This document shows, piece by piece, positions 1-64,000 of a stretch of DNA of 64,000 bases. Positions within the stretch are counted from its first letter, which is position 1. The number at the start of each line of letters is the position of its first letter. The notes under the pieces are model-generated. The model had not been told where the DNA came from and did not search any database. It saw only the letters and a list, made by a program, of their open reading frames with translations. The stretch covers positions 1 through 64,000 of the forward strand of contig JAAVAX010000010.1 in NCBI GenBank assembly GCA_014803855.1, written 5' to 3'. Source of the stretch: Mycoplasma sp. Its GTDB lineage: Bacteria > Bacillota_I > Bacilli_A > Mycoplasmatales > Metamycoplasmataceae. The translations under genes were made by a program, and so were the position numbers.

Positions 1-16
1 AATTTATAATGTTTTT

Positions 17-1781
17 ATGGAAAATAAAAATAAATTTAATTTAACTATAAAAAATTTTAGAACTATCAAGAAAACAGTAATTAATATAGATTGTAGATCA
101 AGTAATATATATATTGACTTTGATTGGTAACAATAACTCAGGTAAATCAAACATTATAAATGTTATTTCTAAGATAAGTCATGATAGAGTGTCTTGAAAT
201 GATTTTGAATATGTCAAGTATTTAAATGGTATTCGTGAGGATGAAGAACTTTCAATAGAATTAGAAATGATGTATTATGATGAGAAAAAAAATGTTCCAC
301 TTAAATTAATAGTTAATAAAGTCACTATTTATAATGGAATTTATAAGGAATATATTGATAAGTTAAAAAAACAAATTGAAGTAAATTTGTCAAGATTAAA
401 AAATACAAAATATGAATCTTCTAAAGCATATATATCAGATGATTTAAAGACATTTGACAGAGAAGAAAGATATGATAAATTTATAAAAAGAATAAAAGAT
501 AGTACTCTTGAAGAAAAAAATGAAATTTTAAAGATATCTAGTGATATTATGAAAGTTCATAAATTAATTTTAAGTAGAAAATAAATATTGAAAAATTAAA
601 AATGTAAATATATTTCAATATACAAGTATTGATTGAGATGTTCTAGATAAAGAATTTTCTAATTTATCTAATGAAAAAACAAATCAAAAGGAAATTTTAA
701 TTATATGACAAAAAATTTTAAATATTGACTTAAAGTCATTATTGAAAGAGATATCTCTTTTTTGAGATGGAAGAAAAATAAATGAATTTTTTAACAAAAA
801 AATGAAGAAATTAATATGATAATAAAAAATCTTATTGAAGATATTAAAAAAATATTGATTATCTATTGGACTATGAATTTCTTATACAAATAAACAATAA
901 TTCATTTGTCATAGATATTAATTCTATAAATAGAGACAGGAAAGAATATATCTGAGATAATGATCCTAAAAATTCTAGTCATGGAATAAAATGAATGTGA
1001 TCTATAATATTCTAGTTTTCAACATTTTTAAAATGTGACACATCATTAATCATATTATTGGATGAACCTGAAAATAATTTAAATCCTACATATCAAAAAT
1101 TATTGCTAAGATGAATAAAAAACAAATTTGAAAACACAGTAAATCAATATATTATTTATAGTACACATTCACCATTTATGATTTTAGAAAGTTATTATGA
1201 TAGTACATTGGTTGTTGAGAGAAATATCGAAAATCAAAATGATACTATTATAAAAAAATTTGAGAAACAAAAAATAAAGGAATACCAAATTGATTGCTTG
1301 ATAAAAATAATGAAATTAGATATATAGAATCATTATGAATAGGTGATTTAAATAGGTATAAAACTATTTTATTTAGAAGGAATTTCAGACTAAAATGTAA
1401 TTCAAATATTTCTAATAAATTGTTTATAATTATACTTTTTGGAGGAAATTTTGATAAAATTTTAGGTTTTCATTTACCTTATTTATTAGTTTCTAGAAAA
1501 AAATATAAATTATTAGTTGATAATGATAAAGAAGGAAATAAAATTATAAATTGATTTAAAAAAATACAAATATCAATTATGATAATATCAAGACATACTA
1601 TGATTTTTATAAAAAAGTTGATTTAGAAAATTCAATTCTTATCCCATGATTCAACAAGAATAAACAATTTAAATATATTATATATTAATGATAAAAAAAT
1701 GATTCTAATATTTTTAGAAAAGAAAATAAAGAGATGGATAAATATTTAAAATTAAAAGATTGGATTGAAAATGATAATTAA
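17..1781 (+). pseudogene. Degraded OLD-family ATPase/Toprim nuclease
   Basis: This is a remnant of an AAA-type ATPase with a C-terminal Toprim nuclease domain, spread over several frames. Visible pieces in order: a RecF/SMC-like start (LTIKNF), a Walker A GNNNSGKSN at about 126-152, a Walker B LLDEPENNLNP at about 1054-1087, the following YSTHSPF at 1157-1177, a Toprim-like LEGISD at 1373-1390, and LLVDNDKEGN at 1510-1539. This order is typical of OLD (overcoming lysogenization defect) nucleases, which act in phage defence. A frameshift just before Walker A, stops after about 582, and further shifts and stops near 816, 1015 and 1326 break it. The largest intact fragment is 267-584. It opens a defence cluster. 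Family assignment is fairly secure; loss of function is inferred. Confidence 0.75.
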
Positions 1782-1875
1782 TTAAAGCTCAAATATTTTG
1801 TAGAATAAATTTAATTTCAGTTATAAAAAATTAAATCTAAATATTCATAAATATTAAAATTATATTTTCAATATA

Positions 1876-2535
1876 ATGTATAATGCTAAAAAAATAAATA
1901 TTATGAAAATAAAAAAGAATAACAAAGACAAAATTATTGAAGAATATATCTTATCAGCTAAAGCTAGAACTATTAATAGTATAAGACATGCTTTTAATTA
2001 TAAAAATGATGATGAATGGTATACTACAAAAGAAGATGTAGAGCATTTTATTATAAATGCTAATATTCCAAAAAACAAGATAATTTGATGTCCATTTGAT
2101 ACAAAAGATAGTAATTTCGTAAAAGTTTTTTCTAAATATGGATATAAAGTTGTTTATTCACACATATGAGATGGAAAAGATTTTTATGAATATGAGCCTA
2201 AAAAATGAGACATAATTGTATCAAATCCTCCATTTAGAGGAAAACACAAATTACTTGAAAGATTATTACATTTTAACAAACCATTTGCATTAATATTTGG
2301 AATACAATGTTTAAATAGTGAGAAGTTTTGTGATCAATTACAAAAATTTAAAAGACCTCAATATGTACATTTGAAGAGAAGAATGTGTTTTACAAAAGAT
2401 GTAAAAAATTATGATGTACTAAAATTGGATAGACCTTCTTTTGCATCCATGTGAGTATGTAATGACCTGTTTGAAACTGATATAATTGTTTGAAATGGTG
2501 TTAATTACAAAAATGACAATAAGGAGTATTGTTAG
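1876..2535 (+). CDS. DNA adenine methyltransferase (phage-type, NPPF motif)
   Basis: A 219-residue protein when TGA is read as Trp. It has an EWYTT segment near residue 44, a WCPFDT segment near 72, and DIIVSNPPF, with the NPPF motif IV of N6-adenine methyltransferases at residues 117-120. This layout matches a compact methyltransferase family common in phages and sometimes misnamed sugar-phosphate nucleotidyltransferase. The stop codon TAG (2533-2535) overlaps the GTG start of the HNH endonuclease gene by one base, and that gene's ribosome binding site lies inside this one. The two therefore look co-translated as a modification-restriction pair. No good ribosome site precedes 1876; an internal ATG at 1903 is an alternative start. 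Target sequence is unknown. Confidence 0.8.
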
Positions 2536-3752
2536 TGAACAACACTATAAAAGTTTCTAATAGTTATATAACAAATATGATTAAATTATTAGGGGTTTCT
2601 AAATTAGAAATATTCAAAAAAATAAATGAATTATTGTATTATGAAAAAATAATCCCTAATCCAAATATGGAATGTGAAGTAATAAAAGAGAAATTCCAAG
2701 GTGTTGTATATGAAAATAGGGTTATTTATTTTGCAAGTAAATTGGATGATAATGGTAAGATAAAATCTAGAAATACATATATTTCACAAAATTTTCTTTC
2801 ATGCTTTTTTATATCTATAAAAAGAAATTATAAAATTTATGCAACAATAAATCCTTTTGATTTTATTACTAATTATTATCAAAATATATATAAATTACCT
2901 GATTCAATTATATTTGATATCAAGATGCTATATACATTAAATGTTGAAATAAGTGATTTACTATTAGAAAAACAACATTTAACCCCATTTAATTCAATTT
3001 TTAATTTTATAAATGATAAAAAAATTATAAGAAGTAAAAATTCAGGAAATAAAAGTACATATATCAGATTAGAAAATAATAACATTCTTATTTACGGAAA
3101 AACTGATGGTGCTAATTTAAAGAGAACTATTTTAGAAATTGTAACTATGAATGCTATAAAATCTTTTGATATTGACAATATTATTTTTATTCCCCTTAAT
3201 AAAAAAATATCTGATAAAAATATTAAAGATTATTTGAAATCAAAAAAAATATTAATTGAATATTATTTTAATGAATTATATGAAAATAAAACCTTTTTAA
3301 ATAATGATGTAAATCAAATAAATAGAAATCAACATTTATTTTATAAAAATATAATATTAAAATATGAAAAATATATTGATGTTGATAAGTGTTTTGCATG
3401 TAACTATAATGTATCTGAAAATTTAATTTCTTCCCATATACACAGAGTGGTTGATATAAAAAAAGAATTTCAAGATGGAAAAATAACTAAGGAAAAAGCA
3501 ATGGAATTAATTGTGTCTGGTGATAATGGTTTTTTATTATGTCCTAATCATGATAAGGAATTTGAAAAAGGTTTAATAATTTTTGATCAAAATGAAATGG
3601 AATTTTTAATTAATGATAGATATTCCTATGAATATATTTCAGGAACATTGATAAAAAAATATTATAGTGAACATGAGAGTATAAAGACAAAAGATTTCAT
3701 TCTTAATATTAATAAGCACATAGATAGGGTAAATGAAAAAAATAAAATTTAA
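2535..3752 (+). CDS. HNH restriction endonuclease
   Basis: A 405-residue protein. The last third carries an HNH domain: a CxxC pair at residues 286 and 289, SHIHR with H301 and H303, DNG at 330-332, then C336 and NHD at 338-340, followed by FEKGLIIFD. The N-terminal 280 residues are not recognised and presumably recognise DNA. GTG at 2535 is chosen because AAGGAG at 2521-2526 lies 8 nt upstream; the in-frame TTG at 2529 would be only 2 nt from it. The gene overlaps the adenine methyltransferase by one base, the classic tight arrangement of a type II restriction-modification pair. Restriction function is inferred from domain and neighbour. A homing-type HNH nuclease is possible but less likely. 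Confidence 0.75.
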   Translation: MNNTIKVSNSYITNMIKLLGVSKLEIFKKINELLYYEKIIPNPNMECEVIKEKFQGVVYENRVIYFASKLDDNGKIKSRNTYISQNFLSCFFISIKRNYKIYATINPFDFITNYYQNIYKLPDSIIFDIKMLYTLNVEISDLLLEKQHLTPFNSIFNFINDKKIIRSKNSGNKSTYIRLENNNILIYGKTDGANLKRTILEIVTMNAIKSFDIDNIIFIPLNKKISDKNIKDYLKSKKILIEYYFNELYENKTFLNNDVNQINRNQHLFYKNIILKYEKYIDVDKCFACNYNVSENLISSHIHRVVDIKKEFQDGKITKEKAMELIVSGDNGFLLCPNHDKEFEKGLIIFDQNEMEFLINDRYSYEYISGTLIKKYYSEHESIKTKDFILNINKHIDRVNEKNKI

Positions 3753-3855
3753 AAATCCTACACTTTTAATGATTGTAATTGTAATAACAATTTTTGTTTC
3801 CTCCTTAATAGAAAAAATTAACATTTCTCTCTTGCTGTTTTTAATTAATATATAG
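3733..3855 (+). CDS. Possible 40-residue membrane peptide
   Basis: A short reading frame overlaps the end of the HNH nuclease gene. It would encode 40 residues: a basic start (MKKIKFKN), one strongly hydrophobic segment, a short polar stretch, and a second hydrophobic tail. No clear ribosome site is visible. It could be a small membrane peptide coupled to the restriction gene, the stump of a longer decayed gene, or chance. The sequence downstream is degenerate, which slightly favours a stump. Confidence 0.25.
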   Translation: MKKIKFKNPTLLMIVIVITIFVSSLIEKINISLLLFLINI

Positions 3856-4332
3856 AAAACACAAAAAAGAAATTAATGTATGGAATTTAATTTTATGTTA
3901 ATGAATTAAATAATTTGATTCTGCAGATGGAAATTATATTCCTAGAATGGTAAAACATAAATTCATTTTAAAAATAACTAATATTCAATCAATTGAAGGA
4001 ATTAGAAAAATGTTTTTTAAATTAATAAGAAAAAATAGCAAGATATAAATAATGAAATATCTACTAAAACCCTATTAAATACAATCAAACGAAAAATCAG
4101 AATTTTATTTTTTAAAAAGATGTTGTTGAGGAAAGAATTTAAGAAGTGCTTTAAATTATTAGGAATTAAATATAATCATCTAATATTCTAAATTTTATAA
4201 AATTAAAATTATGTTACATATGAATTATTGGTATTTAACTGATAACTTTATATTTTAAATTTATCTAGTTAAACTTATATCATTTTACATATAATTTACA
4301 TAAATAGATTAATTGTTATAGCAAGGAGAAAA
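3856..4332. other. Degenerate intergenic stretch
   Basis: About 480 bases without an intact gene. Short frames with stops occur on the plus strand; around 3910-4050 one fragment (DGNYIPRMVKHKF and following) reads like former coding sequence but I cannot assign it. AAGGAG at 4323-4328 is the ribosome site of the next gene. Confidence 0.5.
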
Positions 4333-4848
4333 ATGTTTAGAAAAAATAAACTAGAAAATATCAAACTTGGAAATAATGATAATTATGATAATGGAAATAA
4401 TAAAAATAATAAAACTAAAATATCAAGAAAAAATTTATTCAAAAATTTTGAAATAAACAATATTAAATATGATCCTAATAAAATAATTGTTGAATTGATA
4501 AAAGAAATTTCTACAAAAGAAAGGCAAATAGCTGCCAAGATTCAGGAACTTCAAAAATGTAAAGATTGTTTAATTAATAATAAAAAATTAACTGATGATA
4601 TTAATAAGGAACAAGACAAAATATCAAATGAATATAGTTTGGAAAAGCAAATTCGTAGTATGAGTCCTATTCTATATGATACTACCAATATAATGAATAA
4701 ATTACACTTATTAATAGTAAAAATTCATAATTTTGAATGCAATAATTCATGTGATAGCCACATAGATTATTTAAATGAAATAAATTTAGATCGTGCGGAG
4801 CTAAAATCCTTAAAAGAGTCATTAGAAACTTTAAAAGTGAATCAATAA
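4333..4848 (+). CDS. Unknown coiled-coil protein
   Basis: A 171-residue protein that I do not recognise. It starts at ATG 4333 with AAGGAG a few bases upstream. The first 35 residues are Asn- and Lys-rich low complexity. Residues from about 50 to 95 and 145 to 170 have the heptad-like Glu/Lys/Leu composition of coiled coils. Four cysteines occur in two groups (KCKDC, and ECNNSC around residues 138-142), so metal binding or disulfide formation is conceivable. There are no predicted membrane segments. It lies between the restriction-modification pair and a surface-protein gene and is probably transcribed alone. A role in the defence island is possible but unsupported. Confidence 0.6.
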   Translation: MFRKNKLENIKLGNNDNYDNGNNKNNKTKISRKNLFKNFEINNIKYDPNKIIVELIKEISTKERQIAAKIQELQKCKDCLINNKKLTDDINKEQDKISNEYSLEKQIRSMSPILYDTTNIMNKLHLLIVKIHNFECNNSCDSHIDYLNEINLDRAELKSLKESLETLKVNQ

Positions 4849-5242
4849 AACATAAAATTGAATTATCAATAAAATAAAATAGTCAATCAGTCAAAACTTA
4901 TTGTATGAATTTGCAAAAACTAAAATAAATTGAATGTTAAGTATTAAAAAACTAAAATTACTTATTTTTAAAATAAATTAGCATCAAAATTATCCCAAAA
5001 ACACTTTTAGGAATAAAATATCTTGTTTATCTACAAGAGAAAAACAATAACCAAAACAATGTGTTAATATTTATAAACAAACAATTTACAAAACTTGCCA
5101 AATATATAATAATAAATATTTTTGAAAAATTGTTTAAAGATAAATCATCAAAATTAATAATTTGTATAAGAAATTGATTTATTTAAAGAAACACATTGAT
5201 AATTTTTTTAACATACACATTTAGAAAAATGTTATGAAAAAA
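4849..5242. other. Intergenic region, nothing recognised
   Basis: About 390 AT-rich bases between two convergent genes. I see no intact frame, RNA gene or convincing terminator hairpin. Confidence 0.5.
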
Positions 5243-6196
5243 TTATCCATCATATTCTGGACTAGCATATGACCCTAATCCTCAATTAAATTCTGAAGAA
5301 GCTAATCAAGTTGCTCTTACACCTCTTCAAATACCAGCTGCTCCTTGTTGATCTAGTTTTCCACCACGAACAAATCCTACAACTGGACTATTTTCTGTAG
5401 TTACATTACCATCTTCATATGTGTTGCAAATTTCAAACTGAACATTTTTTGGAATAGTCATATTTTTGATTTTAATGTTGTGTCCATTTAATTGAATTCT
5501 ATATACAACAAATGAACCACTTGGATATTTTTGCATTTTTAATTCTGGATTAGCTTCATCATCATAAACAAAATTATCTTCTGTTACATTGAAAATATAA
5601 TGTTTTGATTTGAAATCAAATTCTCATTTTCCTAATTTTTGAAGTCCATAAGTTACTTTAGCAAATATTTTACCTGTTTGGTAGAATCATTTACCATCTT
5701 CACCACCTTCTGGCATTGTAAATTCATAGTTATTATCATCTATTTTTTTAACACCTAGTGAGTAATTTGGATTAACTTCATCATATACTTCTAAATTAAC
5801 TATAGTATGAGTATCTTTGTATTCATCTTTTAGTTGAACTTTTAATTTAACTAGTTCACCTGGTTTAGCAACATATTCATTTGAATTATCTTCAAAAGTA
5901 ATTGTTCCATATTCATCATTATTGATGATTGTTATTTTGTATGATTCCTCTATTGCCTCTAAAGATTCAACTTTAAAACTTATTTGTTTTTCTGAAGCTG
6001 TTGTTTGAACTTGTTCTGGTTTATTTCCTTCTATAGTAGAAAGATTTTCATTGTATGTTATATTTGGATTTAATTGTTGGTTATTATTGCTATTATTACT
6101 ATTGCTTGTGACTACAATAGCTACTGGAGTTGCAATTGCACCAGCAACTACTAAACCTCCCATTGACATTAAAATAGATTTTTGTGTTTTTTTCAT
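5243..6196 (-). CDS. Surface-anchored protein, two-member family (copy 1)
   Basis: A 317-residue protein with an N-terminal basic/hydrophobic signal anchor (MKKTQKSILMSMGG followed by a Val/Ala-rich segment). There is no lipobox cysteine, so it is likely an exported, membrane-anchored protein rather than a lipoprotein. A Ser/Asn-rich linker precedes a globular region. From about residue 75 on it closely resembles the protein at 44854-45843: both have NYSLGVKK, then GKWEFDF, DEANPELKMQ, and NMTIPKNVQFE. The ATG at 6196 is preferred over the GTG at 6205 because the GTG sits inside the AAGAGGTG ribosome site. A strong promoter lies upstream (6274-6302). Function is unknown; it is not recognisable as the Malacoplasma P35 family from its N-terminus. 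Confidence 0.8.
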
Positions 6197-6273
6197 AAAA
6201 TTCACCTCTTCTGGATTTTTATTTTAGGTTAGGTTATGTAACTAAAATTTAAATCCTAGTTTCACTTGTCACA

Positions 6274-6302
6274 ACTATATTTTAACGCTAATACTTAGTC
6301 AA
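6274..6302 (-). promoter_or_regulatory. Sigma-70-type promoter of surface protein copy 1
   Basis: On the minus strand the -35 element is TTGACT (6297-6302) and the -10 is TATAGT (6274-6279), separated by 17 bases. The spacer and -10 include GCGTTAAAATATA, which is repeated upstream of copy 2 at 44753-44765. Confidence 0.65.
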
Positions 6303-6306
6303 GTAT
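6291..6306. promoter_or_regulatory. Palindrome overlapping the -35 element (possible operator)
   Basis: ATACTT-AGTC-AAGTAT is an inverted repeat with 6-base arms. It covers the whole -35 hexamer of the surface protein promoter, a position where a bound repressor would block RNA polymerase. No equivalent palindrome is seen at the copy 2 promoter. Confidence 0.4.
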
Positions 6307-6389
6307 CTAAAATTATTATTTGCATACAAAAAAAATTGACATAAATTTATCATATAGAACAAAATTAAAACAATCAATTGCTCATGTGT

Positions 6390-7511
6390 TTATTCTAATT
6401 TTATACCTGATTCATTTTCAATTATTTCAGATACTATTTTTGAGATTTTATCAGTTCTATTTAATGACCTATTTTTAATTTTATTTTCTCAAGATTCTTT
6501 AATTTCATCAAACATTCTTCCTTTTATGTTAATTATTGATTCCATGACAATTATCATCTCATTAAGTCTTATGCTATTATGTGAATTAATGGAAATATTG
6601 AAATACTTTTCAAAATTATCTTTAATATCATTCGATTCAATAGTGTAATTAAATTTTGTTAAACAACCATTATGCATCAAAATATTTCTTAAGTCAGAAA
6701 ACATTGTTAATAGATCATTAAATGAATCAGCTTTTAATTTTAAATATTTATTTTCATGTTTGTATTCACTAAAAAATTCCATAATGATTTCATTTTGTAA
6801 TGATATAGACAAATAAGAAAATATTCTTAGTAATTGTGAAAAAGTTAAGGTTTGAAATAAAGAAAAAATATCCAAATATTCTCAATTTCTTCTAGTTCTT
6901 CTTTTGTTCTTAATAAATAAATTGTTAATAAATTCTTTAAATCATCCATTATCTATTAATTCTTTAATGCTTTCATCTTCTTCTTTCATATTTTGCTCAA
7001 TAACCTCATAGCAATCAAAATCCTTATTATTAAAATTTTTGAATAAGTCTTCATAAAAATTAATAAATGTTGATTTTTCTCACTTCTTAAAATTTGGTAT
7101 TTTTTTGTCAATGTTAGGAAATATTTTATCTATTGAATTGCTATCAATAGCAGCTATATATGGACATTTAACTATTTTATTTAACTGTTTGGCAATCACT
7201 TTTAACATAGATGAATTTAATAGAAACTCAATATTTCTAAAATATTTAAATATAACCACACTATTATTTCTATCAATGTCAAATAAGTATCTTAGATTAT
7301 TAGAAGTAAATTCTTCTTTGAATATCTTATTTTCAACATCTGAATACATTAAATCATTAGACATTTTTTTCACAAATGAAAAATACCCATAATTTTTTAA
7401 ATATGCCTTAAATATTTTTTTTGAATCTTCATCAGGAAAAACTAATTTTCTACTTTCCAATTCTTTAATTAATTCATCAACATTTTTAAATTGTTTTATT
7501 GATTCTTTCAT
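6390..7511 (-). CDS. Abi_2-family abortive infection protein (HEPN)
   Basis: A 373-residue protein. The N-terminus (VDELIKELESRKLVF, then a LKNYGYFSF motif) matches the start of Abi_2 (AbiD/AbiF-type) proteins. A later LRNILMHNG contains R275 and H280 in the RN-xxx-H pattern of HEPN ribonuclease-like domains, where family members usually have RNxCAH. Such proteins abort phage infection, probably by RNA cleavage. The gene stands alone, with only a weak AGGAAA ribosome site, near the decayed OLD nuclease and the restriction-modification pair. It is intact apart from normal TGA-Trp codons. Family assignment is good; activity is inferred. Confidence 0.75.
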
Positions 7512-7715
7512 ATTTTTCCTAAATTTTTCCTAAATTATATATTTTAAATTAAACATAAATTTTCATTTGTCCAAAATTAAATGATCTAGTAGAAAATTTT
7601 TAATGGATGTACTTGAATTAATCACTATTGTTTTATGGTAAAATTTATTTGCTAAATTTAATTGTAAAAATATTTGTTTTTTCTCTTTTTAATTTAAATT
7701 TTAAGGAGAATAATT

Positions 7716-8225
7716 ATAAAAATAATAAAGAGCAAAAAGAAATTAATAATTATCATTTTATTACTTATTGGTCTTGGTACATTTTCTTTCTTTATTTACA
7801 AAGCTTTTAAACCAAATGCAGTTGTAAATTCAAGTACTAATAGTAATTATAAAGTTACAATAAATGGAGCTGTAAATAGCCCAGGATCATATTCATTTGA
7901 TAAGCCAAGAACTTTAAGAGAAATAATTTTTATATCAGATGTTTTAACAACAGCTGATTTGTTTTCATTAGAACTAGAAAAAATAATAGACTATGATTGT
8001 GAAATAATAGTTCCTTACAAAGTTGGTTCAATTAAAAAAATAAAATGAAAGAATTTGAATTCAGTTGAACAGTTAACAGAATTAGGTGTTAAAAGCTCTA
8101 TTGCAAAAATAATCATTACTCATAGAAGACAAAATGAAACTACCACATGAGAAGAGATATTAGCATTAAAAGGAATTGGTCAAGTTACTTTAGCACAATT
8201 AAAAGATTTAATTGATCTTTTCTAA
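7716..8225 (+). CDS. comEA: ComEA-like DNA-uptake protein, probable AUA start
   Basis: A 169-residue protein with an N-terminal membrane anchor, a SLBB-like segment (YKVTINGAVNSPGSYSF), and a C-terminal helix-hairpin-helix region (LNSVEQLTELG, then LALKGIGQVTLAQL). This is the ComEA layout: an outer-face DNA-binding protein that feeds the ComEC channel. The frame has no ATG, GTG or TTG between the upstream TAA (7695) and the conserved domain. AAGGAG at 7703-7708 lies 7 nt upstream of ATA 7716, giving MKIIKSKKK, a normal anchor start. ATT 7713 is the alternative. comEC follows immediately and overlaps. Confidence 0.8.
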
Positions 8226-9529
8226 TTTTTACTTTAATTTCATTGGAATTTATTTTTGTCTTTTTATGTATTAAAAGTAATGCAATAATATGATGATTTC
8301 TAATAGCAATAAATTCATTATTTTTATTTTTTATATCATGAAAAATATTCATGATACTAATACCATTATTGGTAATATTTTTTATATTTTTTTGAATAAT
8401 TGATAAAAAGATAGAGATACCATCTAACATTGAAGGAAATTTTTATATCAATAAAATAATGAATTCTGGAATAATCATTAGATATAATCAAAGCAATATT
8501 TTTATTAAAACAAATGAAATATATTCAATTGATGATTTAATAAGTATCAAATTATTTGACATTAAAAAATTAGATGATTCAAAACAATTTGACAGATATT
8601 TAAAATCTGAAGGAATTAATTATTTTACTGAAAATTTTGAAATCAATTTGACAAGTTATAGAAATTCAATTAGAAGAATAATATTAAATTATTTAACAGA
8701 AGGATCAGCATATTATTCTAGATATGTACCACTTGTGTTATTAGGAATAAGAAATTCAAAAAATGAAGTCATCATAAATAAAATAAAAAATATCTCAGTA
8801 TTACATTTATTTACAATATCAGGATTTCATATCAATATAATAATTTTCCTATTAGAAAAATTCTTAAATAAAATGAAATTCAATAATAAGTACATACACT
8901 TAAGTTTATTTTTATTTATATTTGTTTATTTAGCAATATTAAATGTTCCCATTGCTGCTACAAGAGCTTTTTTGTTTAGTTTATTTTGTTCAATTAATAA
9001 ATCATTTTTAAAAGATAAATTTCATAAATTAAATATATTAGCATTGACAATGTTGATATTCTTTTTTATTAACCCATATGTAGTATTCTCTATGTCTTTC
9101 ATATTTACATATATTATGATGTATTCTATTATTCTAGTAAATTCATCATTAAATAAAAAATATATGAAAATCAAAACATTTATAACAACAATGATATTTT
9201 CTTGAATAATAAATATTTTGTCTAGCAATAGAATAAATATTCTTTCTTTCATGTCAAATTCATTTTTTAGTCCTATTATTTCATTTTCGTATGTATTGAC
9301 ATTTATATTTTTTTGGTTAAAACCAGTCATTGATGATTACTATTTATTGATTGACATTTTATTAAACATATGACAATATATAGTAATTGATTTTGTTGTA
9401 AATATAGATTTAAATTGAATTGTAATAATTACTTCTATGTCATTTTTATTTTTGCTAACAATTATTAAAAAACCTACTATTATGCCTGAAAATTCATTAA
9501 TTAGAAAAATTATTAATGATTACAATTAA
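8198..9529 (+). CDS. comEC: ComEC/Rec2-like membrane channel, short form
   Basis: A polytopic membrane protein of about 443 residues. The competence domain is clear: a YVPLVLLGIRNS segment followed by VLHLFTISGFHINI, matching the HLxAISGxH signature of ComEC, then many membrane helices. It imports single-stranded DNA in competent bacteria. The C-terminal metallo-beta-lactamase-like domain of long ComEC proteins is absent. The conserved frame extends upstream of the first ATG (8459) through three hydrophobic segments, so the start lies near 8198-8225. ATT 8198 (MKRFNWSF) or ATT 8225 are candidates; neither has a clear ribosome site, and translation may be coupled to comEA. The exact start is uncertain. 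Confidence 0.75.
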
Positions 9530-9549
9530 ATATTAAAATAAATATTATT

Positions 9550-10470
9550 ATGAAAAAGTTAACAATTGTAATTCCATGTTACAACATGGAGAAATATATT
9601 ATTAAAGCCTTAAATTCAATATTTGAACAATACAATCAAGAAAATTTTTGTGATGTATACATAATTGATGATGGCTCTAGTGATAATTCAAAAATAATTA
9701 TTGAAAGTTTTATTAATACAAATAAATTAGTTAATTTTAAATTAATATCAAAAGAAAATGGTAACTGAGGATCAGTTATTAACTATGCAAAGAATAATTT
9801 GGAAATTAATTCCAAATACATAACAATATTGGATGCAGATGATTTTTATGAAAAGGATTTATTTGATAAATTGGAAGAGCATATTGATGAAGATTATGAT
9901 CTTATATTTACTGGTTTTTATGAAATAAAGAAAAAAAATAAAATACATAAAGGTTATATAACACCACAAAGAGGGAATAGAATGATGGAAAAAAAATATA
10001 TGAGATTTCCATCATTAATTCCACTTTGTAAATTTTTTAAAACTGAATTATTTTTAAAACTAGATGACTTAAAAGAAAAAGTTTCTTATCAAGATATTGT
10101 TTTATGAAATAAATTTGTAGATATTTCTAATTCATTTTATTATGTAAAAAGTGAGCATGGATATTATTTAAATCATCGTGAAGGTGCAAGCTCTACTTCA
10201 CCATTTAATGAGGAAAGAATTAATGTAATGATGGAAATTATTAATTCATTAATATCTGATAATAAATATACTAATGGTTATTTAATGGCATTGTTAATGC
10301 ATTTAAAGAAAAATACACCTAAGAAAAATAGAAAATACATTAAATTAGAAAATGATTACAAGAAAATAAAAAACTTTAAATTACTTTGATGTCCCTTTGG
10401 TACAAGAATAATAACAAAAATAGGAATGTACATATATTTAAATAAGTTACTAAGAAAAGGTAATTTATAA
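9550..10470 (+). CDS. Family 2 glycosyltransferase
   Basis: A 306-residue cytoplasmic enzyme of the GT-A fold. It shows VIPCYNMEKYI near residue 8, IIDDGSSDNS near residue 40, and ILDADDFYE containing the DxD metal and sugar-nucleotide site near residue 96. A basic, hydrophobic C-terminus may associate with the membrane. Family 2 enzymes transfer sugars to lipids, polysaccharide or protein; the acceptor cannot be read here, but a glycolipid or capsule sugar is likely in a mollicute. It follows comEC by 20 bases without an obvious ribosome site and may be read through from the same transcript. Confidence 0.88.
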
Positions 10471-10586
10471 ATATAAAACTCAATACATAATTTTATTTTT
10501 TATGATTTTATTTATATAATAGTATAGTGATGAAGTTTTTGTATATATTCAAAAACTAAAATGTATTAATATAAATTGGAGGAAAT

Positions 10587-10739
10587 ATGCCTGCAACAGG
10601 AATAACTTTAAGATGTGAAGAATGTAAAATGGAAAATTATATAACCAAGAAAAATAAAAAAAATACTGTTGAAAAAATTGATCTAAAAAAACATTGTCAT
10701 AAATGCAACAAACATACATCTCACAAGGAGAAAAAATAG
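10587..10739 (+). CDS. rpmG: 50S ribosomal protein L33
   Basis: A 50-residue basic protein with two CxxC pairs (CEEC near residue 10, CHKC near 37), the zinc-binding form of L33. It starts [10 protein letters not shown] and has GGAGG just upstream. L33 sits near the E site of the large ribosomal subunit. The stop codon TAG is directly followed by the ATG of the Xaa-Pro peptidase gene, and AAGGAG at the end of rpmG serves that gene. Confidence 0.93.
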
Positions 10740-11774
10740 ATGAAATCAAATGAATTGTTTGAGGTATTCAAAACTAATCAAATTGATGCAATAATTTCAG
10801 AATCACCACAAACAAGAAAATGATATTCTAATGTAAGCACAACTGATGGTTGATTAATAATAGAACCTAAAAAAGCTACTCTTTTTGTAGATGGTAGATA
10901 TATAGAATATGCAACTAAAAATGCTAAGAATGTTAAAGTAGAATTACTTAATGATGATTCATTAAAAAAATGATTTAGTCAAAAAAAATTTAATAAGGTT
11001 GGTATTGAAGAAGATTATTTAACAATACAAAATAAAAATAAAATTAAAAACATTATTGGTATTAAAGAATCATCATTAGTTTTAATAAATGGTCAAAAAT
11101 TAAGAATCAAAAAGACCAAAGAAGAAATTGATAAAATTCAAAAAGCTATTGATATTTCATTAGATTCATTTGATACATTAATGCCATTTTTAAAAGAAGG
11201 TATAACTGAGAAAGAAATTCAGCATAAACTTGAGTATATTATGGTTAGAAAGGGTGCTGAAAAAGAAGCTTTTGATTCCATAATTGCATTTGGAGAATCA
11301 ACTGCAGAACCTCATCATCACTCTTCAGACAGAAAACTGAAAAAAGGTGATATGGTTACCATTGATTTTGGAGCAAAATATGATGGATATTGTGCAGATA
11401 TAACAAGAACATTCATTTTTGATGATCAAGGCAATGCTAAATATAAAGAAATATTATCAGTTGTTGAGGAAGCTGCTAATCTAGGTAGACAAGCAGTTAA
11501 ACCAGGTGTAAAAACTAGTGAAATTGATAAAATATGTCGTTCATATATAGCTTCAAAGGGTTATTCAAAATTCTTTTTACATTCAACAGGTCATGGTTTA
11601 GGAATAGATGTTCATGAATTTCCTTATGTATCTCCTAAATCAGATATTATTTTAGAAGAAGGAATGGTTATAACAATAGAACCAGGAATATATATTGAAG
11701 GTATTGGCGGAGCTAGAATTGAGGATGATGTTCTTGTAACTGAAAATGGTTCCAAAGTTTTAACAAGAAAGTAG
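10740..11774 (+). CDS. pepP: Xaa-Pro aminopeptidase (M24)
   Basis: A 344-residue M24 metallopeptidase that removes N-terminal residues preceding proline in the cytoplasm. The N-terminal creatinase-like domain occupies about residues 1-125. The catalytic domain carries the five metal ligands: Asp in TIDFGAK, Asp in CADITR, His in STGHGLG, Glu in TIEPG, and Glu in ARIEDD. Start ATG 10740 abuts rpmG. efp follows after 9 bases, an arrangement common in Firmicutes and mollicutes, where peptidase and EF-P both concern proline-rich peptides. Symbol pepP is by family; pepQ is possible. Confidence 0.9.
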
Positions 11775-11783
11775 GTTAATTAT

Positions 11784-12347
11784 ATGATAAGTGTTAATGA
11801 TTTCAAACCAGGTATAACATTTCAAGTAGATGGGAATTTATATGTTGTTTTAACTGCGCAACATTCAAAACAAGGTAGAGGACAAGCTAATGTAAAAGCT
11901 AAAGTTAAGGATTTAAGAAGTGGTGCTACTACAATTAAATCATTTACTGGTGGTGATAAAGTTCAAAAAGCTCACATTGAAACAATTTCAATGAACTATT
12001 TATATAATAATGGAACAAATGCAATATTAATGGATGAAACAACATATGAGCAAGTTGAAATACCTGTAGAGAGATTAAAATGAGAATTAAACTTTATGAA
12101 TGAAGGTGCTAAAGTTAAAGTTAGAAAATTTGAAGATGAAATTTTAGATATTGAAATCCCATTAAATATTGAATTAGAGGTTGCTGAAGCTTTTGATGCT
12201 GTCAAAGGAAATACAACAACTAATCCACAAAAAAAAGTAACACTGGTTACTGGATTTGAGATTGAAGTTCCTATGTTCATTAAACAAGGTGATGTAATTA
12301 TTGTTTCTACTGAAGAAGGAAAATATATTGGTAAGGGTAAAAAATAA
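11784..12347 (+). CDS. efp: Elongation factor P
   Basis: A 187-residue EF-P, full length for the family, starting MISVNDFKPG. It has the KOW-like N-domain with the modifiable loop around SKQGRGQAN, and the OB-fold C-domain ending in GKYIGKGKK. The loop position normally modified is within HSKQGRG, with Lys at the tip. EF-P relieves ribosome stalling at consecutive prolines. It follows pepP by 9 bases and overlaps the next gene by one base (TAATG). Confidence 0.94.
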
Positions 12348-12655
12348 TGATAAACAATTTAGTTTTACATTCTAATCAAAAGATTTCAATAATAGTTGAT
12401 AAAAAAGCATTTGAAGATGTAATAAATTCCTTGACCAAAACTATTTCTGGAATTAAGATAAATGATTCGAAAACTGAAGTTGAAATTTCAGAGAAAAATA
12501 ATAATGTTACTTTTTCAATTGAAATTAAAATTTCAGAGAAACTAAATATTAGTGAAATTATAAAAACTATTAAAAATAAAATAGAGATACATTGTCTATT
12601 TTTGATTGATAAAAAACCAAAAAACATTTTAATTAATTATGTTGGAACATTTTAG
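12347..12655 (+). CDS. Asp23/Gls24-like small protein
   Basis: A 102-residue protein starting at the ATG that overlaps the efp stop by one base. It has a helix-strand pattern: a helical segment ending ISGIKINDSKTEV, then strands resembling the Asp23 fold (NVTFSIEIKI) and a final strand (NILINYVGTF). In many mollicutes and Firmicutes an Asp23 family gene (nearby nusB) follows efp, which supports the call. Similarity is judged from pattern only, so it remains tentative. Confidence 0.5.
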   Translation: MINNLVLHSNQKISIIVDKKAFEDVINSLTKTISGIKINDSKTEVEISEKNNNVTFSIEIKISEKLNISEIIKTIKNKIEIHCLFLIDKKPKNILINYVGTF

Positions 12656-12670
12656 ATAAGAGTAGATAAT

Positions 12671-13492
12671 CTAAATGAATTTATTTTCTAATTGTTCATA
12701 ATCTTTGAATTTCTCTAGTACTTTAATTATGGGAATAACTATAGATGAGGCAATAGGTATTGTTAAATATGATTTTGTTACTATACCAAATAGTGATAAT
12801 GGATATTGTCTTGAGAAATCAATATTTTTTGAGAAAAATCTATGTGAAAATTGCAAATAGGCATATGGCCCTCAAATTCATCTAAAAATGACAATTATTA
12901 ATAATATTAATGATAGGAGATATATTCTTTTTATGTAATCTCAGTTTTTGCTTGCTTTAAACTTGAATAAAGAATAACCTGAAAATAAGACAATAGAAAA
13001 ACACATAAATATAATTAAACAATAAATTGCAATTGGTAATACTTTTGTTGAGTTAACACCTTCATATACGAAATTATTATTTATTAATTGAAAGAAGAAT
13101 ATTATTATTGATGAAATAATTATTAATGAAATAGCTAAAATAGAGAGAATAATTATTTTATTATCATTATCTTTATACAATTTCAAATATCCTCAAGAAA
13201 TTATACTTACTAAAGGTGGTATGATAGCATATTCAATCATTCAATAACCAATTCCTGTTGTCATAAAACAAAAAATGGTATCACATAAGATAGAAAAAAT
13301 TGACCCTTTAAAAGCACCAAAAAACACACCATTAAATATCCAGAACAATAATTCAATATTAAAATTTAGTGGTCCCTTAAAAACTAAATAACTCACATAT
13401 TTAATAACACTATACAAAGCTAAAAGTATAGCCATAAAAGAAATATCTTTTGTATTAAATTTTAATGAGTTAATTATTTTGTTTTTTGTTAT
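12671..13492 (-). CDS. folT: FolT-like ECF transporter S-component, probable AUA start
   Basis: A 273-residue membrane protein with about six hydrophobic segments. Its N-terminus (SLKFNTKDISFMAILLALYSVIKY region) and following GVFFGAFKGSIFSILCDTIF match substrate-binding S-components of energy-coupling-factor importers. It lies directly downstream of folC, overlapping its end, and folate-specific S-components are typically beside folC, so folate is the likely substrate. No ATG, GTG or TTG starts the frame before residue 20; AAGAGGTG (13500-13507) lies 7 nt upstream of ATA 13492, giving MTKNKIINS. The in-frame ATG at 13435 would cut off conserved N-terminal sequence and has no ribosome site. 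Specificity is inferred from context. Confidence 0.7.
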
Positions 13493-14600
13493 TGCAATAC
13501 ACCTCTTCTAAAATCTCAGATACTAAATGAAAGGAACCAATAAATAGAGTTTTATTATCTAAATTATTTATAAATGATTTTAGGTTATCAACTTTTATAA
13601 ACAATTCATCATATTCCTGCAAATCTAGTGGTTTTCTACCTTTATTTTGGTATGCATAGATTTTTTTAAAATCTTCATTTTTAATAATATCAAAAATTTT
13701 TTTATTTTTATCTAATGATATGGATAATAGAACTTGTTCAAACTTTATTTTTTTCTTTTTAAAAAAATCTAATGTTGCTTTTATAGATTCAATATTATGA
13801 GCTACATCAACATAGCAACTTATATTATTTATTATAAGATTTTGAACTCTTCCTAGTGGAGGGGAAAAATCAGATTTAAAATTACTAATTTTAAATGCTG
13901 ATGTTAAAAAAGACTTTGATAAAGATATATTAATTTTTTCAAAGGTTTCTTTATTTACTTTTATTAGGTTAAATTTTGATTTTTTATTTTTTGATCTTGT
14001 TTTAAATTTTTTAATGATTTTATAATCAATAGAATTAGGGATAAAAACTTCTACATTATTTTTTATTGAATACATTTTGTCATTTGCTATTTTAAATATA
14101 GTATTTCCAAGAATATTTTCATGTTCTAATGAAATAGATGTTATTAATAAAAAATTATAGTTAATGTAATTAACAACATCCTTTTTAGCACCAATACCAG
14201 ATTCAAAAATTGCAATGTCAATATTATTTGATTCAAAGTAATTAATAGAACATAAAAAGAAAAAATCAAACCAACTTAATTTAAGATTTTTAAAATCTTT
14301 TTTTAATGTAAATAAAAAATCATTTATTTGTTCATCATCAATATCACTATTATTTATCTTTATTCTTTCATTCATTTTTATAACATGAGGTGAAGTGAAT
14401 AATCCAACATTATATCCATTTAATATTAATTCATCATTAATATATTTTGAATTAGAGCCTTTTCCATTTGTCCCAACAATATGAATTAATTTATAATTAA
14501 ATTTTCATTGGTAATGTTTTTTAATTTTATTAAAATCTTTTTTTGAAAGTTTATCATTGAAATGAAATATGTTATCCAATAGATTGACTTTACTATTCAT
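13470..14600 (-). CDS. folC: Folylpolyglutamate synthase
   Basis: A 376-residue Mur-ligase-type ATPase that adds glutamate to folates, trapping them in the cell. The P-loop GTNGKGS is at residues 43-49, followed by LFTSPHV and, later, IFESGIGAKKDVVN. It is short compared with the usual 420-440 residues, with a compact C-domain. Start ATG 14600 overlaps the end of the DivIVA-type gene, and its 3' end overlaps the FolT-like gene by 23 bases, so the three are translationally linked. With no other folate genes visible nearby, a salvage role is inferred. Confidence 0.88.
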
Positions 14601-14874
14601 TTTTTTTATCTTTTATTTCATTATTTTCTTTTTGGAAATTATCTTCCTGTTTTGTAGATTTTAATTCCATTTCTAAAATTGCATTTCTTTTCATTAATGC
14701 ATTTTTTTCATCAAGTATTTCCTGTTTTTCATCCATTAACTGCTTGTATTTATCTTCAAATATTAATAATTCTTTGATGATAGAGTCCAAAAAAATATCA
14801 ACGCTTGATGGACTATATCCATTTATAACAGATTCAAATTTTTTATCTATTATCTTAGAGATAAGTTCTTTCAC
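14593..14874 (-). CDS. DivIVA/GpsB-type coiled-coil protein
   Basis: A 93-residue protein. The N-terminal FESVINGYSPSSVDIFLDSII matches the membrane-binding GYxxxxVDxFL motif of DivIVA/GpsB proteins, and the rest is a long coiled coil with an acidic/lysine tail. In bacteria with walls these proteins recruit division and envelope enzymes; in a wall-less mollicute the role is unclear, though division-site function is plausible. Start is GTG 14874 with AAAGGG upstream. It overlaps folC by 8 bases and follows tyrS by 12 bases. Confidence 0.8.
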   Translation of the reverse strand: MKELISKIIDKKFESVINGYSPSSVDIFLDSIIKELLIFEDKYKQLMDEKQEILDEKNALMKRNAILEMELKSTKQEDNFQKENNEIKDKKNE

Positions 14875-14886
14875 AACTGACCCTTT

Positions 14887-16128
14887 CTAAAATTTAATAA
14901 TATAGAAATTTCTTTTACCTTTTTTTACAATCATATATTTATATTCAAAGTATCTTGGAAATACTTCTTCATTTTCATCTTTTTTAATTTCATTATCAAT
15001 GCTTATTGATCCATTAGCTAGCATCTCTCTAACTTCTCTTCTAGATGAACATATTTTAGAATCAATTAATAAATCTATTAATTTTCTTTTTTGTTGTTGG
15101 TTATCATATAATGGTAAGTCATTTAATATTAATTCTAATTGTTCCATTGTAATCTCTGTTATTGGTTTGGTTGATTCAAACAATATTTCAGTTATTTCTT
15201 TAGCATTTCTTGCTTGTGTTTTTCCATGAATATTTTGTGCTACTTCTAATGCAAGCATTTTTTGTGCCAATTTCTTTTTCGGATCTTTTTTATGATAAAA
15301 CATAATTTTTTCAATTTCTTCATCCTCTAAAAATGTGTATCAATTTAATAATTTTTCAACATCATTATCATTTTGATTTATGAAATATTGATATAAACTG
15401 TATGGTGATGTTTTAAATCTATCCAATCAGATGGCCCCACCAACAGATTTACCAAATTTCTTACCATTTGAATCTAATAGTAAGTTGAGTGTGATTCCTA
15501 ATGCATCATTTTCCCCATAAAATTTTCTAATCAATTCTAATCCTGTTGTTATATTTCCTCATTGATCAGAACCACCAGCTTGAATTTTAATATTTTTATT
15601 TTTGTACAAATAAGAAAAATCATATCCTTGTAAAATGGTATATGTAAATTCAGTAAATGAAATTCCAGTCTCTAATCTTGTTGCTATAGATTCTTTATTA
15701 ATCATATAATTAACATTAATATGTTTACCAATATCTCTTAAGAAGTCTAAAATATTCATATCTTTGTAAAATTCATAATTGTCAATAACTTCAAGACCAA
15801 ATGCTTCTAATTGTTGCTTGATAGCCTTTTTATTTCTCTCTAACGTTTCTTTATCCAATAATTGTCTTTCATTTTCTTTAAATGATGGATCACCAATCAT
15901 ACCAGTTGCTCCACCTAAAACACCATATGCTTTTAAACCAGCTTTTGAGAATCTTCTTAATATGGTTATTGGAATATAATTACCTAAATGTAATGATTCA
16001 GCTGTAGGATCAAAACCAATGTAAATTCCATCACCTTCTTTTAAATTTTTGATTTTTTCTTCATTTGTGATGTTATTGATTATTCCTCTTTTTTTTAAGT
16101 CAGAAATTAATTTTTCAATTTTGGTCAT
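14887..16128 (-). CDS. tyrS: Tyrosyl-tRNA synthetase
   Basis: A 413-residue class I synthetase that charges tRNA-Tyr, full length. It shows the HIGH-type motif HLGN at residues 47-50, the KMSKS-type KFGKS at 224-228, tyrosine-pocket sequence IQAGGSDQ at about 182-189, and a C-terminal S4 RNA-binding domain (CSSRREVREMLANGSI). ATG 16128 is preceded by GGGGAG. It follows ytpR in the same direction by 25 bases. No T-box leader is seen upstream. Confidence 0.95.
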
Positions 16129-16153
16129 AAATATCTCCCCTTATCTTTATTTT

Positions 16154-16738
16154 TTAAAATTCATATCTATCATTTATTTCATAATCTGAACAATCAACAA
16201 GACCTTCTTTATTTATACCAATTGATTTATATGAAATAATCATTCCATCAGATTCTAGATTTAGTATTTTAGAACCAATTATTCTTGTACCATCAAATGT
16301 AATTGATCCTGGCATAGCAAATAAATATTTATTATTGACAACAATATTTTGAACATTTGTAATTATTTGTTTTTCACTATCTTGAATTAGCACTTTTAGA
16401 ACTTTCAATTTATCACTATTAGGGTGATTTTTTATCTCAATAATTTTTCCTATTTTAAAATAATCATCAAAATCACCTTCATTTATATGTTCTTTAAATC
16501 TATTTAGTAAAAATTCTTTAACATTATTATTTATTGAATGAAATCCTTCAGAAAGTTCAAAATATTTTGAATAGTTAAATACATTAATGCCAACTATTTT
16601 TTTGTTTGAAAAAATTAAAATAAAATCATCATATTTTTTAAAATCATATTTACTTAATGGATTAAGATCTATAAATAAAATTGAAGCATTTTTTTCAGCG
16701 TTAAATAAACTATTTTTACTTGTTATACTAATTGCCAT
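16154..16738 (-). CDS. ytpR: YtpR-type tRNA-binding domain protein
   Basis: A 194-residue protein with an N-terminal mollicute/Firmicute-specific region (about 1-90) and a C-terminal tRNA-binding OB fold (about 95-185) like the one at the N-terminus of PheT: GKIIEIKNHPNSDKLKVL, later AMPGSITFDGTRI and DGMIIS. These free-standing proteins probably bind tRNA, but their cellular role is not settled. The gene lies between the SpoU methyltransferase gene and tyrS on one strand, a setting that fits tRNA metabolism. Confidence 0.88.
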   Translation of the reverse strand: MAISITSKNSLFNAEKNASILFIDLNPLSKYDFKKYDDFILIFSNKKIVGINVFNYSKYFELSEGFHSINNNVKEFLLNRFKEHINEGDFDDYFKIGKIIEIKNHPNSDKLKVLKVLIQDSEKQIITNVQNIVVNNKYLFAMPGSITFDGTRIIGSKILNLESDGMIISYKSIGINKEGLVDCSDYEINDRYEF

Positions 16739-16758
16739 AATTAAAAATTATAATGTAT

Positions 16759-17484
16759 TTATTTTAAATATTTAGATAGTAAAATACCTCCAGCAATTGC
16801 TACATTTAATGATTCAAATTTTATTGGAATATATACTTTATAGTCTAAGAGTTTTATTATGTTTTTGCTAATGCCATGTGCTTCATTTCCTAATATCAAT
16901 GCAAATTTACTATTATTAATTTCAATATCATCATAATTTTTTGCATCTTTTAATAGAGATCCAATAATTTTATAATCATTATTTTTTAAATTCACTATGT
17001 ATTCTTTTAGGTTCTTAACATTTATGATGTTTGTGTTGAATATTGAACCCTGTGTTGCTCTTAATACTTTTGGATTATATATATCTACACCATTTACCAC
17101 AATATTTTTTACTCCAAATGAATATCCAGTTCTTATTAATGTTCCCAAATTACCAGGATCATTAATATTATCCAGAATAAGAAACATACCTGAATAGTCT
17201 TCTTTATATTCTATAAAATTACAAACACCAATATATGGTTGTGGTGTTTTAGTTGTAGATAATTTACATATTTCACTATATGAAGTGTATAAAACATTAA
17301 ATCCATTTAGTTTATACTCTTTATCAGACGTAATAATTTTTTTTAATAATCCTTTATATTTTGAAGCTTCATCAATAAGATGTTTCCCTTCAATAATAAA
17401 TTCTCCATATTTATATCTATATTTTTTTTGGAGTAATTTTTTATACTTGGATAATTCATTATTTGTAATATTTTTATTCATCAT
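16759..17484 (-). CDS. SpoU-type RNA 2'-O-methyltransferase
   Basis: A 241-residue SPOUT methyltransferase, TrmH/RlmB type. After an N-terminal substrate-binding domain come the three SpoU motifs: NDPGNLGTLIRTGYSFG (about 130-146), LGNEAHGIS (about 198-206), and IPIKFESLNVAIAGGILL near the C-terminus. It 2'-O-methylates rRNA or tRNA using S-adenosylmethionine bound in a trefoil knot. The exact target (23S rRNA G2251-like or other) cannot be decided. It overlaps the end of trmL by 11 bases. Confidence 0.88.
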   Translation of the reverse strand: MMNKNITNNELSKYKKLLQKKYRYKYGEFIIEGKHLIDEASKYKGLLKKIITSDKEYKLNGFNVLYTSYSEICKLSTTKTPQPYIGVCNFIEYKEDYSGMFLILDNINDPGNLGTLIRTGYSFGVKNIVVNGVDIYNPKVLRATQGSIFNTNIINVKNLKEYIVNLKNNDYKIIGSLLKDAKNYDDIEINNSKFALILGNEAHGISKNIIKLLDYKVYIPIKFESLNVAIAGGILLSKYLK

Positions 17485-17989
17485 TTAATATAAAATCCTT
17501 TCCTTTTTGATTTTCAAATTCAGAAAGGCCTTCAAAGTTTTTTTGTCTTAGGATTTCATAAGTCACTAAATTAACAGAATTAGCTAAATTTAAAGACCTA
17601 CATTTAGGTTTCATAGGAATCCTTATGCATCTTTCAATTGAAGATTGTAGAATCTTTTTAGGTATACCTGTAGATTCTGTACCAAACATTATTCAAATTT
17701 CTTCATTTTTTGAAAAATCTATGTCAGTATATTTTTTTAATCCATATCTAGTTAAATAATAAATTTTTTTATCTCTATATTTTTTTATAAATTCATTGTA
17801 GTTTTCATGTATTTCATAATCAATATCTTCAATTGTTCTTCCAGCAGCAGCTCTTTTTATGTTTGGATGAAATATATCAAATGATATTGGTTTTATTATG
17901 TGTAGTTTTGCTCCAGTCGCATAACAAGTTCTAATTATATTACCAGTGTTTGGAGGTATTTCAGGCAAATATAAAACAATATTAATCAT
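17474..17989 (-). CDS. trmL: tRNA (cytidine/uridine-34) 2'-O-methyltransferase TrmL
   Basis: A 171-residue minimal SPOUT methyltransferase with family landmarks: PEIPPNTGNIIRTCYATG, KRAAAGR, FGTESTGIPK, and IPMKPKCRSLNLANSV near the end. TrmL methylates the wobble ribose of leucine tRNAs. Length matches the usual 150-170. It overlaps the following SpoU gene by 11 bases, so two knotted methyltransferases are made from one transcript. Confidence 0.92.
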
Positions 17990-18003
17990 AAATTTCTAAA
18001 GTA

Positions 18004-18804
18004 TTAACTAATCTTAATTATTCCTAAGAAAAGTAAAATGACAAATACTATTGTAGCTAATATAATTAAAACTCAAATTATGATACCAGTTAGTGCTAGT
18101 TTTGATAATTTTTTAGTTTTTAAAGATTTTACTCCACCAGATTCAATTTCATTAGTATTGAAAGCTGGATTATTTACATTGTTAGGAATATAAGTTGTTG
18201 ATGTTCCGCCAAAACCATTATTCATTGGCACTTCATTTGCATTATTATTAAAAGATAATGTAGATGTATTATATTGTTGGTTTGCTAAATTTTTAGATAC
18301 ATCTTCAAGTCTTTCAGCTAGTGAACTCATTTGATAATTAATGTTATCCATTTTTTTATCAATCTCATCTTGATGAGCTTGAGATTGATTTAACTGCAAT
18401 TGTTGTGTTTCCAGCATTCTAGCAATATGAGGATTTGTTGATGGAATAGATGGAGCATAAGGGTCATAAGATGAAGTATTAGAGAACATTAATGTTTCAT
18501 CACCTAATGGTCTTCTATTTGGATTAAGACCACCTTGACCAGGAATTGCTGAAAATTCTATAGTTCCATTATTTCTCATTTGATTTCCATAAATAACATT
18601 AGATCCTTCAACAAATTTATGACTTCCCCTTGCACTACCAGTGTATCTATTTGTTTTTTGGAATCTATCTGATGGCATGTAGTGTTGTCTCTCATCTTCA
18701 TAGTAATAATCATCATTGTCATCATAATTATTATCCAAGTAAGATAGGTCATCATATCCATCTATATAATAATCAAATCTTCTTTTTCTATTCCCTCTAG
18801 ACAT
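18004..18804 (-). CDS. Tail-anchored protein with disordered acidic/Asn-rich region
   Basis: A 266-residue protein that I do not recognise. It starts MSRGNRKRRFDYYIDGYDD, runs through a Tyr/Asp-rich and then Asn/Ser/Pro-rich low-complexity region including SSYDPYAPSIP, has a short coiled coil around residues 128-175 (RMLETQQLQLNQ onward), and ends with a single C-terminal membrane helix plus two or three polar residues. It is probably tail-anchored with most of the chain in the cytoplasm. ATG 18804 is chosen because TTAGGAGG (18807-18814) lies just upstream. The YDPYxP motif is shared with the tail-anchored protein at 27116-28576. Confidence 0.75.
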
Positions 18805-19095
18805 AATTCCTCCTAATGATGAAATGAGACACAATATGTTTGTAGTTTTCAAAAATAATATAAAATTATATCACCTAATATTTTAAATGCTAATTTAATT
18901 TGTTTATCCTAAATTGTAAAATTAAAGAAATATGTTTAATATTTCAATTAACATAATTTTAAAAAAATAGCAAACTAAAATTTATTTTTTACTCTACACA
19001 AGTACTTAAAATAACAAAATTAAAGTAACAAAAATGATAAAATTAAATTATTAGAAAATAAAAATCAAAAGTGGAGAATCTAAAGGAGAATTTAA
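18805..19095. other. Divergent promoter region before pyk
   Basis: About 290 AT-rich bases between a minus-strand membrane protein gene and plus-strand pyk. It must carry both promoters but no single pair of hexamers stands out. AAGGAG precedes pyk. Confidence 0.5.
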
Positions 19096-20523
19096 ATGCA
19101 ATTTATAGATAAAAGATCAAAATTAATAGGTACAATTGGTCCTTCTTCTGAAAAATATGAAGTTCTAAAAGAATTAGTTCTTTCAGGTCTAACATGTGTT
19201 AGAGCTAATTTTTCGCATGGAACACATGAAGAGCAAAAAGCAAAATTTGAAAATGCTAAAAAAGTTCAAAAAGAATTAAACATTCCTATTTCAATTATGC
19301 TTGATACAAAAGGTCCTGAAATTAGATTAGGTAAAATGAAAGATGGAGCTCAATTAATTAAACCAAATACTGAAGTTGTTATTCACACAAAAGAAGAAGA
19401 TTACAAAAATGTAGTTGGTGATGAAAAAACATGAACTGTTTCATATAGAATGGATAGGGATGTTAAAAGAGGTGACAAAATTGTTTTTGATGATGGTAAA
19501 TTAATTACTGAAGTTGTTTCAGTTCAAGATGGATTAATTAACATTGTCACCAAAAATCAACACCTATTAAAAACAAATAAAAGAATTAATATTCCTGGTG
19601 TTGAATTTTCTTTACCATTTTTATCTGAGAAAGACAAAAATGATGTTATTTTTGGAATTGAACAAGGAATTGATTATATAGCTGCTTCATTTGTTAATTC
19701 AGCTAAAGATGTTAATGATTTAAGAAACATATTAAAAGAAAATAATGGATTACATATAAAAATAATTTCAAAAATTGAATCACAAACAGGTATTAATAAT
19801 ATAGATGCTATTATTGAAGCTTCTGACGGGGTTATGATTGCTCGTGGTGATTTAGGTTTAGAAATACCTTACTATGATGTACCATTTTATGAAAAATCAA
19901 TTATTAGAAAATGTAGAAAAGCAGGTAAACCAGTTATTGTTGCTACTCAAATGTTAGATTCAATGGAAAAAACACCTCAACCTACAAGAGCTGAGGTAAC
20001 TGATGTTTATTGAGCTACAGAATTAGGTGCTGATTCAACTATGCTTTCTGGTGAATCAGCTTCTGGAGATTTTCCTGTTGAAGCTGTTAAAGTTATGTCA
20101 ACAATTAATTTAAGAGCAGAAAAAGAATTTTACAAAAAACTATACTACCCTGTTCAATTGGAAGAGGTTTGAGAAAATTCTTCTAAAGATTTAAGAAATA
20201 AAATTGCTTACAATATTGCTAAAAAAGCAATGAATGGTAATTATAAATATATTATTGTAAGATCACAAACAGGTGAATTGTTAAGTGAAATAGCTAAATA
20301 TAGACCTAATGCCGCAATTATTGGTTTAGTTGGAGATGAAAAACAAATTGAAAAATTTGGAGTTACTAACTCAGTATTTGTATCATTAGATTCTATTAAA
20401 TTATTTAATGAAGTTAAAGATGATTTCAAAAAAGCTAGAGAAGCGTTAAAACCATTTTATCCTAAATCAGGTGATAAATTCTTAGTTGTGGATAGACATA
20501 AAGAAGAAGAATTTACATTTTAA
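19096..20523 (+). CDS. pyk: Pyruvate kinase
   Basis: A 475-residue glycolytic enzyme that converts phosphoenolpyruvate and ADP to pyruvate and ATP. Visible signatures: [10 protein letters not shown] at the start, [22 protein letters not shown], the active-site KIESQTG near residue 232, and the [12 protein letters not shown] and [15 protein letters not shown] blocks. It is full length, including the C-terminal allosteric domain. AAGGAG precedes the ATG, and a terminator hairpin follows at 20552-20590, so it is likely transcribed alone. Confidence 0.97.
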
Positions 20524-20551
20524 TTTAATAAATAGTATTAAGTAATAATTT

Positions 20552-20590
20552 AAAGTTATTTTCTATTGGAGAATAACTTTTATTTTTTTT
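20552..20590 (+). terminator. Rho-independent terminator after pyk
   Basis: Hairpin with arms AAAGTTATT and AATAACTTT around an 11-base loop, followed by TATTTTTTTT. It lies 28 bases after the pyk stop and before gpsA. Confidence 0.75.
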
Positions 20591-20631
20591 GTTGAGTATA
20601 AAAAGTTTATATTTAATGTAAAATAAACAAT

Positions 20632-21624
20632 ATGAAAAAAATAGCTATTATTGGATCAGGAGCATTAGGAACAGCACTTGCTAATATTCTATTTGATGCT
20701 AGTCAAGAAAATGAAATACTAATTTATGGAATAGATGAAAGTGAATTAAATGATTTGAATCAAGGTATGAATACAAAATATTTTGATGATCTTAAATTTC
20801 ATAAATTTAAAACAACAACTAATATTAAAGAAGCACTTCATAAAGTTGATTATATTGTTCTAGCTTTACCATCAATTGCAATTGAAAAAGTGATTACTGA
20901 TATTGTTGAATTTGTTGATCATAAAACATTAATAATCAATGGGTGTAAAGGTTTTTATCCAAATACAGAAATGCCATTACATGCAGGGATAGTTAAAAAA
21001 GTTTCTTCTAATAAAAACATTAGAGGAGTTACTTCAATATCAGGTCCTTCATTTGCTATAGAAATGATTAAGAAAGCACTTACATCAATAGCAGTTGTTG
21101 GTAACGATATTGATCAATTAAAAGAAGTTCAACAATTATTTAAAACTAATTATTTTAGACTTTATAGACAAATTGATGTTGTTGGTGCTGAAATTGGAGG
21201 AATATACAAAAATATCTTAGCACTTGGTGCTGGGATGCTATCTGAATTAGGTTTTAAAATAAATACTTTAGCTTCTTATTTAACAAGAGGAATGAAGGAA
21301 TTATCTGTATTTAATAAATTTATGGGTGGTAAACAAAAAACAATTTATGGATTAACAGGATTAGGTGATTTGATATTGACCGCCACAGACAAAAATTCAC
21401 GTAATTTTACATTTGGTGTTAATTTTGTAAAAGGTAATAATATTGGCACTAAAAACATTACATTAGAGGGATTAACCGCTCTTAAAATTGTTGAAAAAAT
21501 TAGAGAGAAAAACAATTTATATTTACCAATTCAAAAAGCACTTTATAACATTATTTATAATAATAGTACCTTTGAAGTTGAAATAGAAAATCTTTGAGCA
21601 AAAGAATTGAAAGATGAGGATTAA
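20632..21624 (+). CDS. gpsA: Glycerol-3-phosphate dehydrogenase [NAD(P)+]
   Basis: A 330-residue oxidoreductase interconverting dihydroxyacetone phosphate and glycerol-3-phosphate, the backbone precursor of phospholipids. The Rossmann GSGALGTALA motif is at residues 8-17. Other family blocks are VLALPS, SGPSFAIE (about 139-146), the catalytic Lys in IYKNILALGAG near residue 192, and TGLGDLILT. Length is normal. It is followed after 5 bases by a Cof-type phosphatase gene, so the two are probably co-transcribed. Confidence 0.95.
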
Positions 21625-21629
21625 AATTT

Positions 21630-22454
21630 ATGAAAAATAGATATATATTCGCTACAGATGTTGATGGAACAATGTTAATGGATAATGGTCATGTTCATCC
21701 AGAAACATTAAATGCTTTTAAAAAAGCACAAGAAAATGGTTCTGTTGTTGTTATTGCAACTGGTCGTTCAGTTGTAAGAACTAAACCACTTGTTGAAAAA
21801 ATGCCATATGTAGATTATTTTGTATGTAATAATGGTGCTGTTGTTTATGATGTTAATAACAATGAAGTTATTTATTTAGATGGTGTTGATCCTAAACATT
21901 ATCCAACATTATTGGACTTTGCTAGAAAACATAATCTGACATTTAAGTTACACACTGAAAATGATTGAATTGGAGATATAGGAGTAGAAGAACAAATACC
22001 AACAATATTAACAGATGAAATGGATCAAGAAATTAGAAAGTATATTAAAGAAAATCCAAACAGTACTAAATTATACAATGGACAGACACCAACTCAACTC
22101 TCAGTTAATGGTTCTGAAGAATTTTGCAAAAAACATTATGAAGATTTAAAGAAAATTTTTGAACACAATTCAAGTGTATATTTAACAAACTCAACATATA
22201 TTGATGTTAATCCAAAAGATAAATCAAAATGAACTGGATTATTAGAAATAGCCAAGAAATTAAATATAGATAAAAATAATATTGTAACTTTTGGTGATAG
22301 TGGAAATGATTTGGAAATGTTACAAGGTTCAGGTGAGCATGGATATCCATTAGCTAATTCAAAAAAAGAATTAACAGATATCATTCCAGCAAAAATTGGT
22401 TCTAATAATACAAATGCTATTGGACTAAAAGTCATTGAATATTTAGAAAAATAG
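21630..22454 (+). CDS. Cof-type HAD phosphatase
   Basis: A 274-residue HAD-superfamily hydrolase of the Cof/IIB type. Motif I is ATDVDGTML with the nucleophilic Asp near residue 9, motif II is VVVIATGRSV, and the C-terminal motif IV is VTFGDSGNDLEML. A cap domain lies between. Such enzymes dephosphorylate sugar phosphates, nucleotides or flavin precursors; the substrate cannot be read from sequence. Mollicutes carry several paralogs. It follows gpsA by 5 bases. Confidence 0.9.
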
Positions 22455-22462
22455 CATATTTA

Positions 22463-22468
22463 TATAAT
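22463..22468 (+). promoter_or_regulatory. Probable -10 element of tRNA-His
   Basis: A perfect TATAAT lies 17 bases before the mature tRNA-His end, right after the preceding gene. No good -35 is visible. Confidence 0.45.
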
Positions 22469-22485
22469 ATAATAAAGTGACATGT

Positions 22486-22562
22486 GGTAGATATGGCGAA
22501 ATGGTCAACGCATCGGGTTGTGGCTCCGACATGTGCGGGTTCGATTCCCGTTATCTACCCCA
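22486..22562 (+). tRNA. tRNA-His (GTG)
   Basis: The acceptor stem GTAGATA pairs with TATCTAC. The extra 5' base G (22486) faces discriminator C73 (22559), the histidine identity pair, so G-1 is genome-encoded. The anticodon stem TCGGG/TCCGA holds the loop TTGTGGC with anticodon GTG. The T arm GCGGGTTCGATTCCCGT is normal and CCA is encoded at 22560-22562. A run of seven Ts follows. Confidence 0.96.
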
Positions 22563-22572
22563 TTTTTTTATT

Positions 22573-23127
22573 CTAATTTTCAATTCCATAAAGACCATTA
22601 TAAGCCTTATTTGCTATATCTTTACCATATAGAATTTCAATTACTTTGATACCTAAATCTATAGCAGCTGAAGGACATTTTCCTGTAATGTATTTATTAT
22701 CAACAGTAACATATTCTTTGTTTCTATTTTTCCCTGAAACTTCTTTAATGTTGCTTAATGGGTATGAAGAATAATTTTTATCTTTGTAAATATCATTATC
22801 ATATAATGCATTTGGACCATCACAGATAGCAAAAATTCATTTATCATTTTCAATAAATTTTTTAATTAAATCAATTGCTCTCTTGTTTGTTCTTAAATTT
22901 ATGCAAGCTGCCCCACCTGGAACAAAAACTGCATCATAATCATTTACATCTATATCAGAATGAATTGTTTTAATTACACCAATATTATTTGAACCCAAAA
23001 CTTCTGTTTGATTATCAGGATTTCAATATGTAATATTTTCTATTTTTTGCGATCTATTTAATGCACCTAAAAATCCATATACTTCTATTTCTTGATATTT
23101 TTCAATAATTACAACTAATAATTTCAT
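22573..23127 (-). CDS. DJ-1/PfpI family protein
   Basis: A 184-residue protein of the DJ-1/PfpI class I glutamine amidotransferase-like fold. It starts MKLLVVIIEKYQEIEVYGFL, with the conserved Glu in the EIEVYG segment, has AVFVPGGAA, and the nucleophile elbow FAICDGPNAL with the reactive Cys. Members act as chaperones, deglycases or redox sensors; which applies is unknown. AGGAG lies just upstream of ATG 23127. It converges with tRNA-His. Confidence 0.88.
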
Positions 23128-23456
23128 TTTATACTCCTAATTTAATTATAAATTTTATAATAACAAAATCATTGATTGTTTAATTAGTTTATTTAATTAA
23201 AAATATTTTTATTTTTGAAAATGAATAAATTAATAGCAAGAAAATTTATCCAAATTTTATCAATTGATTAAAATAATTAATTGATAAAACAAAAATTTTT
23301 TTGAATATATCGATAGTTAAAATTGCAAATTTTGTAAATTTAAGATATTTGATAGTATAATCAAATTCCGCTTAATGTTCATTACAAGAAAAATATTATT
23401 ATTTAAATCTTAGTTTTAGCAATTTTTATTTATATTGTTTTATAATAAACAAGTAT
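23128..23456. other. Divergent intergenic region, nothing specific
   Basis: About 330 bases between the DJ-1 gene (minus) and a membrane protein gene (plus). It is AT-rich with many short repeats of TTGATTAA type but no gene, RNA or strong hairpin that I can support. Confidence 0.5.
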
Positions 23457-24896
23457 ATGTTGACTAGTAATAATAACAATGAAAAATTCATGAAAAAATT
23501 GAAAGATAAATCAAAAAATGCAAAGAATAAAATGAAAATTTCATGAAAAAATAGAAAACAATATAAGATATTTGAATCAAAGCAATTTTTAGGAATTATA
23601 TTAATTGCAGTATTTGTTTATTTATTTGTTGTATCTATTGTTGATGTAAGAGGTTTCTCAACTATTAACTCTTATACTTTTGGAATGTTATTTGGTTATT
23701 ATTCATACTTTTTTTATATTGGTTTTATCATTTTAGGTTTATCAATGCTTTTCCAAATAAATGTTAGATTTGAAAAATTTATAGCTACAAGATTTGAAAG
23801 AAAACTCTATTTTTCATGAATATCATATTTATTATTATCAATTGGAGTGGCTTTAGTAGTTGAATCAATTATTCAATGAGTCGAAGTTGGTTCTCCCTTC
23901 CCTGATAAATTTGCTTTTGATAGTTTTCTTGGTAGATGATGAGACAATTTTTCTAATAAAAATGGAGCTTATGGTGTTCCTTTATTACCAGGAATTAAAA
24001 ATTCTGGAATGATAATTTCATTATTTATGTCACTAATTGTTTCATGATCTGGATGTATAGTTGCAATAATTGTGGGATTGTTATTGATTGCGTATTTTGT
24101 TTTCTATATGTTTTATGGATCTATATTCAAAAAAATTAGACAAAAAATGCTTGGCAATTCAAATAAAAAAGAAGCAATGAATAAAAAAGAATTTGAAGAA
24201 TATAAAACAAAAATTATGGACCTTTCTTTTGAAGATAAATCAGGTATGGTTGAAAAGCCAGATTTAGATTTGGTTTCAAATATTGAAGCTAAGACAACAA
24301 CAATAGCTATTGATAATCCTGATATAATATTCCCTATTGATAATCCATTTTCTTCATTTGAAGATGAAAAAAGTCATGAATTTGTTGAAGATAAGACATT
24401 ACAACTTAATTTAGAGAAAAATATTACTAAGGAATTTAAAATCAATTCAATTGAAAATAAAATTAAGAAAACACCTGACATTGAAACATTTGATTTTGAA
24501 CTTGATATTTTCAAAACTTCAACTGATGTTGTGAATTTTGATATAAACAATATTTCACTAGACACTAAGGATATTAATTTATCTACACCAGTTAATACTA
24601 ATGAAGAATTACAAGATCAAAAATTTGAATCACAAGTTAAAAATAATGTTGAAGAGGTTAAAAATAATATTGTTATTAATGAAGATGATGATAGTATTTA
24701 TGATAGCAAAACAATTGTATTTAATAATAATGACACTATTGAACAAAATTTTGTACTTGATGATTCATCAGATATTGAAACTCAAATTACTATTAATAAT
24801 GTGGATAATAGTATAAAAAATAATGAACCAGTTCAAGAGACACAAGAGCAAAATATTGTTTATTTTAAAAATGATGAGGAAGAAAGAGAAGAATAA
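23457..24896 (+). CDS. Membrane protein with FtsK-4TM-like domain, no motor
   Basis: A 479-residue protein. About residues 40-225 form a membrane domain of four to five helices separated by polar loops with SFxxx-type spacing resembling the N-terminal 4TM domain of FtsK/SpoIIIE. The remaining 250 residues are acidic, Asn-rich and probably disordered, with no P-loop; the DNA-translocase motor is absent. In FtsK this membrane part acts in division. Whether this is a split FtsK, a division protein, or unrelated is unclear. Start ATG 23457 is the first in frame; ATG 23490 is an alternative. A thioredoxin gene follows after 3 bases. Confidence 0.6.
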
Positions 24897-24899
24897 TCT

Positions 24900-25244
24900 A
24901 TGATTTTGATAAAGCAAATGAAATGAAAAGATGCTGAAAAGTTTATAGAAAGTAATAAAGATATTATTTATCTTTGATTTGGCACTGAATGATGTGGTGA
25001 TTGTCAAATGATGTTACCTATAGTTGAAGGTGTTGCTGAGCAATATTCTAATAATGAAAAAATATCTTTTATAAAAGTGAATGCTGAGGAAGCTGGTCTT
25101 TTTAGAGAAGAATCTAAATATAAGGTTTACAGAGTTCCAACTCATGTATTTATAAAAAATTCTGAAATAAGATCTATTATGTATGAATACATTCCTGAAG
25201 ATGCTATTATTAATGAAATTGATCAATTAAGATATGAAAAATAA
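24900..25244 (+). CDS. Thioredoxin-like protein
   Basis: A 114-residue thioredoxin-fold protein with active site WCGDC (Cys32 and Cys35), the cis-proline segment YRVPTHVFIKNSE, and the usual helix-strand order. The motif differs from the canonical WCGPC. It is cytoplasmic with no signal peptide. Likely a thiol-disulfide reductase. It starts just after the acidic membrane protein gene and overlaps the start of uvrC by 11 bases. Confidence 0.88.
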
Positions 25245-26919
25245 TAAATTCAATACAAGTAACATTACCACAAAATGTGGTGTATATTGATTTAAAGATA
25301 TAAATGACAATATTTTATATATAGGAAAAGCTAAAAATATAAAAAAAAGATTAGAACAATATTTAAATGGGTCTATAAATTCATATAAAACACCCATTTT
25401 AGTAGAAAAATCCAATAGTGTTGATTATCAAATATGTCAAAATGAAAAAGAATCATTATTGCTAGAACAAGAATTAATTAAGAAGCATAAGCCATATTAT
25501 AATGTTTTACTTTTAGATGATAAAAAATATCCATACATTGCTATTGAATTGAAGCAAAATAAAATAGAATTTAAAACTAGATTTTTTTACAAAAATCAAC
25601 CTAATTCATATTATTTTGGCCCACTACCTCCAAATTATGGGTATAAAACTATTAAAAATTTCTTAATACATGAATGTTTATATGAAAATGGTTTACCAAT
25701 TGAAAATAAAAATGATCCAGAATTTTGAAGAGATAAATTTGAATATGCAAAGAAAATACTTTCCTCATCAAATAATGAAATAATTTCAAAATTAAAATCT
25801 CAAATGATTTATGCTTCTAATAATCAACAATATGAATTAGCTAAGGAATATAGAGATGTAATTTATTATTTAACAAATAACCAACAACAATCAATTACAT
25901 TTGATGATAATAAGAATTTTGATGTTATAGCATTTGAACAATATGAAAATTATTTGATGATTATAATTCACAATTTTAAAAATGGTTCTTTCTTTATGCA
26001 AGAAGATTTTATTGTTGAAATTAATGTTGATTTATATGAATCTATAGTTTCATTCATTAATCAATTTTATTTAATGAGAAATATTCCAGATTTTGTTGTA
26101 ACCAATTATGAAATTTTTTCAGAAGATTTGGTAATAAATAAATCAATAATAGTACCTAAAAAAGGACAATATTATCAAGCATTAAAAAATGCTCTTAACA
26201 ACATTGATGTTAATAAGGAGTTAAAAATTTTAAAGTTCAAGAATAGAAAAAATATAAATATCAAAGTAAAGAATTTTTTACATTCAATATTAAATATTAA
26301 TGTTAATGATTTTATTATGATTGATAATTCTAATGAAGCTAATTTAGATGTTGTTAGTGTCATTATTTATTACAAAAATTATGTACCTCACTTTAAAAAT
26401 TATAGAAAATATAGTATTTTGCACAGTAATAGAAAATCAGATGTTGAATACATTAAACAAGGTTTAGAAAAATATTTTAATAACAATGAAGAAGTACCTG
26501 ACCTAATAATAGTTGATGGAGCTATACAACAACTTAATGAAGCCAAAAAATTATTAAAAAAATTAAATATTTTGCTTCCTATAATTGGACTTGTAAAGAA
26601 TGATAAACATCAAACTGATCACATATTAAATAGTGATGGTCAAAAAATAGAAATTAAAGATAATGATATTTATAATTTTTTTTCGAAAATTCAATTAGAA
26701 GTTGATTCATTTGCTAAATCATTTCATTCTAAAAAGAAATTGAATTCATCACTTGAAGGATTTTTGTATAGCATAAAAGGAATTGGTGAAAAAACTGAAA
26801 AAAAATTATTAGATTATTTTAAAACATATTCAAATATCTATAATGCAACAGAAGAAGAATTATCTAAAGTTGTATCAAAATCAATAGCTTCTAAAATAAT
26901 TAAAAAATTAGGAAAATAA
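25234..26919 (+). CDS. uvrC: Excinuclease ABC subunit C
   Basis: A 561-residue nuclease subunit that makes both cuts in nucleotide excision repair. The GIY-YIG-type N-terminal domain (CGVYWF then ILYIGKAKNIKKRL) is clear, followed by a UvrB-binding segment, a C-terminal RNase H-like nuclease domain (LIIVDGAIQQLN, IIGLVKNDKHQTDH), and a helix-hairpin-helix pair at the end (GIGEKTEKKLL). Slightly shorter than the usual 590-610. It overlaps the thioredoxin gene; tRNA-Arg follows. Confidence 0.94.
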
Positions 26920-26942
26920 TGTAAAATATTTTTTATAAAAAT

Positions 26943-27018
26943 GGTCGCGTAGCTCAGGGGACAGAGCACGTGCCTTCTAAGCATGTGGTCGGAGGTTCGA
27001 ATCCTCCCGTGATCGCCA
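26943..27018 (+). tRNA. tRNA-Arg (TCT)
   Basis: A 76-base cloverleaf. The acceptor GGTCGCG pairs with CGTGATC (two G-T pairs), the D arm GCTCAGGGGACAGAGC, an anticodon arm with loop CTTCTAA (anticodon TCT, reads AGA/AGG), the T arm GGAGGTTCGAATCCTCC, and encoded GCCA at the 3' end. A run of eight Ts follows. AGA is the main arginine codon in this window, matching the tRNA. Confidence 0.96.
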
Positions 27019-27115
27019 TTTTTTTTATACCTTTTTTCAATCATTTAAATAAATTTTTTATAAAATAGTAGTTAATATTTCATTATATTAATTGAATAAC
27101 ATGTAAGGAACAAAT

Positions 27116-28576
27116 ATGCCTAAAAAAACTACAAAAACACCTATAAAAAAAGCTAAAAATATTTCAAAATCTAACAAAAATAAAACATCTACTACTCAAA
27201 AAAAAATAGAAACAAAAAAAAATGTTTCTGCATCTAAAAAATTAACTACAAAAAAAAGTATTTCCAAACCTAAAAAATCAACATCAAAGCAATCCTCTTC
27301 TAAAAAATCTTTAACGAGAACAATTCCTATTAAAAAAACAATTGTTAAAAAAACTACTACTACCAAAGCAAAAAAATCAGTTAAAAAATATAACACATCA
27401 TTAGATGTTTTGTCAATGAATAGGGAAGTTATTATAAATAATAAAAAAGTTACATTACCTAAAAATCATAATTTTGTTTCTTATCTTTGTGTGTGAAGAA
27501 TGTATTTACAAACAAATCCTAAAACAAAACAACAATATGTTAAGAGATTTTGAATTGTTATTGGTGAAGGACATAAGAACTATAGAAAATTTGAAACACA
27601 AGAAGAAGCTATTAGATATTTTAGAAATCTTAAAAAATATGCAAAAATGAGAGTTCAATCTGCTAATTCTAAAAGATTTACAAGAACAATATACACCTTC
27701 TTTGAATTAATATTTAGAGGATTAGATATTAAAAAAATTAATTTTAAAGACAAGGTTTCTAAAAAATCATCTAATAAGAATGTAATAAATGAAAATGTTG
27801 ATTATGAAGATGAATATACAAAATATGATTTAGATGCTATTAGTGATGACACAAATCCAGAATCTGTTAATGAAGAAGAGATTGATAAAATAATTTCTAA
27901 AAAAGATGGCGAAACTGTTTTATTGGATTATAAATTAGAAATAGAAGATACAAGTGAATATGATCCATATGACCCTTATACAAAAACAGTAAGTGTTACT
28001 AAAAATCCTGATATTAATACTAATAACAAAGAAACTACAAGTGAATACGATCCATATAAACCTTACACAAAAACAGTAAGTGTTACTGAAACTTCTGAGA
28101 TTAATAATGATGGTTTAGATGATGAAACAGAAACATTTGAGTCTACAACTGTTTATAACAATAACAACAGATTATTTGTTGAAGAAGAAAAAAGAAAAAT
28201 AGTAGAACCAAATTCAGAATATGATGAAATAGTTTTATTTGAAAATCCAAATAATCATTTTAGAAATAATGATACCAATGAAACTAATGGTTCAGATAAA
28301 ACATCCTTATATGACTTAGTATCTAAAGAGGAAAAAGATACAATTAATGAAATACTAAAAGATGATTACGCTGAAATAGAAGATGAGTTTAAAATTGAAC
28401 AGCATCAAACATCTACTAATAAATATAATGAAGTTTTAAATTATAATGAATCTGATAGCAAATCAAATAAAAACACAAAGAAAAAACTTTGAATTACTAT
28501 TATTTCTTTAGTTGTTGTAGCTTTAATAGTGGCATTAGTAATAATATTTTTATATGCATTTAAAATATTAAAATAA
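27116..28576 (+). CDS. Tail-anchored acidic repeat protein with basic N-terminus
   Basis: A 486-residue protein with four parts. Residues 1-95 are extremely Lys/Thr/Ser-rich and histone-like. About 110-190 hold a compact region (QTNPKTKQQYVKRFWIVIGE, then FETQEEAIRYFRNLKKYAK) that looks like a small DUF2188-type fold. About 200-455 are acidic and disordered, including two direct repeats SEYDPYxPYTKTVSVT. A single membrane helix closes the chain. It is probably tail-anchored with a possibly nucleic-acid-binding basic start. Start ATG 27116 has AAGGAAC upstream. Function unknown. Confidence 0.75.
27953..28087 (+). repeat. Two 48-base direct repeats encoding SEYDPYxPYTKTVSVT
   Basis: Copies at 27953-28000 and 28040-28087, 87 bases (29 codons) apart, nearly identical in DNA as well as protein. 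They lie inside the tail-anchored acidic protein gene. Confidence 0.85.
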
Positions 28577-28624
28577 ATGTAATATAATTTACAAAATATA
28601 AAAATAAGAATAAGGAATATAGAA

Positions 28625-29218
28625 ATGACAAATATGACAGATATAATGATTTTGTTAATACTTATTATAGTAGTATTAGTGTTTGTTATTTTATTAGTAC
28701 CATTAATTATTAACATCTTTAAATTTTTAACAAGTGACCAAAGAAAGAAAAAAAATAGTAAGAACATAAGTTCAAGTGCAAAAATTCGTTTGATAAATCA
28801 GTTGCGTGAATCAATTGAATTTTTATCTAAAACAAAAACTGGTGCAATTATTACAATTGAAAATAAAGATAACTTAGATAATTTAAGAACTGATGGGGTA
28901 AAAATTGATGCTAGTATTTCATCATCACTAATAATTTCAATATTTAATAAAAATTCTCCTTTGCATGATGGGGCAATTATTATTAGAAATGGAAGAATAA
29001 TATATGCTGCCACTTACTATAAAATAACTAAAAAATCAATTGATAATAAATATGGTTCAAGACATCGTGCTGGTTTGGGTATATCTGAAGTTTGTGATGC
29101 TACAACAATAATAGTATCTGAAGAAACAGGAGATGTTTCTATTACAAAAAATTCATTATTAGTACCAATTAAATTAAATGAATTCCAAGAAAAATTATTA
29201 TTCTTTTTAAATGATTAA
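28625..29218 (+). CDS. cdaM: Membrane-anchored diadenylate cyclase
   Basis: A 197-residue protein that makes cyclic di-AMP from two ATP. One N-terminal membrane helix (about residues 5-33) is followed by the DAC domain with its two signature motifs: LHDGAIII near residue 118 and GSRHRAGLGISE near 142. The short single-helix form corresponds to CdaM of mycoplasmas rather than the three-helix CdaA. Cyclic di-AMP usually controls potassium and osmotic balance. mgtE follows about 45 bases downstream. Confidence 0.92.
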   Translation: MTNMTDIMILLILIIVVLVFVILLVPLIINIFKFLTSDQRKKKNSKNISSSAKIRLINQLRESIEFLSKTKTGAIITIENKDNLDNLRTDGVKIDASISSSLIISIFNKNSPLHDGAIIIRNGRIIYAATYYKITKKSIDNKYGSRHRAGLGISEVCDATTIIVSEETGDVSITKNSLLVPIKLNEFQEKLLFFLND

Positions 29219-29263
29219 TATTTACAAACATTTTTAATTTACATATATTGGGAGGTGTTAATA

Positions 29264-30706
29264 GTGGAAGAAACAACAAAAAAATATGATATAAAGAAAT
29301 TAATTGTTGAAAAAGATTTATACTCTATTAGACAATATGTTGATAACACCTCTTTTGATGAAATTGTTGATGAATTAGATGAGCTAAATGATCTAGAAGT
29401 ATCATTGTTTTTTAGATTTTTAAAAACAGAAACAGCTTCTGAACTTTTTTCTCGTCTTAATGAGGATCAACAACAGACAATAATTCAGAATTTGACAAAA
29501 AAAGAAATTGCTGATTTTATTAATGAATTATATTCAGATGAAATTGCCGATGTTTTGGAAGCATTGCCACCAGATATGGCAAAAACCATTTTATTAACTG
29601 TTGATAGAGATACTAGAGTTAAGGTCAATCAAATTCTTAGATATGATGATGAAGAAGTAGGATCAGTGATGTCGGTTGACATTATTTCTTTAAAATCAAA
29701 TCTAACAAATAAAGAAGCATTAGAACTTATTAAGAGAAAAAGAGAAGAATCTGAAATTGGTCAATTTTACTATGTAGTAGATTCTAAAAATAAGTTACAG
29801 GGTTCTACAACCCTTGAGGATATTGTTTTTTCACCAAAAGATGATCTTGTATCTAAAAAAATGAATAGTGTTAAATCTGTTAGAACTAAACAATTAAAAG
29901 CAGAAGCTGCTAATATTTTTTCATCTGAGGATTATTCTACATTACCAGTTGTTGATGATAATGGAGTGTTAATGGGGATGCTTACTTCTAATGATGTAAT
30001 TGATATTATTAAAGATGAAGCATCTGAAGATATTTATAGAGCAGCTGGTATTTCATATGAAAACCAATTAACAACATCATACTTAAAAACATCATTACTT
30101 TCAATAGTTAAGTCAAGAATTTTTTGACTTATTATTTTAATGATTGGTTCTACTCTATCACAAATGATCATTCAAATATTTAATCAAGAGTTTGAAGATA
30201 AATTTTCAAGTGTAGCAATAATTGGACCACTTATTTCTTCCATATTAGTTGCATTAATTCCAGTTACATCAGCTACTAGTGGTAATGCTGGGTCTCAATC
30301 CACTTCTACTTTGACAAGGGCTGCTTCATTAGGTGAATTAAAAGATGCCAAAATGCAAAAGATTATAATTAAGGAAACTTTGGTAGGTCTAATATTAGGT
30401 TCTATATTGTCAGTTATAAATTTTATAAGACTAATTATTTATTATATGGCTTATAATGGACTATTATTTCAACAACCTACATTTTTATTGTTAATTTCAA
30501 TGATATCCTCAATTTCTTTATTAATATCAATTACACTGTCTAAAACATTTGGAGCTTCTATATTAGCTCTAGCAATAAAAACAAAAAGAGATCCAGCAGT
30601 TATGTCTGCTCCACTAATAACTACAATTATTGATGCATTATCTACACTAATATTCTTTTTATTAGCATATGCAATATTAATTCCATTAATTCCAATATTT
30701 AGTTAA
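29264..30706 (+). CDS. mgtE: MgtE magnesium transporter
   Basis: A 480-residue Mg2+ channel. An N-terminal helical domain (about 1-125, including LYSDEIADVLEALPPDMA) is followed by two CBS domains (about 130-250, starting DDEEVGSVMS) and five C-terminal membrane helices with SATSGNAGSQSTSTLTRA near the pore. GTG 29264 is chosen since GGGAGG (29250-29255) lies 8 nt upstream; the GTG at 29255 overlaps it. Cytosolic Mg2+ closes the channel by binding between the N and CBS domains, as known for the family. Confidence 0.95.
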
Positions 30707-30724
30707 TTAGTATTCAACACAAGT

Positions 30725-31510
30725 TTATTTAATACCTTTTTCATCTAAAGCTGCATAAACTTTTTCAGTTGTTTTAAATGATATTTTTGCTATTTCATAT
30801 AAAGCTTTTCTTCCATATTTTTCACAAAATTCAATAGCTACCTTTTCAACTTCACTATTAGTTCCTAGAGGAAATTTTATTCCAACTAATTCATCTTGTT
30901 CTTTCATTAATTCTAAAAATCTATATCTTGCAACTATTGAAGCAGCTGCTACTGAAACATGAATATTTTCTGCTTTTTGTGCTAAAATGATTTCCTTTTG
31001 TATTTCATCTGTTTTTAAACGAGATTTCATCAAATTTTCATAATATTTATTAATATTGTCATCACTAGCAAAAGCATCTAATAGTATGTAATCTTCATTA
31101 ACTTTATCATATTTTTCTAGGGTGGTTATTGATTTTAAATGTAAAAACATTTTTAACTCATGAGCATTCATATATTTTGCTAAATTGTTGTAACCTTTTT
31201 GTGTCAAATGGTTAACTCTATATTTGATTAAATCTTTAATTTTTGGAAATAATTCCATTATTTTAGAATCTGATAAGGTTTTAGAATCTTTCACACCTAA
31301 TTGTATTAATTCATCAACATTTTCACTAGGTACATATACAGCAGCAGCAACTAAAGGTGTTAAATAATCACCAACACCTGTTTCATCTGAACCTATAATA
31401 TTTTTATCTTTTAAATCTATATCAGAAGAAAAATTAATAATTTTTAGTGGTTTAAAATCACTTTTTGAATGATCTATTTTTTTGCTTTTTTTACCTTTTT
31501 TAACTGCCAT
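30725..31510 (-). CDS. rnhC: Ribonuclease HIII
   Basis: A 261-residue nuclease cleaving RNA in RNA/DNA hybrids. The catalytic core starts at IIGSDETGVGDYLTP with the Asp-Glu pair at 42-43 typical of RNase HIII, followed by KDSKTLSD, LLDAFASD, and HVSVAAASIVAR. A Lys-rich N-terminus replaces the longer TBP-like domain of other HIII enzymes. It converges on mgtE and is divergent from mnmE. Confidence 0.92.
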   Translation of the reverse strand: MAVKKGKKSKKIDHSKSDFKPLKIINFSSDIDLKDKNIIGSDETGVGDYLTPLVAAAVYVPSENVDELIQLGVKDSKTLSDSKIMELFPKIKDLIKYRVNHLTQKGYNNLAKYMNAHELKMFLHLKSITTLEKYDKVNEDYILLDAFASDDNINKYYENLMKSRLKTDEIQKEIILAQKAENIHVSVAAASIVARYRFLELMKEQDELVGIKFPLGTNSEVEKVAIEFCEKYGRKALYEIAKISFKTTEKVYAALDEKGIK

Positions 31511-31653
31511 ATATTCACCACCTCAGTTTATTTAATTTAAATTTATGATTATAGATTATATATTTATATTTTTCTTTGTTTTCAAAAAATTATGAGCAAC
31601 TAATAATATTAAATATACATATTTAATAAATTGTATTAAAATCTATATTAATT

Positions 31654-32985
31654 ATGTTTGATACAATAGCTGCAATATCATCAGGGCATATCAATCAGGC
31701 AATTTCTATAATAAGAATTGTTGGTCCAGATGCATTAGATATTATTAAAAAAATATTCACAGGTAAAATAGGACCTAATAAAACAATTCAATATGGTTTT
31801 ATTAAGGATGAAAACAACAAGGTAGTTGATGAAGTTTTAGTTAGTTTTTTCATTGGTAGTGACAATTTTGTTGGTGAAAACACAATTGAAATAAATGCTC
31901 ATGGTGGGATAGTAATAAGTCAAAAAATATTAGAAATAGTATTATCACATGGAGCTAGATTAGCTAATAAAGGTGAATTTACAAGAAGAGCATATTTAAA
32001 TGGAAAAATTTCTTTGATAAAAGCAGAAGCGATTAATGATTTGATAAATTCTAAAACTAATAAGCAGCAAGAAATTGCAATAAATTCATTTAATGTTGAA
32101 AAAGAAAATAAAATAAAACAATATATCAGTGAATTGGAATATTTAATTGGTTTGTGTGAAGTTAATATTGATTATCCTGAATATGATGATATTCCAGTTT
32201 TAGAAAATGAAAATTTTAATACTAAATTATCAGGTTTAATTACACAATTAGAAGATATAGTTAAGACTTCTCAGGCTAATCAAGTTTTTATTAGACCAAT
32301 AGAAGTTGCAATAGTTGGAAATCCTAATGTTGGTAAATCATCTTTATTAAATGCAATATTAAACAATGAAAAATCAATTGTTACTAATATTGCTGGAACT
32401 ACAAGAGATGTAATTGAACAGGAAATAATATTTAATAATTTTATATTGAAATTAAAAGATACTGCCGGAATAAGAGAAGCTAAAGATGAAATTGAAAAAA
32501 TAGGTATCGAAAAATCATGAAATGAAATTGAAAAATCAGATATACTAATTCATGTTATTGATTCAACAAAAGGAATTAATAGTTTTGATGAGGAAATAAT
32601 AAAAAAAATAGAAGATAAAAATAAAAATAATTACATTCAATTATGAAATAAATCTGATTTACTAGAAAAAAAAGATGATGATAAAATTTATGTTTCTTCT
32701 ATTAATAAAGATTTAGATAATTTAAACAATGCATTAATGAACATTTTTTTTAACAATGAAATTGAATCATCAAATATGACATTTAATCAAAGGCAAACTT
32801 CATGTTTGAAGAAAGCACTTAATTCATTGTATGTTGCCAAAGATGCCATTATCTCAGGTCATACTTATGATGTCATTGTTATTGACCTTCATAATGCTTG
32901 AGAATCTTTAAAAGAAATAATTGGAGATGTTGATAAAGAAGAATTATTAGACAGTATATTTAAAAATTTTTGTTTGGGGAAATAA
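31654..32985 (+). CDS. mnmE: tRNA modification GTPase MnmE
   Basis: A 443-residue GTPase that, with MnmG, puts the carboxymethylaminomethyl-type group on wobble uridine 34. It has the N-terminal tetrahydrofolate-binding domain ([12 protein letters not shown]), G1 motif [11 protein letters not shown] near residue 222, G3 DTAGIRE, G4 NKSD, and the C-terminal FCLGK with the conserved Cys. Its partner mnmG is also in this window at 52232. tatD follows after 3 bases. Confidence 0.95.
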
Positions 32986-32988
32986 GTT

Positions 32989-33762
32989 ATGAAAGAATAT
33001 GTTGATTTACATTGTCATCCATTTAAAGAATATTTTGAAGATAGAGATGAAGTTATTAATAGAGCTAAGAATTTAGGTGTTCATAAATTGTTTTTAGTTG
33101 GTACTGATTTAGAAAACTCAAAAGAAGTAATAGAACTTTCCTCTAAACATGAAAATGTTTATTCAATAATTGGGATTCATCCTTGTGATGTTTGAGATGA
33201 ATCAATTATTGATAAATTAGAGAATATTATTAATGATGAAGTTGTTGGTATTGGTGAGGTTGGATTAGATTATCACTATGATGATTCACCATCAAAAGAT
33301 ATTCAATTAAAATGTTTTAAAAAACAGATAGAACTTGCAATTAAATATAACATTCCTGTAATTGTTCATTCTAGAGATGCTCATGAAGATACATATAATG
33401 TAATAAAAGAATATAAAACTAAACATCCTGACTTGACATTTATTTTACATTCTTATTCTTCAGGTCCATCTTATGTTCAAAAATATGTAGATCTAGGTGT
33501 TTATTTTTCATTTTCAGGGGTTGTTACATTTAAAAATGCAAAAGATACTCAAGAAGCTGCAAAATTGGTTCCATTAGAACTTATTTTTTGTGAAACTGAT
33601 ACACCATATTTATCACCAGTACCATATAGAGGTAAACAAAATCTACCTGAATATGTTATTGAAACTACTAAATATGTAGCAGAATTAAAAGGAATAGATG
33701 TAGAAGAATTATTGGACAACATTAATAAAAATGTTAAAAAATGCTTTAAAAATGTAAAATAA
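32989..33762 (+). CDS. tatD: TatD-family metal-dependent hydrolase
   Basis: A 257-residue TIM-barrel nuclease or hydrolase. Metal ligands are seen in VDLHCHPF, IGEVGLDYH, VIVHSRDAHE, FILHSYSSG, and CETDTPYLSP. Family members include 3'-5' exonucleases and D-aminoacyl-tRNA deacylase-like enzymes. It lies between mnmE and rsmA, all in one direction with gaps of 3-5 bases, an order common in Firmicutes and mollicutes. Confidence 0.92.
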
Positions 33763-33767
33763 TCTAT

Positions 33768-34547
33768 ATGAATAAGTTTTATGCAAAAAGAAAATTTTCA
33801 CAAAATTTTCTTAATGATAAGAATATTCTTAGCAAAATAGCTAATGTAATTAATGTAGAAAATAAATGCATTATTGAAATTGGTCCTGGTAAGGGTAGTC
33901 TAACAAAAACTATATTAGAAAACAATGTTAAGCGACTTGTTGCTTTTGAAATTGATAACGATTTATTTAAGTACCTTGAAACTACAATAATAGATAATAG
34001 ATTAGAATTAATTAATCAAGATTTTTTAAAATCTGATTTATCAGAATATGTCAACTTCAATATAGTAGCTAATATTCCATACAATATTTCTACTGATATT
34101 ATTTTTAAAATATTTGATAATTATGAAAATTTTGAAAATGTTGTTTTATTAGTTCAAAAGGAATTTGCTCAAAGAATATGTGCAAAAGTTAATACAAAGG
34201 AATATTCTAAATTATCTCCATCCACCAGGTTGTTTTATGATGCTAGTTACTGTTTTGATGTTGAGGCAAATTCATTTTGACCAAAACCAAAGGTAACTTC
34301 TGCAGTAGTTCACTTAAAAAGAACAAATAATAAATATGATGTAAACTATAGTGAATTTTTGGATTTCATTAAACAATCATTTTCAATGAGAAGAAAAACT
34401 TTTTGAAACAATATTAAAAATACAACATACGATTATGAAAAATTCAAAAATGTTTGTGATCAATTAAATTTAAAAACTGATATTAGACCTGAACAATTAA
34501 ATTTTGATCAACTAATGTTTTTCTATAAAAATCAAATGAAATTCTAA
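33768..34547 (+). CDS. rsmA: 16S rRNA dimethyladenosine transferase
   Basis: A 259-residue methyltransferase (KsgA) that dimethylates two adenosines in helix 45 of 16S rRNA. It starts FYAKRKFSQNFL, has the S-adenosylmethionine site IIEIGPGKGSLT near residue 38, the catalytic NIPYN (about 103-107), and WPKPKVTSAVV. Length is normal. It is the last gene of the mnmE-tatD-rsmA run; the giant surface protein starts 78 bases later. Confidence 0.95.
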
Positions 34548-34625
34548 TTACCATAGATCATAATATTTATTTTCACATTTGATAATGATGTGATTTTCCT
34601 AATACATAAGGAGTATTTAATTATT

Positions 34626-37600
34626 ATGAAAAGAGAAAATAAAAAGAAAGCAAATAAAGCTTTACTTACATCTTTAATTGCTATTAGTGCTATCATTCCT
34701 ATTGCTGTTGCTACTGGTCAACAAATAATAAAAAATAAAGATGTATCAAAATATTCATCATTTGTTAATAAAAAATCTAATGATTGAAGTTCTATTGAAG
34801 ACCTTAATGTTGCAACTAAAGATATGTTTATTAATGCAAAAAATATTGAACCAATCACAAGTATTAGTAAAGGTCAAGCATTAACTCCATATGGTTGATT
34901 GGGTACATATAATACAGAAACAAATACAAGTCCTGATGATAGTAATACAACTGATAAATTTAATAATAATACATTAGTTCTTGTTGGTTGAGATGGATCA
35001 ATAATTTGAGCTAATAATGATAATAAGACAAAAATATATAATGCTAAATATCATTTTAAATCCGATTCAATTTTTGTAATTCGTGGTGAAGATGAAAATG
35101 GTGTAGGGACATCAGCAAATAAAATGTCACTAACAATTCATGATGCAAAAACAGGGAAAATGTTAACTAATAATTCAGAAAATTCTAATGAAAGTATTTC
35201 ATGACAATTTAATGATTTTTTTGAAAAAAAGAAAGACTATGTTTGAGATGAATTCAATAAAAAGGATTTATATTATCAAGACATCATTACTATGAGTAAT
35301 GGTGATGTTGTTTGATTTTATATGCCAAATATGCTAAAAATCAAGAGAAGTACAAATTCAAAGTTTGGTGGTGGATTGGTATCTTTTAAAGAATATTTAG
35401 AACTTTTAAAGGATGAATATTGAAAAGTTCTTGTTATTAAAAAAACAGAAATTGAAAATGCTAAAAATAAAGGTTTATTGATAAAACTTAATGATAAAAA
35501 TGATTTCCCAATTACAGATGTTTATAATCATGCCAACAGCAAAGATGGTGAATTGGTATTTAATCCAATTTTTATTCCTGGTGAAGATAGTAAATGTTAT
35601 TTATTTTCATCTATTAAAACAATTAAAGATGGTTTACATAATGATTTGGAATTAAGATATTCATTTAAATATGATTCTAATAGTAATAAATTTAGTTATG
35701 AAAACAATGTTAATAAAAATGAAAATATATCATTTAGTGAATCATTAATTTCATTTAATACAAATCATAATAAAATAAAAGCTTGAACTTCTTCAGAATA
35801 TAATAAAGCTTTCTTATTACCAACTAGAAATATGTTTGATGAAACAGTAGTCACAGTTGTTTTCCCCTATGCAGCTAGAAATAAGATTAATGATTCAAAT
35901 GGTGAAAATGATATCACTGTAAATGTTCCAATTTTTAATGCTATACAATTTCATTTTAGAAATTCTAATAGTAGTGGTTATTATCATTACTACCAACGTG
36001 ATTCAACTAATAGAAAAACAGTTAAATTTAATTTTGGTGAATTGATTTATAAAGAATGAATAACAAATAGTGATAATGAAAATAAACAATACAATAAAGA
36101 ATCATTTTTTTATCCATGAGGTTATAGCAAAAAGAATACTAAAACTGATGAAAATGTAACAATACCTCATAGCAATCAAGTATATAATCGTGTAATTAGT
36201 GTTAGTCCATTTGATGGAACTCTTGTTTATGCTGCAAGACCTAATCAAAAATTAGATTTGGAATTCAATGATAACATTAAAAATAAATTTGCTAGTTTTT
36301 GGATTGCAAATTCTTCAACTAGAAAAGTAGCAAATTTTATAATACCTAATGATTCTAGTACTTTCAAAAATACTTTACATATCTCATCTAAAATGATAAA
36401 AAATGATAATAACCATAATTATGGTGATATTAATGAAGTTTATAAAAATGGATTTTGATTTGATATTAATTCAATCTCAATAAGACAAAATAAAAATTCT
36501 CTTAATCTTTATTACAGGGTTGAAGGTTCAAGTAAAAATTTACAAGTTAATAATTCACTAACAGGTGTTTGTTCATCACCAATTGGTCTTTTATCAGATG
36601 TATTAAAAAATGCAAAATGAATAGAATTTGATCAAGTTCCTAAAATAACAAATAACAATGATAAAAATTATAATTTGATTCAAATAACAGATAAAAGTTA
36701 TAGTAATTTTATTACTTCTCGTGCTGATTTAGCTAAATGATACCCAAAAACATATCAAAATTTAATCAAGGGTGGAAATACATATAATGATGGAGAATTA
36801 ATATCTAATAATACAAGAAGTGCAAATAGAGCAATTGCAAGTTCCTACAATTCCAAACTAAATGAAAGTTTGTTTAAAAGCAATAAGTCAGTAGAATTGT
36901 TTTCATTATGAGATTCAGGTGATAATTTTAATAATATTCCTATAAAGGAAAATAAAATTATTTTCAAATCTTTTGAAAGAGATAGTAATACTTTAAATGC
37001 AAAAATGGAATTTGTTCTAGATAACTTTAATAACATTTATATTAATAATAGTAATAAGAATAATATGGAATTGTCAATTCCATTGGTTATCAAAAATCCC
37101 TCTTATCAGTTTTTAAATTCATTATCAAATAGTGTTAAGCTTTCTTCTTGAAATCAACCATCTAATTCAAATTCATTAGACATTGATTGACAATGAATTT
37201 CAAATAATAATAAACAAAATACTGATAATAAATTTGGTAATGACAATATTGGTTATTTTGAAAATAAAGATAATGGTAGTTTTACTTTCAATAAAATAAA
37301 TGATGGTAAACATAATAATAGCAACCCACTTAGAATTGAATTGAAAATTAATTATGATCCTTTAAACATAGCTTCAAAGGACTGAAAATCAATAGTCTCA
37401 TCAGCAAATAGTGGTGAATTTGAAAAAACATATCCAATTGATAAAAATTCAAATGAGAAAAGCTTCCAAAATGTGTTGGAGAACTATATTAATTGAAAAA
37501 GTAAAAATCTTTTTTATGGAGATGTATCTAATATAACAAGTGGTATTTATGGACTTGGTCAATTAACTATTGAAGCATATTTAAAACTTAATCCTAATTG

Positions 37601-40600
37601 AAATAAAGCAAATGGAATTGTTTATGAAATGTCTGATGGAATGCAGATAATATATAATAAAAATACAAAAGTCAAATACCTTTATAAAGATGAATATTTT
37701 GGATCAAGAATAATATATGATCAGTCATCCAATAGTTGAGATGAAAATAATCAATATGGTTTTAGTTCTAAGTCAAAATACAATAGCAGTTTATGGTCTA
37801 GTTCTAAAACAAGTTCAGATAATTTTAAAGCATATATTTCTGACTCTAGTCAATTAAAAAATACATTAGTAAGGGATACAAATAAAAATACAAATGATGT
37901 TTTAGAAGCTATATATGAAGATGGTGAAAAAAGTAAAATAATTTTAAGTGCAAAAGAAAATTATGGTAAATGAGCTCAGCAAAGATTTAGGTCATATAAT
38001 CAAATGATTGGTGCTTATGTAATATTTGAATATCAAAATCTTAATTCTGATGATTGGATACCTATTAATAATGAAAAAATAATAAAAGATAGTGAGATGC
38101 AAAATGCATTTGAAAATAATAATTATATAATTGAATTTTCAAATGAAGATAAATCTAAAATTCAAAATATTAAGGCAATTAGATTTAGACTAAAGCCTTT
38201 AGATAAAAATACAAATGATAGCAATAATTTGATAACTTCTTATAAAAATGAAAGTAATGACTTTAAAGATGTTAAAACTTTTGTTTCAGATGCAATTCCA
38301 GTTAATTTAACTAAAATTAATGTTGATTATTCTCAATTTGAAAATATAAGTTGAGATTTTACTAATGGTAGTGAATATTTAAATACAATTAGCAAAGATA
38401 GTTTTATTAGCTCTTTAAATAAATATGAAGAAGAACTCTTAAATAAAGGCAATCTAAAAGTTTATAAAGAAAATTTAGAACTAAAATATTCTTTAAACAA
38501 AAATTCAGATTGGACAGATGCTGACTCTCTTTATGAAAAATTAAAAAATAGATGAGAAAATTATAGTGATTCTAATCAAGGTATTATTGCTTTATATGAT
38601 AAAGATAATAGTAATCAAAATAATTCAACAAAAATATATATCAAATTAACAAATAAAAACAATACTAAATATAGTATCAATGAAAGAAATAATGAAAAGG
38701 CATTTATAAGTAAAACAAAAATAAAATTTAAGATTGATTTATCATCATATGTAAATGTTTTAAAAAGTAATAAAACAAATATTACTAAGGGTAATAATCT
38801 TATATCAAAAATAATTCCACCAATTATGTCTGGAAAAATAGGTTCATCATTTTTATCTGGAAAAAATTTTGATGATATAGCATCATTGCTTAAAAAATTT
38901 GGTATTGATATTGAATATCAGAAAACTGATAATAATTGAACAAAAGAGGTGGGTGATATAACAACATATGATGTTCATTCTCCATATATAAAAATTAGAT
39001 TTAAAAACAACAATACACATAATGTAAAAGCAACTATTGATGGAAATAATTTTTTTACTAATAATATTTCAGAAGAAATTTCTTTACAATTTAATGTACC
39101 ACTATTAATTAAATTTGATAATTCAACATTGGAATGAGCAAAGACAAATGATCTAGTTTTAGGTAATACTAAGGATATAAAAATAGATGAATTAAAAGAA
39201 AAAGAATTTATTAAAAAAATTTCTGATGAATGTAAAAAAAGCACACCTGATGCTTTGTGAGATCAATTAGAACAATACCTAGAAATTCAATATGCTATTG
39301 GTGATGCCAATATTAGTAAAAATTTCCATAATAGAAATGATTTCATTCAACATCTAAAATCTTTAAATACAACTCAATATAATAATAAGATTAGTATTAA
39401 ACTACATCTAAAATCAAACAATTATAGTGAAAATGACACAAAATTTATATTAGATAGTGAATCAGAGAAAAATAAAACATTGTATGAAAATAATAATGAC
39501 AAAATAAAAATATACATCATTGATGATGGCTATTCAAATTCAATAGAACAAACAATAGTATCTGGCACAAAATCAAAACTAGTTTTTACATTTTCACAAA
39601 AAATTGATTCAATTAAAAGTGGAAGTATTAAAGGATTACAATTAGGTTTTTCATTTAAACAAGATATTAAGTATGAAGATAGTGATGGTGATGATATTCA
39701 TTCTTCATGAATTAACACAGTACCTAATTCATCTAATCCTGATACTCAATCACTAAAAATAAAAATATATGTAAGTAATCCAAATAAATATATTTATGGT
39801 GGAGAGAAAAAAGTTTATTCAATTGATTTAACTAAAGTAGCTCAAATTGTTGATGTGGATAGTTCATGATTTAATCAAAATCCTTTAACAATTGAAGAAA
39901 AGAAATATCTAAAGGATCTTAAAGAAACTGATTTAATTAGTTGAGAAAATTCCATTTTAGATAAATCTAATACAATCAAAAGCAATCCATCATTGAAAAG
40001 TAAAATTTCAATTAAATATAGTATTAATGACAATAATACTCAATATAGTTCCAAGGAATTAATTAATAAACTACAATCAATGCAAAAGGAATATACTTCT
40101 AACTCCTTAGGTATAGTTCAATTGTGAGATGGAAATCATGGAACTAAAATTTATGCAACATTTGATAAATCAGATCAATGAATTACATTTGGAGATACAA
40201 ATGGAAATACAATAGATAATTTAAAAGGTCTTGTAGATACTTCTAAGATTAAAACATTAGTTGATTTACATAAATATTTTGAAGTTTTAGTAAGTAATAA
40301 AACATCTATGCAATTAAAAGATGGACAAATTGGAACTATTCAAAGTTTTACACCACCAGCTATGATAAATGGAACTGGTTTTTTAAATGGAAAAACTTTT
40401 GAGGAAATAAGCACTTGTCTATCAACATTTGGAATTACTTTTACATTTAATGAAACAGGTAAAAATGAACAATGAAAATTAAAGGAAAATGTAAATGAAT
40501 ATGACCCTTCTAAAGGATTTTTAAGTTTAGGTATTAAAACAGAATATGAAAATATAGATTTGAAAATAAATTTTGATGAGGAAATAATTAATAAAAATAA

Positions 40601-43600
40601 TAAGCAAGTTCCATATCTATATAAATTAAATCTTTTAGCACCTATTTTAATTAGTGTGGATAATAGTGATTTAAAACAACTAAAATTTGAAGGTAATACT
40701 AAAGTAATTGATAATGCTAGTGATATTAATACAAAAATATTGAGTATTATTGAGAAAATAAAAAATGATATGAAACAATCTAATTCTTCATTGGATTTAG
40801 AGGATTTAAATGTTGAAATTAGATTTTCATTAAATAGCATTAAATTAGAAAATGATTTTAGTGCAAATTCTAACTATACAGATGATGGTATTTGGTACAC
40901 ATTTGATAAATTAAATAGTATTTTATCTAATTCAAAGATTAATTATAATAGCAATAAAGTATTAGCTAAATTCTATGTTAAGAATATGCCAAAAATTGAT
41001 AACACTGTAGATAAATATCAATTATCAGTAAAAAATTATCAAGTCATTAATGATGAAAATTTAACAACTTCATCTAATTTTAAAATATATATCAATAGTA
41101 CTAATGAAACAAGTAGTCAATGAATTATTCAAAATTTAAAAATTACTGGTTCTCAAGAAAATTTTTGCATATCAAATGTTGATAAATGAAAAAACTCTAT
41201 ACCAAATGGATTAAGTGTTGAATATAATGTTATGACTAGTTCTAATTTAGGAACAAATAAAGAAAATCAACCAAGTGAGGATGGATGAACACAAGATTTT
41301 AATAATGCTAAACCAATTAATGCAACTCGTGATTTTTGAATAAGATTTAAAGTTGGTGAAGCTTATGTATTTGAAAATGCTTCTAAATCTAATTCAAAAT
41401 ATTCAGATGCTATTAAATTAGATGCTTCTAGCATTAGAGCTTCATTAAAAATTAAATCTGAGTGATTAGAAAAAATATCATTATCTGGAAATTTAATTGA
41501 GTTACAAATTGATGAACAAAATACTTTTGATGAAATAAAAAAATTGGGTCAATTACCATTTGATAACATCATTCAAATTAAATATACATATGATGGTGAA
41601 AAATGATTTAGTAAGGATGAATTTATTAATGAATTAAAGGAATTTAATAAACATGGTAATTCAATTAATTGAATTATTTTAAGAGAAAATATTAAAGCAT
41701 GTTTTTCATTAAATAAAATGATTAATGATAATTTTGCAAATAAGTATGTTTTGGAAGTTGATAATGATATTATTGATCAATTAAATTGAAATAAATATGA
41801 AAAACAATTAATTACAGATAAATTTAATACAAGTATTAAGGGTTATATTAATTTAGATAAACTTGATATTTTTGATGCTTCAAATTTTAAAGTAATTGGA
41901 ACAAATGAGAAAGCATATTTAATAATACAAAATGTTAATAGATTAAATGAACTATTAAATCAATACTCATCTAATGAATTATTTTCTATCTTATATAAAT
42001 GAGATGAAAATGGTAACTATCAGGAAGAAAATAAAATATGAAATCCAGGCAAAAATATAGAGGAAACAATATTACTAAATGGTAAGTATAATAATAGATT
42101 TTTAGCAATTCAATTTAATGTAAAAAATAATAATTATGATTTATATAAATATGGAAAACATATAGATAACAATTCTTATGAAATTAAGACACCAGATATT
42201 GATGTTCAAATTTCAGTTGCTATAGAAAATCCATTAAAAGGAAAAATAATTGATTTACTATTTACTAATGAGGATAAACCAATTTATTATAATGGGGAAG
42301 GTGGATTTGAAGTAAAAATTTCAAATAGATCATTTGAAGATTATTTAAACACTTTGGAACATGAATTAACAAAAGATGAAAAAGAAGCTCTTGAACTAAC
42401 TTATCTAGTTTCATCTAAAAAAATAGATGATGAGCAATACAATGAAGTAATTTCACACAATAAAATTGTTGAGTATTCTGATTCAAAAAATAAATATGGT
42501 ATTTGAAAAACATTAGATACTAATATTAAGAATCCTAATTTAAATTTAAATGTAAATGATTATGTGATTTTGGCAATAAGAATCAAAAAAGATAAATTGA
42601 CTTCACCAACAAATCTAAATGGATATATTATTAAAGATAATGATTACATTGTATCTAGTCAAAATCGTGTTTTTGGATATAAAGTTCATACTGATTATAT
42701 TGATGTAGATTGGTCATCACTAAAATTAAAAAATGTAGGATATGGTGAGGATAAACCTTATGGTATTGATGGTTATTCAATGTTAGATCAGATATCATTA
42801 AGAAAAATGAATCATTTAGATTTTAATGATGATTTTTTAAATGTTTCCTTGAAATTAAATTACTATAATGAGTTTTATTTAGATAAAAAAAATCAGATAT
42901 TAGTTTCTGGAACAGGCTCAAGGTTAGTCAAAAGAAATTCAGATGGAGCTGAAACAAGAGGTAATTATAAAGATTTAAATGGTGCAAATATACTAGATAA
43001 TGCTGGGAATCCCATTCCAATTTTATATAAGGACACAAAATTGGGTATATTAGCTAATCCAATTAAATTTCCATCTGTCAAAAGAAGTTATGATCTAACA
43101 GAAATTTCATCAAATACTTATACATTAGATTTATTTAATAGTGATGATAATCCATTATATAGTTTCTTTAAAAATCAAGATATTTCAATTATATTTGAAA
43201 ATAAAAAAGGAGATGCTCCAAATGGATTATTTGATTATTATGTAGATAAAATTGGAGTTCTAAAAGAATATAAAATTAATAATCAAATTAAATTTCCAAT
43301 TCAAAATGATGAAATGATTCAATATTCATTCAATTCTAATGAATTTATTGGATACATTAGGGATTTAGATAATATAGACAAGATTTATGAAAACACAATC
43401 GATTCTAAAAAATCTCCTATTAATGGTCAATCAAAATTGGTGCATATGTATAGTGTTATTCGTAGATTAAACAATGAATTGGATGAAAAAAGATTTAGTA
43501 CTATTGAAGAAATTGAAAAACAACTTAAATATGATTTCAATGGACAAGTAATATTGAAAACAACTTATACTCCTATTAATGGTTTTCCTCAACTAATTGC

Positions 43601-44702
43601 AAACAATGAAATAAGTTCAATTACTAATTTACAAAATGGTGATTCATTTAAAGTTGAAATTATATCAAGTAATGATAATGACTTATTTTTTGTTGAGCAA
43701 CCAGAACCATTAATATTTTCTATTAGTAGTCTATATGAACAAGATATAGAAGAATCATTATTAAGATATTTAAGAGTTCAACAAAATGGAGAATTCAATG
43801 GAGTTGCATCATTTAACATTTATGTTGATAATCCTAATGATGATGTTGATAATAATAAGTCTATTAGTGATTTATTACAAGGTTATAAATTTATGATTAG
43901 AGTTTGAAATAAAGAAAAAAATATCAAATATTCATGGAGAAGTAATATTATAGAAATTAATGATTTGCAAAATGGAGACAAAGTAGAATGAAGATTAGTG
44001 ACTTCAAATGAAAAAGATGTTGCTAAAAATTATTACAATACTATTGCTAATTTAGATAATCACAATTTTGAAAATAATATATATTCATTTATTCAAGTTA
44101 ATAAAATTGGTAATTCAAAAACATCTATTATTAGCAATAGCATTGGTAAGAATTTAAAACTAGATACTTATCCAGAAGATTCAGGGTTTATAATTGATGG
44201 ATTAAAACAAAAATCAGAAGAATTATTCAATTCAATTACTGAAGATCAATTTATTAAATTGATGGAGGAAATGAATTTTAGTTACACAGGAATCAATGGT
44301 CAAGGTAATATGATTAGTGATAAAGATATAACAAAGCTAATAATTAAACATAATGATTATAAAGACATTCAAACTGTGCAATATTTAATTGACAAGAAAT
44401 ATTTAACTTTTTATAGTAATAACATTGAGTTTAATTGAAATCAAATTAAAGATAAAAATGGTAATTGATTAGTATCACCAGGAACTTTATCAAATAAAGA
44501 CAAAATTTCTATTAGATATAAGGATGACAATATGGCATCATATTATCAGTGAAATGCAAAAGATGTTTCAGGATTAATGGATAAATCTGATCAATTATCA
44601 TTGTTGTCTTATGTATTTATAGGTTGTGCTTCATTATTTACATTAGGTATATTTGGAATAATTTATCTATGTATGAGAAATAAAAAAATAAAGAAAAAAT
44701 AA
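34626..44702 (+). CDS. Giant modular surface protein, 3,358 residues
   Basis: One open frame of 3,359 codons when TGA is Trp. The N-terminus (MKRENKKKANK then a hydrophobic stretch without Cys) is a signal anchor; the C-terminus has one membrane helix (SYVFIGCASLFTLGIFGII) and a basic tail (MRNKKIKKK). Between them, no enzyme domain is recognisable. From about 38000 to 42800 a motif of form I-x-Y-S with a Trp some 10-25 residues later recurs every 350-425 bases (about 130 residues), indicating a tandem array of beta-rich modules. Composition is Asn/Ser/Lys-rich. AAGGAG (34608-34613) lies 12 nt before ATG 34626. Probable adhesin, motility or shielding protein; function is not established. Frame continuity was checked along the sequence by consistent phase of its long segments. 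Confidence 0.85.
38012..42800 (+). repeat. Tandem array of ~130-residue modules inside the giant protein
   Basis: Starts of the repeated motif are seen near 38012 (IFEYQN), 38485 (LKYSLN), 38908 (IEYQKT), 39283 (IQYAIG), 39636 (LGFSFK), 40011 (IKYSIN), 40431 (FTFNE), 40812 (IRFSLN), 41211 (VEYNVM), 41577 (IKYTYD), 41985 (LYKWDE) and 42390 (LTYLVS). Spacing averages about 390 bases. Most modules end with a strand like IKIRFKNN, IYVSNPN, IRFKVGEA or IQFNVKNN. Identity between modules is low at DNA level. Confidence 0.65.
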
Positions 44703-44752
44703 TAAATATTTCAATTACAAATTTACACATATATTTTTCGTTATGTTATTTT

Positions 44753-44767
44753 GCGTTAAAATATAAG
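44753..44767 (+). promoter_or_regulatory. Promoter core of surface protein copy 2
   Basis: GCGTTAAAATATA (44753-44765) is the same 13-mer found at the copy 1 promoter; here the -10 reads TATAAG (44762-44767). The -35 region is poor. The distance to the ATG is close to 90 bases at both genes. Confidence 0.5.
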
Positions 44768-44853
44768 TGTATGAAAAATGATTTTGTTTAAGGTGAAAAG
44801 ATATAAGAAATGTTATATAAAACACCATAAATAGAATCTAGAAAGAGGTGTTT

Positions 44854-45843
44854 ATGACTAAAAAAACAAAAATTGCTCTATTTTCATTAGGAGGTATTGT
44901 AGCTGTTGGTGCTGTTGCTTCAGCAACTACCATAGCTATGCTTCCAAAAGCTCAAAGCAATCTTACTTCTATAGCTACTTCAGGTGATTATAAAGATAAA
45001 AATGAATCAATTAATAAACCTATTGAAGTTGAAGCTGCAAATGGTGTAAGAATTGGTATTGAAAAAGTTTTATCTTCAACTAGAATTGAAGAACAAAAAT
45101 ATAAATTAACACTTATTAATGATGATGAAAAAGGTTTAGTCCACTTTGTTGATGACTCAGGTGAAAATGCTGGTAATCAAATTGAAGTATATAGAGGACA
45201 ACAAGTTCATGTTAGAGTTGATGTTAAAGATGAATATAAAGATTCTTTAACTGTTGTTAACTTTTGAGTATACAACCCAGAAAACCCAAATTACTCTTTA
45301 GGTGTTAAAAAAGTTGATGATAATAATTATCACTTTGTTATGCCTGAAGGAGAATATGCTGATGACTTCTATGGGTTTGCTACTGAATTAAAAGCATCTA
45401 TTACCTATGGTCAAAAAGCTCTAGGAAAATGAGAATTTGATTTTAATACAAGACACTATGTATACAATGTTACATCTGATAACTTTGTATTTGATGATGA
45501 AGCTAATCCAGAATTAAAAATGCAACAATATCCAAATGGTTCATTTGTTGTTTATACACTAAGATTAAATGGACATAATACAATTATCAAAAATATGACA
45601 ATACCTAAAAATGTTCAATTTGAAGTTGTAGATGATTCTGTTTTTGATCAAACAACATTAACTTCTCCTGTTTTAGGATTTGCTCAAGATGGTAAATTAG
45701 ATTTCAATGGAGCAGCTGGATTAAACAGAGGTGTTAGAATAACTAGAAGAACTATGAGTGAATTTAATTGATCTTCATGAAGTCAAGATGAAAAAATTCT
45801 TATAGCTGGTGAAGAGTTTAATCAAATTCCTTCTAACAAATAA
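44854..45843 (+). CDS. Surface-anchored protein, two-member family (copy 2)
   Basis: A 329-residue paralog of the protein encoded at 5243-6196. It has an N-terminal signal anchor (MTKKTKIALFSLGG plus Val/Ala-rich helix) without a lipobox Cys, then a shared domain: LTLINDDEKG, VKDEYKDSLTVVNF, NYSLGVKK, GKWEFDF, DEANPELKMQ, NMTIPKNVQFE, and a C-terminal RGVRITR. ATG 44854 lies just after AGAGGTG; the GTG at 44848 is part of that site. The gene follows the giant surface protein by 151 bases, has its own promoter, and ends at a terminator. Function unknown. Confidence 0.82.
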
Positions 45844-45863
45844 TTGAAAAAATATGAATATAA

Positions 45864-45898
45864 TAAGAGAGCACAAAAGTTGCTCTTTTATTTATTAT
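45864..45898 (+). terminator. Rho-independent terminator after surface protein copy 2
   Basis: Arms AAGAGAGCA and TGCTCTTTT (one mismatch/bulge) around CAAAAGT, followed by a T-rich tract. It starts 21 bases past the stop codon. Confidence 0.7.
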
Positions 45899-45950
45899 TA
45901 ATGATTAATTAGATAAATATAAAAAGTTAATACTTTATTTAAAAAATATA

Positions 45951-46241
45951 TTATTTATTTGACCCATGTTTAAGAATGAATTGTTCTCTCTGAAATTTTC
46001 TAAATTGAAAATTACTAAAAACACTACAAAAAATCCCATTTTCTTTTAATATAAAATATGAATGTCAAACATCAGATTTTCTTCCATAAGAAAAGATCAT
46101 ATATCCATATTCATCTATTGCCTTTTGAAAATCACCAAATCTATATAATGTCCCTCTATATTTTTTTGAAACTTCCTTTAAGGTTTCTTCTAATTCAGAA
46201 ATCTCAACATCTTGTTCCATATCGATAACTAATCAAGCCAT
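45951..46241 (-). CDS. Small unknown protein beside membrane AAA+ gene
   Basis: A 96-residue protein, not recognised. It starts MAWLVIDMEQDVEISELEE, has a helical segment (LKEVSKKYRG), and then a strand-rich half with FGDFQKAIDEYGYMIFSYGR and several aromatic residues. No signal or membrane helix. AAAGG is placed well before ATG 46241. It lies 12 bases after the stop of the membrane-anchored ClpB-like gene on the same strand, so the two are likely co-expressed and may act together. Confidence 0.7.
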
Positions 46242-46253
46242 ATTAATTCCTTT

Positions 46254-47633
46254 CTATATTACATTTATATTAACGTTTTTATTTTTATACTCGAAGTTAA
46301 TAGTTTTATTTTGAAGTTTATCAAAATCTAGATTATTTTCAAATAATGACAGCATGAATGCTTTTTTAAATACATCAAATTCATTTCTTATATCTCTAGC
46401 ACCTTTTGTTTTATCTATTCCTAAAAGTATTGAGTTATACAATGAATCTTTATCAAACTTTACTTTTACTTTTCTTTTATTTAATTGATTAGTAAATTCT
46501 TTGAAATGAATATCCAAAATTAAAAATAAATCTTCTTTATCTTTTATCATGTTGAATGGTATTATGTTATCTTTTCCTATTCTCCCTAAAATTTCTGGTC
46601 TATTTAATTCATTCACAAAAAAGTCATCTATTGATTTACTAATAACTCTATTAACTTCATCTTTAGACATATTTTCTCTTACTCTATTAGCTCCTATATT
46701 AGAGGTAAATATAATAAAACTATTCTTGAAGCTAATTTTCTCACCTTTGTTAGATGTCACCATTCCCTCATCTAAAATTTGTAAAAATAAATCATAAACT
46801 GACTTGTCACCTTTTTCAATTTCATCAAATAAAACAATTGAATCAGGATTTTTTTTCATAGCTTTTATCAAGGTTCCACCTTCATCATAACCCACATATC
46901 CATTAGGAGCACCTAACAATTGCTGAGTTGCCATTTCTGATTTATATTCTGACATATCAAAACGATTAATATCTTTATTTTCATATAAGAAACTATTTAA
47001 TGTTTTTGCCATTTCTGTTTTACCGACACCTGTTGGACCTACAAAGAAAAATATTCCTGCAGGTCTATTAGATTTGTCATCAAGCATATACATTAATTGA
47101 ACTAATTGTGATTTTATTTTATCTTGAGCTAATTTTTGTCCAATAACTTTGTTATTAAAATGATCATCAAAGACATTTAATTTATCTTTAGTTAATGAAA
47201 AAGTATTTTTTTTGTGGACTTTTTTTGTCATTGTTTTATTCTGATCTAATTCTTTTGTTTTTATGTCATGGTTGTCATCTTCAAAAGCATAAACATAATC
47301 TGGATTAAATCATTTTATATATATAAAAAATAGGACAAGTGAAATACATATAAAAATTGGACCAAGGATAACAAAACACAATTCAGCAGCTGTATTTAGA
47401 TTTAAAGTAGGATTGGATAAAGAAATACTTCCTAAGATAGTAAAAGTTAGCCCTGTTAATAATAATATACAACCTATTCAAATTAATCAATAATCTAGGA
47501 AATTTTCTCAAATATCATCCAATCAATCTATACCAAAATCACAAAAAAATGAAATGAAACCTAAAACAATCAAAAATATTGGAATTCCTAATATTGAAGA
47601 TGTTAGAATTGTGCTAATTATTGAAAAATCCAT
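46254..47633 (-). CDS. Membrane-anchored ClpB-like AAA+ ATPase
   Basis: A 459-residue protein. Three hydrophobic helices occupy about residues 8-30, 47-68 and 82-108, followed by a short linker and a single AAA+ module of the ClpA/ClpB D2 type. The module has Walker A GPTGVGKT at 199-206, pore loop GYVGYDEGG, Walker B SIVLFDEIEKG, sensor 1 FTSN, arginine-finger NRPEILGRIG and sensor 2 KGARDIRNEF, plus the small C-terminal domain. There is no N-domain, D1 ring or ClpP-binding loop visible. All catalytic residues are present, so an active membrane-tethered unfoldase is likely; substrate unknown. ATG 47633 has no clear ribosome site. Confidence 0.82.
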
Positions 47634-47728
47634 ATAAATCAAATATTATATTATGCTTATCAAATTTTAATTATATATAATTATTAGATTATTATGAATA
47701 CCATTTTATTTTTTTAATGAGTTAAAAG

Positions 47729-47737
47729 TGTTATAAT
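47729..47737 (+). promoter_or_regulatory. Extended -10 promoter of the rimP-nusA-infB operon
   Basis: TGTTATAAT is an extended -10 (TG-n-TATAAT, hexamer at 47732-47737). It lies in the gap between the divergent AAA+ gene and rimP. The -35 is only a T run. Transcription would start near 47744, leaving a leader of about 70 bases. Confidence 0.55.
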
Positions 47738-47762
47738 TGTATTTACAAATTGAATTTTAATA

Positions 47763-47793
47763 ATAGAAATGATTGCTAAGGCAATCTTTCTAT
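47763..47793 (+). promoter_or_regulatory. Long hairpin in the rimP-nusA leader
   Basis: Left arm ATAGAAA-T-GATTGC and right arm GCAATC-TTTCTAT form 13 base pairs with one bulged T and the loop TAAG. No T run follows, so it is not a terminator. It ends 7 bases before the AGAGGTG ribosome site of rimP and could control translation or mRNA stability. Confidence 0.7.
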
Positions 47794-47813
47794 TAATAAG
47801 AGAGGTGATTAAT

Positions 47814-48263
47814 TTGATTGATGAATTAAAAAAGCGATTAAATTTTGAAGTAAACTCAATTCAATTTGTAAATAGAGATGGTTATAAATTTTTAGATATA
47901 GAATTACCTGAAAGTAAATTAAATGTTATTGAAGAAAAAACCAAAATCATTTCAAAAATACTAGATGAAATTGATGATGGAACAATTGATAATTATTATT
48001 TAAATGTTTTTTCTAGTGGTACTGAAAAAGAAATTGATTTAAAAAATATTGATCTTTTTATTAATAACAACTTATTAATAAAAACTACAAAACCATATTT
48101 AGAAAAGCAAGAATGAGAAGGTATATTAGTTTCAAATGATTTGAGCAATATTACTTTGAAAATAAACAACAAAGGAAGAATGCAAAAATTAAAAATTAAT
48201 AAAACTGATATTAATTTTATAAAAACAACAGCAAAATTTAAAAAGGAAAAATATTATGAATAA
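47814..48263 (+). CDS. rimP: Ribosome maturation factor RimP
   Basis: A 149-residue protein needed for 30S subunit maturation. It shows the family's two-domain layout with FLDIELPESK in the N-domain and LNVFSSGTEKEI (equivalent of the VSSPG segment) about residue 60-72. TTG 47814 is the start: AGAGGTG lies 7 nt upstream, giving MIDELKKRLNFEV; the earlier in-frame ATG falls in the leader hairpin. It overlaps nusA by 8 bases and opens the classic rimP-nusA-rnpM-infB-rbfA operon. Confidence 0.88.
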
Positions 48264-49782
48264 TCAAAATAAAAAAAATATATTAGAATTAATTAATTTT
48301 GTCTCTACAACTAAAAATATTGATAGAAAAGTGATTATAGAATTTTTGAGAAATTCTATTCAAAGAATTGTTAATTCCCAATTAGATCCTGATGCAGAAA
48401 TAACTTTGGAAATAAAGGATAATGAATTAATTTTAACAAATCTTAAAAAAATGGTTATACCTGATGAAGAAGAATATAAAAATGATTCTGAGATTGTTGA
48501 TATTCATTTAACAAAAGCGAGGGAGATTAATCCAAATGCAAAAATTGGTGACACTATAGAATCACAAATTTCATTTGATAATTTTTCTAGATCATTATAT
48601 TCAAAAATTGAGCAATCATTTAGAATTGAAATAATAAATTGAGAAAAAAAACGTATATATGAAAAATATCAACCATTAATTGGAACTGTTGTTGAAGCTA
48701 AATTAGAAGATGATTTTGATGGGAAAGGAGCTACATTTTCACTTGAAGATGGAACTCTTTGTTATATGCCTTCAAAATATCAAAATCAAAGAATTAAACT
48801 AAATGAAAAAAAATATCACAATGTTACCATTGAGGAAGTTTATGAAAACTCTAAGAGTTACCAAGTTCTAGTATCAAATGATTCCCCAAGCAAAATTAGA
48901 GAAATATTAAAAAGGGATATTCCTGAAATTGAAAGAGGAGATATTCAAATTGTAAGTATTTCTAGAATAAAAGGTGAACGTGCAAAAATATCATTTAGAA
49001 AAAATCCAAAATATGAAGGTGAACTTGATGTAATTGGATGTGTTATTGGTAAAGATGGAGATAGAATTGAAAGAATTTCACAAGAAATAGGTGAAAAAAT
49101 TGATGCGATTCTTTATTCAGATAATATAAATGAATATATTGCAAATTCATTAAGTCCTGCAAAAATTGTTTCTATTAATAAAAAATCAGGCACAAATGAC
49201 TATCTAGTAGTTGTCCCAAATAAGCATAATACTATTGCTATTGGTAAAAGAGGAGCAAATGTAAAATTAACTGTGGAATTAATAAGAGTTAATATTGATA
49301 TTTGTTCATATTCATATGCAATTGAAAATAATATACCTATTCATTGAAATGGTAATTTAACTAAAGAAGAGTTGGATAAGATTGATGAAGGATTTGTTCC
49401 ATCAAGAAATAATATGAATAATAATTATCAAAGAAGAAACCACAATAATAATAGAACAAACAATTGAAGAAATCATTCTTTTTCAAGTTTAGTTGATTTT
49501 GAGAAAGAAATTGATGAATATAATTCAGAAATTCTCTCATATGCACCTGTTGATTATTCACAATTTACAATAATGAATAATTCAAGTAATAAGTCTGATA
49601 AAGAAGAGAATTTACATGAAAATGATGATAATAAGTTTTCTGAAATCGAAAAACAATTTGAAGAGAAAATTAATGATAATGAAATTAAGCATATTAATGA
49701 AAATTTCAAATTTGATAAAGATTTAGTTGGTGATATTGATCTAAGTGAATATGATTTCGATGATTTTGATGATGACTTTTAA
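48256..49782 (+). CDS. nusA: Transcription factor NusA
   Basis: A 508-residue NusA modulating pausing, termination and antitermination by RNA polymerase. The N-terminal polymerase-binding domain covers about residues 1-135, then S1 (IGTVVEAKLED), and two KH domains (VIGKDGDRIERISQEIGEKI and AIGKRGANVKLTVELI). The C-terminal 140 residues are an Asn/Asp/Glu-rich disordered tail ending in a run of acidic residues, a mollicute-type extension not found in short Firmicute NusA. Confidence 0.95.
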
Positions 49783-49813
49783 AAAATAATAATAAATAGA
49801 AATTAAAAATCAA

Positions 49814-50086
49814 ATGATCTCAAGAAAATGTATTGTAACTGGAAAAATATACCCTACTTGCAAACTTATTAGATTTGTTATGTTAAAAGATAAATCTATA
49901 GTATTAGAAAAAGATATAAAAGTCTTAGGTAGAGGAGCTTATTGTTTAAAAGAGGATAAAGTTATTGAAGAATTATTTAGAAAAAAATCTTTAAATAAAT
50001 CTTTTAAAATGAACATCTTACCTGAAACTTATAACACATTGAGAAAGGAAGTGGATGAATATGTCAAAAAAGAACAACAAGAATAA
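49814..50086 (+). CDS. rnpM: RNase P modulator RnpM (YlxR)
   Basis: A 90-residue YlxR-family protein with [11 protein letters not shown] at the N-terminus and GRGAYCL at about residue 39. In Bacillus this protein binds RNase P RNA and modulates it. It sits between nusA and infB as usual, 31 bases after nusA, and overlaps the infB start. Confidence 0.9.
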
Positions 50087-51878
50087 AAGATTGTCAAATG
50101 ATAATGAAATTAAAAATCAATTGACTGACATTAAAGTTGAACTAAAAGATGGTGTATTTATTTTTACTGGACCAATGAGTGTCAATGAATTTGCAAAAAG
50201 AATAAATAAATCCACAAATGAAATACTTACTAACTTTTTCAAAAAAGGTATTATGTATACATTAAATTCTATTCTTTCTGAAGAAGAAATAGCTGAAATT
50301 TGTTTTGAGTATGGATTTGATTTTAAAAAAGAAATAGAATTAAATGAATCTAATTTTATGGATCATTTTGAGATTAATGATGATAAAGAAGATTTAGAAC
50401 CTAGACCTCCAATTATAACAATTATGGGACATGTTGATCATGGTAAGACTACTCTTATTGATAGAATAAGAAAAACAAATATTGTTGATTCTGAATTTGG
50501 TGGTATAACTCAACATACAGGTGCATATCAAGTAAAACATAAAAAAAGACTAATTACATTCTTAGATACACCAGGACATGAAGCATTTACAGCAATGAGA
50601 TTAAATGGAGCTAAAGTTACAGATATTGTAGTTTTAGTAGTTGCAGCTGATGATGGAGTAATGCCACAAACAATTGAAGCTATTGATCATGCTAAAGCTG
50701 CTAATGTTCCTATTATTGTATTTGTCAATAAAATGGATAAACCATCGGCTGACCCTGAAAAAGTAAAGGGTGATTTATCTAAACATGATATATTATCTGA
50801 GGATTGAGGTGGTAATCATTCATTCATTTATGGTTCAGGTTTAACTGGAAAAGGTATTGTCGAGTTATTTGAAACAATATTACTTCAAGCTGATATTTTA
50901 GAACTTAAAGCAAATAAAAATCGTTCTCCAATTGGAACTGTTATTGAAGCAAACATTTCTACTGGAAAAGGGACAATTGCAACATTAATGATCACTAATG
51001 GAACAATTTATAAAAGAGATTTTATTGTAGCTGGTTCAAATTTTGGTAGAATCAAAACTTTATTAGATATTGATGGAAACGAAATCGATTCTGCAGGTCC
51101 TGGAACACCTGTTGTTGTTACAGGATTAAATTATTTACCTAAATCTGGTGATAAGTTTTTAGGATTTGAAGATGAAAAATTTGCTAAAAAATTAGCTACT
51201 AAAAAAGCTTTTTCAGATAAACAAAATGAATTAATCAATAAAAATGTTAATTTAAATAATGTTGGTGATAAAAAAATCATTAATTTAATAATTAAATCTG
51301 ATGTTCAAGGTACTGCTGAAGCTATAAAATATTCATTATCTAAATTATCAAATGAAGATGCTATTATTAACATTATTAGATATTCAAGTGGTGCAGTTAC
51401 GAACTCAGATATTTTATTAGCTAAAGCTTCTGATGCAATAATATTTGTTTTTAATTTAAAAGTTGATGCAAATGTTAGAAATCAAGCTTCTCAAGAAAAA
51501 ATAGTGATTAAGACATCATCTATTATTTATGAAATTATTGAAGAAGTTGAAAAAATTATTAAATCATTTGGTGCACCTGAATACAAAGAAGTTAAAGTTG
51601 GAGAAGCAATTATTCAAAAGGTATTTTTCTATTCAAAAGTTGGTAATATTGCTGGATGTTTAGCAACTAATGGAACAATAAAAATAAATACTAAAATGAA
51701 ATTATTAAGAAATAACAAAGTTATTCATGAAGGTATATTAGAATCATTGCAACATGGTAAAGATTCAATTAAAAAACAAGAAAAAGGTAAAGAATTTGGA
51801 ACACACATTAAAGGTTTTGATGATATCAGAGAAGGAGATATCATTGAAACATATGAAGATGTTTTAATAAATAAATAA
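50055..51878 (+). CDS. infB: Translation initiation factor IF-2
   Basis: A 607-residue IF-2 with a short N-terminus. GTPase motifs are [10 protein letters not shown] near residue 125, DTPGHEAF and NKMDKPS; domains II-IV follow, including AATNGTIK-type sequence [16 protein letters not shown] near the C-terminus. It brings fMet-tRNA to the 30S subunit. The ATG at 50055 has AAGG 6 nt upstream and overlaps the end of rnpM; ATG 50061 is an alternative. Confidence 0.96.
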
Positions 51879-51880
51879 TT

Positions 51881-52222
51881 ATGAATGAAATTCAAAGAAG
51901 AAAAAAAGAAGCAAATTATTTATTATGAATAGCTAAAATTCTTAATGAAGATGTTACAAATTCAAATGTTAAAAATGTCACTGTAGTTGATGTTAAATTA
52001 TCAAATGATGGTTCAAATTTAAAGGTGTATGTTTTATTTGATAAAAATGAAAATAAATCTATTATTGCTTTAAACAATATTAGTGGTTTTATTAAAAAAC
52101 AATTATCAAATTATGATTATGAGTCTAGAAGAATTCCTAATATTATTTTTGAGATAGATGATGTTTTTAAAAAATCAATGAGAATTGAGGAAATACTTAA
52201 AAAAATTAATTCTGATAATTAG
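51881..52222 (+). CDS. rbfA: Ribosome-binding factor A
   Basis: A 113-residue KH-type protein that assists 16S rRNA 5'-end maturation and cold adaptation. It begins MNEIQRRKKEANYLLWIAKIL and contains VTVVDVKLSNDGSNLKVYV and the end-region RIPNIIFEIDDVFKKSMRIEEIL typical of RbfA. It follows infB by 2 bases. mnmG starts 9 bases later. Confidence 0.92.
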
Positions 52223-52231
52223 TAGGTGATA

Positions 52232-54064
52232 ATGCAAAATAAATTTGATGCTATTGTTGTTGGCGGAGGTCATGCTGGAATAGAAGCAGTTTTTGCTTTA
52301 GCAAAGAATAATTTCAATGTTGCCTTAATAACCTTAAACAAGAACAAATTAGCTACATTACCTTGTAACCCATCAATTGGTGGACCTGCAAAGGGAATAA
52401 TAACAAGAGAAATTGATGCATTAGGTGGAGTTCAAGGTATTTTTGCTGATCAAGCTACAATACAAATAAAAATGTTAAATACATCTAAAGGTCCTGCAGT
52501 AAGAGCATTAAGAGCTCAAATTGATAAAGATAAATATTCAGAGATTGTTTTAAATGAAATAGAAAAAACTAAAAATATTACAATTATTGAATCAACTGCC
52601 ACAAAAATTGTTCAAAATAACAATATTATTAAAGGTGTAATGATTGAAAGTGGTGATTTTATAGAATCTAAAGTTGTAATAATAACAACTGGAACATATA
52701 TGTCATCAAAAATTTTAAGAGGTAATGATGTAAAAATAAGTGGTCCAGATGGTGAAAAGACAACATCAGATTTATCTCAATCATTAATAGATAATGATAT
52801 TAAATTGATTAGATTAAAAACAGGTACTCCTGCTAGAATTTATGCTAATTCAATTAACTGAAATGAATTAGAAGAGGAAATTTTACCACTTGAAAATTTA
52901 ACATTTTCATATAAAAGTAAAAATAAATTAAAAAGTCAAATCCATTGCTGATTAACATACACAAATAAAGATACACATAAAATAATTTTGGAAAATATTA
53001 ATAAATCTGCAATGTATTCAGGATTAATTGAAGGTGTAGGTCCTAGGTATTGTCCTTCTATTGAAGATAAGATAGTTAAATTTTCTCATAAAGAAAGACA
53101 TCAAATATTTTTTGAACCAGAAACAGCAAAGCAGGATATTTACTATATAAATGGTTGCTCAACATCAATGCCTTCAGAAGTTCAAGATAAATTTTTAAGG
53201 ACAATACCTGGTCTTCGAAATTGCAAGATACAAAAGTATGGATACGCAATTGAATATGATGCAATTGAGTCAGGACAGATTTATAAATCATTAGAATCTA
53301 AAAAAATTAAAAATCTTTATTTTGCTGGTCAAATCAATGGAACTAGTGGTTATGAGGAGGCTGCTGGTCAAGGCATTGTAGCTGGAATAAATGCTTCCTT
53401 GAAATTAAAAAATAAAGAACCAATAGATTTAAAAAGAAATGATTCATATATAGGAGTTTTAATTGATGATTTAGTTCTAAAAGGAACAAAAGAACCATAT
53501 CGAATGTTAACTTCCAGAGCTGAGTATCGTTTGTTATTAAGAAATGATAATGCAGATATTAGAATGCTAGAATATGCATTATATGCAAGTATGATTTCAA
53601 AGCAGGAATATTTACAAGTAAAAAATAAATATGAATCTATTAATAGAAAAATAGAAGAATTAAAAAATCAATATCTTTCTTCAAATGACGAAATGGCAAA
53701 AAAATATAATATTCTTAATGGTTCATCTATTCTAAAAGTTATTGCTAGACCTGATGTTGACTATAATGATTTTATAAATAATTATGAATACAAAGATGAA
53801 TTAATTACAAAAGTAAGATTAGAAGGTTATATTGAAAAGCAAAATAAATCTGCTGAAAAAATGTTAAGATTAGAAAAGTTGAAAATACCTACTGATATTA
53901 ATTATGATGAAATTCTAAATCTTGCACTAGAAGCTAGAGATAAATTAAAAAAAATAAATCCAAAAACAATAGGACAAGCATCTAGAATTAGTGGTATAAA
54001 TCCATCAGATATTGAAATAATTTTATTTTATATGAATTTGAAATTTAAAGAAAAGGAGAAGTAA
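52232..54064 (+). CDS. mnmG: tRNA uridine 5-carboxymethylaminomethyl enzyme MnmG
   Basis: A 610-residue FAD enzyme (GidA), partner of MnmE in wobble-uridine modification. The FAD-binding VVGGGHAGIEA is at about residue 11, followed by PCNPSIGGPAKG and GPAVRALRAQ; the C-terminal region has GTKEPYRMLTSRAEYRLLLR. ATG 52232 is preferred to the GTG at 52226, since AGGTG (52224-52228) acts as ribosome site. It overlaps the next gene by one base (TAATG). Confidence 0.95.
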
Positions 54065-54486
54065 TGTCATTAATAGATATAGAACCTAAAGATATTGAAT
54101 CATCTAAAAAAGACTTTGAAACTTGTAAAGATTGCAATAAAAAAATTAACAACAATTCTTTTATTTTACTTTGTGAAGATTGTTTTAATAAAAATATCAA
54201 TGAAACATTAAATAAAATTAAAGAAAATCTAATAAAAATAAACACTGATATAAAAAATATAGAAGCTTCAATGAATAAAATAAAAAATAGTTTATATTCT
54301 GAAAATAAATCTCATTTAATAATTTTAAATAAATTAGAAATTGATCTTATGAATTTAGAAGCAATTAGAAAGAAGTTGATAATTGATAAAGAATTAAATG
54401 AAAGTGCATTTGTTATAAATCAAAAACAAGCTAATAAAATTAGAGAAGAATTAAAGTGATCATTATTTAAAATAATTGAATTATAG
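54064..54486 (+). CDS. Unknown zinc-ribbon coiled-coil protein
   Basis: A 140-residue protein, not recognised. It has two CxxC pairs near the N-terminus (CKDC and CEDC, about 16 residues apart) that would make a small zinc ribbon, then a long coiled coil (about residues 45-135). The start overlaps the mnmG stop, so it is probably translated with mnmG. Its composition resembles bacterial proteins that pair a zinc ribbon with a helical hairpin, but I cannot place it. Confidence 0.65.
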
Positions 54487-54521
54487 AATATTAAAATTAA
54501 AAATGAATGTGGAATTGAAGA

Positions 54522-54800
54522 ATGAAAAATAATAAGTTTAAAGAGATGAAAATTAATGATGATGTCATTAATATTGAATTAAATGATGGAACAAAGGTTG
54601 ATGCAAATATTTTATTTACATTTAATGAAAATGGTGATCAATTTATATTTTATGAAATTGATGATGTTGCTTATGGTGCTAAAGTTAAGGATGATGATTC
54701 TTTAATTGCAATTAATGATGATGAATGAGAATTAGTTGAAAAAATATTTAATGAGTGATTAGAAGAACAAGATCAAGAGAATGAAGAAAGTGATAATTAA
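54522..54800 (+). CDS. DUF1292-type protein
   Basis: A 92-residue acidic protein with the DUF1292 (UPF0473) layout: two short strands around a hinge, FTFNENGDQFIFYEIDD, and an acidic tail with WELVEKIFNEWLEE. In Firmicutes this family usually lies near the Holliday junction resolvase gene; here it is between a zinc-ribbon gene and a membrane protein gene. Role unknown. Confidence 0.65.
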
Positions 54801-54803
54801 TTT

Positions 54804-55505
54804 ATGAATGATGTTATTAGATTAATTTTAATTATATCTGTTGTTGTTGTTGTTTTGACTGCCATCATCTCATACATAGTAATTTTCACTAAAATTAGAA
54901 AAAAAAGAAAAGAAATTAAACAAAAACAAAATATTATTAATGCTAAATTATCAAATAGAGAATCTGAAAAGAAAATGTATAGTCGTAAAGATTTTGGAAA
55001 GAGTGATGAATATTTAAAGGAGATATTAGGTAAAACTATAAGTCATGAGATTGTAGAATTTTGTATTAATTCTTGCATTAGAAATGAATATAAAAATGTG
55101 CTTCTAATTGAGAATGTAGAACCATATGAGGCTATTGTTTTATCAAATAAAGCAAATGTTAATGTCTTTATTAAAGAATCAGAATTTGATCAAGAAAATT
55201 ATAAAAGAATCATTAATTATGATAATGTATCTTCACATTCAATTAATTTATTAAATTCTGAGACTAACATTGAAAAAAATAAGTATGATGCCATTATTTC
55301 ATTGAATTCAAATAATAATTTTGACAAATTATTTAACGAAAATGAAATTTATCTAAGAGAAAATGGAATGTTCATATTTGCAAATATAAAATCAAATAAA
55401 AAATCTTCTAAAAAATTAATTGAGGAAGTTAAGAAATATAAATACCGTTATGAAATGATAAATTGATATACAGGTTTTATTGTAATAGTAAAAAGTTTTG
55501 TATAA
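54804..55505 (+). CDS. Membrane-anchored protein, BC85_0335-like putative methyltransferase
   Basis: A 233-residue protein with one N-terminal membrane helix (about 5-30), a basic linker, and a cytoplasmic domain with a Rossmann-like order: NVLLIENVEPYEAIVLSNKA, NVNVFIKES, YDAIISLNS and LRENGMFIFANI. The pattern resembles S-adenosylmethionine-dependent methyltransferases, but the glycine-rich motif I is not intact, so activity is doubtful. Similar mollicute proteins are annotated as BC85_0335 family. Starts 3 bases after the DUF1292 gene and ends in a terminator. Confidence 0.65.
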
Positions 55506-55512
55506 TTTTTAT

Positions 55513-55554
55513 GGTGAATAAATAAATTGGATTCACCTATATATTTTTTGTTTT
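55513..55554 (+). terminator. Rho-independent terminator before gap
   Basis: Arms GGTGAAT (55513-55519) and ATTCACC (55531-55537) around an 11-base loop, followed by a T-rich tract. It closes the long plus-strand run that begins at rimP. Confidence 0.75.
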
Positions 55555-55644
55555 AAGATTTCAAATTAAAAAAATTAAGAAAGAAATATATATTTATTAA
55601 TAAATATAAATTTAAACTAAAAAATTCTAAAAAGGAAGAATAAA

Positions 55645-56658
<1,014 letters not shown>

Positions 56659-56687
56659 TATCTAATTTTAAATTAAATTAAAATAAC

Positions 56688-56728
56688 AAACATTCCTAAC
56701 AATAAATGTTAGGTTTTGTTTTTTTATT
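56688..56728 (+). terminator. Rho-independent terminator after gap
   Basis: CCTAACA (56695-56701), loop ATAAA, TGTTAGG (56707-56713), followed by TTTTGTTTTTTTATTTT; flanking A-rich sequence extends the pairing. Confidence 0.85.
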
Positions 56729-56774
56729 TTACAAAATATAGAAATACAAAATATTTTGTAAAATAATCAGATGC

Positions 56775-58229
56775 TTAATCTAACAATTTTAATAAATAGT
56801 CTTTTAAATTAGATACTTGTCCACCAGTTTGAGAAACATATACTCCTTCTTGATCAACAAAAAAGAATTTAGGAACTCCTCTTTCTGGATTGCTAGTATT
56901 ATCAAATTGTTTTCTTACTACAAAATTTGGGTCACTAAATACTCTAAAATCTTCATAGCCTAGTGCTCAATTTTTTAAACGATCATTGCTATCATGACCA
57001 GAAAATGCTCAAACCTCAAAACGCTCTTTAAGTGAATTATCTTTTTTTCAACTAGCTATTTCCGCTTCCATTGCAGCACAATATGGACAATCTATTTTAA
57101 AGAATACAAATAAGGTAACCTTCTTGCTTTTTATATTATCAGACAATTTAAAAGTATTGCCATTTATATCTGTATATTCAGACTTATATAAAACATCATT
57201 TATGGTATATAAATAATTATTTGGTATTGGTGTATTCTGTAAGTCTTTGGGTGTAAAGATAATATCATAATTAGGTTTTTCAGTTGAAAATGTAAATTCT
57301 TTATTTATTGCCATTCCATTAGGTGGCTCAGTTTCAATAATTCCTTTATATGTACCTGAAGGAAGTTCAAATTGATTTAAACTACTTGTAAATCATTTTT
57401 CTCCATATAAAGAACCATCTTCTTTAAAGAATTTGATAGTTGGAAAAAAACTTTCCAAATATTTTCCATTAGAGCGTTTTAAACTTATTGTGTATTTTGT
57501 ATAACCACTTGTTGGTGGAGTAACTGAAGGTAATGATTCTATTTGAAATCCAGGTGTTTCTCAATATACTGTTGTAGAATATTCACCCTTTGAAATTTCA
57601 TAGTATACTCTCAGTGTACCTTTAGAAATATCAGAGTTGTCATTATTTGTTTGAGTTTTTGAAAATAAAATATCAATACCTTTAGATTCATCACTGATTC
57701 ATAGTCCATCAAATCACTCTTTTAAATTTTCTTTAGTTCTAATAGTGCTTGCAGGTGTATTTACCATTTGAGATTTCTTAGTATCTTTTATAACTGGATC
57801 ATTTAATGTTTTAATAAAATTTTCAACATCTATCTGATCTTGAGATTTATCTCTTATCATAAATCCATTTTCAGTCTTTTCATAAACAATTTGACATTCA
57901 TTTTTAGAAATTAAATACTTGATGTGCAATTCACCTTTTTTATCATCAGCTCAAGTTGCTGAAAAAATAGCATTAATACCTTCTTCAGAAAATGGAAGAT
58001 TATCAAATCACTCATTTAAATCCTTTTCAGTTTTAATAGTTGAAGCTAATGTTTTTGATTTTTCATTAACTCTATTCTCTTTTATTGTTAAATTTAAATT
58101 ATTAACAAAATTTTCTAGTGCTTGTTGTGTATTTTCTTCTTGCTTATTTTCAACTTTACAACTTAGCAATGTAGAAGAAAGTAAGATTGGTGTAGCTATA
58201 ATCATTGGTGCAATTAATATTTTTTTCAT
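56775..58229 (-). CDS. Lipoprotein with repeat domains and thioredoxin-like CPYC domain
   Basis: A 484-residue lipoprotein. The signal peptide ends with lipobox LLSC at Cys24. Two repeat domains follow (starting about TLASTIKTEKDLNEWFD and TPASTIRTKENLKEWFD) that match the Lipoprotein_17/PF04200 pattern of mollicute surface proteins. The last 170 residues form a thioredoxin-like fold: VTLFVFFKIDCPYCAAM with Cys381 and Cys384, and VPKFFFVDQEG with the cis-Pro. It likely acts on thiols at the cell surface. ATG 58229 has no strong ribosome site. It converges with gap. Confidence 0.85.
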
Positions 58230-58528
58230 AATTTAAAGATTATATCGTTTCTAATTTTTGGATTATCGACTTTATTATTTTTAAAAAAATTGGATAAAAT
58301 TTAATTACTATTTTTTAAAATTGATATTTCTACTTTATAAAATGATTACTATACATAAAACTATTAAATAAAAAATAGTATTTTGTATGTGAACTTAAAG
58401 TAATAATTTTTAAATTCATGTTTTATATATTTATATATAATGGAGCTATTTCATTATGTTATGTATATAATATAAAAGTTATGTAATTATGCAAAAAATA
58501 ATTGTATAAAAAGTGAAAGAAGTACAAA

Positions 58529-59473
58529 ATGAACAAATGAGATTCAAAAAGAATTGCATTTATATCAATATTAATTGCTATGTCAATTTCTTTTGTAATC
58601 ATTGGTACTAGATTTGCAGCTGTAACTTTTTTTCCTTCATTTAAGTTATCTTTAGCTGGTTTACCCATAAAAATAATAGGTTATATTTTTGGGCCATTAG
58701 TAGGTTTTATTTCTGGTTTTACAACTGATGTCATTTCTTTTATATTTATGCCTGCATTCTATTATCCATTATATTCAATTGCTTTAGGTATATCTGGAAT
58801 GCTCCCTGGAATTGCTGCAATAATTTTCAATAAAAAAATATCTAAAAATAGAATTTTGAAGAGATTAAATAATAAGAAAACACTTGTTTATTACAAAATG
58901 AAATTGTCAATAATAAAGCAAAATCAAGAAAAACTAAAGTATTTTGAAAAAAAATATGAAAAATTAACAAAAAAAATTGATAAAATGAAGTCATGGAAAA
59001 AAGAAAGATATCAATTAAATTACGGATTAATAACCAGTTTGGTTGCTATTTCGATAGTATTGATAACTTTAATTTCAATATTTATATTCATACCTCAAGA
59101 AAAAATTACAGAATCTTTTAAAGATAAAGGTATTCTACAATACATTGATGATAAGATTATTTTTATAACTATTGTTGCTCTTGGGATAATCACATGTATG
59201 ATTGCCTTGGTTGTGTTTAGGTTTAAAATGAAGCCACAAACATTTATGCAATTTGCTGCTATTGTAACATTTGTTATTTACACTGAATTTATAAACATAC
59301 CAATTATTGCATATGCTGACTATAAAGCTTTAAGGATTGATTTTATGGCTTCAATGATTGGTTCACTAGCAACATCAATGATAAAGATTTGATTTAACTT
59401 AGTAATAATATCATTTGCAATTAAGATAGTATTACCAATAATAAATAAAAAAACATTTAATGGTTATGAATAA
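58529..59473 (+). CDS. ECF transporter S-component with coiled-coil insertion
   Basis: A 314-residue membrane protein. The N-terminal block RIAFISILIAMSISFVIIG, then KLSLAGLPIKIIGYIFGPLVGFISGFTTD, matches S-components of ECF vitamin importers. Between two membrane halves lies a polar, Lys-rich coiled-coil segment of about 60 residues (about 110-165), longer than in ordinary S-components. Substrate cannot be assigned. It starts about 300 bases from the divergent lipoprotein gene and precedes oppA by 42 bases. Confidence 0.75.
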
Positions 59474-59515
59474 CAAATATTGTGTGTATGTTATGAAATT
59501 AGAAAAGGAGAAAAA

Positions 59516-62470
59516 ATGAAACCCATATTAAAAAAATATTTAGCTATAGGATCTATGATTTTATTACCTGTTGGTATTATTTCTTTAACTACTGGTTTGT
59601 ATTTTGGTTCTAATTCACCTGAAAGAATTTCTAAAAATGGAATTTATTCAGTAAAAATTAATGAAACATTAAATAATGAAGGTTATAAATATGATTTATC
59701 TGCAACTTATGGGAACATTACTTCTACAAGTAAAATTTCATTGTTACTAACAAATGAATTACTTCATTTAAAATCAGAAGGAGAATTCAAATATGACCAA
59801 AAAACTGGAAAGGTAATTCAACCTTCATATGAATCATACAAATTTGGTTTAGCAAATTCTATTGTATTAACATTTACTAGCATTGATTCAACTAATAAAA
59901 ATAATTCAACATTTCAATTAATATTTGACAATGATGATGATGAAATAACACCAGCATTTGATTCAAATACTAATAGTCAAATTGTTGTTTCAAAAGTTTC
60001 TAAAAATCCTAAGTCTATTAATAACCAAGATGTTTTTTGAAAAATAATATCTGCAGGTTATTTAAGTAAAGAAATTGATTTAAATAACTCTAATGTTGCT
60101 AATGAAATTGATACAAATGACAAAAAATTTATTTTAACTAATATGGGATTAACATTTGATACAGGAGCAAAATGAGTAGATAGTAATGGTAATGAAACTA
60201 AATATGATATTTGTGCTGAGGATATGTTTTATTCTATAAAAAGAACATGATTATTTGATAAAAATTATCGTCAATCTCATGGTGGTTCTAAGGAACTTGA
60301 TGGATACTTTGTCTCAAAAACACAAACAACTAAATTATTTGGGGAAACACAAAAATTCCCTAATGAATATTTATTTGACTTTTTTGGAATAATAAAAAAT
60401 AACCTTTACAAAAAAGAAACTGCAATTCAAAAAGTTTCAAAAAATGGTAATGAAGTAGATGCATTTATATTTTCTTTTGATATTTTTGATCAAAATGGAA
60501 AGCCAAAAACTGATGTAACTTTTTCTGTTTCAGATATAATCAAAAAATATTTATCAAATTCATTAACATTTTCATTAGCTCCTTCTCAATATATTAAAGA
60601 AAAACATGCCAATAATAATATTGAAAATAATATAAGTGGTGTTGGAAATATTTCAGGTGAAGCAAAAGAATTTGCAATATATACATATGGACAAACTAGA
60701 GAAGAAACATTATATGCTTCTTGTTATATTCCAGTTAGTTCTGAGGCAGGAAGAGAAATCTATGAATACAACAAGTACTATGCTAATAAGGAATGAGTTG
60801 ATTCAGTGGAAAAAGGTGTTGTTGATAAGGATGGGAAGATTTATAAAACAATAAATAAAGTGATTTTGGATTATACAGGTGGAATTGATAGTTCAACATT
60901 TATTAATCAAACATTTAATTCATTCTTATCAGGAACAACTAGTGAAATGGATTATTCTCTATTATCTGATGCTCAAAAACAAAAATTATATGGTTCTTCT
61001 TTAAATCAGCAAGAATTAATAATTAATTCTGAGAAAAATGGTTTAAGAGCAACAAAAAGTGTAAATACATCAAAATTGACTTCAAGAACCGTTTGACAAG
61101 CTAATCCTAAAGATGGATTACAATACTCATTTAATGATGCATATGCCAGACTTGTTTATGGTTCTTCAGTTTCAGAATTATCTGAGGGAAAAAATTCTAC
61201 TGCTAATTCATTTTTTGGTGGACGTGGATTAAATTTTAGAAATCTAATTCAAGCTTCAATAAATTGAGATTACTATATTCAATGAGCATATTCAGGTACA
61301 AGAGATGCTTGATTAAGTGGAGCAGCACAAGATGCCATATTTTCATCTACTGATGCTAACTCTCTAACACCTGTTTTATTTAATGAAAAAGGTTTAAATG
61401 ATTTATTTTATATCAATGATAAGGGTGAGCAAAAAACTGTTACATTGAGTGAAATGAAGAAATTAACTTCAATGACTGGTGAAGAGTTGGATAAAGAGTA
61501 TGGTAGTGGAACAAGTTTAGATATGCAACTTGCTATTTCTAGATCTCCTAAGTATGCTGAAATTCAAGCATCTGTAAGAAAAATATTGGATGATTTTTAT
61601 AGTGAAAATGAAGAGCTTGACCCTTCAAAAGAAAAAGACAAAATTGATTGAGAGATTCCATATTCATTTGCTGACCAAGATGAAACTAAATGTAATGCTA
61701 CAGAGTATATGGTTGTAAAAGTAATAAATGGCCTAGACCCTAGACTTAATGCTAGATTTCTAAAACCTACATCAAGAAATGAAATGCTTGCTGCAATTAA
61801 TCAAAAGAGAGGAGCTTATAATGCTAATCTTTGAGGTTATGATTATGAGGGCATTGGTTCATATATAGCAGCATTCACTTCTGATGGTTCTGGATCTAAT
61901 GTTATGGGAGCAATTGGAATATTTTCAAAGGATACTAGCACTAGTGACAGTACATTATTTGATGTAAAAAATAATAGATTAAGCAAAGATGAAGTTAATA
62001 AATTACAAAGCCTTTATCCAAAATTTACAGAATTAGCTAAATTTGTAGCTCAAAAAGTTAATGATGAATTAAGTGCAAATAATGCAAATGTATATGATGC
62101 ATATAAACCAGAAAATTGAGATTTAATATCAAATAAGGATATGAATAACATTGTTGCTTTTTTCAAAGATGAAACAAATAATCCAAATAATGTAGCACCT
62201 ATTTCATTATTACCTGTTATTTTCAAAATGTTTGAAAGTGAATCTTCTTGAGAAAAAGATAATAACAAATCTGCAGAAGAAAAAGGACAAGCTTGAGCTG
62301 ATCTTATAAAAGAGATTAATTCAATCAAAGGTGTTTCAATTGATACTGAATCATCAGTAGATAAACTAACTAATGTAAATTATGTTTTATATTTAAGTGA
62401 ATACGTTATACCAGTTTCAAAATATGGAATAAATTTATATTCTGACTATAAATATGAGGTAAATAAATAA
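59516..62470 (+). CDS. oppA: Oligopeptide ABC transporter substrate-binding protein OppA
   Basis: A 984-residue protein, the large mollicute form of OppA. The N-terminal helix (MKPILKKYLAIGSMILLPVG) anchors it; no lipobox Cys is present. Features of mycoplasma OppA are seen: GRGLNFRNLIQASINWDYYI, the GTRDAWLSGAAQDAIF segment, and LGxxxS-type lobes. It follows AAGGAG at ATG 59516 and overlaps oppB by one base. It captures peptides outside the membrane for the OppBCDF channel. Confidence 0.9.
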
Positions 62471-63522
62471 TGATTAGATATATTGTAAAGAGGGTTGTCT
62501 TAGCATTAATAAGCTTATTTATATTACTGACAATTGTTTATTTATTAACTGCTTCTTTTGCTGATACACCATATCAAGGTGACCCTAATGATTATCAACA
62601 ATGAATGGAATATAATGGATTTAACAAGCCTGTAATTGTCAGGTATTGTGAATATTTATCTGGTTTTTTTAGAGGTGATTTTGGAAGCATATATTCTACA
62701 AATAATGGTTTTACAAATATACCTAGTTTTTTCTTTAAGCCATTAACATGAACAATTTTAATTACAATACCAGCATTTATTATTTCTGTAGTTATAGGTG
62801 TATTCTTGGGAATTATTGCTGGTTATAACAGAGGTAAATGAATTGATGTTGTTATTAATCTATTTGTTGTTATTTTTATTGGCTTACCTTCATTTGTTAT
62901 AGCACCTATTATATTATTGATAGCTAATTCAAGTAATGGAGCAATACTATCTGAATTTACATATCCTGACATTCAAGGTTGGGCAATGACAATAAAATCA
63001 TTAGTTCTTCCAATTATTACTGTAACACTTGGTTCATTAGCTGGATATACAATTTTAGTTCGTAATCAAATGGTTTCAATTCTTACATCAAATCATATAT
63101 TAATTGCTAAAGCAAAGGGTTTAACACAATGAGAAATATTCTGAAAACACATCATTAGAAATATCTCTATTCCATTAATTTCATATATGGTTCCTTCATT
63201 CATTATGCTATTAATGGGGAACATTATTATTGAACAATTTTTTGGAGTACCTGGGGCATCAACTGTTATTATGCAAGCTTTCCCAAATGGTGAGATAAAT
63301 ATTGTTATGTTCTCAATATTCTTTATTGCATCATTATCTATGGCTGGTCAAATAATTTTAGATATCTCATATATATTCATTGATCCAAAAATAAAATATT
63401 TTGAAAGTACAAAAATATCTATTGTTAAAAATATTGTTAATAAATTTAAACGTGAAAAAAATTTAAAAGAAAATGAAAATCAATATGTTAAGGAAAGGGC
63501 GGGTGATGAAAGTGTCAAATAA
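62470..63522 (+). CDS. oppB: Oligopeptide ABC transporter permease OppB
   Basis: A 350-residue permease with six membrane helices and the EAA-type motif (AKAKGLTQWEIFWKHIIRN) that docks to the ATPases, followed by FGVPGASTV. Start ATG 62470 overlaps the oppA stop (TAATG). Its C-terminus overlaps the start of oppC. Confidence 0.95.
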
Positions 63523-64000
63523 AAATCTTAACAATGAAAATTTAAATGATTTAAAAACATTAAATATAGAATTAGATGATACATTATTTAAATTTATTGA
63601 TGCTAATGATGCAGGTAAAAATCAAATAACATTAGCTGGTAAACCAAGACTATTAATTGTTGATATTGTTAGAAGATTTTGTAAAAATTATGTAGCTCTT
63701 ACTGCCTTAATTATGATTATAATAATTTCATTTACATGTTTAATAATTCCAATTACAAGTCCATTTAGTGCTACAAATCCAATTGCTAACATTAGTAATG
63801 TTTGATTAACTCAACTACCACCTTCATACAGTCCTATTGTTACTGAATCATTAAATAAAGAAAGAGCCGATGTATTAATTAGTTTACAACAATTAAATCC
63901 TCAAGAATTACTGATTATAGGTTGAAGTCCAGAAAATTGAACACCAACTGAAATTAATAATAATTTCTTAATAACTTATAATAAATATTTATTTATTAGG
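63506..64000 (+). CDS. oppC: Oligopeptide ABC transporter permease OppC, 5' part
   Basis: The first 165 residues of OppC, cut by the window end. ATG 63506 is chosen because a GGGCGGGTG ribosome site lies just upstream. A cytoplasmic N-terminus of about 60 residues precedes the first membrane helix (YVALTALIMIIIISFTCLIIP), then an extracellular loop begins. It overlaps oppB by 17 bases; oppD and oppF are expected beyond the window. Confidence 0.85.

What the first reader, a model, noticed from the sequence alone, without database searches (positions are those of the whole stretch)
46254..47633. ClpB-D2-type AAA+ unfoldase fused to three membrane helices
All AAA+ catalytic motifs are intact, but the normal ClpB N-domain and first ring are replaced by membrane segments. 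FtsH is the usual membrane AAA+ protease; a membrane-tethered Clp/Hsp100-type module without protease is rare. It could extract or assemble membrane or surface proteins such as the adjacent giant protein.
Basis: partly seen in the sequence, partly recalled or inferred. Interest (0 to 1): 0.75.

Follow-up and report, generated by a model that had tools for sequence, protein, structure and literature searches.

The report
Membrane-anchored single-ring ClpB-like motor pair
A mycoplasma gene joins three membrane-spanning helices to the protein-unfolding motor of a ClpB chaperone, and is paired with a small uncharacterised protein that related species fuse directly to the motor, which suggests an undescribed two-part machine that pulls on proteins at the cell membrane.

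Summary
On the minus strand (46254-47633, genetic code 4) a 459-aa frame encodes three hydrophobic helices, a flexible linker and one intact ClpB-D2-type AAA+ module. A congener (G303) has the same fusion (58% identity), with open frame and helices kept and the suggested internal start ATG absent.

It is not the organism's ClpB cut short: that gene is elsewhere (C10:162685). The window protein falls in a strongly supported clade (100/100) outside ClpB, together with AAA+ proteins that have a degenerate first ring. Sequence matches of its grade were seen only in 9 Mycoplasmatales genomes.

The overlooked part is the 96-aa gene 10 bp downstream (45951-46241). It encodes an unnamed domain ("SD") that five relatives fuse directly to the AAA+ module, with or without membrane helices. 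In 320 genomes of the order, strong SD hits occur only beside these AAA+ genes. One weaker hit lies in a membrane-anchored J-domain (DnaJ) protein.

The proposed link to the adjacent giant Gli521-like protein is not supported: the two are convergent, separated by a terminator, and not co-distributed.

Best reading: a membrane-tethered, protease-free, single-ring unfoldase/disaggregase, with SD as substrate adaptor. Motor function is inferred from conserved motifs and Skd3 precedent; substrate unknown. New variant of a known kind.

The parts
46254..47633 (-). Membrane-anchored AAA+ gene, 459 aa, code 4 (P0001)
47304..47633 (-). Codons 1-110: three predicted membrane helices (3-32, 35-73, 79-109)
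   Evidence: hydropathy; AlphaFold helices (pLDDT 52-84); hydrophobic character kept in G303 at 30% identity
47196..47303 (-). Codons 111-146: flexible, poorly conserved linker
   Evidence: pLDDT <50 at 114-141; 19% identity to G303
46257..47195 (-). Codons 147-459: ClpB-D2-type AAA+ module with small C-terminal subdomain
   Evidence: Pfam/NCBIfam; Foldseek ClpB NBD2 4lj7 target TM 0.86; 72% identity and dN/dS 0.14 to G303
47016..47039 (-). Walker A GPTGVGKT (199-206)
   Evidence: invariant in alignment A2
46875..46901 (-). Pore loop 1 GYVGYDEGG (245-253)
   Evidence: aromatic -GYVG- loop as in ClpB and Skd3
46821..46838 (-). Walker B IVLFDE (266-271)
46698..46709 (-). Sensor 1 FTSN (309-312)
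46575..46601 (-). Arginine-finger region RPEILGRIG (345-353); GRIG replaces ClpB's NRID
46386..46403 (-). Sensor 2 GARDIR (411-416)
45951..46241 (-). 96-aa SD gene: unnamed domain, fused to the same AAA+ module in relatives
   Evidence: no Pfam/NCBIfam/PADLOC match
46248..46253 (-). Ribosome-binding site AAAGGA of the SD gene, directly after the AAA+ stop codon
   Evidence: sequence shown
45862..45892 (.). 12-pair terminator-like hairpin between the SD gene and the convergent Gli521-side genes
   Evidence: 4 such sites found, 0.2 expected

Best explanation
A two-gene operon encoding a membrane-tethered, protease-independent AAA+ protein remodeller. Three N-terminal helices anchor the protein in the single cell membrane; a flexible linker holds a single ClpB-D2-type ring on the cytoplasmic side; the ring threads polypeptides through its pore using the -GYVG- loop. 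SD, translated right behind it, acts as adaptor or substrate-recognition subunit; relatives fuse SD to the motor and to membrane helices in several combinations. The likely job is to extract, unfold or disaggregate proteins at the cytoplasmic face of the membrane. Shown: the gene, motifs, predicted helices and fold, SD-AAA+ linkage by fusion and adjacency. Inferred: hexamer, cytoplasmic side, threading, SD's role, substrate class.
For: All AAA+ motifs and the pore-loop tyrosine are intact in the window protein and the core motifs are strongly conserved in the family, and the AAA+ part is under strong purifying selection (dN/dS 0.14). The core models as ClpB NBD2. A single D2-type ring can work alone: Skd3's NBD resembles Hsp104 NBD2 and its -GYVG- tyrosine is needed for disaggregation (PMC7343390). 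No protease domain and no detectable ClpP. Membrane anchoring recurs: three helices in G000, G303 and the G263 TM-SD gene, one helix in G060 and G267. SD is the consistent partner: separate gene in G000 and G303; SD fused to the AAA+ in G263, G255, G060, G237 and G267; strong SD hits nowhere else in 320 genomes of the order. A weaker SD pair sits between a membrane helix and a J-domain in G191 (20.1 bits; best of 2000 shuffles 6.7), which points to chaperone work.
Against: No biochemical evidence. SD has no known relatives and its single-sequence model is uninformative (pLDDT 53). Two family members (G217, G105) have neither predicted membrane helices nor SD, so anchoring is not universal, and G255 also shows no helix. 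The helix region evolves fast (30% identity; dN/dS 0.84, dS partly saturated). Gene neighbourhoods other than SD are not conserved, so the substrate is unguided. Cytoplasmic placement of the ring is inferred from the ATP requirement and the anchor, not tested.
Confidence: 0.6

Rival explanations
1. It is a dedicated assembly or export factor for the neighbouring giant Gli521-like gliding/surface protein.
For: Adjacent in the window; the neighbour matches Gli521 (E 2e-68, well below that family's cut-off). Some relatives of the SD/AAA+ genes also lie beside surface-protein genes (G060, G191).
Against: Convergent genes with a terminator between them. No Gli521-like match in G303 or in the eight f3 genomes tested. 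G302 and G298 carry Gli521-like genes without this AAA+. Adjacency is not conserved in G303. G303 is only about 70% complete, so its lack of Gli521 is weak evidence.
Confidence: 0.07
2. It belongs to an anti-phage or conflict system, like the related degenerate-D1 AAA+ proteins that sit in a helicase-containing cluster.
For: Shares a clade and the RPE(L/I)L(G/N)RIG motif with those proteins. Sporadic distribution across genera. PADLOC candidate PDC-M37B matches (1e-40).
Against: The organism's ordinary ClpB scores comparably against the same PADLOC model (122.8 versus 137.7 bits), so that match is not specific. None of the cluster partners accompany the window gene or its close relatives. SD has no PADLOC match.
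Confidence: 0.15
3. The AAA+ protein works as a soluble single-ring chaperone and the N-terminal helices are a regulatory or targeting segment rather than a permanent anchor, comparable with Skd3's removable hydrophobic stretch.
For: Skd3 carries an inhibitory hydrophobic stretch that a rhomboid protease removes (PMC7343390). Some relatives lack helices (G255, G217, G105).
Against: Three separate helices with conserved spacing are more than a targeting stretch. In G263 the same kind of three-helix segment is fused to SD instead, which points to an anchoring role.
Confidence: 0.13

Closest known systems
Skd3 / human CLPB (single-ring mitochondrial disaggregase)
   Same: One ClpB/Hsp104-NBD2-type ring with a -GYVG- pore loop, no protease, a hydrophobic N-terminal stretch (PMC7343390); sequence match to solved structures
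   Different: Skd3 has ankyrin repeats and one cleavable hydrophobic stretch; here three membrane helices and a separate SD partner
Torsins (ER Clp/Hsp100 relatives)
   Different: Torsins lack the aromatic pore loop and the arginine finger and need LAP1/LULL1 (PMC5425593); this protein has the pore loop and an arginine at the finger position
ClpB/Hsp104
   Same: D2 sequence and fold
   Different: No N-domain, D1 or M-domain; outside the ClpB clade; normal ClpB encoded separately
FtsH
   Same: N-terminal membrane helices plus one AAA+ ring
   Different: Different AAA+ class (AAA_2/D2 type) and no M41 peptidase
Degenerate-D1 + D2 AAA+ proteins of the helicase/radical-SAM-like cluster in Bacilli (unnamed)
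   Same: Nearest relatives of the D2 module by tree
   Different: About 605 aa with a degenerate first domain lacking Walker A, no membrane helices in most, usually seen with helicase-cluster partners

Membership tests
ClpB/Hsp104 disaggregase | N-domain, D1 ring and M-domain before D2 | tested here: not met
   Only D2 (TIGR03346 positions 552-850) matches; front is three helices
ClpB/Hsp104 disaggregase | D2 falls in the ClpB clade | tested here: not met
   Separate clade with 100/100 support
Clp/Hsp100 AAA+ (superfamily level) | D2-type AAA+ core with Walker A/B, sensors, -GYVG- pore loop, small C-terminal subdomain | tested here: met
   (ClpB_D2-small Pfam score 21.1, just under cut-off 21.9)
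ClpP-partner unfoldases (ClpA/C/X) | IGF/IGL ClpP-binding loop and a ClpP in the genome | tested here: not met
   No IG[FL] loop seen in the D2 region of the translated sequence (by eye); no ClpP match in 13 genomes, control genomes positive
FtsH | M41 metallopeptidase domain | tested here: not met
   No such match in Pfam or NCBIfam
Torsin | Loss of aromatic pore loop and of the arginine finger | tested here: not met
   GYVGYDEGG present, Arg present in LGRIG; literature definition; Torsin Pfam only 0.011
Skd3 | Ankyrin-repeat N-domain | tested here: not met
   No ankyrin match
Skd3 | Stand-alone disaggregase activity | not testable with these tools
   needs purified protein
SD-associated membrane AAA+ family (defined here) | AAA+ clade B module next to or fused with SD | tested here: met
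   Tree; SD hits. G217 and G105 are in the clade but lack SD

The most novel reading that the evidence does not exclude
An undescribed membrane chaperone system of Mycoplasmatales: SD is a modular adaptor that brings either a single-ring Hsp100 motor (AAA+) or an Hsp70 co-chaperone (J-domain) to the membrane, giving wall-less, genome-reduced bacteria a protease-free machine for handling membrane or surface proteins.
Probability: 0.35. Interest if true: 0.72.

Novelty: new variant of a known kind. Interest (0 to 1): 0.52.

Why it matters
Bacterial membrane protein quality control is usually credited to FtsH. A membrane-anchored Hsp100 ring without a protease would be a bacterial counterpart of what Skd3 and torsins do in eukaryotic compartments, and the SD domain offers a testable handle on how such a motor picks its substrate. 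Both genes are small and separable, so binding, ATPase and localisation can be tested directly.

Tried and rejected
1) Reading it as a fragment or duplicate of the organism's ClpB: rejected by the tree and by the separate intact ClpB. 2) Reading it as a defence protein because of PADLOC PDC-M37B: rejected, the ordinary ClpB scores comparably. 3) SD as a ClpS-like or L7/L12-like fold (an impression from predicted strand/helix order): not supported by profile searches of PDB and Pfam; the single-sequence AlphaFold model was too poor to use, so no fold search was run with it. 4) genome contigs and viral-contig scans with the AAA+ alignment: only general ClpB-type motifs came back, best matches 29-43% identity; only L095 (Bradyrhizobium) was informative. 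5) Phage and plasmid DNA searches: partial AAA+ matches only. 6) Link to Gli521: see rivals.

Full report
WHAT IS THERE. The gene lies on the minus strand, 46254-47633, and encodes 459 aa under code 4. Residues 1-110 are hydrophobic: three segments pass a Kyte-Doolittle threshold, and AlphaFold2, which had no homologues for this part, still predicts three long helices (3-32, 35-73, 79-109; pLDDT 52-84), followed by a disordered linker (114-141) and a confident AAA+ core (pLDDT mostly >90). Foldseek matches the core to ClpB NBD2 (4lj7, TM 0.86 by target length) and to ClpC D2. Every AAA+ motif is present, including the aromatic pore loop GYVGYDEGG and an arginine in the finger position. No protease domain is present.

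IS THE FUSION REAL. A second species of the genus (G303) has the same layout. The AAA+ part is 72% identical with dN/dS 0.14. The helix region is only 30% identical (dN/dS about 0.84, synonymous sites partly saturated), but stays open and hydrophobic with the same three-segment spacing. The suggested internal start codon is absent in G303. In the window 133 upstream codons are open, about 2e-4 by chance at this composition. I take translation from 47633 as likely but not proven: there is no clear ribosome-binding site before it.

NOT A BROKEN ClpB. The same genome encodes a 719-aa ClpB at C10:162685. In a tree of 67 D2 domains the window protein groups with seven close relatives (100/100), and these with the degenerate-D1 AAA+ proteins of Bacilli (100/100), apart from ClpB and most other Hsp100s. 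The two groups share RPE(I/L)L(G/N)RIG where ClpB has RPEF(L/I)NRID. Among the 298 order genomes searched with the protein, the 12 of the genus and 395 of the class, matches of this grade (E <= 1e-90) occur in nine genomes: G000, G303 and seven of another family, f3.

THE PARTNER. Ten bases after the AAA+ stop codon, behind a good ribosome-binding site, starts a 96-aa gene (45951-46241). Its domain, here called SD, has no Pfam, NCBIfam or PADLOC match. Relatives show it fused: G263 has a three-helix-SD gene followed by an SD-AAA+ gene; G060 has helix-SD-SD-AAA+; G267 has helix-SD-SD followed by SD-SD-AAA+; G255 and G237 have SD-AAA+; G303 repeats the window arrangement. A profile of 11 SD copies found G303's SD independently (6.6e-19), and its strong hits in 320 order genomes all sit beside such AAA+ genes; in a phylum-wide sample of 392 genomes only G000 and G060 scored strongly. 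Fusion in some species and adjacency in others is the classic sign that two proteins work together. The two family members without SD (G217, G105) have a different soluble front.

A HINT OF CHAPERONE WORK. One weaker SD hit (G191) is a protein with one membrane helix, two SD-like stretches and a DnaJ J-domain (E 2e-18 for the J-domain). The second SD-like stretch scores 20.1 bits over the whole domain against a best of 6.7 in 2000 shuffles. A lipoprotein (L066) scored 17.4-19.5 bits and looks like chance, so the G191 case rests partly on its architecture.

NEIGHBOURS. The giant gene upstream matches Gli521 of M. mobile only partly and has several paralogous pieces in this genome, many at contig ends. 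It converges on the AAA+/SD pair with a 12-pair terminator-like hairpin between them. Gli521-like genes and the AAA+ gene do not co-occur across the 20 genomes tested, the window's own genome excepted. Other neighbours vary: TrpRS-like (G303, by eye), ribonucleotide reductase (G263), SecDF (G255), DpnII (G237), a surface-protein family (G060).

MECHANISM. Most likely six copies form one ring tethered to the membrane through the helices; the pore loop threads a polypeptide at the cytoplasmic face; SD recruits or hands over substrate. Shown: the parts and their linkage. Inferred: ring, threading, side of the membrane, adaptor role. Precedent: Skd3 shows that one D2-type ring with a -GYVG- loop is enough for disaggregation (PMC7343390); torsins show a membrane-associated Hsp100-type single ring but without pore loop or arginine finger (PMC5425593). 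With no ClpP detected and no peptidase domain, degradation is unlikely to be its own output.

VERDICT. Real, rare, and a new variant of a known kind, better described as a two-component family than as a fused ClpB. I found no description of such a family in the held papers, a limited search.

Noticed in passing
L039, L043-L047, L049, L051, L275-L279; L095 (Bradyrhizobium hipponense): Conserved, unnamed cluster in Mollicutes and other Bacilli: SF1 helicase (~1500 aa), two proteins without Pfam match (~720 and ~365 aa), a degenerate-D1 + ClpB-D2 AAA+ (~605 aa), often an NrdG-like radical-SAM protein. A Bradyrhizobium locus has helicases, AAA+ and the NrdG-like gene. Possible conflict system.
   Followed up: partly
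34590-44702 and G000 contigs C2, C4, C5, C7, C8, C11: Gli521-like giant protein with several paralogous full or partial copies in the genome, many at contig ends, so the assembly probably breaks at these repeats.
   Followed up: partly
L253:2559-3437 (G191): Membrane helix + two SD-like stretches + J-domain protein directly downstream of a leucine-rich-repeat surface-like gene.
   Followed up: yes
44848-45843: 331-aa protein with one N-terminal helix next to the Gli521-like gene, in the position where M. mobile has gli42 (gene order recalled, not checked); no family match.
   Followed up: no
L035:11472-19102 (G060): Three paralogous ~700-aa proteins with N- and C-terminal hydrophobic segments directly upstream of and on the same strand as the TM-SD-SD-AAA+ gene.
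   Followed up: no
L038:1616-2479 (G267): Lipoprotein-like gene divergent from the SD genes with a match to ADP-ribosyltransferase exoenzyme PF03496 (2.6e-10).
   Followed up: no
G299, G285, G175, G248, G074, G300, G301 (same genus): These genomes gave no ClpB-type match at all (E <= 1e-5), so ClpB may have been lost within the genus; some are incomplete.
   Followed up: no
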